Positions 1 to 62,791 are shown, counted from the first letter of the stretch. The stretch: DNA of 62,791 nt from Actinomycetota bacterium (GCA_016870195.1 VGCC01000011.1:1-62791), one strand, 5' to 3'. Notes: generated from the sequence alone by a model not told the origin. A program made the numbers and translations.

Positions 1-861
1 GCTGTGTGTGGGGTCGACACGCTCGTAGCGACGGCGATCCGGAGGACCGACCTTCTGGCGCAGCATCCCGTAGTGCTCGAGGTAGTTCACCGCCTCGAGC
101 AGTGTGATCGCGACGAGTGCCTGCAGAACCAGGAAGGGAGCGATGCCGATGCCCAACCAGATGACCATGACCGCCCACAAGGCGAGAGTCATGAGCCAGG
201 AATTGAGAACATCGTTTCCGATGCGGAAGGGACTCTGATTGCGTCGGGCAAGGCGACGCTTCTCCAGATTCCACGCACTGCGGAGTGAACCGGACACCGT
301 GCGCGGCCAGTACCGGTAGAAGCTCTCCCCCACCCTGCTGCTTGCGGGATCCTCGGGAGTGGCCACACGCACGTGGTGACCGCGGTTGTGCTCGATATAG
401 AAGTGGCCGTACCCGCTCTGCGCGAGCGCGATCTTCGACAGCCACCGTTCGTTCGCTTCCTTCTTATGGCCGAGTTCGTGGGCGGTGTTGATACCGAGCC
501 CGCCGATGAATCCCACGGTGACAGTGAGGCCGACCTGCTCCCATGTGCTGAGGTCACCACGTGCGATGAACCAGAACGCGGTGGCGAATCCCGCGTACTG
601 CAGCGGCAGGAAGAGGTAGGTGATCCATCGGTAGTAGCGGTCGCGCTCGAGTGCCTCGATCACGTCGTCGGAGGGATTGGATCGATCGAGTCCGGTGAGG
701 ACGTCGATGACTGGGACAAGCCCCAGGATCACGAGCGGGCCAAGCCACAACCAGACCGCCATGTCGGTGAGGGTGAACAGGCCGATGGCGAGGAAGGGCA
801 GCAGGGGCATGAGTAACGCGACAAGCCAGAGGTACCGCTTGTGGTCGCGCCAGGTCTCCAT
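1..861 (-). CDS. alkB: Alkane 1-monooxygenase (AlkB), 3' end beyond the window
   Basis: 287 codons are visible from an ATG at 861; the frame runs open off the left edge, so the C-terminus is missing. AlkB is a membrane di-iron enzyme that hydroxylates the terminal carbon of medium-chain n-alkanes using rubredoxin electrons. The diagnostic motifs are present: HELGHK (residues 128-133), EHNRGHH (157-163) and NYLEHYG (259-265). The final histidine box (LQRHSDHHA in the family) would lie just past the edge. Hydrophobic helices fill residues 10-60, 82-125 and 222-258, as expected for the six-helix fold. Whether a rubredoxin gene follows cannot be seen. A related non-heme membrane hydroxylase is possible, but NYLEHYG is strongly AlkB-like. 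Confidence 0.9.
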   Translation of the reverse strand, partial: METWRDHKRYLWLVALLMPLLPFLAIGLFTLTDMAVWLWLGPLVILGLVPVIDVLTGLDRSNPSDDVIEALERDRYYRWITYLFLPLQYAGFATAFWFIARGDLSTWEQVGLTVTVGFIGGLGINTAHELGHKKEANERWLSKIALAQSGYGHFYIEHNRGHHVRVATPEDPASSRVGESFYRYWPRTVSGSLRSAWNLEKRRLARRNQSPFRIGNDVLNSWLMTLALWAVMVIWLGIGIAPFLVLQALVAITLLEAVNYLEHYGMLRQKVGPPDRRRYERVDPTHS

Positions 862-921
862 CACACTCCCTCGAGTCAGAGCACTGTACCGAGGGAATGA
901 CGAACCTTCTCGACATGCGTA

Positions 922-950
922 GGGCCCGACCCCTGTGCGGAGCCGGGCCC
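922..950 (-). terminator. Stem-loop after the small membrane protein gene
   Basis: GGGCCCG (922-928) pairs with CGGGCCC (944-950) around a 15-nt loop, starting about 11 nt past the stop codon of the gene ending at 962. No U-tract follows, so it may be a weak or Rho-assisted terminator or an mRNA 3'-end stabiliser. Confidence 0.4.
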
Positions 951-961
951 TGCACGAGGAT

Positions 962-1354
962 CTAGCCGCGAATCTCCTTGGTGACAGCACGCTCGGCCGT
1001 CTTCACCTTGATGTAGGTCGAGGAGGAGGAGTTCCACATCAACCAGAGGACGACGACCTGGATCGCGAGTCGGATGATGCCCCCAAGGACATCCCCGCCG
1101 AATATCTGGGTGACCTCGCTGATCACGGCGAGCACCGCGAATACCGAGATCACGATGCGTGCCCAGCTGTGACCGCGGGCGAGGGAGAAGGCGATGATCG
1201 CCGCCACGACGGCCACACCGGTGCCAAGCAGGCTGACGAACAGTCCCACGACCGAGGGATCCGCGGCGAGAGCACTGATCGCCACGATGACCGAGAGGAC
1301 TACATAAATCCATACGAGGAGGACCGCAAGGGTCAGGGTGAATGGTCTGCGCAT
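962..1354 (-). CDS. Small four-helix membrane protein, function unknown
   Basis: 130 residues from an ATG at 1354. Four hydrophobic segments are evident (about residues 6-29, 35-58, 66-84 and 94-108), followed by a short charged tail ending KEIRG, presumably cytoplasmic. I recognise no catalytic motif. It lies between alkB and the dprE operon on the same strand, but about 100 bp and a stem-loop separate it from alkB, and 46 bp separate it from dprE2, so co-transcription with either side is uncertain. Small proteins of this shape are common in actinomycetes and mostly uncharacterised. Confidence 0.6.
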   Translation of the reverse strand: MRRPFTLTLAVLLVWIYVVLSVIVAISALAADPSVVGLFVSLLGTGVAVVAAIIAFSLARGHSWARIVISVFAVLAVISEVTQIFGGDVLGGIIRLAIQVVVLWLMWNSSSSTYIKVKTAERAVTKEIRG

Positions 1355-1400
1355 GCCGACACGCTAGTGAGAAATCAGCTCCGTGGGGAGCACTCACCAC

Positions 1401-2159
1401 TTATTGGGGCAACTTTCGGAAGATCGGGCGTGGAACCGCCTTGACCGCGGTCATTAGGAACCGCAAGGGGCCGGGTGCGTACACCGTGTGTTTGCCCTTG
1501 CGCAGGCCGGCGACGATGACCCGGGCCACCTCCTCCGGATCGGAGGTCATCGGCGCCTCAGGAAGACCGGCACTCATCCGCGTCCGGACCATGCCCGGGC
1601 GGACGACGAGCACGCTGGCACCCGATCCAGCGAGGGCATCCCCCAATCCCTGCGCGAACGCATCGAGCCCCGCCTTCGTCGATCCGTAGACATAGTTCGA
1701 GCGCCGCGCCCGGTCGCCCGCGACACTTGAGAGCACAACAAGGTGCCCGTGACCCTGGCCGCGCAACCTCCGGGCGACGTGCAAGCCCACGCTCACCGCA
1801 CCGGTGTAGTTGACCGTGGCGATCTCGACCGCGAGTGCCGGATCTGCCTCGACCTGCATCTGGTCGCCGAGGACGCCGAACGCGAGGATCACGATGTCGA
1901 TATCGCCCGCATCGAAGATTCCGTCGATGACCTGCTTGTGGGATGCGGTGTTCGCCGCGTCGAAGTCGGCGGTCATGACCCCCGCCACACCGGCGCCGGT
2001 GAGTCGTTGAGCGGCAGCATCGAGCGCGGGTCCGGGGCGCCCCGCGAGGACTACCCGGCGTAGGCGTGCCCGCGGAAGCGCGAGCACGGTGGCGTTCGCG
2101 ATCTCACTACTTCCCCCAAGGACGAGGACGGACTGCGGGTCACCCAGAGCGTCGATCAC
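1401..2159 (-). CDS. dprE2: Decaprenylphosphoryl-beta-D-erythro-pentofuranosid-2-ulose 2-reductase (DprE2)
   Basis: 252-residue short-chain dehydrogenase. It completes epimerisation of decaprenylphosphoryl-ribose to decaprenylphosphoryl-arabinose, the arabinose donor for cell-wall arabinan, by reducing the 2-keto intermediate with NADH. It has the DprE2-type nucleotide motif GGSSEI (15-20), catalytic Ser144/145 and YxxxK (Tyr158, Lys162). I chose the GTG at 2159 because it overlaps the dprE1 stop as GTGA, giving the usual family length; the longer open frame upstream lies over dprE1. The pairing with dprE1 is the known arrangement and supports the name over a generic SDR. Confidence 0.92.
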   Translation of the reverse strand: MIDALGDPQSVLVLGGSSEIANATVLALPRARLRRVVLAGRPGPALDAAAQRLTGAGVAGVMTADFDAANTASHKQVIDGIFDAGDIDIVILAFGVLGDQMQVEADPALAVEIATVNYTGAVSVGLHVARRLRGQGHGHLVVLSSVAGDRARRSNYVYGSTKAGLDAFAQGLGDALAGSGASVLVVRPGMVRTRMSAGLPEAPMTSDPEEVARVIVAGLRKGKHTVYAPGPLRFLMTAVKAVPRPIFRKLPQ

Positions 2160-3523
2160 AGTTCCAGTCTCCTCGCCAGATCCGAGGTGAACACCCGATC
2201 GGGGTCCATCCGATTTCGAACAGCCTGCCACTCGGTAAGTCGCGGGTAGGTGCGCCGCACCATCTCGGGGGATTGGCGCGAATCTTTCGCGAAGTAGAGC
2301 CGGCCACCCGCCTGCGCGACCAGTTCGTCGAGTTCGTCGAGAACGCGGTCGAGTCCCTCGACGCGCGCCGGCACATCCGCAGCCAGCGTCCATCCCGGCA
2401 TCGGGAAGGACAGTGGTGCTGGGTTGCTGGGACCGAAGCGCTTGAGCACGGTGAGGAAGCTCGGTGCACCGACACGCGCGAGCTTCTCCAGCGACGTGCG
2501 CACCACCTCGGCACCGGAGTCGGGGACCACGAACTGGTACTGCAGGAAACCCCGGGGTCCATAGACGCGGTTCCACTCCTGCACACCGTCAAGTGGGTGG
2601 AAGAAGGCCGCGATGCTCTGCACCTCATCTGCGCGCTGGCGCGGATGCTTGCGAAACCAGGCTTCGTTGAATGCCCGGACGGTGAGGGTGTTGAGCAGTC
2701 CCGAGGGAATAAGGGACGGGGCCGTGATCCGCACTGCCGGGTCGTAATCGCGCATGGACGCGCGCTTGCCTGCCGGGAGTTGGTCTGCGCGCGCATGGTC
2801 ACCGCGGGTAATCACTCCGCGGCCCGAGGCTGCAACGGAATCGATCCACGCGACGGTGTAGCGATAGTCGCTGTCCCGGGCCAGCATCCGGGCCATGACG
2901 TCGTCGAGATCGGTCCCGCGTTCGGTGTCGACACTGATGAGCGACGTCTCGATCGGAATCACGTCGAACGTGGCACTCACGATGATCCCGGTCAGCCCCA
3001 TGCCACCCACCGTGGCCCAGAACTCTTCCGGTGTGGTCTCCGGCGTCAGAGTCAGCAGCCGACCATCGCCGGTGAGCAGGTCGAGTGCGCGCACATGGGC
3101 ACCGAAACTCCCGCTTCCATGGTGGTTCTTGCCGTGGATATCGGCAGCGATCGCACCCCCCACGGTGACCATCCGAGTCCCCGGGGTCACGGGGACGAAG
3201 AATCCCCGCGGCACGATCGCCCGGAGGATCGCGTCGAGACTTGCGCCGCCATCCGCTCGAACCGTGGCCGTTGCCGGGTCCAGGGAGAAGCCCTTGACCC
3301 CGGTCATGTCGATGACCGTTGCACCACCCGATTGCGCCGCATCGCCGTACGAGCGGCCGAGACCGCGAGCAAGCACCCCGCGAGGTGACCGTCGATCGAG
3401 TGCGACCGTGATGTCCGTGATGTCGACGGGCCTGGCAACGCGGGCACGCGACGGGGAAGTGCGTCCCCACCCGGTAAGAAGCTCCTCGTCCGCCGACGGG
3501 ACGAGTGGCGATACGGAGTTCAC
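2156..3523 (-). CDS. dprE1: Decaprenylphosphoryl-beta-D-ribose 2-oxidase (DprE1)
   Basis: 455-residue FAD-dependent oxidase of the VAO/GlcD type that oxidises C2 of decaprenylphosphoryl-ribose. Hallmarks are TGWGRT (17-22), GLGRSYGD (54-61), HGKNHH (130-135) in the FAD domain, EWNRVYGPRGFLQYQF (316-331) and AKDSR (412-416), whose Lys413 matches the catalytic Lys418 of M. tuberculosis DprE1. The residue matching Cys387, the covalent target of benzothiazinones, is Ala381 (context GWTLAADVP against GWNICVDFP). The start is a GTG overlapping the ubiA stop as GTGA. Overlaps on both sides imply translational coupling in one operon. The enzyme acts at the cytoplasmic membrane or periplasmic face in mycobacteria. 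Confidence 0.95.
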   Translation of the reverse strand: MNSVSPLVPSADEELLTGWGRTSPSRARVARPVDITDITVALDRRSPRGVLARGLGRSYGDAAQSGGATVIDMTGVKGFSLDPATATVRADGGASLDAILRAIVPRGFFVPVTPGTRMVTVGGAIAADIHGKNHHGSGSFGAHVRALDLLTGDGRLLTLTPETTPEEFWATVGGMGLTGIIVSATFDVIPIETSLISVDTERGTDLDDVMARMLARDSDYRYTVAWIDSVAASGRGVITRGDHARADQLPAGKRASMRDYDPAVRITAPSLIPSGLLNTLTVRAFNEAWFRKHPRQRADEVQSIAAFFHPLDGVQEWNRVYGPRGFLQYQFVVPDSGAEVVRTSLEKLARVGAPSFLTVLKRFGPSNPAPLSFPMPGWTLAADVPARVEGLDRVLDELDELVAQAGGRLYFAKDSRQSPEMVRRTYPRLTEWQAVRNRMDPDRVFTSDLARRLEL

Positions 3524-4389
3524 AGGCCCAGCGCTCCGAGCCCGAACATGACGACCCAGATCACACCGAGGAGAAGCAGCACGCGGTCACCGAGTGCGGC
3601 GTCTTCCGGCGCCTCCGCCTCACCGCGATCGATGTCGACCGCGTAACGCAGAATCGCGAGCACGAAGGGCACCACACTCCACTGCGCCCAAGGAAAAGAC
3701 GAGGGTGTCTGAGCAACGTCGAATGCCCAGAGGCAGTACGCCGTGATGGTGACCGCCGCGGACACCGCCCACACGAAACGCAGGTATCCGGGGGTGTAGC
3801 CGGCGAGGCTGCGGCGTGGAGCAGCGTCGTCACCGTCGCGTCGCGCACGTTCGAGTTCGCTGAACCTCTTGCCGGCCGCCATGAAGAGTGAGCCGAATCC
3901 GGCGACGATGAGGAACCACTGGGAGATCGGCAGGTCCGACGCTGCACCACCAGCGATGGCACGCAAGAGGAAACCCATGGCGAGCAAGGCGAGTTCAACA
4001 ACCGGTTCGTGCTTGAGCAACAGTGAGTAGATCAGTGTGGTCGCTGCGTACGCGGCCACAACTCCCGCGAGCGCCGGCTGTATCCACCACGACATCGCGA
4101 GTGCTACTACTGCGAACACGATCGCCGTGACGACCGCCGTAGTAGTCGAGAGACGGCCGGAGGCGATCGCACGGTGTTGCTTTTTCGGGTGGGCACGGTC
4201 GGCTTCGACGTCGCGTACGTCGTTGACCAAGTACGTCGCCGAGGAGATCAGGCAGAAGGCAACGAAAGCACCGATGGATGGAAGGAGGATGTCGGGCTCG
4301 AAGAGTCGCCCTGCACCCAGCGGAGCGGCGAACACGAGGACGTTCTTCGCCCACTGACGCGGGCGAAGGGCACTCAGCCACGCGTTCAT
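3520..4389 (-). CDS. ubiA: Decaprenyl-phosphate phosphoribosyltransferase (UbiA family, DPPR synthase)
   Basis: 289-residue polytopic prenyltransferase-fold protein that transfers phosphoribose from PRPP to decaprenyl phosphate, the first committed step toward decaprenylphosphoryl-arabinose. The Mg-binding motif NDVRDVEADRAHP sits at residues 56-68; LKHEPVVE in the second half and the C-terminal RYAVDIDRG and PEDAALGDRVL segments match the Rv3806c subfamily rather than menaquinone or heme UbiA enzymes. ATG at 4389 overlaps the upstream stop by 4 bp. With dprE1 and dprE2 directly downstream, all three enzymes of donor synthesis after PRPP (apart from a possible phosphatase) form one coupled unit. 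Confidence 0.92.
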   Translation of the reverse strand: MNAWLSALRPRQWAKNVLVFAAPLGAGRLFEPDILLPSIGAFVAFCLISSATYLVNDVRDVEADRAHPKKQHRAIASGRLSTTTAVVTAIVFAVVALAMSWWIQPALAGVVAAYAATTLIYSLLLKHEPVVELALLAMGFLLRAIAGGAASDLPISQWFLIVAGFGSLFMAAGKRFSELERARRDGDDAAPRRSLAGYTPGYLRFVWAVSAAVTITAYCLWAFDVAQTPSSFPWAQWSVVPFVLAILRYAVDIDRGEAEAPEDAALGDRVLLLLGVIWVVMFGLGALGL

Positions 4390-4862
4390 GGACGCTCCGC
4401 GTACCGACCGGGTTCGGTGTCAGCGATGATGCGCGCGATTTGCGGTACGACCAGGAACCACGTGATGATGTGCGGGATGGTCAACCAGATCCGCGTCGAC
4501 CACTCGACGGGTTGTGAGAGCGGGCTGATGCACGAGAGTGCGGCGATCAGGGTTCCGACCCAGAAGACGATGCGTCCGGCGAACCGCACCCCGCGCAGGA
4601 ATCCGGCGAGCAGGGCGCCGGCGATCGCCGATCCCAGCGGGATCACGACCACGAGAACCCAGGGCACGACCTCGGGGATGCCACCGAGCACCACCTGCAT
4701 GGGGACGCCGATACCGCGGGCCAGGCCGTAGACGGCCAGGCTCAGCAGCGCAGACCAGGCCCCTGTGACCAGGCCGGCGTAGGCGAGGTTCCGGAAGGTC
4801 GGCTGGGCCGAGGTCGGCGGGGGAACGGGGGTGACGGATTGGGCCCACGCCACCCGCGACAT
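4386..4862 (-). CDS. DUF6069-like membrane protein
   Basis: 158 residues with four predicted helices and a short N-terminal tail rich in Pro and Thr. The layout and the conserved-looking PHIITWFLVVP segment near the last helix resemble the actinobacterial DUF6069 family, whose role is unknown. ATGs also occur in frame at 4913/4910, but the TATGAT hexamer there looks like a -10 box, and AGGGAA lies a suitable distance before the ATG at 4862, so I prefer 4862. It overlaps ubiA by 4 bp and so leads the arabinan-donor operon. A structural or regulatory membrane partner is possible but unproven. Confidence 0.6.
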   Translation of the reverse strand: MSRVAWAQSVTPVPPPTSAQPTFRNLAYAGLVTGAWSALLSLAVYGLARGIGVPMQVVLGGIPEVVPWVLVVVIPLGSAIAGALLAGFLRGVRFAGRIVFWVGTLIAALSCISPLSQPVEWSTRIWLTIPHIITWFLVVPQIARIIADTEPGRYAERP

Positions 4863-4913
4863 GCAGGCATTGTTCCCTGTCCCCTTGCATTGCGCCCGGA
4901 AGGAGGGCATCAT

Positions 4914-4933
4914 AAGTTACTGGCCAGTAACTT
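4914..4933. promoter_or_regulatory. Perfect 20-bp palindrome, candidate TetR-type operator
   Basis: AAGTTACTGGCCAGTAACTT is identical to its reverse complement. It lies in the 88-bp space between the divergent DUF6069 and acyl-CoA dehydrogenase genes, overlapping where both promoters should be; TATGAT on the minus strand abuts it. Length, symmetry and the fatty-acid gene beside it fit a TetR-family site. No TetR gene is in this window, so the regulator is unknown. Confidence 0.65.
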
Positions 4934-4950
4934 AGCCCGATGAGGATGCC

Positions 4951-6786
4951 ATGAGCCATTACAAGAGCAACGTCCGCGATCTCGAATTCAACCTGTTCGA
5001 GGTGTTCGGTGCCGGGGAACGCATGGGCACCGGCCCGTTCGCCGACATGGATGAGGAGACCGCCCGCGGCATCCTCGAAGAGGTCAACCGACTCGCCGTC
5101 GGCCCCCTCGCCGAATCCTTCGAGGACGCAGACCGCAATCCTCCGGTCTACGACCCGGAAACGAAGTCCGTGACGATGCCGGAGGGCTTCAAGAAGAGCT
5201 TCCGCGCACTCATGGAATCCGAGTGGTGGCGGTTGGACCTCCCGCAGCACATCGGTGGCGCTGGTGCACCGCCCTCCCTGCGCTGGGCCGCGAGCGAACT
5301 CATGCTCGGTGCGAACCCGGGAGCGTTCCTGTTCATGTCCGGCCCGAACTTCGCCGCCGTTATCGACGGGCTGGGAACAGACGAGCAGAAGAAGTTCGCC
5401 GCGCTCATGATCGACAAGGGGTGGGGCGCCACGATGGTGCTCACCGAGCCCGATGCCGGATCCGATGTCGGTGCCGGCCGCGCGAAGGCATTCGACAACG
5501 GTGACGGCACCTGGCGCATCGAAGGCGTGAAGCGCTTCATCACCTCGGCCGAGCACGACATGGCCGACAACATCGTGCATCTCGTGCTCGCCCGGCCGGA
5601 AGGTGCCGGGCCCGGCACGAAGGGTCTCTCACTCTTCATCGTGCCGAAGTACCACGTCGATGTGGAGACGGGTGAACTCGGCGCGCGTAACGGCGTCTAC
5701 GCCACGAACGTAGAGAAGAAGATGGGCCTGAAGGCCTCCACCACATGCGAGATGACCTTCGGTGAGAAGGAGCCGGCCACCGGCTGGCTGCTCGGCGAGG
5801 TCCACGACGGCATCGCGCAAATGTTCAAGGTCATCGAATACGCGCGCATGATGGTCGGCACGAAGGCCATCGCGGCACTATCCACGGGATATCTGAACGC
5901 CCTCGATTACGCGAAGACTCGCGTGCAGGGACCAGACCTGACGAAGATGCTGGACAAGGCCTCCCCGCGCGTCACGATCATGCACCACCCCGATGTCCGA
6001 CGCAGTCTGATGCTGCAGAAGTCCTACGCGGAAGGGCTGCGGGCACTCGTCGCCTACACCGCCTACTGGCAGGACCTGGTTCAGATGGCGCAGGCGGGCG
6101 TGCCGGATATCGATCTCGACATGGCCGAGCGGATGAACGATCTTCTGCTTCCCCTCGTCAAAGGTGTGGGCTCGGAGCGCAGCTACGAGATGCTCGCGGT
6201 GGCGCTGCAGACCTACGGTGGTTCGGGCTACCTGCAGGACTACCCGATCGAGCAGTACATCCGCGACGCCAAGATCGACACCCTCTACGAAGGCACCACC
6301 GCGATCCAGGGTCTCGACTTCTTCTTCCGCAAGATGGTGCGCGATCAGTTCCGGGCGATCACCTACCTCGCGAGCCAGATCACCGAGACCGTGAAGGGTG
6401 ACGAGGGCAACGGGCAACTCGCCACCGAGCGCGAGTTGCTCGGCAAGGCACTCGAGGATGTCCAGGGGATCGTCGGTGTCATGGGCCAGTGGGCGATGGC
6501 ATCGCAGCAGAACCCCGAGGAGGTCTACAAGGTCGGCCTGAACAGCACGCGTCTTCTCATGGCAACCGGCGACCTGGTCATCGGGTGGCTGCTCGTGCGC
6601 CAGGCCGAGGTGGCCCTCGCCGCTCTGGCCGCCGGACCTTCGCCGCGCGATAAGGCGTTCTACAAGGGCAAGGTGGAGACAGCGCGGTGGTTCACGCGCA
6701 ACCGCCTCCCGCTGCTCTCGGCTGAGCGCACCATCGCGGAGGCCACCGCCGGCGAGATCATGGACTTGCCGGAGGAAGCCTTCTAG
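4951..6786 (+). CDS. Acyl-CoA dehydrogenase, FadE5-like
   Basis: 611-residue FAD flavoprotein that makes the trans-2-enoyl-CoA in the first step of beta-oxidation. It has the long form with an N-terminal leader ([13 protein letters not shown]), the FAD/substrate motif [10 protein letters not shown] near residues 164-173, and the C-terminal catalytic motif YEGTTAIQ with Glu447 as the likely base. The extra C-terminal domain (about 480-611) is typical of the FadE5 group of broad-chain-length enzymes. ATG at 4951 follows GAGGATGCC, a modest ribosome site. It stands alone after a perfect palindrome that probably controls it. Length and leader exclude the ordinary 380-residue class. Confidence 0.9.
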
Positions 6787-6827
6787 CCAAAGAGGCGTCA
6801 CACCGTCGCCGGTGAAAGGATCGCGAC

Positions 6828-8036
6828 ATGGTGTCCGCGAACTCGGGAGGAAGTTCGGAGCTTCCGCTCCTACTCCTGGAGTTCGGCCTTCTCTTGATTG
6901 CCTTGGGCATCATCGCCCGCATTGCACGCAGGTTCGACCTCTCCGCAGTGCCGTTTTATCTTCTCGCTGGCCTCCTCTTCGGCGAAGGAGGCATCTACGG
7001 CATCGAGTCGACGAACACCATCGTCCCGACGCTTGCTGAACTTGGGGTACTCCTCCTGCTGCTTCTTCTCGGACTCGAGTACTCGGGTCGTGAATTGGTT
7101 GAGACCGCACGTCAACAGTCGAAGTCGGGCCTCATCGATCTCGTGGCGAATGGGGCTCCCGGCGCCGTTGCTGGATTCCTTCTCGGGTGGGGTGTTCCCG
7201 GGGCCCTCGCCCTCGGGGGCGTCACCTACATCTCGTCCTCGGGCATCGTGAGTCAGGTTGTCCGGGACCTGCGCTGGCGCCGCAATCCAGAGACGCGTCC
7301 GGTCGTGAGCGTGCTCGTCCTCGAGGACCTGGTGATGGCGCCCTACCTTCCCATCCTGACCGTCGTCCTGACCGGGACCGGACTGCTCACCGGTCTTATC
7401 AGCGTCGGGGTAGCGCTTCTCGTCGTGGCAGCTGTCATCGTGATAACGATTCGACGCGAAGACCACTTCCGGCGCATCCTCCGGTCGGACGAACCGGTCG
7501 GCCTGCTCCTCGTGGTGTTCGGATCAGCCGTCGCAGCGGCCGGCTTGGCCGGCTTGATCAACTTCTCGCCGGCGGTCGCGGCGTTCCTCGTCGGGTTGCT
7601 CCTCACCGGCGAAGTAGCGGAAGTCGCCCGCCGCCGACTCGATCCGCTTCGTGAGATGCTCGCCGCAATCTTCTTCGTGTACTTCGGCCTCTCCACCGAT
7701 CTTGCGGCACTGCCCGAGATGCTCGTGCCCGCAATTCTTCTCGCAATCGTGACGATTGGGACCAAGTTCCTCACCGGATGGTTCGCCGCCCGCACCGTGC
7801 GTGGTGGAACGATTTCCCGCCTTCGCGCGGGTGCTCTGTTAAGTGCCCGCGGCGAATTCAGTGTGATCATCGCCGGACTCGTTGCGGTAAGCGGAGTGCT
7901 CCCCCCGACCTTCGAGGCGCTGGTCGCGGCCTACGTATTGATCACCGCAGGCATTGCCCCGATCATCGCACGACTCGTCGAACCGCTCGGCTGGTGGTGG
8001 GATCAACGTCCACGCAACGTACCCTCATCATCATGA
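6828..8036 (+). CDS. CPA2 family cation:proton antiporter (KefB/NapA-like)
   Basis: 402 residues, almost entirely membrane-spanning with about 12 helices, matching the Na+/H+ exchanger domain of CPA2 proteins. Recognisable family segments are the N-terminal VPFYLLAGLLFG, VLVLEDLVMAPYLP (acidic residues in a mid-membrane helix) and FSPAVAAFLVGLLLTGE. No TrkA-N/TrkA-C domain follows, so unlike KefB/KefC it has no built-in nucleotide gate. ATG at 6828 follows GAAAGGA. The last codon overlaps copC as ATGA, so the antiporter may be co-expressed with the copper genes, though no functional link is known. The ion is uncertain (Na+ or K+). Confidence 0.82.
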   Translation: MVSANSGGSSELPLLLLEFGLLLIALGIIARIARRFDLSAVPFYLLAGLLFGEGGIYGIESTNTIVPTLAELGVLLLLLLLGLEYSGRELVETARQQSKSGLIDLVANGAPGAVAGFLLGWGVPGALALGGVTYISSSGIVSQVVRDLRWRRNPETRPVVSVLVLEDLVMAPYLPILTVVLTGTGLLTGLISVGVALLVVAAVIVITIRREDHFRRILRSDEPVGLLLVVFGSAVAAAGLAGLINFSPAVAAFLVGLLLTGEVAEVARRRLDPLREMLAAIFFVYFGLSTDLAALPEMLVPAILLAIVTIGTKFLTGWFAARTVRGGTISRLRAGALLSARGEFSVIIAGLVAVSGVLPPTFEALVAAYVLITAGIAPIIARLVEPLGWWWDQRPRNVPSSS

Positions 8037-8554
8037 AGCGCATTGCGACGCTCTCCGCCGCAGTAGTTGTTTCGATGCTTGTGGCTCCCGGGGTGCGAGC
8101 CCACAGCGATCTCGTAGGGACGACTCCTGCGGACGGCGCCGTGATCGCTGAGGCGCCTGCGTCCATCACGCTGCAATTCAACGAGGAGCCGCTGGACTCC
8201 CTGGTGGACGTGGTCATCACGGATGCCGAGGGTGACGTCGTGGCGATGGACGCGGCCGAGGCGGCGGGCACGGACGTGCTCGTGCCCTGGCCAGGATCAC
8301 TCGGTGCGGGCGATTACACGGTTGCCTACCGCGTGGTCTCCGCCGATGGTCACCCCGTGACGGGAACCTTCACCTTCACCTATACCGGTGGAGCATCCAC
8401 GGACACACTCCCCGTGATCGATCAGGCTGCGGCCGCGGACGTGCTCGCGGACGTTGAGCAGCCGAGCACGAATCTCCCACTCATCCTCGGGATCACTGCG
8501 TTGGTCGTCGCGGCGATCGCGATCGTCCTGGTGCGGAGACGCGCACGGCGATGA
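8033..8554 (+). CDS. copC: CopC-domain copper-binding protein with C-terminal membrane anchor
   Basis: 173 residues: signal peptide (1-23, ending VRA), a CopC beta-barrel and a C-terminal helix (about 146-167) followed by RRRARR. After cleavage the mature chain would begin with His24, the classic N-terminal Cu(II) ligand; Asp105 and His107 in SADGHPVTG supply the other expected ligands, so the Cu(II) site looks intact. ATG at 8033 overlaps the antiporter stop, and the stop overlaps copD as ATGA. The protein should sit outside the membrane and deliver copper to the CopD-CtaG protein encoded next. Confidence 0.88.
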   Translation: MKRIATLSAAVVVSMLVAPGVRAHSDLVGTTPADGAVIAEAPASITLQFNEEPLDSLVDVVITDAEGDVVAMDAAEAAGTDVLVPWPGSLGAGDYTVAYRVVSADGHPVTGTFTFTYTGGASTDTLPVIDQAAAADVLADVEQPSTNLPLILGITALVVAAIAIVLVRRRARR

Positions 8555-10560
8555 GGACCACGGTGCACTCGGGGACCACCCGCGCGATGCGCGGACCGAT
8601 CACCCTTGTCTCCGCAGCTCTGCTCGCGCTCGCTGTCTCCTCCGCCGGGGTGGGTCTCGTGCTCGCCGGCGGTGCGTACTCGGAGCCACCGGCCGGACTC
8701 CCCGACGCAGGGCCGTTTGTGGTGTGGGGGGCGTCGATCCTGCGCGTGCTGACCGACGCGGCCGCGGTGGCCACCATCGGCTTCCTCCTCTCCGCAGCGT
8801 TCCTGACGCCCTCGGGGAAGAACGGGGTCATCTCGCGCGAGGGCCGCAAAGACGTGGTGCGGGCAAGTTGGGCAGCGTTCTGCTGGGCCGTGTGTGCACT
8901 CGCGCAACTATTTCTGGTGCTCGCCGAGGTGCTAGGCCTCCCCCTCGCCCAGGCTGTGGATCCGGCGGTGGTCTCGACGTATGCGAACGAACTTCCGATC
9001 ACGCGTGCACTCCTGGCGATGGTGCTCCTCGCGGTGATCGTCGGTGTCGCAGGGCTCACCACATCAACATCGGGTGCCGCGGCGTCCTGGCTGGTGGTTG
9101 CGGTGCTCGCAGCGGTTCTCCCAGCCTTGGCAGGACACGCGGCAGGACTCGGCGACCACGAGTTGGCGGTCACGGCAGGGGTGGCCCACGTGATCGCGGC
9201 CGTGCTCTGGATCGGCGGCCTGATCGCCCTCACCACACATGCGCTACGCCGCGACATTCCGCTACGCCGCGCGGTGCAGCGCTTCTCTCCGATCGCGCTG
9301 ATCGCCATCGTGCTGCTCGCGGTCAGTGGACTCGCGAACGCCTACACCCGCCTCGATGGACCCGCACAACTCCTGACAACCGGATACGGCCAGGTCACCC
9401 TGATGAAGGTGGGTCTGCTCGTGGGACTCGGTGTGATCGGGTATGTGATGCGGGCTCGGGTCATGCCATCCCTCGACTCCGCGAGTCGGCTCTCCGCATT
9501 CGCACGCGTCGCGGGAATCGAGCTCACCATCATGGCGATGGCGATCGGTTTGGGGGTGGCTCTGGCGACGAGCCCATATCCGCGGGAGGAACTCTCCCTC
9601 CCAACCTACGGTGAGAATCTCCTCGGCTTCGCATATCCGCCGCCTCCCACCATCGAGGCGGTGGCTTTCGGAGGACGGATCGACCCGTTGTTCCTGACGC
9701 TCAGCCTGGTTGCAGCCGCGCTCTACGTCATCGGCTACGTGCGCGTCCGCACGCGCGGGGACTCCTGGCCCGTGATGCGACTCGTCTGCTGGCTCGGTGG
9801 CATCTCGATCGTCATCTGGTGCACGAACGCCGGCATCTCCACCTATGCGATGGTGTCGGTGGGACTTCACATGGTGCAGCACATGACGCTGACCATGCTC
9901 GCTCCGATCCTGCTGGTGCTCGGCGCACCCGCGACCCTTGCGCTGCGGGCATTGAAGCCGTCGAAGGGGAACGAACGCGGCCCACGCGAATGGCTGGTGT
10001 GGTTCCTGCACAGTCCGATCACGCGCGTTCTCACGAACCCCTTCTACGTCTTCCTCGTCTACGTCATCGGTCTCTACGGCCTGTATTTCACGCCCGCATT
10101 TGGCTGGCTGATGGGATCGCACGTCGGGCACGTGATCATGCAGACGCATTTCCTGATCAGCGGTTACCTCTTCTACTGGGTCCTGATCGGTATCGATCCG
10201 CGTCCAAAGCCCCTGCCGTACTGGGGCCGCATGATGCTGCTCCTGCTTGCTCTCAGCGTCCACGGATTCTTCGCCGTCATCATGATGATGGGCAGTACCC
10301 CGATGGCCGTCGAGTGGTTCGGCCTGGTGCGCCCCGACTGGGTCACCGATCCCTTGCAGGACACCCTGCTCGGCGGCCAGGTGGCCTGGGGGCTCTCGGA
10401 GATCCCGACCCTGATCGTGCTGATCGTGATCGCCGTGCAGTGGGCGCGCAGTGACGAGCGGGACGCGACCCGACGCGACCGTCAGGCCGATCGTGATGAC
10501 GATGCCGAACTGCGCGCTTACAACGCCCATCTCGCGCAACTTTCAAAGCGGAGTGAGTAG
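8551..10560 (+). CDS. CopD-CtaG fusion, copper import and cytochrome oxidase assembly membrane protein
   Basis: 669 residues in two membrane domains. Residues about 15-345 form a CopD-like domain (repeated hydrophobic helices, with HALRRDIPLRRAVQRFS and ALLAVSGLANAY typical of CopD). Residues about 375-640 form a caa3-type CtaG domain, with HMVQHM, HSPITRVLTNP and HFLISGYLFYW containing likely metal-binding His. The C-terminal tail is charged and cytoplasmic. The domain union is common in actinomycetes, where it is thought to link copper entry across the membrane to CuA/CuB loading of terminal oxidase. The 4-bp overlap with copC supports a joint task. Confidence 0.88.
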   Translation: MRTTVHSGTTRAMRGPITLVSAALLALAVSSAGVGLVLAGGAYSEPPAGLPDAGPFVVWGASILRVLTDAAAVATIGFLLSAAFLTPSGKNGVISREGRKDVVRASWAAFCWAVCALAQLFLVLAEVLGLPLAQAVDPAVVSTYANELPITRALLAMVLLAVIVGVAGLTTSTSGAAASWLVVAVLAAVLPALAGHAAGLGDHELAVTAGVAHVIAAVLWIGGLIALTTHALRRDIPLRRAVQRFSPIALIAIVLLAVSGLANAYTRLDGPAQLLTTGYGQVTLMKVGLLVGLGVIGYVMRARVMPSLDSASRLSAFARVAGIELTIMAMAIGLGVALATSPYPREELSLPTYGENLLGFAYPPPPTIEAVAFGGRIDPLFLTLSLVAAALYVIGYVRVRTRGDSWPVMRLVCWLGGISIVIWCTNAGISTYAMVSVGLHMVQHMTLTMLAPILLVLGAPATLALRALKPSKGNERGPREWLVWFLHSPITRVLTNPFYVFLVYVIGLYGLYFTPAFGWLMGSHVGHVIMQTHFLISGYLFYWVLIGIDPRPKPLPYWGRMMLLLLALSVHGFFAVIMMMGSTPMAVEWFGLVRPDWVTDPLQDTLLGGQVAWGLSEIPTLIVLIVIAVQWARSDERDATRRDRQADRDDDAELRAYNAHLAQLSKRSE

Positions 10561-11274
10561 GTGAGGATCGCCGTCGCAGTTCTACTCCTCGCGCTCACAG
10601 GCACGGGCACCGCACATGCATCTGATCTGAGCTTCGATCCCGCACTCGTCGGAGATGCTCGCCAGGTAATCGTGGTGACGGCCGATTCCTGGCGTTCGAC
10701 CGAGGGCACCCTCCTCGCCTACGAGCGCACCGGTCAGGGGTGGCGCGTGGTGCAGCCGGAGGTGCGCGCCCAACTCGGCTCAGGGGGAATGGTGCGTGGT
10801 GATCGCCGCCGTCAGGGATCGGGGGCCACACCAACGGGTGTGTACGACATCGTCAGTGCCTTCGGCCGCAAGCCGAACCCTGGAACCGCTGTGGAGTACC
10901 GCCAGGTCGATCGCGACGACGCCTGGACCTACAACCCCCGCGTGCCTGAGACGTACAACATCTACCAGGACGTCGATCGATCCTGGAAGTCCTACGGCCG
11001 CTACGTCGAGGAGTTGTGGGATATGGGGATGCAGTACGACTATGTCGCGGTGTTGGACTTCAACCTCCCACGTGGCCCCATCACCAGGAACGCACGCGGG
11101 GTGCGGGTGACCGACAAGCCGGGGAGCCTCCAGCGTGGCGGGGGAATCTTCCTGCACGTCGATAACGGGAACAAGACCGCCGGCTGCATCGCCGTCGAGA
11201 AGTCCGTGATGCGTGGGCTCATGACGTGGCTCGATCCGGAGCTGTCCCCCGCGATCGTGATCCGGGTCGACTAG
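10561..11274 (+). CDS. Secreted L,D-transpeptidase-like (YkuD-fold) protein
   Basis: 237 residues from GTG 10561, directly abutting the copD stop. The first 19 residues form a signal peptide. The catalytic signature is H199-VDNGNKTAG-C209, matching the HxN...GC motif of the YkuD/ErfK family, which makes 3-3 peptidoglycan cross-links or links proteins to peptidoglycan. The domain is preceded by GSGATPTGVYDI, also typical of the family (residues near 86-97). Only one domain is present, with no peptidoglycan-binding or Ig-like module, so it resembles the short YkuD proteins of actinomycetes more than mycobacterial LdtMt2. It shares its terminal CTAG with the opposing gene. Confidence 0.82.
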   Translation: MRIAVAVLLLALTGTGTAHASDLSFDPALVGDARQVIVVTADSWRSTEGTLLAYERTGQGWRVVQPEVRAQLGSGGMVRGDRRRQGSGATPTGVYDIVSAFGRKPNPGTAVEYRQVDRDDAWTYNPRVPETYNIYQDVDRSWKSYGRYVEELWDMGMQYDYVAVLDFNLPRGPITRNARGVRVTDKPGSLQRGGGIFLHVDNGNKTAGCIAVEKSVMRGLMTWLDPELSPAIVIRVD

Positions 11275-12047
11275 AACTCGACGATGTCGCGTAGCGCCGG
11301 AAATTCCGCCCGCCAGTCAGGTCCCGCGTCCGGATCGATCTCTGCCCGGATGACCTGGGCACCCTCTCCAGCGCGGACCAGGGTGGTGCCCATCGGATCG
11401 ATCACCACGGAGTGGCCACCGAGTGCAAGGCCGTTCTGGTCTCCGACCTGATTGCACGCCACCACCCATGCTTGGTTCTCGATGGCACGCGCTGGCAGAA
11501 GCGCATCCCAGTGACCGATACGTTTCGTGGGCCACCCCGAGGCGATGAGGAACGCTCCGGCCCCTGCCTGGGTCATCGCGCGGAACATCTCGGGGAATCG
11601 CAGGTCGTAACACGTCGCAATCCCGGTGAGACCTAAGGGGGTCTCGACCATGACCAGTTCGGTGCCTGGTGTCATGGTCTCGTGCTCTCCGGCGTAGGTG
11701 AAGACGTGGATCTTTCGGTAGAACGCGACCAATTCCCCGGATGGGTCGAACAGGATGCTGGTGTTGTGCAGCAGGTCTCCGGCTCGCTCACAGAAGGATC
11801 CGCCGTGTAACCAGATTCCGTGCTTGCGCGCAAGGGTGGCGAGTGCTGTCGCCAGGGGGCCGTCGAGGGTCTGGGCGTGTTCGCGCGCGGAAGCGAGGTC
11901 AAAGGCAGTGATGTTCCACAGCTCGGGGAGCACCATCACATCGGTGTCGTGCGCCTCGCGCTCGATGAGGCCGAGCACCCGCTCGACCCGATGCGCCACA
12001 GATTCCGACGTCGAACAGTCGACCTGCAGGATTGTCACTCCGACCAC
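11271..12047 (-). CDS. Carbon-nitrogen hydrolase (nitrilase superfamily, omega-amidase-like)
   Basis: 258 residues carrying the nitrilase triad: Glu42 (LPELW), Lys112 (YRKIHVF) and Cys146 (ATCYDLRFPE). The length and CYDLRFPE fit branch 10 / omega-amidase-type enzymes that hydrolyse small amides such as 2-oxoglutaramate or deaminated glutathione; the substrate cannot be told from sequence. No signal peptide, so cytoplasmic. The stop TAG and the stop of the opposing transpeptidase gene overlap in one palindromic CTAG. ATG lies at 12047, only 30 bp from a divergent gene. Confidence 0.87.
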   Translation of the reverse strand: MVGVTILQVDCSTSESVAHRVERVLGLIEREAHDTDVMVLPELWNITAFDLASAREHAQTLDGPLATALATLARKHGIWLHGGSFCERAGDLLHNTSILFDPSGELVAFYRKIHVFTYAGEHETMTPGTELVMVETPLGLTGIATCYDLRFPEMFRAMTQAGAGAFLIASGWPTKRIGHWDALLPARAIENQAWVVACNQVGDQNGLALGGHSVVIDPMGTTLVRAGEGAQVIRAEIDPDAGPDWRAEFPALRDIVEF

Positions 12048-12077
12048 GGGGGAACGCTATCCGGCTAGCATCCCGAT

Positions 12078-12860
12078 GTGAGTGAGAGCGTGCAGATCTG
12101 GCGCACATCCCTGGACGACTTCATCGCTCTGGTGGAGCCACTTGACGACAGCGCCTGGGCACAGCCAACCCCGTGCCCGGGTTGGACGGTGGGCGACGTC
12201 GTCGCACACGTCATCGATCTTGAGGCTCACTTCACTGGTGATCCACGTCCCGATCATCTACCCGACTGGGGAGAACTCCCCCACGTGTCGACCGACATGC
12301 AGCAATTCATCGAGATCGGAGTCGATGCACGACGTGGTAGCCTACCAGCACAGCTGCGTGACGAACTCCGCAACGTCGCCGATCGCCGTGCCGCACAACT
12401 CCGAGACGCAGACCTGCGGCGGCCGGTGATGTGGTTCGTCGGCGAGATCCCACTGGAACGCCTCCTCGGGATGCGCGCATTCGATATTTGGACCCACGAG
12501 CAGGACATCCGCTCCGCACTCAACATCCCCGGTGGCCTCGATTCCGCCGGCGCGCTGGTGGCGTGGGACCGGATTCGCGACACGCTCCCGTTCATCTGGG
12601 GCAAGAAGGTTGGAACGACTCAGACCCTCAGGATCGTGGTCACACCCCCGGGACCGGCCGGGACCTTGACACTCGCGCCCGTCGGAGACCGCATCGGTTA
12701 CGACGACTCCGCGACACCCGAGATCGAAGTCGAGCTGACCTTCGGAGATCTGGCGGCACGTGGGGCAGGTCGTATTCCAGCCGAGCAGGTGGTCGTGACG
12801 GTGACGGGCGATCAAGATTTGGCGCGACGGTTCCTGCAGGAATTGGTGTTCACACCGTAG
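12078..12860 (+). CDS. Mycothiol-dependent maleylpyruvate isomerase-type (DinB superfamily) protein
   Basis: 260 residues from GTG 12078. The N-terminal DinB-like four-helix domain has PCPGWTVGDVVAHVIDLE near residues 32-49, with the first metal-binding His, and DIWTHEQDIR near 138-147 with another; this is the TIGR03083 pattern. The C-terminal half is an SCP2-like alpha/beta domain. Members use mycothiol as cofactor in thiol transfer or isomerisation, and most, including this one, have no assigned substrate. It overlaps the E2 gene tail-to-tail by 11 bp. Its presence suggests the organism makes mycothiol. Confidence 0.78.
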   Translation: MSESVQIWRTSLDDFIALVEPLDDSAWAQPTPCPGWTVGDVVAHVIDLEAHFTGDPRPDHLPDWGELPHVSTDMQQFIEIGVDARRGSLPAQLRDELRNVADRRAAQLRDADLRRPVMWFVGEIPLERLLGMRAFDIWTHEQDIRSALNIPGGLDSAGALVAWDRIRDTLPFIWGKKVGTTQTLRIVVTPPGPAGTLTLAPVGDRIGYDDSATPEIEVELTFGDLAARGAGRIPAEQVVVTVTGDQDLARRFLQELVFTP

Positions 12861-14067
12861 GGTCGAAGAGCAGTTCCATCGCAGGATCCGACAAGAACTC
12901 AGCCACGCTCGCCAGGGCCCGTGAACCCAACGCCCCGTCGATCACTCGGTGATCGAAGGAGAGGGTCAACTGGACGATCGGACGGACCGCGATCTGACCA
13001 TCGACCACCCAGGCACGGTCCAGGATCCGACCCATCGCCAGGATCGCGGACTGCCCCGGGGTGAGGATAGGGGTTCCACCGTCGACACCGAAAACCCCCA
13101 CGTTGGTCAGCGTGATCGTTCCTCCAGTGAGATCGGTCGGTGAACTACGCCCCTCGCGCGCAATGTCGATCACCTGCTGGATCGCCCGGGCGAGTTCGAC
13201 GATCGTCATCCCACCTGCGTTCTTCACGACGGGGACCAGGAGCCCGCGGGGGGTATCGGCCGCGAGTCCGAGGTGGACGTGACGGTGCACGATGATGTCC
13301 GCCCCATCGGTGGTGTCCACCCAGGTCGCATTGATCCGCGGGTATTTCTGCGCCGCACGGATCCACCCCATCGCCACGAGGGCGAGTGGGGTGATGCGCA
13401 GAGCGGCGTGCTCGGGATTGCCCCGCAGGCGCTGCACGATCTGCATGCTGCGAGACATGTCGACTTCGACCCACTCGGTCACGTGCGGTGCGGTGAACTT
13501 GCTCTGCACCATCGCCTCGGCCATCGCCCGCTGGACACCACGCACCGGAATCCGATCACCGGGCTCATCGTCGGAGACACTCGGCAGTGACGGCTCCGTT
13601 CCCAGAGCAGCGAGAACATCGGCGCGGGTCACCTCGCCGTGGGGCCCGCTCCCCGTGAGTTGAGCGACATCGAGGCCGTTGTCACGGGCAAGCTTGCGGA
13701 CCACCGGCTTGATCCGAGCCCGTGCACCCGTGATGGGTGCGGATCCATTGGCGACACGTGCACGTCGCGTGGGTCGGGTCCCCGACGCGTCCTTGACCCC
13801 GTACCCGACGAGCACGGGCTCCGCAGTCTGCACGGCGATCGTGACGATGGGTGTGCCAACCGCGATCACCTGCCCGACCTCGACATGGATCGCGTCGATC
13901 GTTCCGGCGAAGGGGCACGGGAGTTCCACTGCTGCCTTGGCGGTTTCAATCTCGCAGATCGTCTGGTTCACCGACACCTGGTCTCCCGGCTGCACCCACC
14001 ACCGCAGGATCTCCGCTTCGGTGAGACCCTCCCCGACGTCGGGGAGCAGGAACGTCTCTGTCGCCAT
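12850..14067 (-). CDS. bkdC: Dihydrolipoyllysine acyltransferase (E2) of a 2-oxoacid dehydrogenase complex
   Basis: 405 residues: one lipoyl domain (1-76; Lys44 in ETAKA carries lipoate), a linker, a peripheral-subunit-binding domain (about 120-160, KPVVRKLARDNGLDVA) and the acyltransferase core ending in FDHRVIDGALG with the catalytic HxxxD. It accepts the acyl group from E1 and passes it to CoA. ATG 14067 overlaps the E1-beta stop (TGATG). With split E1a/E1b upstream and no E3 gene, the order matches the branched-chain 2-oxoacid dehydrogenase operon of actinomycetes; a pyruvate-specific complex cannot be excluded from sequence. Confidence 0.88.
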   Translation of the reverse strand: MATETFLLPDVGEGLTEAEILRWWVQPGDQVSVNQTICEIETAKAAVELPCPFAGTIDAIHVEVGQVIAVGTPIVTIAVQTAEPVLVGYGVKDASGTRPTRRARVANGSAPITGARARIKPVVRKLARDNGLDVAQLTGSGPHGEVTRADVLAALGTEPSLPSVSDDEPGDRIPVRGVQRAMAEAMVQSKFTAPHVTEWVEVDMSRSMQIVQRLRGNPEHAALRITPLALVAMGWIRAAQKYPRINATWVDTTDGADIIVHRHVHLGLAADTPRGLLVPVVKNAGGMTIVELARAIQQVIDIAREGRSSPTDLTGGTITLTNVGVFGVDGGTPILTPGQSAILAMGRILDRAWVVDGQIAVRPIVQLTLSFDHRVIDGALGSRALASVAEFLSDPAMELLFDPTV

Positions 14068-15050
14068 CAGTCCTCCATGACCCTGTCTACCGCGGTCAAC
14101 ACCCGATCGAGGTCCGGGAGGAAATCCTCCTCCAACCGGCTCGCCGGGTAGGGCACGTCGTATCCCGTGACGCGCTGGACCGGTGCTTCGAGAGAGTAGA
14201 AGCAACGCTCGGCGATCTGGGCTGCGATCTCGGCACCGAGGCCCGCCGTACGGGAGGCCTCGTGCACGATCACAGCCCGGCCGGTGCGCTCCACCGACTC
14301 CACGACGGTTGCGAGATCAAGTGGGGAAAGGGACTGCAGGTCGATGACCTCGAGTGCAACACCATCAGCAGCCTCGGCAGCTTCTAGGCAGGTGCGGACC
14401 ATAGGCCCGTACGCGATCACGCTCACGTCCGTCCCGGGGCGCATGATCCGAGCGCGCCATGGGGAGAGGAGCCCGGTGTTTCCCAGAGTCGTGTCGAGAT
14501 CGACCTCGCCCTTGTCCCAGTAACGCCGCTTGGGTTCGAGGTAGATGACCGGATCTTCACATGCGATGGCCTGCTGGATGGTGAGGTAGGCAGACTGAGG
14601 ATCACTCGGTGTGAGAACCCGAAGTCCTGCAGTGTGCACGAAGTACGCCTCGGGGGATTCGCTGTGGTGTTCGACCGCACCGATTCCTCCGCCGTAGGGC
14701 ATGCGCATCACCATCGGAAGGCGCACAGTCCCGGCGGAGCGACGGTGCATCTTCGCGACCTGCGACACGATCTGGTCGAAGGCGGGGTACACGAAAGCCT
14801 CGAACTGGATTTCGATGACAGGCCGATATCCGCGCATCGCGAGTCCGATAGCGGTGCCGACGATGCCGCTCTCCGCCAGCGGAGCATCCATGACCCGGTG
14901 TTCACCGAAGTCCTTCTGCAGTCCGTCGGTCACGCGGAAGACGCCTCCCAGGCGGCCGATATCCTGCCCAAACAACACGACCTTGGAGTCGGCGTCCATC
15001 GCCACCCTGAGTCCCTCATTGATGGCACGTGCCATCGTCATGGTCGTCAT
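14067..15050 (-). CDS. bkdB: 2-oxoacid dehydrogenase E1 component, beta subunit
   Basis: 327 residues of transketolase-type pyrimidine-binding and C-terminal domains. FGQDIGRLGGVFRVTDGL, DAPLAESGIVGTAIGLA and the cofactor-contacting GGIGAVEHHSESPEAYF segment are characteristic of E1-beta. With E1-alpha it forms the alpha2beta2 ThDP enzyme that decarboxylates branched-chain 2-oxoacids and reductively acylates the lipoyl arm of E2. It overlaps E1-alpha by 4 bp and the E2 start by 1 bp, so the three subunits are probably made in step. Confidence 0.9.
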   Translation of the reverse strand: MTTMTMARAINEGLRVAMDADSKVVLFGQDIGRLGGVFRVTDGLQKDFGEHRVMDAPLAESGIVGTAIGLAMRGYRPVIEIQFEAFVYPAFDQIVSQVAKMHRRSAGTVRLPMVMRMPYGGGIGAVEHHSESPEAYFVHTAGLRVLTPSDPQSAYLTIQQAIACEDPVIYLEPKRRYWDKGEVDLDTTLGNTGLLSPWRARIMRPGTDVSVIAYGPMVRTCLEAAEAADGVALEVIDLQSLSPLDLATVVESVERTGRAVIVHEASRTAGLGAEIAAQIAERCFYSLEAPVQRVTGYDVPYPASRLEEDFLPDLDRVLTAVDRVMED

Positions 15051-16126
15051 CGCACACCTTGATCTACGAATCCAGCGTGATACTCCTCGAACTCCGCGCG
15101 TTGGGCATGAAGCAAGGAATGCTCTTCGGCATACACGTGATCGAAGATCGACACTGCTTCGGGGACGGGGAGACGCCGGACACCTTCACGCAGCGTCACG
15201 GCCATGTCGTCGGCTTCGCGGTCGATGGTGTCGAAATACGTACGATCGGCAATTCCCTCCCTGGCGAGGTACACCTTCAGTCGTTCGATGGGATCGCGTA
15301 GGCGCCATCGTTCGACCTCATCTCCCATGCGGTAGCGCGTCGGATCATCCGAGGTGGTGTGGGCACCCATGCGATAGGTGTACGCCTCGATGAGAGTGGC
15401 GCCATTCCCACTGCGTGCGCGCTCGAGGGCGGCACGGGTCACCGCCATCACGGCGAGGACGTCATTACCGTCGACGAAGGCTCCGGGGAAGCCGAAACCG
15501 GTGGCTCGTTGATGGATCGGAACAGCACTCTGCCGCTCCCGTGGCTGCGAGATGGCCCACTGATTGTTTTGACAGAAGAAGACGACGGGGGCGGTGAAGA
15601 CCGATGCGAACACGAATCCCTCATTCACATCGCCCTGCGCGGTGGCACCGTCGCCAAAGTAGGTAATAGTGGCATCGTCGGTTCCGTCGAGGCTTTGCCC
15701 CATCGCGTAGCCGACGCCATGGAGCACCTGGTTTCCGATGACGATCGTGTAGAGGCCACAACGTTTCTCGAGAGGGTCCCATCCGCCGTTGGTCAAACCT
15801 CGATACAGTTCCAGGATCTGTAGAGGTTGGACCCCGCGCGTGAGAGCAACGCCATGATCCCGATACGTCGGGAAGGCGAAATCCGAAGGGCGCAGGGCTG
15901 CTGCCGAGCCCACCTGGGCAGCCTCCTGGCCCAGGCAACTCGCCCAGATACCCAACTCACCCTGGCGCTGCAGGGCCGTTGCCTCGACGTCAAGGCGGCG
16001 CAGCATCACCATGCGGCGGTAGAGGTCACGCATCTCCCCGGGAGATAGGTCGATGTCGTAGTCAGGATGCGCGACCCGCTGACCCTCGGGGGTCAGTAGC
16101 TGGACAGGATCGGTCTCTGCGGTCAT
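15047..16126 (-). CDS. bkdA: 2-oxoacid dehydrogenase E1 component, alpha subunit
   Basis: 359 residues with the ThDP-binding motif [14 protein letters not shown]...NNQWAIS (GDG to NN) near residues 158-190 and the phosphorylation-loop-like [16 protein letters not shown] near 253-268 that contacts the cofactor. It is the first gene of the operon, starting at ATG 16126. Only 51 bp separate it from the divergent response-regulator gene, so the promoters probably overlap. [12 protein letters not shown] and [14 protein letters not shown] are typical of actinomycete BkdA. Loss should block leucine, isoleucine and valine degradation and supply of branched starters for fatty acids. Confidence 0.9.
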
Positions 16127-16177
16127 CGCGCGTCATCTTTGCACTGCCGGGGTGTCGAGGCAGCCGATAATTCCCAG

Positions 16178-16825
16178 ATGGAGCCGATCCGGATCTTCCT
16201 GCTCGACGACCACGAACTGGTCCGCCGCGGAGTGGCCGACCTCCAGGAGGTGGAAGCCGACCTCGCCGTGGTCGGGGAGGCGGGATCGGTCACCGAGGCG
16301 ATGGTGCGCATACCAGCGACCCGTCCCGATGTCGCCGTGTTGGATGTGCGCCTCCCCGACGGCAGCGGCGTGGACGGCTGCCGGGAGTTACGAGATCGCA
16401 CCCCCGGAACGGCCTATCTCATGCTTACGTCCTACGCCAACGACGAGGCCCTCTTCGGGACGATCCTGGCTGGAGCCTCCGGGTATCTGCTCAAGGACAT
16501 CCGTGGCAACGACCTGGTAGCAGCGATCCGCACCGTGGCCTCCGGGAAGAGCCTGCTCGATACCGTGCTGACTCAGCGGGTCATGGAGCGCATCAGTTTG
16601 GGATGCACAGGAGACGACCGACTCAGCGCCCTCTCCGACCAGGAACGGCGGATACTCGGACTCATCGGCGAGGGCATGACCAATCGTCAAATCGGCGACA
16701 GGCTCCACCTAGCAGAGAAGACGGTCAAGAACTACGTCTCCCGCCTCTTGGCCAAACTCGGAATGGAACGTCGCACCCAAGCAGCAGCCTTCGTGACACG
16801 GGTGCACGTGGCCCAGGGCCGCTAG
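16178..16825 (+). CDS. NarL/FixJ response regulator, very close to DevR/DosR
   Basis: 215 residues. The receiver domain has acidic pocket LLDDHE (8-13), phospho-acceptor Asp56 (VLDVRLPDG) and Lys near 106 (LLKDIRG); the LuxR-type helix-turn-helix ends in [26 protein letters not shown], nearly identical to the DNA-reading helix of mycobacterial DevR. DevR controls the hypoxia/nitric-oxide dormancy regulon. I start at ATG 16178 ([11 protein letters not shown]) instead of an earlier in-frame ATG at 16139, since the former matches the family N-terminus. A LuxR-type histidine kinase lies convergent and shares a CTAG stop. Confidence 0.88.
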
Positions 16826-17514
16826 GAAACAGGTACCCACCAACGCACCTGGGTTCCGCCCACGTGGTCCACCCGCGTTATCGTGCACGAACCACCCAGA
16901 TCACGGGCGCGCGAGACGAGATTCATCAGACCCGAGGGACACGTGACGCTCGGCGGTACCCCTATCCCATCGTCGATGACAACAACTTCCACGACCTCGG
17001 TAGATGCCGACACGCTGACATCCACCCGACGCGCGTGAGCGTGCCTCACCACGTTGGCGAGCGACTCACGCAGAGCTCCGATCACGTCCTCGACGATATG
17101 CAATGGAATGTGCGTGTCGATTGGTCCGGTGAGCCGCACGGACGGTTCGAAGCCGAGGAGGACGGCCCATCGTGCGGCTTCCTCCATGACCCGCTCGCGG
17201 ACACCGGTAGTAGGACCATCGGAGGGCCCATCTAGCACGATGATGGTCTGTCGAATCTCCCTAATCGTCGCGTCGATCTCTTCCACGGCCTGACCCACCC
17301 GCTCCCGGGCATCCAGCGACATACCACCCGAACTGTGCACGGTCTGGAGGAGCATTCCTGCGGCAAAGAGGCGTTGGATAACGAGATCGTGCAGATCACG
17401 GGCGATGCGATGATGGTCCTGGGCACGTGCCCTCGCGGGGACCGGCTCGGTGACGTGAGCAGGAGGCACCTGCCCATCCTGATGCGACGAACTCGGGGCC
17501 GCGCAAGGCTTCAC
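16822..17514 (-). CDS. DevS-like histidine kinase core lacking sensor domains
   Basis: 230 residues from GTG 17514. [20 protein letters not shown] (37-56) is the HisKA_3 phosphotransfer helix, with His42, and closely matches mycobacterial DevS/DosT; the N box ([12 protein letters not shown]), G1 (DDGIGV) and GLMNL complete the ATPase domain. DevS and DosT carry two N-terminal GAF domains, the first binding heme; here only about 35 Pro/Ala-rich residues precede the His, and the next 40 bp upstream run into another gene, so no sensor domain is encoded nearby. It has no membrane segment and should be cytosolic. The partner is almost certainly the convergent DevR-like regulator. Confidence 0.85.
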
Positions 17515-17555
17515 CCGGACACATCTCAGGTCTCACCTGCTGCCACACTCGCGCC

Positions 17556-18509
17556 ATGGCATCCGGAGTGGACGTGCGCGGTGTCGTCGAGGCGCCGATG
17601 TCGAGGGTTGCGCCCCCTCTGTTCACGCTCTGGATTCTCTGGGGATCGACATACCTGGGTATCGCCCTCGTCGTGCAGACGATGCCGCCGATCCTCGCGA
17701 ATGGGTTGCGATTCCTCGCTGCCACCGTCGTGCTCACGCTTGCCGTTGTGGTCATGCAGGGCATACGTGTCCTGCGTGTCACCAGGCGGCAACTGCGGGC
17801 AACGATCGTCATGGGTGTGATGTTGCTCGGTGTCGGGATCGGAACAATGTCGCTCGCGCAGCGCTACGTTCCCTCGGGGATCGCCGCACTGATTGTGTCG
17901 GCGATGCCCCTCTGGATCGTGATCTTCCGATTCCGTGCAGGTGATCGACCCTCGCGGCTCACCCTGACCGGTGTCGCTGTCGGTATCGTCGGGCTGACAC
18001 TGATGCTGCTTCCCGGCGGCACGACGCCGGTGTCCGGAACTGATCGCGACGTGTTCCTGTGGTGCCTGGCCATCACGGTGAGTTCTTTCCTCTGGGCCCT
18101 CTTCTCGTGGCGCTCGACGCGCTATGACCTTCCCTCGAATCCGCTCACCACCACCGTCTACGAACTCGGGGCTGCCGGCGTCGTCCTCTCGGTGCTGGGC
18201 TTGCTCATCGGTGAGCGCTTCGACGTGTCCGAGTTCTCGGTGGCGTCCTGGTGGGGCTGGGCGTTCCTGGTCTTCGCGTCCGTCGTGGCCTATGTCTGCT
18301 ACGTCTGGCTGTTGAACAACGCCGCAATGTCCCTGGTGGCCACGTACGCCTACGTCAATCCGGTGGTCGCAGTGTTCCTCGGCTGGCTGATCATCGGGGA
18401 ACCCATCTCACGCGATGTGATCATCGGCCTCACCATCGTCGTAGGAGGCGTGGTGCTCGTGGTGAGCGGGGAACGGCGGAAACCCGCGGTTATCGAAGAG
18501 CCATCCTGA
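17556..18509 (+). CDS. EamA/DMT-family transporter
   Basis: 317 residues with ten hydrophobic helices in two EamA repeats (about 17-142 and 166-305). LWILWGSTYLGIALVVQTMPP and the second-repeat YVNPVVAVFLGWLIIGEPIS are typical of the YedA-like group, which exports amino acids or other small metabolites. ATG 17556 is 41 bp from the divergent kinase start. The 3' end overlaps the opposing aminotransferase by 20 bp. The substrate is not predictable. Confidence 0.82.
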   Translation: MASGVDVRGVVEAPMSRVAPPLFTLWILWGSTYLGIALVVQTMPPILANGLRFLAATVVLTLAVVVMQGIRVLRVTRRQLRATIVMGVMLLGVGIGTMSLAQRYVPSGIAALIVSAMPLWIVIFRFRAGDRPSRLTLTGVAVGIVGLTLMLLPGGTTPVSGTDRDVFLWCLAITVSSFLWALFSWRSTRYDLPSNPLTTTVYELGAAGVVLSVLGLLIGERFDVSEFSVASWWGWAFLVFASVVAYVCYVWLLNNAAMSLVATYAYVNPVVAVFLGWLIIGEPISRDVIIGLTIVVGGVVLVVSGERRKPAVIEEPS

Positions 18510-19569
18510 ACGCGTGCGCCACCTCGAGGAAGCGATCATTCGCCTCCGTCTCCGCGACCGTCACACGCACACCCTCACCCGGGAAAGCCCGAACGGTGAT
18601 GCCCTGCTCCTCGCACGCGGCGGCGAAATCGGTTGCCCGGTCCCCCAGCCGCATCCAGACGAAGTTCGCATAACTCGGGTGGAGCTCCCACCCCTGTTCC
18701 TGCAGCGCACCGGCCACACGGCGACGCTCGTTCACGAGGGCGTGCACGCGCTCGAACAGTTCGTCTTCTGCTTCCAGGGAGACGAGTGCGGCCTCCTCAG
18801 CGATCGAGGACACGCCGAAGGGGAGCGCCGTCTTGCGCAGCGCCTCGGCGACGTCCGGGTGCGCGATGGCGAACCCGACGCGGAGACCTGCCAGGCCATA
18901 GGCCTTGGAGAAGGTGCGGAGCACAACGACGTTGTCGTGCCGCGTGGCGACAGAGACGCCATCGTGGATGTCCTCATCGCCGATGAACTCGGCGTAGGCC
19001 TCATCGAGGACCACGACGAGATCCGAGGGAACGCGCTCAAGGAAGGCGTCGAGTTCCGCCGCAGTCACGGCCTGGCCCGTGGGGTTGTTCGGTGAGCAGA
19101 TGAAGATCACCCGTGTGCGCTCGTTGACGGCCGCCGCCATGGCATCGAGGTCATGGCGTTCGTCCGGAAGGAGCGGGACTTTGACGCTGACCGCGCCCGC
19201 CATCTGGGTCCAGATGGGATAGGACTCGAAACTACGCCAGGCGTAGATGACTTGATCTCCCGCAGACGCCGCGGACATGATGACCTGTCCCACCAGCGAC
19301 ACACTTCCGGTCCCCAGCGCGATCCGGTCCTCGCTCACGTCGAACTTCCGCGCGAGCGCGGAGACAAGTCGTCGATTGAACGGATCCGGATAGCGGTGGA
19401 TGGACGATGCCGCGTCGGCGATCGCGGCCTTCACCCGGGGCAGCGGCGGATACGGGTTCTCGTTGCTCGAGATCTTGTAGGTGACGATGTCGGTGCGTTC
19501 CGCAGGACGCTGGCCAGCCTTGTACGCGGGCAGGCTCGCGATGTCGGCGCGGAGGCGAGGGGCGGGCAC
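18490..19569 (-). CDS. HisC-type aminotransferase (histidinol-phosphate or aromatic amino acid)
   Basis: 359-residue fold-type I PLP enzyme. ISSNENPYPPLP (33-44) is the family N-terminal signature, SPNNPTG (159-165) and Lys222 in TFSKAYGLAGLRVGF bind PLP. Members serve histidine synthesis (HisC) or phenylalanine/tyrosine synthesis (PatA). Here it is isolated from other his or aro genes, which in actinomycetes favours the second copy, the aromatic aminotransferase PatA, but the specificity residues cannot settle it. ATG 19569 lies 31 bp from the divergent glycosidase gene. Confidence 0.82.
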   Translation of the reverse strand: MPAPRLRADIASLPAYKAGQRPAERTDIVTYKISSNENPYPPLPRVKAAIADAASSIHRYPDPFNRRLVSALARKFDVSEDRIALGTGSVSLVGQVIMSAASAGDQVIYAWRSFESYPIWTQMAGAVSVKVPLLPDERHDLDAMAAAVNERTRVIFICSPNNPTGQAVTAAELDAFLERVPSDLVVVLDEAYAEFIGDEDIHDGVSVATRHDNVVVLRTFSKAYGLAGLRVGFAIAHPDVAEALRKTALPFGVSSIAEEAALVSLEAEDELFERVHALVNERRRVAGALQEQGWELHPSYANFVWMRLGDRATDFAAACEEQGITVRAFPGEGVRVTVAETEANDRFLEVAHAFRMALR

Positions 19570-19600
19570 GGATGAAGGGTACGCATGGCACTATGGCTGC

Positions 19601-20830
19601 ATGAAGCGCATCCTCACCCTTACGTTCGCATGCCTCCTCACCCTCGGGCTCGCTGCTCCTGCATCGGCCGAGGACCTCCGGGGGAGCACGGTGTCCGACA
19701 CGTTGTTCGGGATGCACGTCAAGGGTGTGCAGCAGGGGGTGTGGCCGTCGATCGAATTCGGATCACTGCGGCTGTGGGATAACGACACCACATGGGCGGC
19801 CATCGAGAAGTCCCCCGGTGTCTTCGACTGGACCACCTTGGATACCGCGGTCGCGACCGCGCAGAAGAACGGTGTCACCGACATCCTGATGGTGCTGTCC
19901 GGCACGCCCGCCTGGGCGAGTCTGAGCACCTGCCAACCGCCTGCATGCCTCCCGAGCCCGGGCGCCGCGGGTATGCCCCGGGACCTCGCACTCTGGGATA
20001 CCTGGGTCACCCAGGTCGTCACCCGCTACAAGGGTCGGATCACGAGCTACCAGCCGTGGAATGAAGCGAACCTGCAGACGTTCTTCGAGGGAACTCCGGC
20101 GCAGATGGCCGAGCTCACCGCGCGCACCTACCGCATCGTGAAGTCCATCGACCCCCAGGCCGAGGTCGTGGCGCCGAGCACCGGCACCCGGTTGGGCGCC
20201 GCCTTCAAGCGCTTCTACCCGGCATTCCTCCGAGAGCTCGGACAACGTGACTGGCCGATCGACGTCTGGGCCGTGCACAGCTACCCCGCGAGTCTGGGAA
20301 CACCGAAGGACCGCACCGCCCTCGCAGCCGGGTTCATCCAGACACTGCGTGATGCGGGAGCACCGGAGAAGCCCATCTGGGATACCGAGAACAACTACGG
20401 CCTCAAGGGGCCCGGTCCGGCGAACCCCGATGTGGACATCGAAGGCAAGCGTGCCGAGGACTGGACCGCCGTCTCCTTCCTCGACTCACTGCAGTTGGGC
20501 ATTTCCCGGATGTACATGTACGTCTGGGAGCCACCGAACGACCTCTGGGGAATCCAGTACTACAACGGGACCCGCGGCGCGCGAGCGATGCAGACCATGC
20601 AGGACTGGATCGTCGGCACGACGTTCAAGGGGTGTCGTCAGGATGGAATCAACATCACCTGCAAGTTCAAGGGAGATGGCACGCAACGGTGGATCCTCTA
20701 CTCGACACAGGGACGCACGAAGTTCGCCCTTCCACCTCGGTTTGATCAGGTCTGTCAACTGAACGGGAAATGCAAGAAGATCCGCAAGGATCGCGTGCGG
20801 ACGATCAGCCCGGTGCTGGTGACTCGCTGA
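19601..20830 (+). CDS. Secreted glycoside hydrolase-like protein, clan GH-A
   Basis: 409 residues: signal peptide (1-23, cut after ASA), then a TIM-barrel resembling GH39/GH5 enzymes. Likely acid/base Glu155 is in QPWNEANL and likely nucleophile Glu263 in IWDTENNYG; the early RLWDNDTTWAAIEKSPGVFDW segment is frequent in GH39-like proteins. The C-terminal 70 residues form a small beta-rich extension with two Cys pairs (GCRQDGINITC and CQLNGKC). I begin at ATG 19601 because the signal peptide starts there. Substrate unknown; with an arabinan donor operon in the genome, a wall polysaccharide is conceivable, but I see no direct evidence. Confidence 0.75.
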   Translation: MKRILTLTFACLLTLGLAAPASAEDLRGSTVSDTLFGMHVKGVQQGVWPSIEFGSLRLWDNDTTWAAIEKSPGVFDWTTLDTAVATAQKNGVTDILMVLSGTPAWASLSTCQPPACLPSPGAAGMPRDLALWDTWVTQVVTRYKGRITSYQPWNEANLQTFFEGTPAQMAELTARTYRIVKSIDPQAEVVAPSTGTRLGAAFKRFYPAFLRELGQRDWPIDVWAVHSYPASLGTPKDRTALAAGFIQTLRDAGAPEKPIWDTENNYGLKGPGPANPDVDIEGKRAEDWTAVSFLDSLQLGISRMYMYVWEPPNDLWGIQYYNGTRGARAMQTMQDWIVGTTFKGCRQDGINITCKFKGDGTQRWILYSTQGRTKFALPPRFDQVCQLNGKCKKIRKDRVRTISPVLVTR

Positions 20831-20831
20831 A

Positions 20832-21587
20832 TCACCGCTCTTCGGCGACCGAGTTCCCACCGTCGACGGTGAGTACTTGCCCGGTGATGTAGCCAGCATC
20901 CGGCGAGCACAGCATCGCCACGACGTGGGCGATCTCGTGTGCTGCGCCACTGCGACCCACGGGGACCATGCGTCCCTGCGCGGCCTCGTGCTCGGTCTGT
21001 GAACTGGTGGCGATCCAACCCGGCGCCACCACATTGCAGGTGATGCCACGCCCCGCCTCGTCCACCGCGATCGCACGCGTCATGCCCACGAGACCGGCCT
21101 TGGCGGTTCCGTAGACGAATTGCCCACGCATCGCCATCACGGGTCCGGTGACACTGGCGATGTTCACGATGCGCCCGTAGGACTCGCGACGCATATGGGG
21201 GATGACAGCGCGGCACATGTGGAAAGCCGTGGTGAGGTTGCGCTCGATGCCCGCCTGCCACGCTTCGTCATCGGTGTCGACGGCATCTCCACCCGTCGCC
21301 GTAGTCCCGACACTGACCATGCCCGCGTTGTTCACCAGGATGCCGATTGCCGAGAGTTCCCCGAGCGCTGTCCCCACGAGCTCCTCCACATCCGCAGGCC
21401 TGGTCAGGTCGGCGACGACTGCTGACGCGCGGCATCCCACCGCACGGAGCTCCTCGGCACGCGCGTGGATCCGATCGGTCGTCGAGGTGATCACGACCGG
21501 AATTCCGAGGGAGCCGAGGGATCGGGCGACGGCGAATCCGATGCCACTTCCGGAACCGGCACCCGTCACGATCGCTCCGCCGGTCAC
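20832..21587 (-). CDS. SDR family oxidoreductase, FabG-like
   Basis: 251-residue classical short-chain dehydrogenase: GAGSGSGIG (9-17) binds NAD(P), NNAG at 86-89, and Ser145, Tyr159 and Lys163 form the catalytic set. The C-terminal YITGQVLTVDGGNS is the usual ending. GTG 21587 overlaps the stop of the upstream transaminase as GTGA, implying coupled translation and probably one pathway: deamination to an aldehyde or ketone and its reduction, or the reverse. The substrate is unknown. Confidence 0.83.
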   Translation of the reverse strand: MTGGAIVTGAGSGSGIGFAVARSLGSLGIPVVITSTTDRIHARAEELRAVGCRASAVVADLTRPADVEELVGTALGELSAIGILVNNAGMVSVGTTATGGDAVDTDDEAWQAGIERNLTTAFHMCRAVIPHMRRESYGRIVNIASVTGPVMAMRGQFVYGTAKAGLVGMTRAIAVDEAGRGITCNVVAPGWIATSSQTEHEAAQGRMVPVGRSGAAHEIAHVVAMLCSPDAGYITGQVLTVDGGNSVAEER

Positions 21588-22933
21588 TCCATCAACTCCG
21601 CAACCGCGGCGGAGAAAAGTTCCGTATGTCGATCCACATCGGCCGACGATGTCTCCGGACACATCAAGGCCATGTTGTGGAAGGGGGTGAGCAGCACGCC
21701 ACGGTTCGACATGTAGAGGTGCAGGAACTCCTCGAGGTCACCGTCATGGGCGGCAGCAGACTCGGACCCGGTGCGCGGGGCCGGGGAGGTGAATCGGTAT
21801 TCGGCGCGAGCTCCGAGCTGTGCGATCGACCAGGGGACCGAGTAATCCGTGAGAGTCTTCTCGACCCCCTCGCGGAACAGCGTGGCGAGATCGATCATGT
21901 GCGCGAAGGCCTCATCGGTAAGCACGTGTTCGAGCGTGGCGCGCATCGCAGCCGTGGAGAGGACGTTGCCGGCCAGGGTGCCTCCCACGCCCCCGACGTC
22001 GACGAGGTCCGCCTCCGGGTGATCGTTGATTCGATCCGCGATTTCCTGGGTGATGCCATACGCACCCGAGGGAATACCTCCCCCGATGCTCTTGCCGATC
22101 ACGAAGATGTCCGGCTCCAGGTCCCACGCCTCGGTGCATCCGCCCGGTCCCGCGGAGATCGTGTGTGTCTCATCGATCAGAAGCAGGGTTCCGTACTTCG
22201 TGCAGAGATCGCGCAGCCCCTGCAGGAATCCCGGCTCCGGGAGCACGATCCCGATGTTGGTGAGCGCCGGTTCGGTGATGAGCACGGACACGTCGCCGTG
22301 ACTCAGTTCCCGTTCGACAGACTCGAGGTCGTTGAACTCCGCCACGCGCGTGGTCTGACTGATGGGCACCGCGGGACCCACATTGCCTTCGCGGAAGTGC
22401 GCCGTGCCATCCGGGCCGGTAATGACGAGGGTCTCGTCGACTGCACCGTGATAGCAGTAGGAGAAGGCGAGGATGCGAGGCCGGCCGGTGACCAGCCGCG
22501 CGAGGCGCAAGGCCCACCGATTGGCGTCCGTCGCAGTCAGGCTGAACGACCACAGCGGCAACCCGAAGCGGCGGGTCAACTCCGCACCGACCCACTCGGC
22601 ATCCTCACTGGGCATCATCGTGGTGATGCCACCCAGCTCGCCGATCCGGCGCTGGACAGCGGCCACGGTCGCGGCCGGGGAGTGCCCGGCCATCGCCCCC
22701 GTGTCACCCAGGGCGAAGTCGATGTACTCGTGTCCATCGACGTCAGCGATGCGATTACCCCGGGCCGCGTGCAGGTAGAGCGGATAGCCCCCGGACCATT
22801 TGTTCATCCATGTCATCGGAACCCGACCGAGCAGGTGATCGGCGGACTCGAATGCTCGTCGAGAGATCGGGGTGCGTTCCACGTGTGTGCGACGCTCGCG
22901 TTCGAGCAACTCGGTGATCCGGGCGAGGGCCAT
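21584..22933 (-). CDS. Class III aminotransferase (glutamate-1-semialdehyde aminomutase-like)
   Basis: 449-residue PLP enzyme of the class III family. YHGAVDE (161-167), LLIDETHT (251-258, Asp254) and FVIGKSIGGG (277-286, Lys281 for the Schiff base) mark the active site. The usual SGTEAN motif near residue 131 is TATDAN here, a variant that fits a subgroup separate from HemL and ornithine or GABA transaminases. Many class III members act on omega- or beta-amino groups. It is coupled to the downstream SDR by a GTGA overlap. Start ATG 22933 is 20 bp from argF's stop, so a longer operon including argF is possible. Confidence 0.8.
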   Translation of the reverse strand: MALARITELLERERRTHVERTPISRRAFESADHLLGRVPMTWMNKWSGGYPLYLHAARGNRIADVDGHEYIDFALGDTGAMAGHSPAATVAAVQRRIGELGGITTMMPSEDAEWVGAELTRRFGLPLWSFSLTATDANRWALRLARLVTGRPRILAFSYCYHGAVDETLVITGPDGTAHFREGNVGPAVPISQTTRVAEFNDLESVERELSHGDVSVLITEPALTNIGIVLPEPGFLQGLRDLCTKYGTLLLIDETHTISAGPGGCTEAWDLEPDIFVIGKSIGGGIPSGAYGITQEIADRINDHPEADLVDVGGVGGTLAGNVLSTAAMRATLEHVLTDEAFAHMIDLATLFREGVEKTLTDYSVPWSIAQLGARAEYRFTSPAPRTGSESAAAHDGDLEEFLHLYMSNRGVLLTPFHNMALMCPETSSADVDRHTELFSAAVAELME

Positions 22934-22952
22934 AGTCGATGCTAGAGCGGAA

Positions 22953-23960
22953 TCAGGGGTTGCGCGCCAGCGTCGCGACCAGGACGGCCTTGATGGTGTG
23001 TAGGCGGTTCTCGGCCTCGTCCATCACGATGCTCGCCGGGGACTCGAATACGTCGTGGGAGATCTCCACCCCATCGGTCATCCCGTATCGCTCGGCGACG
23101 GTGCGGCCGACCTGCGTGCTCGCGTCGTGGAACGCTGGAAGGCAATGAAGGATCTTGACCTCGGGATTCCCCGATCCCCGAACCACAGTGGAGTCGAGGC
23201 GGTACGGGCGCAGGATCTCGATGCGCTCGGCCCACGTTTCCGCGGGTTCCCCCATCGACACCCACACGTCTGTGGCGAGGAAGTCCGCGCCCGCAACCGC
23301 TTCCTCGACGGATTCCGTGATCAGGATCCGCGCACCCGAGACACTCGCGCGTTCCCGCGCAAGGGCTTGGACGTCGTCGGCCGGCCACAGCGCGCGAGGA
23401 GCACAGATCCGCACATCCGCTCCCATGATCGCGCCCATCACCAGATAGGAGTTCCCCATGTTGTTGCGTGCATCGCCGAGGTAGGCGTAGGTGATGTCGC
23501 CCCAGGGGCGCGGCGCGTGCTCGCGCATGGTGAGGAAGTCCGCGAGCATCTGCGTCGGATGCCACTCGTCGGTGAGACCGTTGAATACCGGGACCGTGGC
23601 GTACTCGGCGAGTTCCTCCGCTGTGGCCTGAGCAGCACCGCGGTACTGGATTCCGTCATACATGCGTGAAAGAACGCGCGCTGTGTCGGCGATCGACTCC
23701 TTGTGACCCATCTGCGACGATGCCGGATCTAGATACGTGGTGAACGCCCCCTGCTGGAACGCCGCTACTTCAAAGGCGCAGCGCGTGCGGGTCGAGGACT
23801 TCTCGAAGATGAGAGCGACCGCCGAGCCGGTGAGTCGTGGACGTTCGCGGTGCTCGGCACGTTCGAGTTTGAGGGTGGCTGCGAGGTCGATGAGGGAGTC
23901 GAGTTCGGCCGCGGTGAAATCGACTTCCTTGAGGAAGTCACGGCCGAACAAGCTGGTCAT
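22953..23960 (-). CDS. argF: Ornithine carbamoyltransferase
   Basis: 335 residues with the carbamoyl-phosphate loop STRTR (56-60), HPTQ in [11 protein letters not shown] and the ornithine-binding HCLPAFHD near residue 274. The [20 protein letters not shown] segment resembles the E. coli ArgI/ArgF branch and catabolic ArcB enzymes more than typical mycobacterial ArgF. No argB, C, D, G, H or R and no arcA or arcC is in the window, so whether it makes citrulline for arginine synthesis or works in the reverse catabolic direction is open. It precedes the transaminase-SDR pair on the same strand. Confidence 0.92.
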
Positions 23961-23998
23961 TGCGTGCCCTTCTGCGAGGGACGAAGCCTAACGGGTAG

Positions 23999-24442
23999 TC
24001 AGTCGAGCCACTCCGCGTTCGCATAGTGCCAGCGCAGAGAACGACGTGCCAGCGGCTGCACGACGGCAATGACCTCGTCGTAGAGCAGTGCCAGGGAACT
24101 GCCCTCCTGACGCGGGCATACCGGAACCGCGAGGATCAACCGCGCTGGATCCCGATCGCGCAAAGCGTGCGCGATTGCACGCGCGGCAGTTCCCGTTTCG
24201 ACGCCATCGTCGACCACAATCACATCGCGGCCTGCGACATCAGGAACGTCCGATACGGCAACTCCGTCCTCGCTGCGAATGACTGTCAACTCCTGCAGAG
24301 GTGCCCGAATCGCCGTCGCGACCGCGGCTGCAACCGGTACCCCGTTCGGAACGACCGCCAGTATCAATGGATCCTCTGATCGACCCACGACGTGCGGTGC
24401 CAGTTGTGCACCCGCATCGGCCAGGTCGAGGAAGTCGGCCAT
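23999..24442 (-). CDS. Phosphoribosyltransferase-domain protein
   Basis: 147 residues. The PRPP-binding loop is DVIVVDDGVETGTAA, with the paired acidic residues and the TGT turn of type I PRTases; NGVPVAAAVA earlier resembles the pyrophosphate loop. No hood domain is obvious, so the base or substrate cannot be assigned; similar short proteins are often called predicted phosphoribosyltransferases. ATG 24442 overlaps the upstream ABM-domain gene as TGATG. It is cytosolic. Confidence 0.68.
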   Translation of the reverse strand: MADFLDLADAGAQLAPHVVGRSEDPLILAVVPNGVPVAAAVATAIRAPLQELTVIRSEDGVAVSDVPDVAGRDVIVVDDGVETGTAARAIAHALRDRDPARLILAVPVCPRQEGSSLALLYDEVIAVVQPLARRSLRWHYANAEWLD

Positions 24443-24855
24443 CAGGAGTCCAGGCGTGGGGCGCTGGGGGTGCCGGCAGTCCCGAGGCTGGTGCGATCCG
24501 CATCCGCCGAGAGTCCGGATTCGTAGGTGCGAACGTCATCGGCGTGAGCCGCCACGAGGACCTCGAACGTCGAGTCGTCGTCCCGAGCGCGGGAAAGGAA
24601 GGGGATCACCTTCTCCTTGACTTCGTATGCACTCATCGCCTTCCGATAGGAACCCATGTCCTGCCATCGCGTTGTGATCAGCATCTGTTCGACACTGTCC
24701 ACCGACTGCAACACCTCCACGCCCAGGCACCCGACACGCGAACGCAGTAGGTCCACGCACACCCGTGCCTGCGCGAGGAAATCGATGCGGTCTCGTACCG
24801 TGAAGTGCATCGTCACGAGTACCGGTGCGGCAACGGACCAGTTAGGCTCAAACAC
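24442..24855 (-). CDS. Antibiotic biosynthesis monooxygenase (ABM)-domain protein
   Basis: 137 residues from GTG 24855. Residues 5-95 show the ABM dimeric ferredoxin-like fold pattern: a beta strand (VLVTMHFTV), helix (DFLAQARVCVDLLRS), then GCLGVEVLQSVDSVEQMLITTRW and SYRKAMSAYEVKEKVIPFLS. Such domains occur in small quinol- or heme-degrading oxygenases and in many proteins of unknown role. The last 40 residues are a divergent tail rich in Asp, Ser and Thr. Only 30 bp separate this start from the divergent gene at 24886. Confidence 0.65.
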   Translation of the reverse strand: MFEPNWSVAAPVLVTMHFTVRDRIDFLAQARVCVDLLRSRVGCLGVEVLQSVDSVEQMLITTRWQDMGSYRKAMSAYEVKEKVIPFLSRARDDDSTFEVLVAAHADDVRTYESGLSADADRTSLGTAGTPSAPRLDS

Positions 24856-24885
24856 ACCGACGACGCTAGACCAGGGGAGCGATTC

Positions 24886-25248
24886 GTGGCGAAGGATGAC
24901 AAGCGCGGCGTGCGCGGACCGCGTGGACCGCAGCGCCAGCCGGCGCGGACCTCTCCCGGTTCCCGCGGCGCGCTGGAACGGATCAGCTACCCGCTGCTGA
25001 CTGCACTCCTCCGCGTCCCGCGGTGGCTCGTGGTCGTGCTGTTGGCATCCGCGTTCACCCTCGGTTTGATCCAGACCGGTGACCTCGCTTGGCTCGGCGG
25101 GATTCTGTTGGGCCTGGTCGCCCTCTTCCTCGGCTGGCTGCTCGCGCTTGCCTGGCCGGCGCTGACCCCGGGCCGGCGCATGATCCGCCTTATCACCGTC
25201 CTGGCGGCGCTCGGTGTGGCGGTCCTGAAGTTCCAGGGACGGTTTTGA
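24886..25248 (+). CDS. Small basic membrane protein (DUF6703-like)
   Basis: 120 residues from GTG 24886, preceded by AGGGGAG. A 35-residue basic, Pro/Arg-rich head (KDDKRGVRGPRGPQR) precedes three helices (about 46-62, 67-88 and 101-115). LGWLLALAWPALTPGRRMIRL resembles the actinobacterial DUF6703 family, of unknown role. Its TGA stop is inside the promoter region of the zinc-uptake operon, 31 bp upstream of znuA. Confidence 0.6.
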   Translation: MAKDDKRGVRGPRGPQRQPARTSPGSRGALERISYPLLTALLRVPRWLVVVLLASAFTLGLIQTGDLAWLGGILLGLVALFLGWLLALAWPALTPGRRMIRLITVLAALGVAVLKFQGRF

Positions 25249-25273
25249 CATTCATTTTCGATAAAGCTAGCCT
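25245..25273 (+). promoter_or_regulatory. Promoter of the zinc-uptake operon with an overlapping Zur-like site
   Basis: TTGACA (25245-25250), a 17-bp spacer and TAGCCT (25268-25273) form a near-consensus housekeeping promoter. The predicted start point, 6 to 7 nt past the -10 box, falls on the A of the znuA ATG at 25280 and no ribosome site precedes that ATG, so the mRNA is probably leaderless. TGACATTCATTTTCG (25246-25260) matches the actinobacterial Zur/Fur consensus TGAAAATGATTTTCA at 11 of 15 positions and would block RNA polymerase. Confidence 0.6.
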
Positions 25274-25279
25274 GCCGAA

Positions 25280-26314
25280 ATGCGCCTCCCCGTCCTCGCA
25301 GCCCTCGCCGGGTCCACCCTCCTCACCCTGAGCGCCTGTTCCTCTACCCCGACCGTCACCGGACCCGTCGACGTCGTCGCCACGACGACCGTGCTGGGCG
25401 ACGTCACCGAACGCATCGTCTCCTGCGGTGACGGCTCCGTGACGGTCCTGATGCCGATCGGGTCGGACCCCCACGAGTTCACCCCCTCCTCCGATCAGGT
25501 CGCCACGATGGTGCGGGCGAATCTCGTCGTTGCCAACGGCCTCGGCCTCGAAGAAGGACTGGCGCAGGCCCTGGAGTCTGCAGAGGCGGACGGTGCCCAG
25601 GTGCTGACCATCGCCGACAAGGTGGATCCGATCGAGTTTGGCGGACACGGTCACGATCATGGATCTGACGCGAAGGACGAGCACGCACACGAGGACGAGC
25701 ACGCACACGAGGACGAGCACGCACACGAGGACGAGCACGCACACGAGGACGAGCACGCACACGAGGACGAGCACGCACACGGATCCGAGGACCCGCACTT
25801 CTGGATGGACATGAACCGCATGGCCGACGGTGCCGAGATCATCGGTGACGAACTCGCCTCGATGACCGGTAATGAGGCCTACGCCACCTGCGGTGCCGAG
25901 GTTGCAACGGAGATCCGTGGAGCGGAAGCCGAGGTTCGAGCGCTCCTCGAGAGCGTTCCCGCCGACAAGCGGATCCTGGTGACCGACCACGACGCCCTCG
26001 GCTATCTCGCCGATGCCTACGGCTACGAGGTGGTGGGGACGGTGATTCCCGGTGGTAGCACGCTGGGTGAGCCGAGTTCCGCCGACCTCGCGGACTTGGT
26101 GGCCACGATGCGAGCGGAGGGCGTCACCACGATCTTCGGCGGTGTCGGTAACTCAACGGCTGTCGCCGACGCTGTCGCAGCCGAGTTGGGTGACGACGTG
26201 CAGATCGTGTCTCTCTACGAGGGATCACTCGGTGGTCCCGGATCCGGTGCGGAGTCCTACCTGGACATGATGCGGTCGAACGCGTCCGCGATCGCCACCG
26301 CCCTGCAAGACTGA
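25280..26314 (+). CDS. znuA: Zinc/manganese ABC transporter substrate-binding lipoprotein
   Basis: 344 residues. Signal peptide with lipobox LSAC (Cys20) anchors it outside the membrane. The cluster A-I fold has metal-ligand candidates His65 (SDPHEF), the His of EDPHFW, the His of VTDHDALGYL and the acidic SLYEGS near the C-terminus. A 36-residue loop of six EDEHAH repeats (132-167) is inserted before the second ligand; His-rich loops at this position typify zinc-specific ZnuA/AdcA proteins. The permease, ATPase and a Fur-family repressor follow, making this a zinc-responsive import operon. Confidence 0.92.
   Translation: MRLPVLAALAGSTLLTLSACSSTPTVTGPVDVVATTTVLGDVTERIVSCGDGSVTVLMPIGSDPHEFTPSSDQVATMVRANLVVANGLGLEEGLAQALESAEADGAQVLTIADKVDPIEFGGHGHDHGSDAKDEHAHEDEHAHEDEHAHEDEHAHEDEHAHEDEHAHGSEDPHFWMDMNRMADGAEIIGDELASMTGNEAYATCGAEVATEIRGAEAEVRALLESVPADKRILVTDHDALGYLADAYGYEVVGTVIPGGSTLGEPSSADLADLVATMRAEGVTTIFGGVGNSTAVADAVAAELGDDVQIVSLYEGSLGGPGSGAESYLDMMRSNASAIATALQD
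25673..25780 (+). repeat. Six tandem 18-bp repeats encoding EDEHAH
   Basis: Six consecutive copies of GAGGACGAGCACGCACAC occur in phase with znuA; the only difference is A instead of G at the first base of copy 1. Synonymous sites are identical throughout, which points to recent slippage expansion. Each unit adds two His and three acidic residues to the metal-binding loop. Confidence 0.95.
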
Positions 26315-26317
26315 GCC

Positions 26318-27154
26318 GTGGAGTGGTGGATTGAGCCCTTCGCCCTAGGTTTCCAACAGCGGGCGCTGGTGGGCGGCATGTTGGCCGCGATCATGTCTGC
26401 TGTCGTGGGCACCTGGTTGGTCCTGCGCGGCATGAGTTTCTTCGGTGACGCATTCGTGCACGGCGTGATCCCCGGGATCGCTGCTGCCGTGGTGCTCAAC
26501 GTCAACCCGCTGCTGGGTGCGGCCGTCGCCGCGCTCGTGATGGTGCTCGCCATCGAGGTCGTCCACCGGCAGACCGCACTCAGCGAGGACACGGCGATCG
26601 GCCTGCTCTTCGTGGGCATGCTTGCCCTCGGTGTCGTGATCATCTCGCGCCTGGACAGTTACACCGGCAGTCTCACGTCGATTCTCTTCGGCGACATCCT
26701 CGGGGTGACGATGCAGAACCTGATCGGCCAGGCGATCCTCGCGGTCGTTGTTGTCGCGGCCACGACAATCCTCTACCGACCCCTGCTCGCCCTGTCCTTC
26801 AATCGCGAGAAGTCAGAACTCTGGGGGATGAAGCCGAACCGCACGCACGCGGCGCTGATGGTGTTGATCGCCGCCGCGGTCATCGGCTCCTATCAATCTG
26901 TCGGGACTCTGCTCGTCTTCGGACTCCTCGTCGGACCTCCTGCGACGGCAGCACTCCTCGCGCGCACCGTTCCCCAGATGATGCTGATCGCTGTCGGCGT
27001 GGGTGTTGTCTCGGTATGGATCGGCCTACTCATCAGCTACCACCTCGGAACAGCGGGTTCGGCCACCATGTCGATGATCCCGATCATCGTCTTCTTCGTC
27101 GTCCTCGCCGTGCGCCGCCTCATGCCGCGTCGGGCGGAGGTGGCACATGTCTGA
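26318..27154 (+). CDS. znuB: Zinc/manganese ABC transporter permease
   Basis: 278 residues from GTG 26318, 3 bp after znuA. Eight or nine helices make up the ABC-3 permease fold; GTWLVLRGMSFFGDAFVHGVIPGIA near residues 28-49 and LLVFGLLVGPPATAALLAR near 198-216 are the family landmarks, the second containing the ATPase-contact region. It forms the membrane channel for metal delivered by the binding lipoprotein. It overlaps the ATPase gene by 8 bp. Confidence 0.9.
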   Translation: MEWWIEPFALGFQQRALVGGMLAAIMSAVVGTWLVLRGMSFFGDAFVHGVIPGIAAAVVLNVNPLLGAAVAALVMVLAIEVVHRQTALSEDTAIGLLFVGMLALGVVIISRLDSYTGSLTSILFGDILGVTMQNLIGQAILAVVVVAATTILYRPLLALSFNREKSELWGMKPNRTHAALMVLIAAAVIGSYQSVGTLLVFGLLVGPPATAALLARTVPQMMLIAVGVGVVSVWIGLLISYHLGTAGSATMSMIPIIVFFVVLAVRRLMPRRAEVAHV

Positions 27155-27926
27155 CGTCGTCGTCGGGGAGTCGGTGGTGATCGAGCGTGGGAATCGGACG
27201 GCCGTCGCAGCATCGAACTTCACCATCCCAGACGGGTCGATCACGGCGATCATCGGACCGAACGGGAGCGGGAAGTCGACCCTGCTGCACGCGATCGCGG
27301 GCTTGCTCCCGATCACTGCGGGCACCCTGCATGTCTTCGGCGCGGATCCGCAGGCCAGTCGGGAGAAGATCTCGTACGTGCTGCAGTACACCGCGGCGCC
27401 CACGGGTACCCCGTTGACTGTGCGCAAGACGGTGGGCATGGGGCGCTATCCGGGAGCCGGACTCCTACGACGATTCACCACGACGGATCGCGAGCGGATC
27501 ACGTCGGCATTGGAGCGACTCGAGATCACGGACCTCGAACGACGTCACCTCACCGAGCTCTCGGGTGGTCAACGCCAACGGGTGTATGTCGCCCAAGGCA
27601 TCGCGCAGGACCACGCGATGCTGCTCCTGGATGAGCCGCTCACCGGGCTCGACCTCAACTCAGCGCGCACCATCGATGCGATCATCCACGAGGAACCCAC
27701 CCGGGGATGCACCGTCGTCTTGACGACCCATGACCTCGAGGAGGCCCGGGCGGCGGACCATGTGATTCTCACGGCTGGTCGGGTGATCGCAAGCGGACCC
27801 CCGGCGACCGTGCTGACCACAGCGAATCTCGCTACCGCCTACGGCCTCGGAACCCTCCACGAGGTGGATGAGCAGGCACCTCTGTTCCCGACCGAGCATC
27901 ATGAGCACCATGGCCACGACCACTAG
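27147..27926 (+). CDS. znuC: Zinc/manganese ABC transporter ATPase with His-rich tail
   Basis: 259 residues with Walker A GPNGSGKST (37-45), signature LSGGQRQR near 138, Walker B LLLDEP and switch THD. The extreme C-terminus, TEHHEHHGHDH, is His-rich, a feature seen in metal-handling ATPases and possibly able to bind cytosolic zinc. The gene overlaps the start of the Fur-family regulator, so import and repression are co-transcribed. Confidence 0.9.
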   Translation: MSDVVVGESVVIERGNRTAVAASNFTIPDGSITAIIGPNGSGKSTLLHAIAGLLPITAGTLHVFGADPQASREKISYVLQYTAAPTGTPLTVRKTVGMGRYPGAGLLRRFTTTDRERITSALERLEITDLERRHLTELSGGQRQRVYVAQGIAQDHAMLLLDEPLTGLDLNSARTIDAIIHEEPTRGCTVVLTTHDLEEARAADHVILTAGRVIASGPPATVLTTANLATAYGLGTLHEVDEQAPLFPTEHHEHHGHDH

Positions 27927-28323
27927 AGGCGAGCAGGCCCGGGTCGGCATCCGCTCCACGAAGCAGCGGGCAGCCGTTCTCACGGCACTCGCAGAGATCG
28001 ACGACTTCCGTTCCACGCAGGAGTTGCACGACTACCTGCGCCAACGCGGTGACGCGGTGGGTCTCACAACCGTCTATCGGACTCTCCAGGCCCTGGCGGA
28101 GGCCGGGGACGTTGACGTCATCGTGCGCGAGGACGGCGAGAGTGTCTACCGGCAGTGCAGTAGCACCCATCATCACCACCTTGTGTGTCGGGACTGTGGG
28201 CGCACCGTCGAAGTCGAGGGGCCCGCGGTCGAACGGTGGGCAACGCGCGTGGCGGACGACAACGGCATCACCGACATCAGTCACACATTGGAGATCTTCG
28301 GGGTGTGCTCGAACTGCACGTGA
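27901..28323 (+). CDS. zur: Fur-family metalloregulator, probably Zur
   Basis: 140 residues. Winged-helix domain (TKQRAAVLTAL to LTTVYRTLQALAEAG) is followed by the dimerisation domain with HHHHLVCRDCG and a closing CSNC, giving the two-CxxC structural zinc site and the regulatory His site. The gene is inside the znuABC operon, which identifies zinc as the probable effector. Two ATGs are possible (27901 and 27910); I chose 27901 because GAG lies at a suitable distance upstream. It likely represses its own operon via the site near 25246 when zinc is plentiful. Confidence 0.85.
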   Translation: MSTMATTTRGEQARVGIRSTKQRAAVLTALAEIDDFRSTQELHDYLRQRGDAVGLTTVYRTLQALAEAGDVDVIVREDGESVYRQCSSTHHHHLVCRDCGRTVEVEGPAVERWATRVADDNGITDISHTLEIFGVCSNCT

Positions 28324-28340
28324 TACTGTTTAGAGTATCA
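28321..28340 (+). promoter_or_regulatory. Inverted repeat before the XRE gene, candidate autoregulatory operator
   Basis: TGATACT (28321-28327) and AGTATCA (28334-28340) are perfect 7-bp arms around GTTTAG. The right arm contains most of TATCAT (28336-28341), a plausible -10 box, so a bound repressor would block initiation. The left arm overlaps the zur stop codon. Antitoxin-type XRE proteins usually bind such repeats at their own promoters. Confidence 0.5.
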
Positions 28341-28355
28341 TAGTCCGAGGAAGCC

Positions 28356-28934
28356 ATGATGACTGCATCCGCTCTGCTCCGCGCCGCGCGTTCCCATCGC
28401 GGCATCTCCCAACGGGCACTCGCCGACGCTGCCGGAATTCACCAACCTCGCGTCGCAGCCCTGGAGGGCGCCACCGAGGACGCCACTGTTAATCGCCTCG
28501 CCGAGCTCCTTCGAGTGCTGGGGGCACAACTCACTCTCGTGCCCTCGGAACTTCGCCCTGTGTGGGCTGCGGCCGATGACGTGAGACGTGCCTTGGGGAA
28601 AGACGATGAGCGCACCGCATGGCGCGAGATCATCCAACTCAGTGATGATTTGCGAGCTGCGGATGCCGCGACGTGTGTGACCCTCGCGATCGCTCCCCCT
28701 GCTCTCACTGGCGACCCTCACTTCGATGCACTCCTCGCAGCGATCACGGATGCAGCTCTCACCGATCGTCAACTACCTCGCCCCGAATGGCTGGATGATG
28801 AACGCTGGCGGCTTGCCGAGCCCTGGGATGTTGAAGACGTTCCAGCGCTTCAACGTGCCGCTCGAAAAGCAACCCCTGCCGCGAGCAAGCGCCACGGCAT
28901 CTACCTTGAGCGAGCAGTGTTGGAGAGCGTGTAA
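28356..28934 (+). CDS. XRE-family HTH protein, antitoxin-like
   Basis: 192 residues. A Cro/CI-type helix-turn-helix occupies about residues 4-62 (LRAARSHRGISQRALADAAGI...NRLAELLRVLG). The remainder is helical and acidic, ending HGIYLERAVLESV, a terminus I associate with antitoxins paired with nucleotidyltransferase-type (AbiEii-like) toxins. GAGGAA precedes the ATG. The TAA stop overlaps an ATG (TAATG), the usual toxin-coupling layout, but that downstream frame closes after 21 codons and runs into the uppS 3' end. It is therefore either an orphan antitoxin or an ordinary regulator. Confidence 0.7.
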   Translation: MMTASALLRAARSHRGISQRALADAAGIHQPRVAALEGATEDATVNRLAELLRVLGAQLTLVPSELRPVWAAADDVRRALGKDDERTAWREIIQLSDDLRAADAATCVTLAIAPPALTGDPHFDALLAAITDAALTDRQLPRPEWLDDERWRLAEPWDVEDVPALQRAARKATPAASKRHGIYLERAVLESV

Positions 28935-28965
28935 TGCCGTCCACAATGACACCAGTGGCGCCTAC

Positions 28966-29736
28966 CTACGGTGCAGTGTTCGGAACCGCTCCCCCATAGC
29001 GACGATCCCGCGAGGCGTAGATCTCGCAGGCCTGCCAGAGATGACGGCGGTCGAAGTCCGGCCACAGGGTGTCCAGGAACACCATCTCCGCGTAGGCGGA
29101 TTGCCACAGCAGGAAGTTGCTCGTCCGCTGCTCCCCGGAAGACCGGACGAAGAGATCGACATCGGGCATGTCGGGTTCATCGAGATAGCGATGGAATGTC
29201 TTCTCGGAGATAGAGCCGGGATCCAGTCGTCCAGCCTTGACCTCTCCGGCAATCCGTGCCGTTGCATCGATGATCTCGGCACGGCCGCCATAGTTCACGC
29301 ACATCGTGAGCGTCAGCTTCTTGTTGCGGGCGGTCAACTTCTCCGCCTCCTCCAACTCGTCGATGACGCTCTTCCACAGTCGCGGACGCCTGCCCGCCCA
29401 GCGGATCCGAACACCGAGATCGTTCATCTCATCGCGTCTGCGGCGGATGACGTCGCGATTGAAACCCATGAGGAACCGCACCTCGTCGGGTGAGCGTTTC
29501 CAGTTCTCGGTGGAGAAGGCATAGGCGCTGATCCAGCCGATGCCCAACTCGAGTGCACCGTGGACGCAGTCGAGCAGACTCGCCTCACCGGCTTCGTGCC
29601 CGGCGGTGCGCGGGAGACCACGCTGCTTGGCCCAGCGGCCGTTACCGTCCATGACCAGAGCGACGTGGCGTGGGATCAGGTCCTTGGGAATCGCCGGAGG
29701 TCGGGCACCCGAAGGGTGCGGGGGCGGCGATGTCAC
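28966..29736 (-). CDS. uppS: Polyprenyl diphosphate synthase (UppS, cis-prenyltransferase)
   Basis: 256 residues. It elongates a short allylic diphosphate with isopentenyl diphosphate to make the long lipid carrier (C50-C55) for peptidoglycan and arabinan precursors. [19 protein letters not shown] near 26-44 is the diphosphate/Mg site with the catalytic Asp; [13 protein letters not shown] and [24 protein letters not shown] are the other conserved regions. In mycobacteria the matching gene (Rv2361c) makes decaprenyl diphosphate, also the lipid used by the UbiA and DprE enzymes at the left of this window. It follows recO on the same strand. Confidence 0.94.
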
Positions 29737-29751
29737 CGACCCATCCTCACA

Positions 29752-30483
29752 TCAGGCACGCTGGACGAGGGGAAGGGATCGCAGATCCCGCTCCAGGTGC
29801 CACTGGACGAAGGCCGCGACGAGTCCGCTCGCCTCACGTCGTTCCCGTGCCTCGGTTTCTTCGGCCGTGTTCCAGTCACCGCTCAAAAGGGCACCTAGCA
29901 GCGCCACCGTCATCGGCGACGGGGTAGCCGATCCTGGTGGACGGCATTCGGGACAGACCATCCCACCGGCACCGATGTGAAAGGCACGGTGCGGACCGTC
30001 AGCACCACACCGAGCGCAGTCACCGAAGGACGGCGACCACCCGGCGATCGCCAGGGAGCGCAGAAGGAACGCGTCCAAGATCAAGGTCGGCTCGTGCTCG
30101 CGATGCGCCAGCGAGCGCAGTCCGGAGACCAGGAGGGCGTACTGCTGAACCGCGGGTTCCCGCTCCTCCGGGGTGAGGCGTTCGGCGGTCTCCACCATCA
30201 CGTTCCCGGCCGTCCACCGCGGGTAGTCATCGGACATCTGCCCACCGAGGGCTTCGATGGTCTCCACCTGGGTCACGTTGTCAAGTGACCGCCCCTTATA
30301 CAACTGGATGTCGACGTGACTGAACGGCTCGAGGCGCGCGCCAATGCGACTGGTCGTCTTGCGCACACCCCGCGCCACCGCGCGAATGCGACCGCGTCCG
30401 CGAGTGAGGAGGGTGATGATGCGATCGGCCTCACCGAGCTTCTGGGTGCGAAGCACCACACCTTCGTCACGGTAGACAGCCAC
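29752..30483 (-). CDS. recO: DNA repair protein RecO
   Basis: 243 residues: OB-fold start ([25 protein letters not shown]), helical domain, and a zinc-ribbon-like cluster with CARCG and CPECR (four Cys). RecO works with RecR to load RecA on SSB-coated gaps. GTG or ATG start at 30483 leaves 39 bp from the Era stop. Adjacent era and uppS give the standard actinomycete order. Confidence 0.93.
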
Positions 30484-30522
30484 GCTGCATTCTCGCAGAC
30501 GCGAGGACGTGAATCCGGTTCC

Positions 30523-31437
30523 TCAGAAGCCGAGCCGGCGAAGTTGCTTCGGATCCCTCTGCCAGTCCTTGGCCACCTTCACGTGCAGGTCCAGGAACAC
30601 CGGCACACCCAGAAGTCGTTCAATCTCGGGACGTGCCTGCGCGCCGACCTGACGCAGGCGCGACCCTCCCTTGCCGATGATGATCCCCTTCTGGCTGTCG
30701 CGCTCCACGAACACCGTGGCTCGGACATCTGTAAGCGGCTTGTCCGCGGGTCGATCCTCGCGCGGCACGATCTCCTCCACGACGACGGCGATGGAGTGCG
30801 GAAGCTCCTCGGTGACCCCTTCCAGCGCGGCTTCGCGGATGAGCTCGGCCACGGTGATGTCGATGTCTTCATCGCCCGCGGCGTCATCCGGGTAGAGCCG
30901 CGGGCCCTCCGGCAACAGCGCGATCAACTCCTCCGTGAGGCGGTCCACCTGGAACCCCTCACGCGCCGACACCGGGATGATGTGCGCGAGGTCCAGGTGG
31001 TGCTCCTCCCCGAACTGCTGCACAGCGAGAAGCACACCCGCCAGTGACTCCCGTGAAACTGCGTCGGCCTTGGTGACGATCGCGAGGAGCGGGGCCTTCG
31101 ACGCGGCGCGCACCTGGGTGGCGATGAACAGGTCACCCGGCCCGATCTCCTGATCCGCGGGCAGGCACAGTCCGATCAGATCGACACTCGACCAGGCCTC
31201 GCGCACCTGATCGTTGAGTCGCTCACCCAGCAGGGTTCGTGGTCGATGCATTCCAGGCGTATCAACGACGATGAGCTGGCCATCGGGACGGGTGACGATG
31301 CCGCGGATGATCCGCCGCGTGGTCTGCGGTCGATCCGACGTGATCGCCACCTTCTGGCCGACGACCGCGTTCATGAGCGTCGACTTGCCGGCGTTGGGCC
31401 GACCGGTGAAGGCGACGAATCCGCTGCGGAAGGTCAT
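30523..31437 (-). CDS. era: GTPase Era
   Basis: 304 residues, starting at ATG 31437, where it overlaps the preceding stop as TGATG; the frame extends further upstream but only over the neighbouring gene. G1 GRPNAGKST, DTPG (G3) and TKAD (a variant of NKxD, G4) define the GTPase domain; GKGGSRLRQVG near residue 255 is the type II KH RNA-binding domain. Era binds the 3' end of 16S rRNA in 30S maturation, in line with neighbours YbeY and RsmE. Confidence 0.94.
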   Translation of the reverse strand: MTFRSGFVAFTGRPNAGKSTLMNAVVGQKVAITSDRPQTTRRIIRGIVTRPDGQLIVVDTPGMHRPRTLLGERLNDQVREAWSSVDLIGLCLPADQEIGPGDLFIATQVRAASKAPLLAIVTKADAVSRESLAGVLLAVQQFGEEHHLDLAHIIPVSAREGFQVDRLTEELIALLPEGPRLYPDDAAGDEDIDITVAELIREAALEGVTEELPHSIAVVVEEIVPREDRPADKPLTDVRATVFVERDSQKGIIIGKGGSRLRQVGAQARPEIERLLGVPVFLDLHVKVAKDWQRDPKQLRRLGF

Positions 31438-31778
31438 CAGGACCGCAGAACCGCTGTGGTCGACCCCGAGGTGGAGCACAGGTAGATGGGAACGCCAACC
31501 CCCGCGAGGGCGCTGACCACATCGACGTCGATCGCCCCGCGATCCGTCACCACGACCGCCGCCTCGAGGCCACGTGCACCGGCGGCCGCAGCTTGCACGA
31601 CCGCGAGATCGAGGGCCGACCAGGTTCGCCCACCCAGGGTGACGGCGGCGGAGCTGTAGGTGCGACCGGTTTCGTCGCGGACCGCCGCGCCCTCCGACGC
31701 CTGGATACGTGCCGCGGCACCCCGCGCGAGGGTGAAGAGTTTCACGTCCTCCTGGTCCAGCTGCTCAGTCATCGACAT
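31437..31778 (-). CDS. Cytidine deaminase-like protein without zinc ligands (Rv2365c-like)
   Basis: 113 residues. Position between the CBS-domain protein and era, length and the RTYSSAAVTLGGRTWSALDLAV segment match the mycobacterial Rv2365c family, whose fold resembles cytidine deaminase. The catalytic motifs are absent: there is no HAE/CAE and no PCxxC, and its lone Cys is in YLCSTSGS. It is therefore probably not a deaminase. ATGs occur at 31778 and 31772, both within the end of the preceding gene; the second gives tighter overlap. Its conserved place suggests a role linked to Era or ribosome assembly, unproven. Confidence 0.7.
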   Translation of the reverse strand: MSMTEQLDQEDVKLFTLARGAAARIQASEGAAVRDETGRTYSSAAVTLGGRTWSALDLAVVQAAAAGARGLEAAVVVTDRGAIDVDVVSALAGVGVPIYLCSTSGSTTAVLRS

Positions 31779-33063
31779 CCTCGTCGGTGGTGCGCACGGG
31801 ACGGGCTAGGACCGTGCCGATGCGGTTACGGCGCCCCGCTCCCCGCTCGGCGATTAGGACCCAGCCATCCTCGGCGATATCCGCACCGGCGATGGGCACA
31901 CGCCCGAGACGCTTGGCCATGAGGCCGAGGACGGTATCGACCCCCTCCTCCTCGGAGTCGATGTCGATACCGATCAGATCGGCGAAGTCATCGATGTTCA
32001 TCCGCGACATGACCCGGTACGCCCCATCCGAGAGCTCGGTGACCTCCGGGGCTGCGGTGTCGTACTCATCAGCGATCTCGCCGACGATCTCCTCGAGGAT
32101 GTCCTCAATCGTCACGATTCCCGCAGTGCCGCCGTACTCGTCGATGACGATGGCCATGTGGACCCGAGCGCTCTGCATGTCCCGGAGCAGTTCATCGGCG
32201 CGCTTGCTATCCGGTACGAAGTACGGCGCACGCATGAGCGAGTCAACCGATTCGGTGTTCTCGGCATCGCGGTGCTCGAATGTGCGCTTCACGATGTCCT
32301 TGAGATAGATGACACCCACGATGTCGTCGGCGCTTTCCCGGATCACCGGGATACGCGAGTACCCGGACCTGAGTCCTAAAGACATCGCCTGGCGGAGTGC
32401 CTTACTGCGCTCGATGAAGACCATGTCCGTGCGGGGCACCATCACCTCGCGGGCGAAGGTGTCTCCTAACTCGAAGACCGAGTGGATCATCTGGCGCTCG
32501 TCGTCCTCGATCAGGGAGTTCTCCCCGGCCATGTCCACCAGTTCACGCAGTTCGGCCTCGCTGTCGAAGGGTCCCTGGCGGAAACCCTTGCCGGGTGTCA
32601 AGGCATTACCCAGGTAGATGAGCAGTGTTGCCAGCGGGCTCAGGATCCGGGTGAGCAGGATCGTCGGGCGGGCGGCCACGAGCGAGATCCGCTCCGCATG
32701 CTGCCGACCCAGGGTTCGCGGCGCAACCCCCAAACCGACGTATGCGATGAGGACCAGGATCACGATCGTGATGACGTAGGCGAGCCACTCCGCCATTCCG
32801 TCGAGGAGGAAATCGGAGATCAGTGATCTGCTGAGCAGCACGATCGCGGTAATCGTCGACACCGTGGACAGGAAGAACAGCACGTTCACGTACCGCGGAC
32901 GATCGTCGAGGATGGTCAGGACCCGAACGGCCCGCGGATTGTCCTCGCGACGTAGTTCGTCGATCCGAGAGCGTGACACGCGACCGAAGGCCGTCTCGGC
33001 GCTGACCAGTAGTGCCGAGACGATGAAGAGCAGGATCGCGATGGCGATCTCGAGCAGACTCAC
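31765..33063 (-). CDS. HlyC/CorC-family membrane protein with CBS domains
   Basis: 432 residues: an N-terminal CNNM/DUF21 membrane domain with four helices (about 3-24, 57-77, 87-107 and 125-150), two CBS domains (about 200-325, with VMVPRTDMVFI and HMAIVIDEYGGTAGIVTIEDILEEIVG) and a C-terminal CorC_HlyC domain (about 345-415). Family members transport or sense Mg2+/Co2+. It is the standard neighbour of ybeY and era in actinomycetes. The start overlaps the YbeY stop by 4 bp. Confidence 0.9.
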   Translation of the reverse strand: MSLLEIAIAILLFIVSALLVSAETAFGRVSRSRIDELRREDNPRAVRVLTILDDRPRYVNVLFFLSTVSTITAIVLLSRSLISDFLLDGMAEWLAYVITIVILVLIAYVGLGVAPRTLGRQHAERISLVAARPTILLTRILSPLATLLIYLGNALTPGKGFRQGPFDSEAELRELVDMAGENSLIEDDERQMIHSVFELGDTFAREVMVPRTDMVFIERSKALRQAMSLGLRSGYSRIPVIRESADDIVGVIYLKDIVKRTFEHRDAENTESVDSLMRAPYFVPDSKRADELLRDMQSARVHMAIVIDEYGGTAGIVTIEDILEEIVGEIADEYDTAAPEVTELSDGAYRVMSRMNIDDFADLIGIDIDSEEEGVDTVLGLMAKRLGRVPIAGADIAEDGWVLIAERGAGRRNRIGTVLARPVRTTDEDVDD

Positions 33064-33500
33064 GTCCTGTTACCCCACGATTCCAGCAGCGAATCCTGCA
33101 ACGCGAACATCTCGCGGTACTCCTCCTCGGTTGCGTGGTCATATCCCAGCAGATGCAGCGTGCCATGGGTCACGAGGAACCCGACCTCGGCACAGAGGGA
33201 CCGGCCGTGGGTCTCCGCTTGCCGCTCTGCCACGGGGATGCAGACCGCGATGTCCCCCAGGACACCGGGCTCCGCTGCCCGCGGTACGAGTTCATCCATC
33301 GGGAAGGACAGCACATCCGTCGGTCCCGCCTCTCCCATCCATCGCTCATGCAGTGCGCTCATCTCCGATTCATCCACGAACGCCACACTCACCTCGCACC
33401 CCTCGGGCATTCCGAGTTCGACAAGGTGATGCTCGATGAGCGCGGTGAGATCGGCGCAGGGATTCGGCAGCCCGGTGATCTCGACGACGTAGGCGCTCAT
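33060..33500 (-). CDS. ybeY: Endoribonuclease YbeY
   Basis: 146 residues with the zinc-binding motif HGTLHLLGYDH near residues 114-124 (HxxxHxxGxDH). YbeY takes part in 16S rRNA 3'-end maturation and 70S quality control. VLSFPMDE earlier is another conserved stretch. It overlaps phoH and the CBS-domain gene by 4 bp on either side, so the block is translated as a coupled unit. Confidence 0.94.
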   Translation of the reverse strand: MSAYVVEITGLPNPCADLTALIEHHLVELGMPEGCEVSVAFVDESEMSALHERWMGEAGPTDVLSFPMDELVPRAAEPGVLGDIAVCIPVAERQAETHGRSLCAEVGFLVTHGTLHLLGYDHATEEEYREMFALQDSLLESWGNRT

Positions 33501-34474
33501 GACTCCCGCAGCGCGTCATAACGGGCGTAGGCGTCGACGATTCGCCCCACGAGTTTGTGGCGCACCACGTCGTGTGATGTGAGCCGGCAGAACTCGACAT
33601 CCTCGATGCCCTCCAGGATCTCGGACACGACGCGGAGTCCACTGTCCACACCGCGCGGGAGATCGACCTGCGTCACGTCACCGGTCACCACCATCGTGGA
33701 ACCGAACCCGAGTCGCGTGAGGAACATCTTCATCTGCTCCGCCGAGGTGTTCTGCGCCTCGTCGAGGATGATGAAGGAATCATTGAGCGTGCGTCCGCGC
33801 ATGTAGGCAAGCGGGGCAATCTCGATTGTTCCGGATGTGATGAGTCGCGGGATCGACTCGGGGTCGATCATGTCGTGCAGGGCGTCGTAGAGCGGCCGCA
33901 GGTAGGGGTCGATCTTCTCGGACAGGGTGCCCGGGAGGAATCCAAGTCGCTCGCCCGCCTCCACAGCAGGCCGGGTGAGCACGATGCGCGTGATGCGCTT
34001 CGCCTGTAGCGCCTGCACGGCCTTCGCAACGGCCAGGTAGGTCTTGCCTGTACCTGCGGGGCCGATGCCGAAGACGATGGTGTGAGCGTCGATGGCGTCC
34101 ACGTAGCGCTTCTGATTCAACGTCTTCGGTCGAATGGTCTTGCCTCGATTGGACAGGATGTTCGCGGTGAGGACCTCGCTCGGGCGATTACCGCTTTTCA
34201 AGAGTCCGATCGATCGCTCGACCGACTCCGGCGAAAGCCCCTGCCCCGTGCGCAGCATGGCCAACATCTCGGAGACCAGAGTGTCGATGGCACCCACGTC
34301 GTCGGAGTCCCCGGAAACAGCTATCTGATTGCCGCGGACGAGGATGTCTGCGTTCGGGAATGCGTCTTCAATCAGACGTAGGAACTGATCCGAGGGACCC
34401 AGAAGCGCCACCATTGGTTGTGAATTCGGAACTTCGATGACGGTGCGCGCGGAGGCGGCTGACGTTGTGGCCAC
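33497..34474 (-). CDS. phoH: PhoH-family ATPase
   Basis: 325 residues: an N-terminal KH-like region (about 20-85), then the PhoH domain with Walker A GPAGTGKT near 138-145, LTRPAVEAGERLGFLPG and Walker B FIILDEAQNTSAEQMKMFLTR, followed by TGDVTQVDLP. It is a predicted RNA-acting ATPase, usually next to ybeY as here. Starts at GTG or ATG 34474, 2 bp after the HIT gene. Confidence 0.92.
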   Translation of the reverse strand: MATTSAASARTVIEVPNSQPMVALLGPSDQFLRLIEDAFPNADILVRGNQIAVSGDSDDVGAIDTLVSEMLAMLRTGQGLSPESVERSIGLLKSGNRPSEVLTANILSNRGKTIRPKTLNQKRYVDAIDAHTIVFGIGPAGTGKTYLAVAKAVQALQAKRITRIVLTRPAVEAGERLGFLPGTLSEKIDPYLRPLYDALHDMIDPESIPRLITSGTIEIAPLAYMRGRTLNDSFIILDEAQNTSAEQMKMFLTRLGFGSTMVVTGDVTQVDLPRGVDSGLRVVSEILEGIEDVEFCRLTSHDVVRHKLVGRIVDAYARYDALRES

Positions 34475-34476
34475 GA

Positions 34477-34815
34477 CTATCCCGGCGGCCAGGTCAGAGA
34501 GCGGCCACCGAGAACGTGGCCGTGCACGTGAAATACCGACTGCCCCGCCTCAGCCCCGGTGTTGAACACGAGGCGATAACCGGCGAGGTCCTCCATGCGC
34601 GCGATCTCGGCGGCCGCCTGCAGCACCGCGGCGGCGGCCTCCGGGGCTTGCTCGCTCAACTCGCCCACGTTCGAGTGGTGCTCCGTGGGCACGACGAGGA
34701 TGTGGGTCGGTGCCTTGGGGTCGATGTCACGAAAGGCGACGACCGAGTCCGTGCGCAGCACGATGTCCGCCGGGATATCGCCCGCCACGATGGCACAGAA
34801 GAGGCACTCAGGCAT
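34477..34815 (-). CDS. HIT-family nucleotide hydrolase (HinT-like)
   Basis: 112 residues from ATG 34815, which overlaps the rsmE stop (TGATG). CLFCAIVAGDIPA begins the fold and HVHGHVLGG (HxHxHxx, near residues 96-104) supplies the catalytic His. Enzymes of this group hydrolyse nucleoside phosphoramidates and similar adducts such as aminoacyl-AMP. The two Cys of CLFC often bind zinc with downstream His. It sits between rsmE and phoH in a conserved order. Confidence 0.92.
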   Translation of the reverse strand: MPECLFCAIVAGDIPADIVLRTDSVVAFRDIDPKAPTHILVVPTEHHSNVGELSEQAPEAAAAVLQAAAEIARMEDLAGYRLVFNTGAEAGQSVFHVHGHVLGGRSLTWPPG

Positions 34816-35582
34816 CACGTCATCCTCGCACGGGCGTTCGTCCAACGCCCGGTCAATGTCGAGACCACGGCAGCAGCGACCGCTCCCGCACTTGACGTGC
34901 GGAACACGGTCGAGCCGAGACGCACCGGAGTGGCTCCAGCCTGGGTGAGGGCTCTGACCTCGCTTTGGCTCACGCCACCCTCGGGACCGACGATCAACCA
35001 CACCTCATCGGCATCGGGGATACCGGGATCCTGGAGTTCCGTTGACTCATGCAGCAGCCACACGGTTGCTCCACGTTCCTGGGCCGCGCGCACGCGATCG
35101 CAGACCTCCGCAGTGATAGACGGCTGTTCCACGACCAGCGACCACGAGCGTCGTGACTGCTTCGCTGATTCGCGGGCCGTGGAGTCCCACTTGGCATGGG
35201 CCTTCTCGCCCCGCTCCCCCGACCACCGCGTGACGCAGTTCTGTGCCTGCCAGGGTATGACCACATCGACTCCAACTTCGGTGAGCAACTCCACGGCTCG
35301 CTCTCCACGATCTCCCTTCGGGATCGCCTGGACGACCACGACGCGCGGGGATGCTTCGGGTTCCTCGACACACTCGATGACGCGCACATGCAGATCCCGG
35401 GACGACGCGGAATCCACGACACCGTAAATCCGCGTTCCGGATCCATTGACGACCTCGATGGGTTCGCCTGCACGGAGTCGCTGCACTGCCAGTGCGTGAT
35501 GTGCCTCGGGACCGGTGATCACGACGACGTCGCCGACGGTGACGTCGGGGAGGTCCGTGTGCTGGAAGACGGGGGCGCTCAC
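34815..35582 (-). CDS. rsmE: 16S rRNA (uracil-1498-N3)-methyltransferase
   Basis: 255 residues: N-terminal PUA-like domain (1-70) and a SPOUT methyltransferase domain with the knot motif LIVGPEGGVSQSEV near 194-207 and the closing LGSTVFRTSSAGAVAAA, where the family has LGxRILRxETA. It methylates U1498 at the decoding-site helix. Starts at 35582, overlapping dnaJ's stop by 4 bp. Confidence 0.92.
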   Translation of the reverse strand: MSAPVFQHTDLPDVTVGDVVVITGPEAHHALAVQRLRAGEPIEVVNGSGTRIYGVVDSASSRDLHVRVIECVEEPEASPRVVVVQAIPKGDRGERAVELLTEVGVDVVIPWQAQNCVTRWSGERGEKAHAKWDSTARESAKQSRRSWSLVVEQPSITAEVCDRVRAAQERGATVWLLHESTELQDPGIPDADEVWLIVGPEGGVSQSEVRALTQAGATPVRLGSTVFRTSSAGAVAAAVVSTLTGRWTNARARMT

Positions 35583-36700
35583 CGGGACGTGAACGCATCC
35601 TTGAGTCGGCCGAAGAACCCGCCGCTTTCTTCGGATTGCCGCCCGACAGTTGCTACGTCGTCGGTGAGGCCGGCAAACTCACGCAGCAACTTCTGCTGGC
35701 GACCGTCGAGATTCCGTGGAACCGCCACATCGACATGCACAAACAGATCACCTCGTCCGCCGCCGCGAAGTCGCGATGCGCCCTTGCCCCGGATCGTCTG
35801 CACGGATCCAGGTTGGGTTCCGCCGGGAATGGTGATCGATTCCGTTCCATCCAGAGTCTCGAGGTCGACCGACGTTCCGATGGCGGCGAGAGCCATAGGT
35901 ACCGTCACAACGCAGTGCAACTCGTCTCCGTGGCGCTCAAACACCGGGTGTGGTGCGACGACGATCTCCACGAAGAGATCCCCTGCCGGACCACCATTGG
36001 GTCCGGTCTCACCTTCACCCTGCAGTTGGATGCGCGTTCCGGTGTCGACGCCCGCCGGGATCTTCACGGTCAAAGTGCGACGGGTCCTCACGCGACCGTC
36101 GCCTGAGCACTCCGGACACGGATGCGGGATGGTCGTGCCGAATCCCTGGCATTGCGGGCAGGGTCGTGCCGTCATCACCTGTCCGAGGAACGAACGCTGC
36201 ACACTCTGGATTTCCCCCTCGCCCTTGCACATGGGACATGTGGACGCCTGACTGTTGGGCGCGAGGCCGGTTCCAGTGCAGTTGGCACACGGTGCGGCAG
36301 TGTCGACCGTAATGTCACTGGCGCCTCCAGAAACCGCGGTGGCGAGGTCGATCTGCACGCGGATGAGGGCATCCTGTCCGCGCCGAACGCGTGAGCGGGG
36401 CCCACGACGCTGGCCCCGGCCCCCGAAGAACGCATCCATGATGTCGCCAAAGTCGAACCCGCCCGTGAACCCGCGACCGCCGAACGGGTCGCCCCCCAGG
36501 TCGTACATCTGGCGCTTCTCAGGATCGCTGAGCACCTCGTAGGCAGCGGTGACCGCCTTGAACTTCTCCTGGTGCTCAGGGTCCGGGTTCACATCCGGAT
36601 GGAGTTCGCGGGCGAGCCTCCGGTAGGCCCTCTTGATTTCCTCGGGACTCGCGTCACGGCTCACGCCGAGTAGTGCGTAGTAGTCGGTGGCCACAGGCAT
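35579..36700 (-). CDS. dnaJ: Chaperone DnaJ (type I, DnaJ2-like)
   Basis: 373 residues from ATG 36700, overlapping the hrcA stop (TGATG). J domain (4-68) with the HPD triplet in LHPDVNPD, Gly/Phe-rich stretch GGDPFGGRGFTGGFDFG, four zinc-finger repeats CANCTGTG, CPMCKGEG, CPQCQGFG and CPECSGDG, then the client-binding C-terminal domains. It stimulates DnaK ATPase and holds unfolded chains. Its place behind hrcA and a CIRCE element implies heat-shock control by HrcA, as for the DnaJ2 genes of other actinomycetes. Confidence 0.94.
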   Translation of the reverse strand: MPVATDYYALLGVSRDASPEEIKRAYRRLARELHPDVNPDPEHQEKFKAVTAAYEVLSDPEKRQMYDLGGDPFGGRGFTGGFDFGDIMDAFFGGRGQRRGPRSRVRRGQDALIRVQIDLATAVSGGASDITVDTAAPCANCTGTGLAPNSQASTCPMCKGEGEIQSVQRSFLGQVMTARPCPQCQGFGTTIPHPCPECSGDGRVRTRRTLTVKIPAGVDTGTRIQLQGEGETGPNGGPAGDLFVEIVVAPHPVFERHGDELHCVVTVPMALAAIGTSVDLETLDGTESITIPGGTQPGSVQTIRGKGASRLRGGGRGDLFVHVDVAVPRNLDGRQQKLLREFAGLTDDVATVGRQSEESGGFFGRLKDAFTSR

Positions 36701-37719
36701 CACTGATCACTCAGGATGCGACCGATGTACTGCGCCACCGCCTGAACCGTTCCCATGGTGCCGCTGTAATCCATATGTGTCGGACCCACGACACCGATCG
36801 AGGCAACGGGTTGCTCGGCACGTGCATAGCGCGCGGTCACGACCGACGTGCTCTCGAGACCTGATATCGGGTTCTCGTGACCGATACGCACGGTGATCGT
36901 CTCCTCCGATGTCGACTCGCCGAGGAGACGGAGGAGCACCACCTGCTCCTCGAGCGCTTCGAGCACCGGTTGAATCGCCATGGGAAACGACGTCTGGTAC
37001 GACGCGAGGTGCGATGTGCCGCCGAGAACCACGCGTTCATCGAGTCGCTCTGTCACCGCTTCAAGGACGGCGCCGATCACAGCGCGCACCATCGGACGAT
37101 CATCGTTGGCGAACTTCTCGTCGAAGGCAGTCAAGGATTCCGGAACCGAGCTGAACGGCTGATCGGCGACCATCGCGTTCAGCCGTGCGCGGAGATCGGC
37201 GAGCACCGATGCATCGATAGGAGCAGGGCAGTCGATCATGCGTTGCTCGACGCGACCACTGTCGACGATGAGGACCATCATCAACCGCGTCTCGCTCAGC
37301 TGGATGAGTTCCACGTGCCGGACCTTGCTGCGCGACAACGACGGATACTGCACCAGGGCAACCTGCCGAGTGAGTTGGGCGAGCAACCGCACGGTGCGGG
37401 TCATGACGTCGTCCAAGTCCACCGCGTCGGCGAGGAAGCGCTCCATTGCCTTGCGCTCCGGTGGACTCAATGGCTTGACCGTGGACAACCGGTCCACGAA
37501 GAGCCGGTATCCCCGGTCGGTGGGGACTCGACCCGCGCTGGTGTGCGGCTGGGTGATGTACCCCTCGTCCTCCAGTGCCGCCATGTCGTTGCGGATGGTT
37601 GCAGGGGAGACACCGAGGTTGTGCCGCTCGACCAGGGCCTTGGACCCTACGGGCTCGTGGGTGGAGACGAAGTCCTCGACGATGGCGCGCAGGACGGCGA
37701 GCCGACGGTCCTCGAGCAT
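36700..37719 (-). CDS. hrcA: Heat-inducible transcription repressor HrcA
   Basis: 339 residues. The winged helix ([17 protein letters not shown]...[27 protein letters not shown], 2-64) and the GAF-like dimer domain are complete, ending with the conserved [19 protein letters not shown]. HrcA binds CIRCE and is stabilised by GroEL. It heads the block through uppS, whose genes are largely overlapping. ATG 37719 is 13 bp below the CIRCE repeat, so the repeat would lie in the promoter or leader. Confidence 0.95.
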
Positions 37720-37731
37720 CGCCCTCCATCC

Positions 37732-37758
37732 TTAGCACTCGGTACTTCAGAGTGCCAA
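37732..37758 (-). promoter_or_regulatory. CIRCE element, HrcA operator
   Basis: TTAGCACTC, a 9-bp spacer and GAGTGCCAA give the canonical 9-9-9 layout with one change from GAGTGCTAA. It lies immediately upstream of hrcA, so hrcA-dnaJ and probably the genes behind are autoregulated. Confidence 0.92.
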
Positions 37759-37806
37759 GTGTAGGCGAGATTTCCCGAACCGACCCCGCCCGGATGCGCG
37801 CTCTTC

Positions 37807-37823
37807 CCTACTAAGCAAGTAGG
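37807..37823 (+). promoter_or_regulatory. Inverted repeat covering the ribosome site of the TSUP gene
   Basis: CCTACT (37807-37812) and AGTAGG (37818-37823) are perfect 6-bp arms around AAGCA. The right arm is the likely ribosome-binding sequence (GTAGGA) 9 nt before ATG 37834, so the element could work as an operator or as an mRNA hairpin hiding the ribosome site. Confidence 0.45.
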
Positions 37824-37833
37824 ATTTGTGGTC

Positions 37834-38724
37834 ATGCTCCCCCTTGTCCTCGTCGCCCTGGCCGGCTTCGCCGCCCAGCTGGTCGATGGATCCCTGGGCA
37901 TGGGCTACGGGCTGACCTCGTCCACCCTGTTGATCGCCATCGGACTCACCCCGGCCCTGGCGTCGGCCTCGGTTCACCTCGCAGAAATCGGAACGTCCGC
38001 GGTGAGCGGCTTCTCCCACGCGAAACTCGGCAACGTCGATAAGAAGGTGCTCTTGCGCATCGCGATCCCCGGCGGGATCGGTGCGTTCCTCGGTGCCACG
38101 GTGCTCGCCGGGTTGAGTACCCAGGCGGCGCGGCCGTGGGCGAGTGCCCTGCTCTTCGTCCTCGGGTGGTACGTCTTCATCCGATTCCTCCTCCATCGCA
38201 CGGTGCAGTTGCGCAAAGGTCGTCCCGGGCGGCGTCTCCTGATCCCCCTCGGTCTCGTCGGTGGGTTCGTCGACGCCACGGGTGGTGGGGGCTGGGGACC
38301 CGTCACCACACCCGCACTCCTCGCCACCGGCCGCATGGCACCGGCGCGCGTGGTCGGCACCGTGAATGCCGCGGAATTCATCGTCGCAGTGAGCGCGAGT
38401 CTCGGGTTCATCGTCGGACTGGGGTGGGCCGCGATCGATCTCGAGGTCCTGCTTCCCCTTCTGATCGGTGGGATGCTCGCGGCGCCGATTGCGGCGTGGG
38501 TGGCACATCGACTGCCCATGCGTGTCATGGGTGTGGCTGTCGGCGGGATGATCATCTTCACGAACTCGATCACGCTGACGAGCGCATTCGGGGTACCGAC
38601 CCCGGTACGGATCGGAATCATCATCACGGTCGCGGTGCTCTGGCTTGGCGCCGTCGCCGCCGTGACCGTGCAGCACCGTAGGTCAGTCGCGCGTCAGCGC
38701 ACGGACAACCTGGTTCGTCAGTAG
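37834..38724 (+). CDS. TSUP (TauE/SafE)-family membrane exporter
   Basis: 296 residues from ATG 37834; an in-frame GTG at 37828 is too close to the GTAGGA ribosome site. Eight helices in two halves, with LVDGSLGMGYGLTSSTLL near the start and FVDATGGGGWGPVTTPALLATG in the middle, both Gly-rich TSUP signatures. Members export sulfite, sulfoacetate or related organosulfur anions, or import sulfate; the substrate is not predictable here. The 3' end overlaps hemW by 42 bp tail to tail, the longest such overlap in the window. Confidence 0.83.
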   Translation: MLPLVLVALAGFAAQLVDGSLGMGYGLTSSTLLIAIGLTPALASASVHLAEIGTSAVSGFSHAKLGNVDKKVLLRIAIPGGIGAFLGATVLAGLSTQAARPWASALLFVLGWYVFIRFLLHRTVQLRKGRPGRRLLIPLGLVGGFVDATGGGGWGPVTTPALLATGRMAPARVVGTVNAAEFIVAVSASLGFIVGLGWAAIDLEVLLPLLIGGMLAAPIAAWVAHRLPMRVMGVAVGGMIIFTNSITLTSAFGVPTPVRIGIIITVAVLWLGAVAAVTVQHRRSVARQRTDNLVRQ

Positions 38725-39807
38725 CCGACCGCGGCGGGTCAGCACAGCTCGACCTTCGGCGAACGCATGCGGATCGAGTAGGCCGTCGCGAACCAGGGCC
38801 TCCGCGTCGTGTCGCGCATCCGCGAGCAGGACACCCTCGCGGGTTCTCACACCGAGCATCAGTTCCTCCGTCGCGCGCTGTTCCCGTGTCAGAGTCTCGC
38901 CGTCGTCACGCGGACTGACACCCTGCGCGACCGATGCTGCGTAGCGGGTTGGATGCTTGACATTCCACCATCGCTCTCCAGAACGATGGCTGTGCGCACC
39001 CGGGCCGATGCCCCACCAATCCGCGTTCCGCCAGTACCCGAGGTTGTGGCGACATTCCGCACCGGGTCGCGCCCAATTGGAGATTTCGTACCAGGGCATT
39101 CCGGCAGCGGGCAGGGTGTCGTCGATGATCACGTATCGGTCGGCGCAGACGTCATCGTCAGGAGCGGGGACCTCGCCGCGCGCCACTCGACGCCCCAGCG
39201 CGGTCCCGTCTTCGACGATCAGTGCGTACGCGGAGACGTGATCGACATCGGCTGCGAGAACTTCATCCAAGGACGCACGTAGGTCGTCGTCGGTCTCCCC
39301 CGGCGTGCCGTAGATCAGATCGATGTTGATGTGCTCGAAACCCGATTCCCGAGCCCAGCCGGCCACCTCGCGGGCCATCCCCGGGGTGTGCGTGCGTTCA
39401 AGGACAGCCAACACGTGCGGCGCTGCGCTCTGCATACCGAAGGAGATACGGGTGACACCGCCCGCGCGCAGGGTGTCGAGCATCTCCCGATCGACCGAGT
39501 CAGGATTCGCTTCGGTGGTGATCTCCGCGTCCGGTGCCAGCGGGAAGTGCCGACGGATCGCATCGAGGATTCCCACCAAGGGATCTGCACCCAGCAGGGT
39601 GGGGGTGCCACCACCGATGAAGACCGTGGACACTTCCCGTGGACCCAGCGCGCCAGCGGCCAGGTCGATCTCCGCGATCAGGTGCTCATGGAAACCTGCG
39701 CGATCCACTCCTGGACCGAGTTCCTGGGCCGTATAGGTGTTGAAGTCGCAATACCCGCACCTGCTCGCGCAGAAGGGGACGTGCACGTAAATCCCCAGCG
39801 GAGTCAT
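38683..39807 (-). CDS. hemW: Radical SAM heme chaperone HemW
   Basis: 374 residues. Radical SAM CxxxCxxC motif in VPFCASRCGYCDFNTY (with the extra conserved residues of HemW/HemN), GGGTPTLL and the HemN C-terminal domain. It lacks a separate N-terminal segment needed for coproporphyrinogen oxidation, so the heme-chaperone role is preferred. It sits 4 bp downstream of lepA, an arrangement conserved in actinomycetes. Confidence 0.9.
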   Translation of the reverse strand: MTPLGIYVHVPFCASRCGYCDFNTYTAQELGPGVDRAGFHEHLIAEIDLAAGALGPREVSTVFIGGGTPTLLGADPLVGILDAIRRHFPLAPDAEITTEANPDSVDREMLDTLRAGGVTRISFGMQSAAPHVLAVLERTHTPGMAREVAGWARESGFEHINIDLIYGTPGETDDDLRASLDEVLAADVDHVSAYALIVEDGTALGRRVARGEVPAPDDDVCADRYVIIDDTLPAAGMPWYEISNWARPGAECRHNLGYWRNADWWGIGPGAHSHRSGERWWNVKHPTRYAASVAQGVSPRDDGETLTREQRATEELMLGVRTREGVLLADARHDAEALVRDGLLDPHAFAEGRAVLTRRGRLLTNQVVRALTRD

Positions 39808-39811
39808 GCGC

Positions 39812-41641
39812 CTACTTCTTCACCTCGGTGGTGGAGAGGGCGGCGATGAAGGCCTCCTGGGGGACTTCAACCTTGCCCACCATCTTCATCCGCTTCTTAC
39901 CCTCCTTCTGCTTCTCGAGGAGTTTGCGCTTACGGGTGATATCACCGCCGTAGCACTTGGCAAGCACGTCCTTACGCATGGCCCGGATGGTTTCGCGGGT
40001 GATCACACGTGAGCCGATGGCAGCCTGGATCGGGACCTCGAACTGCTGGCGGGGGATGAGTTCCTTGAGCTTCGCGGTCATCATCGTGCCGTAGGCCATC
40101 GCTTTCTCGCGGTGGACGATCGCGCTGAATGCGTCCACCGGGTCCCCGTGCAACAGGATGTCGACCTTCACCAAATCCGCATCCTGCTCACCGGTCAACT
40201 CGTAGTCGAGCGATGCGTATCCGCGAGTCCGGGACTTGAGTTGGTCGAAGAAGTCGAAGACGATCTCCGCTAGCGGCAGCGTGTACCGCAGTTCGACGCG
40301 CTCCTCCGAGAGGTAGTCCATACCCAGGAGGGTTCCGCGGCGCTGCTGACACAGCTCCATCACGGTGCCGACGAATTCACTCGGCAGGATGATCGTCGCC
40401 TTGACGATCGGCTCGAAGATTTTCGCCACTTTCTGATTGGGGAATTCACTGGGATTCGTCACCACCAGTTCCTGGCCGTCGTCGCGCATGACTCGGTAGA
40501 TGACGTTGGGTGCCGTGGAGATGAGGTCGAGGTTGTGCTCACGCTCAAGCCGCTCGCGCACGATTTCCATATGCAAGAGGCCGAGGAAGCCGCAGCGGAA
40601 ACCGAAACCCAGTGCGAGAGATGTTTCCGGCTCGTACACCAGTGCGGCGTCATTCAGTTTGAGCCTGTCCAACGCGTCGCGCAGTTCCGGGTAGTCGGAT
40701 CCGTCGATCGGATAGAGCCCGGAGAACACCATGGGCTTTGGATCCTGATAGCCGCCCAGGGCGTCGGTGGCGCCGCGCTGCGCAGCGGTGACCGTGTCGC
40801 CGACCCGGGACTGGCGCACGTCCTTGACTCCGGTGATCAAGTAACCGACCTCGCCGACGCCGAGACCGTCCGCGGGCTTAGGTTCGGGGGAGATCACACC
40901 CACCTCGAGGAGTTCGTGGACGGCGCCCGTGGACATCATCGTGATCCGCTCACGGCTGGCGATGCGTCCGTCGACCACGCGGACGTAGGTCACGACACCC
41001 CTATATGTGTCGTAAACGGAGTCGAAGATCAGTGCACGCGCCGGAGCGTCGGCGTTGCCGACGGGCGGCGGGATGAGGTGCACGATCTCCTCGAGGAGCG
41101 CGTGCACTCCCTCACCCGTCTTCGCCGACACCTTCAGGATGTCCGCGGGCGAGCACCCGATGATGTGCGCGAGTTCCGCTGCGTACTTCTCCGGCTGGGC
41201 GGCGGGGAGGTCGATCTTGTTGAGCACGGGGATGATCGTCAGGTCGTTCTCCAACGCGAGGTACAGGTTGGCCAGGGTCTGCGCCTCGATGCCCTGCGCC
41301 GCATCGACGAGGAGAACGGCGCCTTCACATGCAGCTAGGGAACGGGACACCTCGTAGGTGAAGTCGACGTGACCGGGGGTATCGATCAGGTTGAGGACGT
41401 AGGAGACACCGTCATCGGCGCGGTACGGGAGGCGGACGGCCTGGGACTTGATCGTGATACCGCGCTCACGCTCGATATCCATCCGGTCGAGGTACTGGGC
41501 TCGCATGCTGCGTTCATCGACGACCCCGGTGGCCTGGAGCATCCGGTCGGCCAGGGTGGACTTCCCGTGGTCGATATGCGCGATGATGCAGAAGTTCCGG
41601 ATCACCGAGGGATCGGTGGCACCAGGTTGTGGGGCAGCCAC
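39812..41641 (-). CDS. lepA: Elongation factor 4 (LepA)
   Basis: 609 residues. Translational GTPase: [15 protein letters not shown] (G1), DTPGHVDF (G3), NKIDLP (G4), then EF-G-like domains III to V and the LepA-specific C-terminal domain ending [24 protein letters not shown]. It moves ribosomes back one step under stress. GTG 41641 is favoured because GGAAGG lies 6 nt before it; the next upstream candidate, GTG 41683, has no such site. It is divergent from rpsT, the usual actinomycete arrangement. Confidence 0.94.
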
Positions 41642-41744
41642 GGGACCTTCCACGCTCGGGGATGGCCCGATTTGGGCCGTCACCAGCCTACGGGTAACCT
41701 TGGCCCTCGCACTTCCCCGGGGACAGACACAAGGACGGTCACGC

Positions 41745-42002
41745 ATGGCGAACATCAAGTCGCAGAAGAAGCGCATCGGCACCAACGAGAAGGCGCGCCT
41801 GCGCAACAAGTCCGTCAAGTCCTCCCTGAAGACGTCCGTGCGCAAGTTCCACGAGGCGGCCGCGGCCGGCTCTGCCGACGCCGCGCAGCTCGCCACGGCA
41901 GCTGGTCGTGAATTGGACAAGGCCGTGAGCAAGGGCGTCATCCACAAGAACCAGGCGGCCAATCGCAAGTCCGCCATCGCCAAGCGCGCAGCAGCTCTCT
42001 AG
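41745..42002 (+). CDS. rpsT: Ribosomal protein S20
   Basis: 85 residues, Lys/Arg/Ala-rich helical bundle beginning [25 protein letters not shown] precedes the ATG by 9 nt. A possible promoter is TTGGGC (41672-41677), 17 bp and TAACCT (41695-41700), close to the divergent lepA start, so the two translation genes share a short control region. The last four bases, CTAG, serve as stop for both rpsT and the opposing holA. Confidence 0.96.
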
Positions 42003-42979
42003 TTCGCGCGGGCGCTCACTCGCGTCACGAGCATCTCCAACTCGAACATCTTCTGTTCGTCATCCAGGCTTGCCCCACCGAGTCCACCCTTGATCCATGC
42101 ATCGGCATCCGCGAGCGAGACGATCGCAGCGGCCAGTGTCCGCTGATCACCGCTCCACCGTGACCATTGGCGGCGCACATCCTTGACCTGCCAGGGCGGG
42201 ATACCGAGTTGTTGGGCAACGTCCGCTTCGGAGAGTCCCTGCTGTAATCCACCGAACGCCACCACCGTGCGCAGTCCCCGCGACATCGCTGCCACAGTCA
42301 TCACGCCCGTGCTTCCCACACCCACGTTGTTCAGGGAGTGCCGCAGCGCGGTCAATGCCTTCACCGCATCGCGATCCCACACATGTCCGGAGATCTGCCA
42401 CCCCGCTACGTCGGCGACACCGGCGAAGTACTCCTGCACGTTCTCGATTGTGACCGGATCGTCTGTGACATCGTCGAGAAGTTGATCGAGGCCTGAGAGC
42501 AACATCGGAAGGTTGTGCCCAACGGCGAGGTAGTACGCAGCCAAGGCGTCCGAGGTCATGCGACGCTTACGCGCGGTGACTTCCGCGGTGAGTAACTCCA
42601 GGGTGGCGCGGCCCTTCTTGATGGCCTTGCACTCAATCACCTCGGCTCCAGCCTTCTTCACGGCGTCGACGAGACGCTTGCCGCCGACACCTCCGGCGTG
42701 GATACATACCCAGCGCACATGATCGGGTGGATCGGAAAGTTGGGCGAGGAGTTCCTCCGCACCCGCGTCGTCCGGGGACTCGAGACCGGTGACGATGACC
42801 ACCACGTCCGATCCGAAGAGTGTCGGCTCACATGCCGCGCGAAGATCGCCCGCCGCGCTCTCGGTGGTGAGTTCGACCGTGTAGCGATCCTCGATCGCGA
42901 GCGCCGCGAGGGTTGTGGATCGTGCTTGATCGCGCAGCACCTGCTCCGGTCCGATGATCAACGTGATGGGCGCGCTCAT
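41999..42979 (-). CDS. holA: DNA polymerase III delta subunit
   Basis: 326 residues. It has the three-domain delta pattern: [15 protein letters not shown] at the start, an AAA-like fold without Walker motifs ([23 protein letters not shown]), and a C-terminal collar domain. Delta opens the beta clamp for loading. ATG 42979 overlaps comEC's stop by 4 bp. comEA-comEC-holA is the standard actinomycete order. Confidence 0.92.
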
Positions 42980-45318
42980 GAGGGCTCCAGCATGTCAGAG
43001 CGCGCTGTCTGGATCCGGAGGTCGTCACCCTCCCGAGCGAGCGCGACGGCACCCTGCAGGTCCGTACGCAGGATCACCGCCCCGGTGGCGCGCCAGGCAT
43101 CCAGGGTCTCTTCGGCCGGGTGTCCGTAGTCGTTGTCGATCCCGGCGCTGACGAGGGCAACCTCGGCGCGGGTCCATCGGGGGAAGTTCGGGTGTTGAAA
43201 GCGGGAACCGTGGTGCGGAACCTTGGCGACGACGACGTCGATGGCCGGCACCCTGGCCATGATCGCCTGCTGCGCCTCGGGCTCGATATCGCCGGTGAGC
43301 AGCACCTCGATCCCATCCACCGCACCGAGGAGGACGACACTCGCATTGTTGGCGACCGATCCGGATCGGATCTCCTGTGCGGGCCAGATCACATCGAGCC
43401 GTGATCCTCCGAAGGTCAGGCTGTCCCCGGCGCGCAATGGTTCGATGCTCAGGCCGTGTGACTCGGCATCGACGGCGGCAAGAGCTGCACGATCGACCGG
43501 GTCCTGCACGGGTGTGGCGCGGATGGCACCCACGTCCCGGGTGTCGAGGATGCGTGCCAGTCCTCCCACGTGATCCGCGTGGAAGTGGGTAAGGATGACG
43601 ACGTCGATGCGATCCACCCCCAGGTCATCGAGGCAGATATCCATTCCCGCCTCACGGGACCCGACATCGACGAGGACCACGGGTCCCTGCGGATCACGCA
43701 ACACCAGTCCGTCGCCCTGACCGACATCACACATCACCATCGACCAGTTCGGTAACGGGATCGATCGAGTAGGGATCCACCACAGGATCCCGGCGATGAT
43801 CATGGGTGGGACGACGTAGTACCAGCGAGCCCGACGCAGGATGACAGCGACAGCAACCCCGATCAGGATCGCGACAACGAAACCGTTCATGGTGGTGATC
43901 TCCGGTGACCGCGTGGTTGCCGCCCACCGCGCGACACCCGCGATCCACGATCCCGGGATCGCGGTGACCTGCGCCGCCACTACCGCGAGGAGCGGGTGAA
44001 TCGGGCCCACAAGGGCTGCGATCAATCCGCCGATCGTGACGAGGGGGACCACCGGCATCGCCACGAGATTCGCCGGTATCGCAATCAACCGCACATTCGC
44101 ATCCATGAGAAGGAGGACAGGTGCCGTGGCAACCTGCGCCACGACGGTGACGGCAATTGCTGCGGCGAGCACCATCGCACCGCGTTCATTCATCAGACAC
44201 GACTGCAGCCGCGGCTTCAACCACCCGTAGAACGGAGGCACCGCGAGGATCAGCGCGGCGGTGGCGATGACCGAGAGGGCGAACCCCCAGCTGAGTGCGA
44301 GGAACGGAGCGAGGATCACGATGATGATGAGTCCCGCACCGAGCACCGCGGGCCCTGCACGACGCCCGCCGATGAGAAGAGCGATCACCGTGATGGCTCC
44401 CATGACACCGGCCCGCACCACACTCGGTTCCGGTCGGACCAGGATCAGGTAGCCGGCGACCACGGCGAGTGCGATCGCGACACGTGTGCGTAACCCGAGT
44501 CGGACACAACCGGCAAGGAGAAACACAGCGCCAACGACGATGGCGACATTCCCGCCGGAGACAGCCATCAAATGCGCCAAACCCGCGTCCCGCATGTCGA
44601 TCCGCGTCTGTTCCGGTAGACGTGACTCGTCCCCGATCGCGAGCCCGGCGATGATTCCGCCTGCTGCCGGGCGCACCTCTCCCACTGCTGCGAGTAAGCC
44701 CTCCCGCATGCGATTGGTCACACGATCGATCCAGCCAGGCTCCTGGGTGAGCACGGGTGCGGAGTCGATCCGGACGATGCCGATCGCGCGGGTACTTCCG
44801 GGCGTGGGCTGGGCCTCACCGCGCACCTCGATCTGCGCACCGGGCGGCGGGAGTGCCGACGCAATCACGGGGTCGGTGGTCTCGAGGATGACGGGGAGAT
44901 CGACATGCACCGTCCCTGCGGGTCCCTCGATGATCCGGGCACCCAGGAGGAGCCGCCACCGGGCGGCCGGAGCCCAGACCGGGCCATCGGACGTATCGAT
45001 CCGTTCCACCGTCCCGTGGACGCCGCCATTGATGACGACGTCAGTGCGCAGGACTCGTTCGACGTCGGGATCGGTCCAGGCCGCCACCTGGAGGGATGCG
45101 GACACGGCGGCGGCCCCGGCGACGACGCAGACGACCCCGCCCCACCACACCGTCGGGCGACGAAGCCCGAGAGCCACGCTGAGACCCGCTGCGATGAGTA
45201 GGACTCCCACGGTTGTCGTGGCGACCGACCGTGACTCACCCGAGAGGCACCAGCTGACCGTGAGCCCAACCACCCCCCACGCGATGAGACCGCAGAGGAG
45301 CAGTCGGAGATCGATCAC
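42976..45318 (-). CDS. comEC: DNA internalisation protein ComEC/Rec2
   Basis: 780 residues from GTG 45318, overlapping the comEA stop. Three modules: an N-terminal OB-like domain (about 75-190), a membrane channel with about nine helices (about 215-500; MAVSGGNVAIVVGAVFLLAG is a family marker) and a metallo-beta-lactamase-like domain with HFHADHVGG that may degrade the non-transported strand. The set is complete, so natural transformation or DNA uptake for nutrition is plausible, though no pilus genes are in view. Confidence 0.9.
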   Translation of the reverse strand: MIDLRLLLCGLIAWGVVGLTVSWCLSGESRSVATTTVGVLLIAAGLSVALGLRRPTVWWGGVVCVVAGAAAVSASLQVAAWTDPDVERVLRTDVVINGGVHGTVERIDTSDGPVWAPAARWRLLLGARIIEGPAGTVHVDLPVILETTDPVIASALPPPGAQIEVRGEAQPTPGSTRAIGIVRIDSAPVLTQEPGWIDRVTNRMREGLLAAVGEVRPAAGGIIAGLAIGDESRLPEQTRIDMRDAGLAHLMAVSGGNVAIVVGAVFLLAGCVRLGLRTRVAIALAVVAGYLILVRPEPSVVRAGVMGAITVIALLIGGRRAGPAVLGAGLIIIVILAPFLALSWGFALSVIATAALILAVPPFYGWLKPRLQSCLMNERGAMVLAAAIAVTVVAQVATAPVLLLMDANVRLIAIPANLVAMPVVPLVTIGGLIAALVGPIHPLLAVVAAQVTAIPGSWIAGVARWAATTRSPEITTMNGFVVAILIGVAVAVILRRARWYYVVPPMIIAGILWWIPTRSIPLPNWSMVMCDVGQGDGLVLRDPQGPVVLVDVGSREAGMDICLDDLGVDRIDVVILTHFHADHVGGLARILDTRDVGAIRATPVQDPVDRAALAAVDAESHGLSIEPLRAGDSLTFGGSRLDVIWPAQEIRSGSVANNASVVLLGAVDGIEVLLTGDIEPEAQQAIMARVPAIDVVVAKVPHHGSRFQHPNFPRWTRAEVALVSAGIDNDYGHPAEETLDAWRATGAVILRTDLQGAVALAREGDDLRIQTARSDMLEPS

Positions 45319-45959
45319 ACCCGCGCCACCGCCCGCACCTGCTCGAGCACGGCCGCGCCGATGCCACTCACCTGACCGAGGTCGTCGATTGAGGCGAAGG
45401 GTCCGTTGGTGGTGCGCCATTCGACGATGCGTTGGGCGAGGACCGGACCCACGCCGGGAAGATCTTCCAACTCCGACGCCGATGCCGAGTTGATGTTGAT
45501 GCCCCCGTCGCCACTCTCGGCCGCCCCACCCACCTGGATCTGCTCACCGTCGACGAGCACGCGGGCCAGGTTCACGCTGTCCAGATCACGTTCCTTGACT
45601 GCACCACCCGCCGCGTCGATCGCATCCGCCACGCGCGAGCCCGAGGGAAGCCGAATGAGTCCAGGCTCCTTGACCCGCCCGGCCACGTGCACCACCACAT
45701 CGGCGACCGGGGCCGCGCTGGATGCGACGACCGGAAGTTCGATCGATTCGGGTTGCTCGGGACTGCGTATCCACCACCAGGTGACGACGAGCATGACCGC
45801 CGCGACGATCGCCACCAGTGCTCGGACACTCCGCCGATCCCACTGCAGGAAGAACCTGGTACGCCAGGAGGTATCGGGTACGTCCCGGAGGAGTCGAGTA
45901 GCCGGTTGCGGGTGGGGTGCATTCAGGGCCGTGCGTAGTCGATCGGTCTGAGTGGTCAT
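45315..45959 (-). CDS. comEA: Competence protein ComEA
   Basis: 214 residues from ATG 45959. A cytosolic head (1-45), one membrane helix (about 46-64), an SLBB domain (about 85-140, VHVAGRVKEPGLIRLPSGSR) and a C-terminal helix-hairpin-helix pair (ININSASASELEDLPGVGPVLAQRIVEWR, about 152-210) that binds duplex DNA outside the membrane. The gene starts the comEA-comEC-holA unit. Confidence 0.9.
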   Translation of the reverse strand: MTTQTDRLRTALNAPHPQPATRLLRDVPDTSWRTRFFLQWDRRSVRALVAIVAAVMLVVTWWWIRSPEQPESIELPVVASSAAPVADVVVHVAGRVKEPGLIRLPSGSRVADAIDAAGGAVKERDLDSVNLARVLVDGEQIQVGGAAESGDGGININSASASELEDLPGVGPVLAQRIVEWRTTNGPFASIDDLGQVSGIGAAVLEQVRAVARV

Positions 45960-46021
45960 GCCCGACGGTAGGCACCGATCGTGCAACCCCGCCAGGGCCG
46001 TCTGCGCGTTGTGGACAACCG

Positions 46022-46849
46022 TCAGTGGATGACGACCGCGACCATTCCGGGTCCGGTGTGTGCGCCGATTACTCCCCCGACAGGACACTCGACGATCTGC
46101 GCCTGCGGTATGTGCGTCCGAAGTGCCTCGGCGAGTTCCCGGGCGCGCTCCGGTGCGCCGATGTGCTGCACCGCGATTCGGGTTTCAGGACGGATGGCCG
46201 CAGCGAGGGCGAGCTCCTCAAGTCGCTGCATGGCACGCGCGTCGGTGCGCACCTTCTCGAGGGCCTCGACGCGCCCCTCGACCAGGGTGAGGATCGGTTT
46301 GACCTGCAGGGCGGCACCCACCCGGGCGGAGAGGTTGCCCACGCGCCCACCGCGACGCAGGTACTCCAGGGTGTGCACAGAGAAATAGGTGTGCACCTCC
46401 GTGCCAGCCACAGCGTCGGCGATCTCCTCCGGGGAGCCCCCGGCATCGCGGCACGTTGCGGCTGCCAGGACCTTCCAGCCCATTCCCATCGCGATCTGTT
46501 GCGAGTCGATAACGGTGACGGGCACTGGCGAGGTCTGTGCGGCGAGGGATGCCGACTCCCACGTCCCCGACAGAGCGGCAGAGAGTGTGACCACGACGAC
46601 GTGATCGAATCCCGTGGCGAATGCAGATTCGAAGACATCGGTGAATCGCTGTGGCGACGGCCGCGACGTGGACACCGGTTCCATCGCGACCAAGGCGTCG
46701 ACGACATCCCGAGCTTGGGAACTGTCCGTCTCGTCGAAACTACGTCCGTTGATGATCACCTGCACGGGCACCACGGTGACACCGAGGTCGGTGGCCCAGC
46801 CTTCAGGAAGATACGCCGTGCTGTCGGTGACCACCAGCGTGCGCGGCAT
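46022..46849 (-). CDS. DegV-family fatty-acid-binding protein
   Basis: 275 residues. LVVTDSTAYLP at the N-terminus, TSRPSPQRF (the TSxPS ligand loop) near 59-67 and YLRRGGRVG in the second domain define DegV. The fold binds one fatty acid; in Firmicutes similar FakB proteins deliver it to a kinase (FakA), but no DAK-type kinase gene is nearby here. Its role may be lipid carrier. It lies 62 bp from comEA on the same strand. Confidence 0.88.
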   Translation of the reverse strand: MPRTLVVTDSTAYLPEGWATDLGVTVVPVQVIINGRSFDETDSSQARDVVDALVAMEPVSTSRPSPQRFTDVFESAFATGFDHVVVVTLSAALSGTWESASLAAQTSPVPVTVIDSQQIAMGMGWKVLAAATCRDAGGSPEEIADAVAGTEVHTYFSVHTLEYLRRGGRVGNLSARVGAALQVKPILTLVEGRVEALEKVRTDARAMQRLEELALAAAIRPETRIAVQHIGAPERARELAEALRTHIPQAQIVECPVGGVIGAHTGPGMVAVVIH

Positions 46850-46872
46850 CTCAGCAGCGTACGGGCTGGTAC

Positions 46873-49335
<2,463 letters not shown>

Positions 49336-49416
49336 CTCGATTCCTGGTTTCGGGAGTGGAGGGTACCGAGGTCCATCAGGATGGGTCCCGAGGGTTCGCC
49401 AGTGAAGGAGGCAACG

Positions 49417-50847
49417 ATGACGACGGTCGCCGCCGTCGACCTGGGTGCCACCAGCGGCCGTGTCGTGCTCGTGGATTATCGCGACGACACGGTGACCCTC
49501 GACGAGATCACCCGCTTCCCCAACCACCCGCAGCAGCGGGACGGCCGATGGGTGTGGGATGCAGCCGGGCTGCTCGCGTCCGCGACCGCCGGGCTGGAGA
49601 CCGCGGCCGAGCGCGGGGCCGCTTCCTTCGGGGTGGACACCTGGGGCGTCGACTACGGCGTGATCCGCGACGGGGTACCCCTGGGTCCGGTGCGCGCGTA
49701 TCGCGACCCCATCAACGAACGGGGAATCGGGCTGGTCGAGGCGACACTCCCCTGGAACCGGCTCTACTCACTCTGCGGTATCCAACGCATGACGATCAAC
49801 ACCATCTACCAGGTCGCCGTCGACGAGCCCCAACGATTGGTCGAGGGCTCGACCTTCCTGCCGATCCCCGACCTCCTCGCCTACCTGATCACCGGTGTCG
49901 CGGGCACCGACGTCACCCACGCTTCGACCTCCTCCATGGTGGCCACGGGAAGTCGCGAGTGGACGGGGGAGGTCCTCGATGCCCTCGGCGTGCCACGTTC
50001 GGCATTCCTCCGGCCCGACGAGCCGGGCACGATTCGGGGGCCCGCACTGCTCCCGGGCCTCCGCGGGATGCCACACATCAGCGTCGGCGCACATGACACG
50101 GCAAGTGCCTACGCCGGGACTCCTATCGCAAACCGCGACACTGCACTCGTCCTGTCCCTCGGCACGTGGGCTCTCATCGGCGCCGAATGCGTCGACGTCT
50201 TCCCCACCGATGCCGCGCGCGAACTGAACGTGACCCACGAACTCGGCGTTGAGGGGACTGTGCGGGTCCTCCGCAACGTCACGGGCATGTGGCTGTTGGA
50301 GGAGTGCCGACGGGCCTGGGGGGACGTCGATGGGCACGCCCCATCCGTACTCGACCTGATCGAGGCCGCGACGCAGTCCCCCGCCTTCTCGGGGATCCTC
50401 GACGTCGATACACCGCAACTCGCCGCACCCGGTCAGTCCCCCGAGACCCTGGCACCGCATATTCGGGGTACCTGGGATGGCACCCGCGGCGGACTCACCC
50501 GGATATTGCTCGAATCCCTCGTGGCGCGCGTTGCCGAACGTGCCCGGCAGATCACCACCCTCTTGGGTGGTTCACGCGATGTCCTGCACGTCGTGGGAGG
50601 AGCGAGTCGACTTGCACCCGTGATGCAGTGGTTGGCCGATGCAACGAACATGCGGGTCATCGCCGGGCCGACGGAGGCAACCGCACTGGGGAACGCCCTG
50701 GTCCAGTGGCGTGCGCTGGGCGCGATCGCATCGTTAGAAGAAGCGCGACGTGCCATCGGTGCACTTCCCGAGATTCGGGAGTACACGCCCAGTGGGAACT
50801 ACGAGGCCTGGCGACGTTACGCCGACCGGCTCACCGAATCTGCGTGA
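49417..50847 (+). CDS. Rhamnulokinase-like FGGY sugar kinase
   Basis: 476 residues from ATG 49417, 6 nt after [24 protein letters not shown] is the N-terminal phosphate motif of the RhaB group, TWGVDYGVI follows, GAHDTASA contains the likely catalytic Asp and [11 protein letters not shown] the adenosine region. RhaB makes L-rhamnulose 1-phosphate, and relatives phosphorylate C1 of other ketoses. A class II aldolase and two SDRs follow, but no rhamnose isomerase, so I do not assign L-rhamnose. A polyol-derived ketose, produced by the adjoining SDR, fits better. Confidence 0.82.
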
Positions 50848-50876
50848 CAATAGGCTCACGGCCAGGAGGAGTAGCG

Positions 50877-51638
50877 ATGCGTTGTGCGGGAATGACCGCG
50901 GTCATCACCGGGGGTAGCCGCGGTATCGGCTACACGCTGGCGAATGCTCTCGCCGCAGAGGGTGCGCGTATCAGCCTCATCGACATCCTGGACGACGTCA
51001 CCGACTCCGCACAGAAGATCATCGACACACATGGCGTCAAAGCGGCGGGAGTCGTGGCAGACGTCACGGACGCCGCGGCACTCGATTCCGCCTTCATGTC
51101 CCTGGCCACGGCAGTAGGCACCGCGGACATCCTCGTCACGAGCGCGGGAATTACCCAGTGGGGTGACTCCATCGATGTCACCCCCGAGGAGTGGCAGCGC
51201 GTCCTCGACATCAATCTGAACGGCACCTTCTTCGCCTGCCAGTCCTTCGGCCGCCGGCTGCTCGCGGAGGGACGTCCCGGGTCCGCGATTCTGGTGTCCT
51301 CGATGTCCGCGCAGATCGTGAACGTTCCGCAATTCCAGGCGTCGTATCACGCCTCGAAGGCCGCGGTGAGCATGCTTGCGAAATCCCTGGCGGTGGAGTG
51401 GGCAACCCGAGGCATCCGCGTCAATGCACTCGAGCCGGGGTACACGCTCTCCGCGATGACGCGGCAGTTCATGGATGCCAATCCGGACCTGCGTGTTCGG
51501 TGGGAGGACATGATCCCCGCGCGGCGCATGGGGGAACCTGAGGATCTCGTCGGGGTCGTGATCCTGCTGGCATCGGCCGAGTCCGCGTACCTGACAGGTC
51601 AATCGATCGTCGTCGACGGCGGATACACGGCGGTCTGA
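50877..51638 (+). CDS. SDR oxidoreductase, polyol dehydrogenase-like
   Basis: 253 residues from ATG 50877 with AGGAGGAG upstream. TGGSRGIG binds the cofactor; SAGI replaces NNAG; SSMSAQIVNVPQFQASYHASKAAV carries catalytic Ser, Tyr and Lys. The NxPQxQxxYxASKA pattern and the ALEPGYTLSAMTRQF segment recall SDR-type arabinitol, mannitol or sorbitol dehydrogenases. Placed between a ketose kinase and an aldolase, it probably oxidises a sugar alcohol to the ketose used by the kinase. Its stop overlaps the next ATG (TGATG). Confidence 0.8.
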   Translation: MRCAGMTAVITGGSRGIGYTLANALAAEGARISLIDILDDVTDSAQKIIDTHGVKAAGVVADVTDAAALDSAFMSLATAVGTADILVTSAGITQWGDSIDVTPEEWQRVLDINLNGTFFACQSFGRRLLAEGRPGSAILVSSMSAQIVNVPQFQASYHASKAAVSMLAKSLAVEWATRGIRVNALEPGYTLSAMTRQFMDANPDLRVRWEDMIPARRMGEPEDLVGVVILLASAESAYLTGQSIVVDGGYTAV

Positions 51639-52402
51639 TGACCGACCTCGCCTCCCTCATCGCGACGAGCCGGGTCGCCGGTGAACCCGGGCGCCATCTG
51701 GCTATCGCCGCCGAGGGAAACATCTCCCTGCGCGCCAGTGACGACTCGATGTGGATCAAGGCCAGCGGGTGTTCCCTCGCCACCCTCGGTGACGACGACG
51801 TGCTCTTGGTCGATCGCGCACCGATCCGCGCACTCCTCGACGATCCCACTGCCGACGATGCGGCTGTCACCGCCGCGTACGCCTCATGCGTTATCGAGGG
51901 GCAGTCCGGTCGCCGACCCTCCGTCGAGGCGCTACTTCATGGGGTCCTCTACGACACGACCGATGCCGCGTGCATCCTGCACACCCATCCGATCGCAGTG
52001 AACCGGCTGCTGTGTTCGGTTGCTGCGGACGCACTCGTGGCGGGAGCGGTCTTCCCTGATCAGATCGTGATGCTGGGCCAACGCCAACTGCTCGTCCCCT
52101 ACGTCGATCCCGGTCTTCCATTGGCGCGCGAGGTGCGAACTCAGGTCCAGCACTTCACCGACGAGGAAGGGGCACCGCCCACGGTCGTCTACCTGCGCAA
52201 CCACGGTGTGTTCGTGATGGCACCCACCCCGGAGCAGGCACTGGCGATGACCGAGATGTGTGTGAAGGTGGCCAGCGTCATCGAAGGTGCTCTCGCCGTC
52301 GGTGGTCCGGTGTATCTCGACTCCGCCTCGTCGCGGCGCATCGAAACCCGCCCCGATGAGCACTACCGCAGACGGATGCTTGATGGATCGGAGGGTCGAT
52401 GA
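51638..52402 (+). CDS. Class II (zinc) aldolase, fuculose/rhamnulose-phosphate aldolase family
   Basis: 254 residues. EGNISLR near 27-33 and KASGCSL bind phosphate, HTHP (about 108-111) and the His in LRNHGVFV bind zinc, and Glu in PSVEALLH is the likely acid/base. The family splits ketose 1-phosphates into DHAP and an aldehyde (lactaldehyde from 6-deoxyhexuloses, glycolaldehyde from pentuloses). With the kinase and dehydrogenase upstream it completes a route to DHAP. Ends 4 bp into the next gene. Confidence 0.83.
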   Translation: MTDLASLIATSRVAGEPGRHLAIAAEGNISLRASDDSMWIKASGCSLATLGDDDVLLVDRAPIRALLDDPTADDAAVTAAYASCVIEGQSGRRPSVEALLHGVLYDTTDAACILHTHPIAVNRLLCSVAADALVAGAVFPDQIVMLGQRQLLVPYVDPGLPLAREVRTQVQHFTDEEGAPPTVVYLRNHGVFVMAPTPEQALAMTEMCVKVASVIEGALAVGGPVYLDSASSRRIETRPDEHYRRRMLDGSEGR

Positions 52403-53127
52403 CCACAGTGCAGGGAATGCGGGCTGTCATCACCGGGGCGAGCTCCGGGATCGGCAAGGCCTTCGCTCGGAGTCTGGACGCGGCAGGAGTGCACCTTGTG
52501 CTCGTGGGTCGAAGTGAAGAGCGCCTGGCGACGGTCGCCTCCGCGCTTTCGAAGGAGCCGGTACTCATCTCCGGGGATGTTTCCGATGCAACGACGGCAC
52601 GTCGGGCGATCCAGGCCTGCCTGGATACCTACGGTGGACTCGACATCGTCCTGCCCAACGCCGGTCTCTACCTTCCGGACAAGGGGTGGGAGGTGCCCGA
52701 TGAGCGGGTCCACCACATGATCACCACGAATGTCGCCGGAGTCATGCATACGGTGCACGCCGCGCTGCCACACCTTCTTGACCAGGGCGCCGGTGACATC
52801 TTCGTCACCAGTTCGGTGTCCGGCCACCAGGCGATTTCCTGGGAGCCGGTCTACACCGCCACGAAGCACGCGGTTCAGGCCTTCGTGCATGCAACTCGTC
52901 AGCAGATCGTTGGGTCCGGAGTTCGCTTGGGTGCGATCGCGCCCGGAATCGTGCTCAACGAACTATGGGGCGTCTCAGAGTCGGATTCGTCCATCGACGA
53001 TCGGGTCGCGGCCCATGCAGGTATTCGGTCCGAGGACGTCGCTGCCGGACTGATGTTCATGCTAACCCAGCCGCGTCACGTGACGATCCGCGATCTGGTG
53101 ATGCTGCCCACCGCACAACCGATATAG
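52399..53127 (+). CDS. SDR oxidoreductase, possible aldehyde or polyol dehydrogenase
   Basis: 242 residues. TGASSGIGKAFARSL, PNAG (in place of NNAG), VTSSVSGHQAISWEPVYTATKHAV with catalytic Ser, Tyr and Lys. GGLDIVLPNAGLYLPDKGWEVPDERV and the RDLVMLPTAQ terminus fit the Sdr_a group of NADP-linked enzymes such as serine or polyol dehydrogenases. As last gene of the operon it may handle the aldehyde released by the aldolase, or be a second sugar-alcohol dehydrogenase. Overlaps the aldolase as ATGA. Confidence 0.78.
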   Translation: MTTVQGMRAVITGASSGIGKAFARSLDAAGVHLVLVGRSEERLATVASALSKEPVLISGDVSDATTARRAIQACLDTYGGLDIVLPNAGLYLPDKGWEVPDERVHHMITTNVAGVMHTVHAALPHLLDQGAGDIFVTSSVSGHQAISWEPVYTATKHAVQAFVHATRQQIVGSGVRLGAIAPGIVLNELWGVSESDSSIDDRVAAHAGIRSEDVAAGLMFMLTQPRHVTIRDLVMLPTAQPI

Positions 53128-53153
53128 CAGCCACTTCACGTGTCATAAAGCAA

Positions 53154-53191
53154 CTGGGGTGCAGCGGACCCGAGAATCCGCTGCACCCCAG
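53154..53191. terminator. Bidirectional 15-bp stem-loop between convergent sugar operons
   Basis: CTGGGGTGCAGCGGA (53154-53168) pairs perfectly with its complement at 53177-53191 around CCCGAGAA. It lies between the stops at 53127 and 53208, so it can end both transcripts. There is no long T-tract on either side. Confidence 0.85.
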
Positions 53192-53207
53192 TGCGTGTGT
53201 CAGACCC

Positions 53208-54188
53208 TTAGCACTTGGCGCGGTACTGAGCCGCCTTGCCTGCCTTGGTGTCGACGTTCTTCTTCGTGAGGATGGTGAAGCCGGTCGTGATCTTCTTCTC
53301 GGTCGGCTCACCCTTCAACTTGGCAACGGCCTGCTGCACACCCTGCACGCCGATGTCGTACGGCTGCTGAGCGATGAGCGCCTGGACGGTGCCATCCTTG
53401 AGGGCCTTCACCTGGTCGGGACCGGCGTCGAAGCCGATGATCACGATCTTGCCTTCCTTACCGGCCTGCTTGATGGCGGTGGCCACACCCTGTGCTGAGA
53501 ACAGGTTGCTGGCGAAGACCGCCTTGATGTCGGGGTTCTTCGCGAGAGCCGCCGTCATCTTCTGAGCCGCGATGGCCGGCTCGTTCTCCGAGTACTCCTG
53601 AGACACGAAGGTGTACTTGCTACCGCTCGCCTTCACGGCATCCGAGAAGCCCTTGTCACGAGCGTCGGTGGTGCTGATGCCCGGGCGCACGCCCATCGCC
53701 ATCACCTTGCCGCCGCCGGGAACGAGCTGCTCAACAGCCTTGAACGCCTGCTCGCCACCCGCGAGGTTGTTGGAGGAGATCTCCGACACCGCAAACTTCG
53801 GGTTATTCACAGTCGTGTCCACGAGGACGATCTCGATGCCGGCCTTCTTGGCGGCCTCGAGCGGCTTCTGCATCGCCTTGACATCGTTCGGGGCGATCAG
53901 GATCGCGTCAGGCTTCTTGGCCACAACGGCCTCGAGGATCGGACGCTGGAGGGTGGCATCGAACTTCGCCGGGCCCTCGGTGGTGACCTTTGCGCCGAGC
54001 TTCTTGGCCTCGGCACGAACGCCACAGTCCATGGTGATGTAGAAGCCGTCGCCCTTCACACCCTGGATGAACACGATGTTCTCTCCGGCCGCATTCGCGA
54101 CAGGAGCAACGCCAAGCGAGAGACCGGCGACAACCCCGATACCGAGAGCTGCAACAGCGGTTCGCTTGATCAGATTCTTGCTACCCAC
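53208..54188 (-). CDS. Sugar ABC transporter substrate-binding protein
   Basis: 326 residues from GTG 54188 with GAAGG upstream. Signal peptide ends at ANA (33) with no lipobox, so it is secreted and not lipid-anchored. The two-lobed Peripla_BP_4 fold of ribose/galactose-type proteins is clear: IVFIQGVKGDGFYITMDCG, PDAILIAPNDVKAM, IVLVDTTVN, VFASNLFSAQGVATA and IGFDAGPDQVKALKDG. The protein is unusually Lys-rich for this genome, with AAG almost exclusively, suggesting high expression. It serves the permease and ATPase just upstream. Confidence 0.88.
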   Translation of the reverse strand: MGSKNLIKRTAVAALGIGVVAGLSLGVAPVANAAGENIVFIQGVKGDGFYITMDCGVRAEAKKLGAKVTTEGPAKFDATLQRPILEAVVAKKPDAILIAPNDVKAMQKPLEAAKKAGIEIVLVDTTVNNPKFAVSEISSNNLAGGEQAFKAVEQLVPGGGKVMAMGVRPGISTTDARDKGFSDAVKASGSKYTFVSQEYSENEPAIAAQKMTAALAKNPDIKAVFASNLFSAQGVATAIKQAGKEGKIVIIGFDAGPDQVKALKDGTVQALIAQQPYDIGVQGVQQAVAKLKGEPTEKKITTGFTILTKKNVDTKAGKAAQYRAKC

Positions 54189-54190
54189 CT

Positions 54191-55279
54191 TTAACCTTCT
54201 TTCTCTTTACCCCGAAGGGTCAGCCCTCCGACTTGGAGGGGTTTGGACTTCTTCCCCGATCCCTTGAATGCACGCGCACGGCGTACGCCGTCCAGGTACA
54301 CAGCACCGATCAGGAACATTCCCACCACGACGCCCTGCCAGTAGGCCTGGACCCCGATGATGATGAAGCCGGCCTGCAGCATCACGGGGATGAGCAGTCC
54401 GATGACCGTGCCAAAGATGGTACCGATGCCTCCGAAAAGGCTGGTACCACCAATGACAACGCCTGCGATGACGGTCAAAGCCGTCATGGAGTTACCACCG
54501 ATGGTGGTCTGCTGGAAATACGCGACGCTCAGGATGCCGGCGATTCCCGCCGTGGTCCCTGAGATGACGTAGACCCCGATGAGTTGACGATCGACGTTTA
54601 TGCCCACGCGACGGCACGCTTCAGGGTTCGAGCCGACCGCGTAGGTGTAGAGGCCGAAACGTGTCTTGTGGAGCAGGATGCCGCCGAGAACGCAGATGGC
54701 CGCCGCGATGACCGTCAGTGTGGGAACCTCGGCGAAGACATTCCCGAAGCCGACAGTGTCGACGAGGACCGTCGGAATCTCATAGAGATCAATGCCACCG
54801 GTGATGACCTGGGCCAGGCCCAGGGCCGCGCCGAGGGTTCCCAGCGTCACGATGAACGCCGGCACTTTTGCCTTCGCTACCAGCAAGCCGTTGATCAGAC
54901 CCCACACGGCACCTGCCGCGATGGACGCGATGGTCCCCGCGAGGGCGGCACCCCATCCTTGTGCACCCATCGCCCCCATGACTTGGGCGCCGATAACGCT
55001 GCTGAAGACGAGCACCGATCCAATGGACAGATCGATACCGGCTGTGATGATCACCAGGGTCGCGCCCACGCCGAGCACGGCGAAGATCGACGTGTTCAGG
55101 ATGATGGAGCGCAGGTTGAACACGGTGGGGAACGCATCCGGTGCCATGATCGAGAAGATCACGCACAGGACAACGAGGACGATAACGATTTGCGCGGCTT
55201 GGACGCGCGAGAGTCGCCGCCAGACGGACATCCGCGGTGTGTCGAGTAGTTCGTGGGCGAGAGCGGTCTGCGCGCTCAT
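54191..55279 (-). CDS. Sugar ABC transporter permease (RbsC/FrcC type)
   Basis: 362 residues with eight to ten helices of the BPD_transp_2 family. ITAGIDLSIGSVLVFSSVIGAQVMGA, NGLLVAKAKVPAFIVTLGTLG and YAVGSNPEACRRVGINVDR (the ATPase-contact EAA-like loop) are the family landmarks. A single permease gene indicates a homodimeric channel. It overlaps the ATPase by 4 bp and the binding-protein gene follows after 2 bp. Confidence 0.9.
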   Translation of the reverse strand: MSAQTALAHELLDTPRMSVWRRLSRVQAAQIVIVLVVLCVIFSIMAPDAFPTVFNLRSIILNTSIFAVLGVGATLVIITAGIDLSIGSVLVFSSVIGAQVMGAMGAQGWGAALAGTIASIAAGAVWGLINGLLVAKAKVPAFIVTLGTLGAALGLAQVITGGIDLYEIPTVLVDTVGFGNVFAEVPTLTVIAAAICVLGGILLHKTRFGLYTYAVGSNPEACRRVGINVDRQLIGVYVISGTTAGIAGILSVAYFQQTTIGGNSMTALTVIAGVVIGGTSLFGGIGTIFGTVIGLLIPVMLQAGFIIIGVQAYWQGVVVGMFLIGAVYLDGVRRARAFKGSGKKSKPLQVGGLTLRGKEKEG

Positions 55280-56031
55280 GCGACCTCCTCATCCAATGCA
55301 CCGGTCATCGTTCCGACGAGTTCCTCAAGGGATGTCTCCGACGTCTTATAGACGGCGACGCGGCGACCGCGGCGCATCACTTGAACACGATCGGACACCT
55401 GCAGTACCTCCGGCATCGAGTGGCTGATGAACACCACACCGATTCCCCTGTCACGAACACGTTTGACCATCTCCAGCACGTTCTTGGTCTGGACAACGCC
55501 GAGGGCGGCGGTGGGCTCGTCGAGGAAGATGATCTCGTTCGCCCAGGATGCGGACCGGGCAACGGCGATGCTCTGCTTTTGACCACCGGACATGGAGCCC
55601 ACAGGTTCCGTCAGTGTCCGGACGGTGGCCCCGAGCTCACTGAACGCACCCACGGAGCCCTCCTTCATCTCCTTGCGGTTCATGAAGCCGAGTGCACCGA
55701 GGAGTCCCTTGCGCTTGACCTCCCGGCCCAGGTAGAGGTTGTTGACCGCGTCCAGGTGTGGGCAGAGCGCAAGATCCTGGAAGACCGTTTCGATACCGAG
55801 GTTTCGGGCATCCGCAGGCTTCGAAAGTTTGACTTCTTTCCCCTTGAACAGGATGGTGCCGCCTTCGGGCTGTTCGGTGCCGGAGAGGATCTTGATCATC
55901 GTGCTCTTGCCCGCGCCGTTGTCACCGATGAGGGCCGTCACTTCGCCCGCCTCGACGGTGAAGTCGGCCTCGTCGAGGGCGACTACCTGGCCATAGGTGC
56001 GCACGATGCCGCGCGCCTCGAGAATCGCCAT
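55276..56031 (-). CDS. Sugar ABC transporter ATPase (single-domain, FrcA-like)
   Basis: 251 residues, one nucleotide-binding domain: Walker A GDNGAGKST, Q loop TVFQDLAL, signature MSGGQKQSIAVARS, Walker B IIFLDEPTAALG and switch SHS. Ribose and arabinose systems normally have two fused domains; this one resembles FrcA-type single-domain subunits that dimerise. ATG 56031 lies 13 bp below the aldolase stop. Confidence 0.9.
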   Translation of the reverse strand: MAILEARGIVRTYGQVVALDEADFTVEAGEVTALIGDNGAGKSTMIKILSGTEQPEGGTILFKGKEVKLSKPADARNLGIETVFQDLALCPHLDAVNNLYLGREVKRKGLLGALGFMNRKEMKEGSVGAFSELGATVRTLTEPVGSMSGGQKQSIAVARSASWANEIIFLDEPTAALGVVQTKNVLEMVKRVRDRGIGVVFISHSMPEVLQVSDRVQVMRRGRRVAVYKTSETSLEELVGTMTGALDEEVA

Positions 56032-56044
56032 GTCCCTGTCCTCC

Positions 56045-56962
56045 CTACTGTCCCACCGTGAACCACGGACGAGCCCGACCCGCGATCGCTTCCCTGCAGG
56101 CCTGCAGACGAGGGCGGGCTACATCCTGCAGGAAACGCTCCTGCTCCGCACCCTGCATTCCGATGGCTTCCTTCCAGACGGAGCGACCCGCGATGAAACC
56201 TGAGGCGCCCCCTTCGTCACACGAAACTTTAAGCACATCCGTGAAGGTGGCGAAGTCCACCCCTGCGCTCAGGACGGCCCAGGGCACGGTGACCGTGTCC
56301 GCGAGATTCCGACACGCCTCGGCGCTGCCCGGGTACTCCAACTTCAGGAGATCGGGCTCGAGCGCGGTGAGGAGAGCCGCCGACTCGATGATGGCCGTGG
56401 CGCGCTGCTCCGGTGTCAGGGAGTCCGCCGGTGGGACCGGGTAGATCAGGTTCTCGATCACCGAAGGAATGCCCACCGCGCGACAGTCTGCGACCACGTC
56501 ACGCACAACCTGGAGGGTCTCCTCTGTCAGGGCCGGTTCCCCGGCCTTGGTCACGCGCGCCGGATTCATCATGATGAGGAACTTGACCGCCTGCCCGCCC
56601 ATGTCCTTCACCCACGCTGCATCTTGATCGACCTGACGTGACGGGCGGGGCTCGCCGTTGAACGATCCGCGCTCGGCGGGCTCCGCTGCAACGAGGAGTC
56701 CGCAGGTGGGCGCAAGCGCTCCCGCCTCGGTGACCGCGGGCACTCCGAAGGTGGGATCGAGCAGAATCCCCGTCGCGTCAGGCGTCAGAGCACCGGCGAC
56801 GGCGACCTTGGCTTCACGCATCTGTGCATCAGTCGCGTCCACACCTACCGCTTTGAACATGCGGCGCAGTGTGTTGCGCTGATCCATCGCGATGATCGCG
56901 AAGGTGCCGTCGGGATCGGCGATGGCGGAGAGCGAAATCGCCGACGCGGTACCGGTACTCAT
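56045..56962 (-). CDS. Class I aldolase of the LacD/YihT family
   Basis: 305 residues. AIIAMDQRNTLRRMF near residues 22-36 has the DQR substrate motif shared by tagatose-1,6-bisphosphate aldolase (LacD) and sulfofructose-phosphate aldolase (YihT); LLDPTFGVPA is LacD-like; LLKLEYPG carries the Schiff-base Lys; WAVLSAGVD and GASGFIAGRSVWKEAIG are closer to YihT. It is therefore between the two groups and the phosphorylated substrate is unresolved. A PfkB kinase, an FGGY kinase and an ABC importer in the same operon suggest cleavage of a ketose bisphosphate. It ends 13 bp before the ATPase gene and overlaps the FGGY gene by 1 bp. Confidence 0.78.
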   Translation of the reverse strand: MSTGTASAISLSAIADPDGTFAIIAMDQRNTLRRMFKAVGVDATDAQMREAKVAVAGALTPDATGILLDPTFGVPAVTEAGALAPTCGLLVAAEPAERGSFNGEPRPSRQVDQDAAWVKDMGGQAVKFLIMMNPARVTKAGEPALTEETLQVVRDVVADCRAVGIPSVIENLIYPVPPADSLTPEQRATAIIESAALLTALEPDLLKLEYPGSAEACRNLADTVTVPWAVLSAGVDFATFTDVLKVSCDEGGASGFIAGRSVWKEAIGMQGAEQERFLQDVARPRLQACREAIAGRARPWFTVGQ

Positions 56963-58344
56963 CAGATGAACTCCTTCATATGTGTGGTGCGTGCATGGGC
57001 AAACTCAGGGTGTGCGAGCGAGAGACCCGCGGCCTCTGCGGCGAACAGGCAGGCGCCGCGGGCACCGGGCTGCAGATGCTCACTCACCTGCAACCCAGGG
57101 AAGATATGTGCCTTGCCACGGGCTACCCCCGGGACATGGGCCCATCCACCTGCGGCCACCGCGAACGTGTACTCGCCCGCCACTGCCGTGATCGGGCGCA
57201 CCAGTGCACGAGTTTCTGCGAGGACGTAGTCCATGGCGGCGCACCAGACATCCTCGGGGCGGGTGTCGTCCCGCAACTGCACCGTGACCTCGTTGGTCCA
57301 ATTCCCGGGCTCGGACACCACCACGGTTCCGTTCTGCTTCCACTCCGGAGTCCACGCTTCCGAGATGCGCGCGCGTTCCTCGTGGGTGTGTGCACCCACC
57401 ATGGACAGGACCCGGCCGAGGACCAGTCCCGAACGAGTGGCTCCGAGGATCGCGGTGCTCTCGGGCAGAACGTGGCGCCCCGCGCTAAGCCCCGATGCCA
57501 CGAGAGAAGCGCGCTCGTCGTTGGTGAGTGTGCGCGGAAGGGTCCGCAGGATGACATCCGCAGTTCCGCAGGAGTCGTAGAGGTCGTCGCCTCCGATGGC
57601 GCCCGCGCCCACGGAGCCGACCAGGTGATCATGACCGGCAACGGTCACCTGGGCATTGCGCAGGATGCCCGGGGCATCCTCGTGCGCACGCCCGAAGGGG
57701 ACACCCGCCGGGCGCATGTCTGGAACGAAGGAGGCATCTGCGCCGATCATCGACAGGGTCCGCGACCAAGGAACAACGGCCGCTTGATCCAGGAGTCCGG
57801 TGCGCGATGCCAGCGAGGGTTCAGTGAAGAGTGCGCCGGTCAGCGCATACGCAACATACTCGAGGGCATTCGCCCAGCGCATCCCCGGCGTGATCGTGAA
57901 GCCGTGCGTGGTGAGCCACAACAACTTCGAGAATGAGCACTCCGCCTTTGCGGCCAGTCCCGTGACAGCCTGAAACTCGTCACGAAACTCCTGCGGAAGT
58001 GCTGCGAACTCCTCGGCGCCACGCTGGTCGTACCACGCCATCGCAGGAGTGACCGCGGTGCCGGATGCATCGACGATCACACCGGTCTCAGCCATCCCCG
58101 TGATGCCTATCCCGAGCACCTCGACCGGGGCGGGGCACCTCTCTGCCGCCTGGGCCATCACGCGTACCGCGGCGTCCACGAACGCACCGATCTCTGCGTG
58201 CACGTTCCCGTTCTCTTCGACGATCCACGGCGTGGTCTCGCCTGCCTGACCGAGGATGACTCCGTCGATATCGGTTGCGATCGCCTTGAAGGAGGTGGTG
58301 CCGAGGTCGATACCGATCAGGACGGGAGTGCGTGCGGGACTCAT
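56962..58344 (-). CDS. FGGY-family carbohydrate kinase
   Basis: 460 residues. LIGIDLGTTSFKAIATD is the first phosphate motif, AWYDQRG in the middle contacts sugar, VAGHDHLVG has the likely catalytic Asp and DSCGTADVI the second phosphate loop. It belongs to the xylulokinase/gluconokinase-like branch, separate from the rhamnulokinase-like protein at 49417. In the operon it may act first on the imported sugar. Its ATG 58344 overlaps the LacI stop by 4 bp. Confidence 0.84.
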   Translation of the reverse strand: MSPARTPVLIGIDLGTTSFKAIATDIDGVILGQAGETTPWIVEENGNVHAEIGAFVDAAVRVMAQAAERCPAPVEVLGIGITGMAETGVIVDASGTAVTPAMAWYDQRGAEEFAALPQEFRDEFQAVTGLAAKAECSFSKLLWLTTHGFTITPGMRWANALEYVAYALTGALFTEPSLASRTGLLDQAAVVPWSRTLSMIGADASFVPDMRPAGVPFGRAHEDAPGILRNAQVTVAGHDHLVGSVGAGAIGGDDLYDSCGTADVILRTLPRTLTNDERASLVASGLSAGRHVLPESTAILGATRSGLVLGRVLSMVGAHTHEERARISEAWTPEWKQNGTVVVSEPGNWTNEVTVQLRDDTRPEDVWCAAMDYVLAETRALVRPITAVAGEYTFAVAAGGWAHVPGVARGKAHIFPGLQVSEHLQPGARGACLFAAEAAGLSLAHPEFAHARTTHMKEFI

Positions 58345-59369
58345 GCGCTCGCCTCCAAGTGGGCAGGGGTCAACTCGCCCGATCCGCGCTCGATCAAGCG
58401 GAGGGGCACGATCGTGTCGCTGCCGTCATCGGGGACTCCCGCCATGCGCTCGGTGAGGCGATCCATCGCCGCGCTGGCCAACATGGCCGGGTCGTGGTCG
58501 ATAGCCGTCACTGCGGGGGTGATCACGTCGGCCGTGACGAAGTCGCCGAAAGAGATGAGTGCGATATCGGTCCGGCCTGAAGCGTGCAGTTGGCGCACCA
58601 CACCGAGGGATGTCTCCGAGCGGGAACTGAAGATCGCGGTGGGCGCGTGGGGGCCGGAGATGAGGGCTTCCGTCGCAGAAAACGCATCGTGAGCGTCGCG
58701 GCACCCATGGGCTTCGAGCCGCTCTTCGATCGGGAGGCCACGGTCACGTAGTGCGTCGTGATAACCCAAGTGACGCAGTTTTGAGGTGCGGATGGTGAGG
58801 TCGTCGGTCACGATGGCGACGCGGCGGTGCCCGTGCTCGGCGAGGTGCAGGACCGCGGCGCGCGCCGCTCCCTGGTCATCGACCCGCACCACTCCCGAGT
58901 CCAGTCCTCGCGGATGCCGGTCGATGAACACCGTCGGCGTGGGGATGCGTTGGAGGAAGGAGTAATCGGCGAATTCGGGGGTGATGATCAGTCCCGCGAC
59001 GCGGCGGCCGATGAGGCCCTCCACGATCTCGCGCTCTGTTTCCGCGGAATACGAGTTGGACGCGACGAGCAGCTTCACTCCCAGATCCAGGGAGCGCTTC
59101 TCGATCTCCTCGATGGCCTTGGCGAAGAACGGGTCTCCGATGGTGGGAACGACGATCCCGATGGTGTCGTCCACCCCGCGTCGCAGGGAGCGGGCCGTGA
59201 CATCGACCTGATAGCCCAGCGACTCGACGGCCTGCTCCACACGTCGACGGGTATCGGGTGACACGCGGGAGTCACCATTGACAACACGCGACGCGGTCTT
59301 CGTGCTGGTGCCGGCGGCATCCGCTACGTCCCGAAGCCGCACCACCTTCCTGCTCATGGAACCGCTCAT
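58341..59369 (-). CDS. LacI-family transcriptional repressor
   Basis: 342 residues. The HTH and hinge are VRLRDVADAAGTSTKTASRVVNGDSRVSPDTRRRV (about 10-45), followed by the Peripla_BP-like sensor domain: GIVVPTIGDPFFAKAIEEIE, VFIDRHPRG and ISFGDF. It is in the operon between pfkB and the FGGY kinase, so it is likely local and autoregulated. Two LacI-type operators lie upstream of the operon (60384-60432). Overlaps pfkB by 4 bp. Confidence 0.9.
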   Translation of the reverse strand: MSGSMSRKVVRLRDVADAAGTSTKTASRVVNGDSRVSPDTRRRVEQAVESLGYQVDVTARSLRRGVDDTIGIVVPTIGDPFFAKAIEEIEKRSLDLGVKLLVASNSYSAETEREIVEGLIGRRVAGLIITPEFADYSFLQRIPTPTVFIDRHPRGLDSGVVRVDDQGAARAAVLHLAEHGHRRVAIVTDDLTIRTSKLRHLGYHDALRDRGLPIEERLEAHGCRDAHDAFSATEALISGPHAPTAIFSSRSETSLGVVRQLHASGRTDIALISFGDFVTADVITPAVTAIDHDPAMLASAAMDRLTERMAGVPDDGSDTIVPLRLIERGSGELTPAHLEASA

Positions 59370-60370
59370 AGCGACACCCCCGTGGCGATGACCGCCTCCG
59401 GCACGCGGGACAGCAACTCGGAATAGCGCTCACGCACCACGCCACCGGCGAGCACCTGCTCACAGGAGGCCGCTGCGCATGCCACACCGGAGCGCGCGGC
59501 TTCGACGATGGTTGCGAAATCCTCGGACATTCCGCCATGCATCCAGGTATGGGCGAATCCTGCGACGAACGAGTCACCCGCGCCGACCGTGCTGACGACG
59601 TCGACGGACACGGCGGATACCCATGCGTGCGCATCCGCGCTCGCGATCGCGACACCAGCGCCACCCGCAGTTACTAGGACGATTCGTGCACCGCGCTCCA
59701 CGAGTTGGCGGGCAGCGCGGTCGGCGCGCTCTCGTGCTTCATCATCGCCGAGTGCGTGCGAGTTCATGACGAGTGCGTCGGTGAGACCTAGGCACGCCTC
59801 GGCCTCATCGAGATTGGGCGCGATGACGTCGGGGTCGGTGGCGAGTACGGGCTCGAGCCACTGTGGGGCGGTGTCGACGAGAACTCGAGCACCGCGTGCA
59901 TGGAGACCCTCGACGAGATTGACGAGCGCGGATGACGGGAGCCCCATGGGGAGGCTTCCCATGATCATCACCAGGTCTCCCTCGTGCGCGGTGGTGACGA
60001 CGCGGGAGACCACATCGGCCCACTGCGCGGGATCCTCGAACGCGCCGGCTTCATTGATCACGGTGACACGATCGATCTCGCTCTCGAGCAGGATCGTCGC
60101 GGTGCGCACACCGCCCGTGACCGGGATGATCTCCGCGGCGAGTTTCTCCGCGGCCAGCAGGCCTTCGTAGGTGACCCGGTCGCGCGTGCCGACCGGGAGG
60201 ATCAGCAGCGCCTCCGCACCGAGGGATCGGAGGGCCCGCACGACGTTGATGCCCTTGCCCCCGCAGGTCAACTCCGCGCCCTGGGCGCGGATGACCGCCC
60301 CGGGGGAGACCCGGGGGACGCTCACCGTCCGGTCGAAGACCGGGTTCGGGTTGAAGACGAGCAGGGCGAT
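59366..60370 (-). CDS. PfkB-family sugar-phosphate kinase (LacC/FruK-like) with an apparent ATC start
   Basis: About 334 residues if translation begins at the ATC at 60370. The conserved first strand LLVFNPNPVFDRTV, with the substrate-binding Asp, is encoded only upstream of the first canonical start in frame (GTG 60325), and AGGAGG (60383-60378) sits exactly 7 nt before the ATC. GGKGINVVRAL near 38-48 and TVGAGDSFVAGF with the catalytic Asp complete the LacC/FruK signature. These enzymes phosphorylate ketose monophosphates to 1,6-bisphosphates. Starting at GTG 60325 would lose 15 residues, probably inactivating it. ATC differs from ATG by one base, so a mutated start or a sequencing error is possible; CTG at 60364 is another option. 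Confidence 0.82.
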   Translation of the reverse strand: MALLVFNPNPVFDRTVSVPRVSPGAVIRAQGAELTCGGKGINVVRALRSLGAEALLILPVGTRDRVTYEGLLAAEKLAAEIIPVTGGVRTATILLESEIDRVTVINEAGAFEDPAQWADVVSRVVTTAHEGDLVMIMGSLPMGLPSSALVNLVEGLHARGARVLVDTAPQWLEPVLATDPDVIAPNLDEAEACLGLTDALVMNSHALGDDEARERADRAARQLVERGARIVLVTAGGAGVAIASADAHAWVSAVSVDVVSTVGAGDSFVAGFAHTWMHGGMSEDFATIVEAARSGVACAAASCEQVLAGGVVRERYSELLSRVPEAVIATGVSL

Positions 60371-60383
60371 GGCGGTTCCTCCT

Positions 60384-60432
60384 GGGTAATCGTTGTCACG
60401 AGCACAGGTGCAACGGGGTAATCGTTGTCACG
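60384..60432 (-). promoter_or_regulatory. Two identical 17-bp LacI-type operators, 32 bp apart
   Basis: The minus-strand sequence CGTGACAACGATTACCC occurs at 60400-60384 and again at 60432-60416. Its core TGACAACGATTACC matches the LacI-family consensus TGnnAnCGnTnnCA at 9 of 10 fixed positions. The 32-bp period is three DNA turns, so two dimers would sit on the same face. Both sites lie between the predicted start point and the pfkB ribosome site. Confidence 0.75.
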
Positions 60433-60442
60433 GGACATGGTG

Positions 60443-60471
60443 ACGCTAGTGCGCGATGTGGCATCTGTCTA
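60443..60471 (-). promoter_or_regulatory. Predicted sigma70-type promoter of the seven-gene sugar operon
   Basis: TAGACA (60471-60466), 17 bp and TAGCGT (60448-60443) on the minus strand. The start point would be near 60436, a few bases before the first operator. The -35 box overlaps the stop codon of the upstream P-loop kinase gene. Confidence 0.45.
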
Positions 60472-60990
60472 GACCCCGGGTGAACTCCGGATGGCCTGGA
60501 GGACCGCCTCGGCCAGTTGCTCCGGGGGCAGGGCCGCGTCCAGGGCCAGGTGGGGGACACCGGGCCGAGCGGGGGCACCGGGCCGGGCCCCGTGGTCGCG
60601 CTCCGCCCCCCGGGCGAGCACCCGACGGGCGCGCTCCCCCTCGTCCAGGTCCAGCCAGACCAGGACCCAGCGCGGGCAGTCCTCGACCCAGCGCGCCCAG
60701 GAATCGGCGGTCGCGGCGGCACTCGTGAAGGGGGCGGACACCACGATCGGGGTGGGTCCCCCACCTGACTCCGACACTGCATCGTGGAGGGCCTGGTAGC
60801 GGGCGTCCTTGACCTGCTCCAGGAGCTGGGCCTCGGTGAGCTGGGGATGTGCCGTTCGGGCTTCGCCGACAACACCCGCGCTCACGTCATCGAAGTCGAG
60901 GTGCACGCCGTTCAGTCGGGCGGCGAGGACATCGGCCAGAGTCGACTTGCCTGTTCCGGCGCAACCTGCGACGAAGACCACGACGCCCAT
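60469..60990 (-). CDS. P-loop kinase-like protein (AAA_33 / gluconate-shikimate kinase type)
   Basis: 173 residues. Walker A GCAGTGKST (9-17) at the N-terminus, DFDD near 32-35, and a lid-like ERARRVLARGAERD segment near 117-130 place it among small nucleoside/sugar monophosphate-type kinases. The exact substrate is not clear; gluconate kinase-like or a nucleotide kinase are possible. The 3' half is very G/C-rich with short Ala-Pro-Gly-Arg repeats (RPGAPARPG). It is upstream of the sugar operon on the same strand but a separate promoter follows it. Confidence 0.62.
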   Translation of the reverse strand: MGVVVFVAGCAGTGKSTLADVLAARLNGVHLDFDDVSAGVVGEARTAHPQLTEAQLLEQVKDARYQALHDAVSESGGGPTPIVVSAPFTSAAATADSWARWVEDCPRWVLVWLDLDEGERARRVLARGAERDHGARPGAPARPGVPHLALDAALPPEQLAEAVLQAIRSSPGV

Positions 60991-61067
60991 CTACACGACC
61001 ACCATGCCCATATGACAGTCTCCCTACAACGAGTGGTCGTCATGCTAGATGGCACAGAGGGAGCACG

Positions 61068-62159
61068 ATGCAGGTCATCCATGGTGAGGAGTCCATCCAG
61101 ATCCGCAGTTCCACCACCACGGCATGGGTCACACTTCGTGGCGCGCACGTTGCTCCGGTCGAGTTCACCCTCGGCTCGCGCACGGTGCAGCCCTACTCCC
61201 TATCGCCCTGGCTTCCGGCGGAACAGCGTGGTCAGGATCCGCTACTTCAGGTGCTGCGCGGAGATTTCTTCTGTCTTCCCTTCGGCGCTCAGTCGGCTGG
61301 ACCGCCCCATGGCGTCATCGCGGGGAACCCATGGACCGTGATCGATGAGCGCCCCCAGGCACTCACCTTGCGCATAACCGCCGAGGACATAGGTGCAACG
61401 GTGACCAAATCGGTCGAGGTCCGCGATAGTGACACCTCGCTCTACCAACAGTTCGAGATCGAGGGGCTATCCGGCCTCTACAACTATGGAACCCATCCGG
61501 TCCTGGACATGAGTGGCTCCCCGGCAGGCTCGGTGGAGTTGACCACGTCGCCCATCCGCTACGGATCGGTGGCGCCCACGCTCTTCTCCGATCCCGCACG
61601 GGGTGAGCATCAGGTTCTGGAGATCGGAGGCACGTTCACGTCACTTGCATCGGTACCACGTGCGGATGGTCTGATCCTCGACCTCAGTCATCTCCCCACC
61701 CCACCAGGGCATGAGGACTTGGTGATGATCGCACCAGAGGTGCGCACGGGAGTGGCGTGGAACGCACTGCGTTTCCCAGACTACGTGTGGTTCTCACTGC
61801 GTCGGGTGGAGGACTTTCCGGCCACGGTTCTGTGGGTGTCGAACGGTGGCCGGTCGCAAGCGCCATGGTCGAGTCGTCACACTGGCCGCATAGGGATTGA
61901 GGACGTCTGCTCCTACTTCGCCGAGGGGCACGAACCGTCGACCGCGGCACCGCTCGCGCACGTGGGAATCCCCACGGCGCGCGAGTTTCGGGCGACCGAA
62001 CCGGTGCGTCTCCGGGTGGTTCAGGCTGTTGCTGCACTTCCTGTGGAGTTCGGCAGGATCACGGACATCCGCGATCACAAAGGGTACGCGGTGATCGTCG
62101 ATGACGTGGGACGCGAAGTATCGACTGCGACGAGCTGCACGTACCTCAGCGGGGAGTAG
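61068..62159 (+). CDS. Aldose 1-epimerase-like protein (galactose mutarotase fold)
   Basis: 363 residues from ATG 61068, after GAGGGAGC. DFFCLPFGAQSAGPPHGVIAGNPW near 64-87 has the HG that bears the catalytic His of mutarotases, and LYNYGTHPVLDM and APEVRTGVAWNALRFPDYVWFSLR continue the beta-sandwich. The Glu expected near the C-terminus may be in RIGIEDVCSYF. It is longer than typical GalM (about 300-350) and closer to the DUF4432/hexose mutarotase-like group. Next to the sugar operon it may interconvert anomers of the imported sugar. Confidence 0.62.
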   Translation: MQVIHGEESIQIRSSTTTAWVTLRGAHVAPVEFTLGSRTVQPYSLSPWLPAEQRGQDPLLQVLRGDFFCLPFGAQSAGPPHGVIAGNPWTVIDERPQALTLRITAEDIGATVTKSVEVRDSDTSLYQQFEIEGLSGLYNYGTHPVLDMSGSPAGSVELTTSPIRYGSVAPTLFSDPARGEHQVLEIGGTFTSLASVPRADGLILDLSHLPTPPGHEDLVMIAPEVRTGVAWNALRFPDYVWFSLRRVEDFPATVLWVSNGGRSQAPWSSRHTGRIGIEDVCSYFAEGHEPSTAAPLAHVGIPTAREFRATEPVRLRVVQAVAALPVEFGRITDIRDHKGYAVIVDDVGREVSTATSCTYLSGE

Positions 62160-62161
62160 CT

Positions 62162-62602
62162 CTAACCCTCGATCGTCACCACGACGACGAAACTGGTGCC
62201 GTCGGCGTTGGTCACAGTGACGTTTGCGGTTCCGGCGGACAGTGCCATCCCACCCGGGTTGTATTCGATGCCACCCTCTTCCCTGCCGGGGATGACCTCG
62301 ACGACTGCCGGGTTGTCAGACTCGATGGTTGCAGCCAACGGGTCATCGACCATGAACTCGAGTCCGTCGCCGACGTTTGCGAGTGCCTCGGTCTGATCGG
62401 GAACGACGACGATGGGGGCGAGCATCGCGAGGTTCTCATCGGTGATCTCGATGCCGTCGCCTTCCACGGTGTCGCCGACGGGAGTGGACTCACCGCCCGC
62501 AGCCGCCTGGTCCGCGCTGTCGGTGCCCGAACCGGACGAGCACCCTGCAACGAAGGTTGCCGCGAGTGCGGTGGCTGCGGCGAGGGCGACGATCCGGCGC
62601 AT
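62162..62602 (-). CDS. Small secreted lipoprotein, function unknown
   Basis: 146 residues. Signal peptide with lipobox VAGC (Cys21) followed by a Ser/Gly/Ala/Asp-rich linker (SSGSGTDSADQAAAGGE), so it should be anchored outside. The rest is acidic and beta-rich, with Ig-like features (GMALSAGTANVTVTNADGTSFVVVVTIEG) resembling BIG-type domains. No known enzyme signature. It is convergent with the mutarotase gene, 2 bp apart. Confidence 0.65.
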   Translation of the reverse strand: MRRIVALAAATALAATFVAGCSSGSGTDSADQAAAGGESTPVGDTVEGDGIEITDENLAMLAPIVVVPDQTEALANVGDGLEFMVDDPLAATIESDNPAVVEVIPGREEGGIEYNPGGMALSAGTANVTVTNADGTSFVVVVTIEG

Positions 62603-62686
62603 GGGAATTCCTCTCGGTAGAGCGTGAGCCCCTAGTCTGCCTTAGCCGAACCATTCGGCAACCACCGAGGGGACTCCGAGATCCGC

Positions 62687-62791
62687 ATGTCAGGGACCAG
62701 ACCCGGCGGCCGCCGGCTCGTGCCGGTGTTCATGTTGGAGGGCGCGAACCTCGCTTCCGGACTGGGGAACGCGGTCGTCCTCGTCGCGCTC
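62687..62791 (+). CDS. MFS-like transporter, 5' end only
   Basis: 35 codons from ATG 62687 to the window edge. After a basic head (GTRPGGRRL) the sequence VFMLEGANLASGLGNAVVLVAL looks like the first helix of a major facilitator exporter, where such N-LxS-LGN patterns are common. The rest lies outside the window, so the family call is tentative. Confidence 0.45.
   Translation, partial: MSGTRPGGRRLVPVFMLEGANLASGLGNAVVLVAL

Follow-up and report, generated by a model that had tools for sequence, protein, structure and literature searches.

Architecture, regulation and distribution of the operon

The window, i.e. the whole stretch of 62,791 nucleotides of an Actinomycetota bacterium analysed here, carries an operon of seven genes on its minus strand (53208-60370). 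It starts with a PfkB-family phosphosugar kinase, the proposed second kinase of the pathway discussed below (59366-60370; Pfam PfkB, E 6e-40), followed by a LacI-family repressor, which is probably local (58341-59369; Pfam LacI and Peripla_BP_3), an FGGY kinase of an uncharacterised clade, the proposed first kinase (56962-58344; Pfam FGGY_N, E 6e-26), and a class I aldolase of the DeoC/LacD family that is neither LacD nor YihT (56045-56962; Pfam DeoC, E 2.5e-23). The last three genes encode an ABC sugar importer with a single-domain ATPase (55276-56031; Pfam ABC_tran, with CUT2 sugar importers as the top NCBIfam models), an RbsC/AlsC-like permease (54191-55279; Pfam BPD_transp_2) and a sugar-binding protein (53208-54188; Peripla_BP_4, E 1.5e-56). 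The gene pairs PfkB/LacI, LacI/FGGY and ATPase/permease overlap by 4 nt and FGGY/aldolase by 1 nt, while aldolase and ATPase are separated by 13 nt and permease and binding protein by 2 nt. The tight packing of seven minus-strand genes in this order, described in an earlier note on this DNA, is therefore confirmed, with overlaps of at most 4 nt and gaps of at most 13 nt; the range given there (56045-60370) covers the four genes from PfkB to the aldolase, but leaves the three importer genes (53208-56031) outside. For PfkB, no ATG, GTG or TTG start agreed with the homologues, and alignment to orthologues points to an ATC codon at 60370 as the start, located 7 nt after AGGAGG. A sigma-70 promoter scan gave no match.

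Upstream of the PfkB gene, the motif GTGACAACGATTACC is present in two exact copies on the minus strand (60385-60399 and 60417-60431). A search of the 2.1 Mb genome for a wider regulon of the repressor, allowing up to one mismatch to the 14-base core, gave these two sites and no others. The motif TGACAWCGATTACC was found upstream of PfkB in all nine relatives examined, usually twice and with variable spacing, with L052 and L018 having only one clear copy. The LacI proteins of the closest operons are 56-64% identical to that of the window. The unique doubled operator together with the conservation of the motif in relatives supports LacI as a local repressor, and we propose that it probably binds these sites. 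It would repress the operon via the two operators until an inducer appears.

A scan of the genome collection identified 21 loci with an aldolase 54-65% identical to that of the window, nearly all of them labelled as actinobacterial; cultivated carriers include Actinacidiphila soli LAM7114 and Nakamurella endophytica. Most of the complete loci repeat the series of FGGY kinase, aldolase, ATPase, permease and binding protein, preceded by LacI and in most cases by PfkB, and FGGY kinase and aldolase are the most constant enzyme pair across the related loci. The survey of gene neighbourhoods, which the earlier note had called for, thus found a conserved module: the enzymes, regulator and importer form a recurring unit in more than 20 other, mostly actinobacterial loci. 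Due to this recurrence and the repeated operator-like motif in front of the operon both here and in relatives, the gene arrangement is not a product of chance. A clear match to the module was detected in 4 of the 59 genomes searched (the window genome and three relatives), and among 396 genomes sampled across the phylum, scores like those of true family members were limited to the window genome and two others. With this patchy occurrence, the module behaves as an accessory catabolic module.

The aldolase and the kinases

The structural model of the aldolase is confident (pLDDT 92.7) and matches LacD structures over about 290 residues (Z 37.5) as well as YihT (Z 34.6). D27, R29, K127, E170, K207, S232 and R260 are identical to the corresponding residues in LacD and YihT. 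With its Schiff-base lysine, this active-site set and a TIM-barrel model matching LacD, the protein belongs to the class I DeoC/LacD family (COG3684), and it would be expected to split a ketose bisphosphate through a Schiff base at Lys207. Clustering with deoxyribose-phosphate aldolases, named in the earlier note as an outcome that would speak against the proposed chemistry, was not borne out: fold and catalytic set are those of LacD and YihT, and the best NCBIfam matches are tagatose-bisphosphate aldolases.

In a maximum-likelihood tree, the aldolase family (27 rows) forms a separate clade (82/94) apart from LacD and from the YihT clade. Against the lacD equivalog model, the window protein scores 76.8 bits, far under the cut-off of 432, and with its separate clade it is not a plain LacD tagatose-bisphosphate aldolase. 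Position 174, an invariant Arg in the YihT clade, is Tyr or Phe in the window family as in LacD, and assignment as a YihT sulfofructosephosphate aldolase was rejected on this residue and on the clade. The basic residues 98, 106 and 109 in the loop following strand 88-92 are invariant or near-invariant and particular to this family, while a short loop after Lys207 (YPGS..EAC) is common to the family and a Rhizobium aldolase. The earlier note was right to caution against assuming either tagatose or sulfofructose as the substrate, because the aldolase represents a third clade.

The lactose/tagatose 6-phosphate pathway (LacABCD) likewise combines a PfkB kinase (LacC) with a class I COG3684 aldolase (LacD) of the same fold and catalytic residues. 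In contrast to that pathway, which acts on a PTS-phosphorylated sugar and includes LacAB, the operon described here has an ABC importer and an FGGY kinase, and its aldolase and PfkB fall into other clades; neither PTS import nor a LacAB isomerase was found in the window operon. The sulfo-EMP pathway (YihSTUV) also pairs a PfkB kinase with a COG3684 aldolase, here at about 34% identity, and YihT is the best PDB sequence match of the window aldolase (E 1.4e-34). However, sulfoquinovosidase and the YihT-clade Arg are lacking here, a second kinase is present, and neither a sulfoquinovose isomerase nor a sulfolactaldehyde reductase or dehydrogenase (YihS-, YihU- or GabD-like) was found in the window operon or seen repeatedly around the operons of relatives. 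A protein of Paracoccus strain Merri named sulfohexulose 1-phosphate aldolase (PDB 8tnf) has the same fold (Z 37.1, 30% identity), but in the tree it lies outside the window aldolase family, next to a Variovorax protein and, with weak support, to LacD. A PF01791 homologue of Paracoccus strain Merri was not raised by sulfofucose (PMC12421959).

The best NCBIfam match of the PfkB protein is 1-PFK/hexose kinase (about 204 bits, below the cut-off). In a tree, as proposed in the earlier note, PfkB groups with FruK, Pfk-2 and LacC, apart from RbsK and YihV (91/88). In the alignment, the positions of Arg29 and Arg90 of Pfk-2, which we take to be the residues binding the phosphate of the acceptor in that enzyme, are kept in the PfkB family; they are present in LacC and absent from ribokinase and YihV. 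Both arginines and the grouping apart from ribokinase and YihV place the protein among the phosphosugar-type PfkB kinases (Pfk-2/LacC/FruK). Thus, a phosphorylated acceptor is likely, and phosphorylation of a sugar phosphate by PfkB is credible from the alignment. Since LacC has both arginines and FruK only the second, the residues lean to an acceptor whose phosphate sits at the far end. The HMM scores of PfkB are higher for 1-phosphofructokinase models than for LacC, which would fit the reverse order of phosphorylation.

The FGGY kinase has its catalytic Asp aligned with D233 of XylB in every family member and forms a separate clade (100/99). Its best model is XylB with 100.6 bits (cut-off 380). 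The known FGGY equivalogs XylB, GlpK, FucK, RhaB, AraB and LsrK were all rejected, as no model cut-off was passed and no close grouping occurred; with no characterised enzyme grouping closely, the tree gave no specificity. Since members of the FGGY family can place the phosphate at C1 or on the last carbon, the phosphorylation order could go either way.

The locus had been described as a two-kinase operon. We count three kinases, as a P-loop small-molecule kinase of the AAA_33 type is encoded just upstream of the operon (60469-60990, minus strand; Pfam AAA_33, E 2e-12) and is a recurrent neighbour, its gene lying near the operon in most relatives. In L017, L020, L023 and L026, the operon contains no close PfkB homologue, and L020, L023 and L026 nevertheless keep FGGY kinase and aldolase. 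All four of these loci have the P-loop kinase gene nearby; hence, the role of second kinase may be filled by different families, and the P-loop kinase may take it over in loci without PfkB.

Importer, binding protein and isomerase

By sequence and by model comparison, the closest PDB relative of the binding protein is Avi_5339 of Agrobacterium vitis (5dkv; E 1.6e-58), to which the model aligns with Z 35.8 and an rmsd of 3.0 over 293 residues at 40% identity. At 15 positions aligned to what we take to be the sugar contacts of the ribose-binding protein, the window protein is identical to a Rhizobium Avi_5339-like protein in 13 and to E. coli RbsB in 8. The presumed pockets of the window protein and the Avi_5339-like protein thus nearly match. 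Avi_5339 is stated to bind mannoheptulose, as an unpublished result, by Leyn et al. 2017 (PMC5507952).

Nine related loci have a gene resembling mannose-6-phosphate isomerase, which is part of the operon in L022, L025, L026, L043 and L044 and adjacent to it in L012, L015, L017 and L052 (L056 is the wider region of L052). The window genome has a counterpart, a 54% identical homologue that lies among housekeeping genes (C3:90596-91549). The earlier suggestion that an FGGY kinase takes the place of an isomerase is not general in view of the ManA-like gene at the nine related loci and the homologue elsewhere in the window genome. Due to the isomerase-like gene in or beside the operons of relatives, the imported sugar may be an aldose in some species.

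A proposed ketose bisphosphate pathway and its alternatives

We propose that the operon probably serves the import, two successive phosphorylations and bisphosphate cleavage of a ketose. Binding protein, permease and ATPase would import a free ketose, or an aldose that is first isomerised to a ketose. The FGGY kinase would act first and most likely phosphorylate the terminal carbon (C6 in a hexulose, C7 in a heptulose). C1 would be phosphorylated next, by PfkB or, in relatives that lack it, by the P-loop kinase encoded nearby. Forming a Schiff base via Lys207, the class I aldolase would then cleave the 1,6- or 1,7-bisphosphate to DHAP plus an aldose phosphate, which would be glyceraldehyde 3-phosphate from a hexulose and erythrose 4-phosphate from a heptulose. 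While the genes, the catalytic residues, their conservation and the operator motif are observed, we infer the substrate, the order of phosphorylation and the products. The sugar could be a heptulose such as D-mannoheptulose or a ketohexose such as D-tagatose. Such a pathway would be testable and would unite three clades of no assigned function, the widespread aldolase, the FGGY kinase and the PfkB kinase.

Import, two phosphorylations and LacD-type cleavage, as read in the earlier note, remain the best reading of the gene set, but a pathway of this type had been proposed before. In Rhodobacteraceae bin08, a locus encoding an ABC transporter, a COG3684 aldolase, a ROK kinase and a COG0529 kinase was proposed to convert mannoheptulose via the 7-phosphate and the 1,7-bisphosphate to DHAP and erythrose 4-phosphate (Leyn et al. 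2017, PMC5507952). In the literature on bacterial mannoheptulose operons and FGGY/tagatose operons, we found no closer precedent. Both systems have an ABC importer with an Avi_5339-type binding protein, a COG3684 aldolase, two successive kinases and a proposed bisphosphate cleavage, and the window operon unites such a binding protein and aldolase in one unit; a P-loop kinase is also encoded near the actinobacterial operons. They differ in the kinases, ROK and COG0529-type there and FGGY and PfkB here, in the LacI control and in the ManA-like isomerase sometimes found here, and both pathways are proposed ones. Neither a ROK kinase (COG1940) nor a COG0529-type kinase was found with the window operon, which only the AAA_33 P-loop kinase adjoins. 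On a Rhizobium plasmid, an aldolase, a ROK/P-loop fusion kinase, an Avi_5339-like binding protein, a permease and an ATPase are encoded together. The Rhizobium COG3684-type aldolase has a long branch and does not join the window aldolase family in the tree, and the window P-loop kinase matches the P-loop half of the fusion kinase weakly (24%, E 0.001). By analogy, the operon looks like an actinobacterial variant of the proposed mannoheptulose route with FGGY and PfkB as kinases. It would represent an independent second lineage for a bisphosphate-cleavage route so far proposed only for mannoheptulose.

The earlier reading of a ketose 1,6-bisphosphate is thus right in the bisphosphate route, but too narrow in the substrate, because the mannoheptulose 1,7-bisphosphate proposed by Leyn et al. 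(PMC5507952) comes with a binding protein near the closest solved relative of the window protein; a 1,7-bisphosphate is as likely. We tentatively suggest, as a possibility with somewhat less than even chances, a dedicated heptulose pathway in aquatic and soil actinobacteria, e.g. for D-mannoheptulose or sedoheptulose, in which an FGGY heptulokinase forms the 7-phosphate, PfkB the 1,7-bisphosphate and the new aldolase clade DHAP and erythrose 4-phosphate. If true, this would be a bacterial route, accessible to assays, for C7 sugars, which are abundant in plants such as avocado, and a parallel to the proposed alphaproteobacterial pathway built from different kinases.

Alternatively, the FGGY kinase could phosphorylate C1, like fuculokinase or rhamnulokinase, with the aldolase releasing DHAP and an aldehyde that carries no phosphate. 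In this case, PfkB, the P-loop kinase or both would act on this aldehyde or on another sugar. FGGY kinase and aldolase being the most constant pair, with PfkB missing beside them in L020, L023 and L026, would fit such a ketose 1-phosphate route, as would the fact that YihT, a homologue at similar distance, cleaves a substrate with its sole phosphate at C1 (PMC8873060). However, the arginine positions for a phosphosugar acceptor are kept in the PfkB family, a second kinase seems to be kept in form of the P-loop kinases near PfkB-less loci, and the FGGY clade is separate from FucK and RhaB, and we consider this route unlikely. Still less probable is a catabolism of fructose or mannose that duplicates glycolysis with the FGGY protein as fructokinase, PfkB as phosphofructokinase and the aldolase as class I FBP aldolase. 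LacD-type aldolases also bind fructose 1,6-bisphosphate (PDB 5f2g is an FBP complex) and a ManA-like isomerase is often present in related loci, but a class II FBP aldolase and eight further matches to the PfkB family are already present in the genome, the module is patchy, and the pocket of the binding protein is like that of Avi_5339 and not of the ribose type. Breakdown of a sulfosugar with the aldolase as sulfofructose 1-phosphate aldolase is highly improbable despite the PDB match to YihT, because the aldolase clade is separate from YihT, the YihT-clade Arg is absent and no gene for handling sulfolactaldehyde was seen to recur in the neighbourhoods of the operons; moreover, PfkB does not group with YihV and one kinase would be surplus.

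Next to the P-loop kinase gene, a divergent gene for a protein of 365 residues is located on the plus strand (61062-62159). Both genes are recurrent neighbours of the operon and were overlooked in the earlier note. Sequence searches with the divergent gene gave no Pfam, NCBIfam or PDB match and it belongs to no known family, but it is conserved, with homologues of 48-51% identity adjoining the operon in six other loci.

Putative sugar genes flanking the operon

Convergent with the seven-gene operon, the plus strand of the window encodes at 49375-53127 a RhaB-like FGGY kinase, an SDR, a class II aldolase/adducin-type protein and another SDR. The same four gene types are found at positions 7661-11402 of L056, the wider region of the related locus L052, where they lie on the opposite side of the operon and are preceded by a DeoR-like gene, and parts of the cluster occur near the operon in loci L015 and L026. 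We propose that the cluster probably represents a second sugar pathway linked to the operon.

On the operon's other side, a conserved protein of 365 residues is encoded at 61062-62159 (plus strand), and its homologues (48-51% identity) also adjoin the operon in L008, L013, L014, L052, L053 and L055. Sequence searches against Pfam, NCBIfam and PDB gave no match; on inspection by eye the protein reads like a sugar mutarotase.

PfkB start codon and origin of locus L008

By alignment, PfkB starts with ATC at window positions 60368-60370 (minus strand), where orthologues carry ATG. The codon is preceded by AGGAGG at a distance of 7 nt, and is either a rare start codon or an assembly base error.

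The contig of L008 is labelled Rubrivirga. Its aldolase is nearly identical to that of the actinobacterial loci L013 and L014, and its flanking genes match theirs; a misbinned contig is probably the explanation, rather than gene transfer.

Other aldolases near kinase genes

Another clade of aldolases, divergent at 27-31% identity, is represented at L022:2461-3354, L027:1911-2714 and L044:4312, close to PfkB or P-loop kinase genes. The L022 member has DHP in place of DQR, so that the conserved Asp is kept and the following Arg is substituted. On a Cereibacter plasmid (L029:7998-9792), a YihT-clade aldolase is encoded beside a YihV-like kinase and two dehydrogenases, one an aldehyde dehydrogenase and the other a zinc alcohol dehydrogenase, possibly as a variant of the sulfo-EMP pathway. 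Elsewhere in the window's own genome (G000:C3:58173-60015), a class II FBP aldolase match immediately adjoins another PfkB kinase match.
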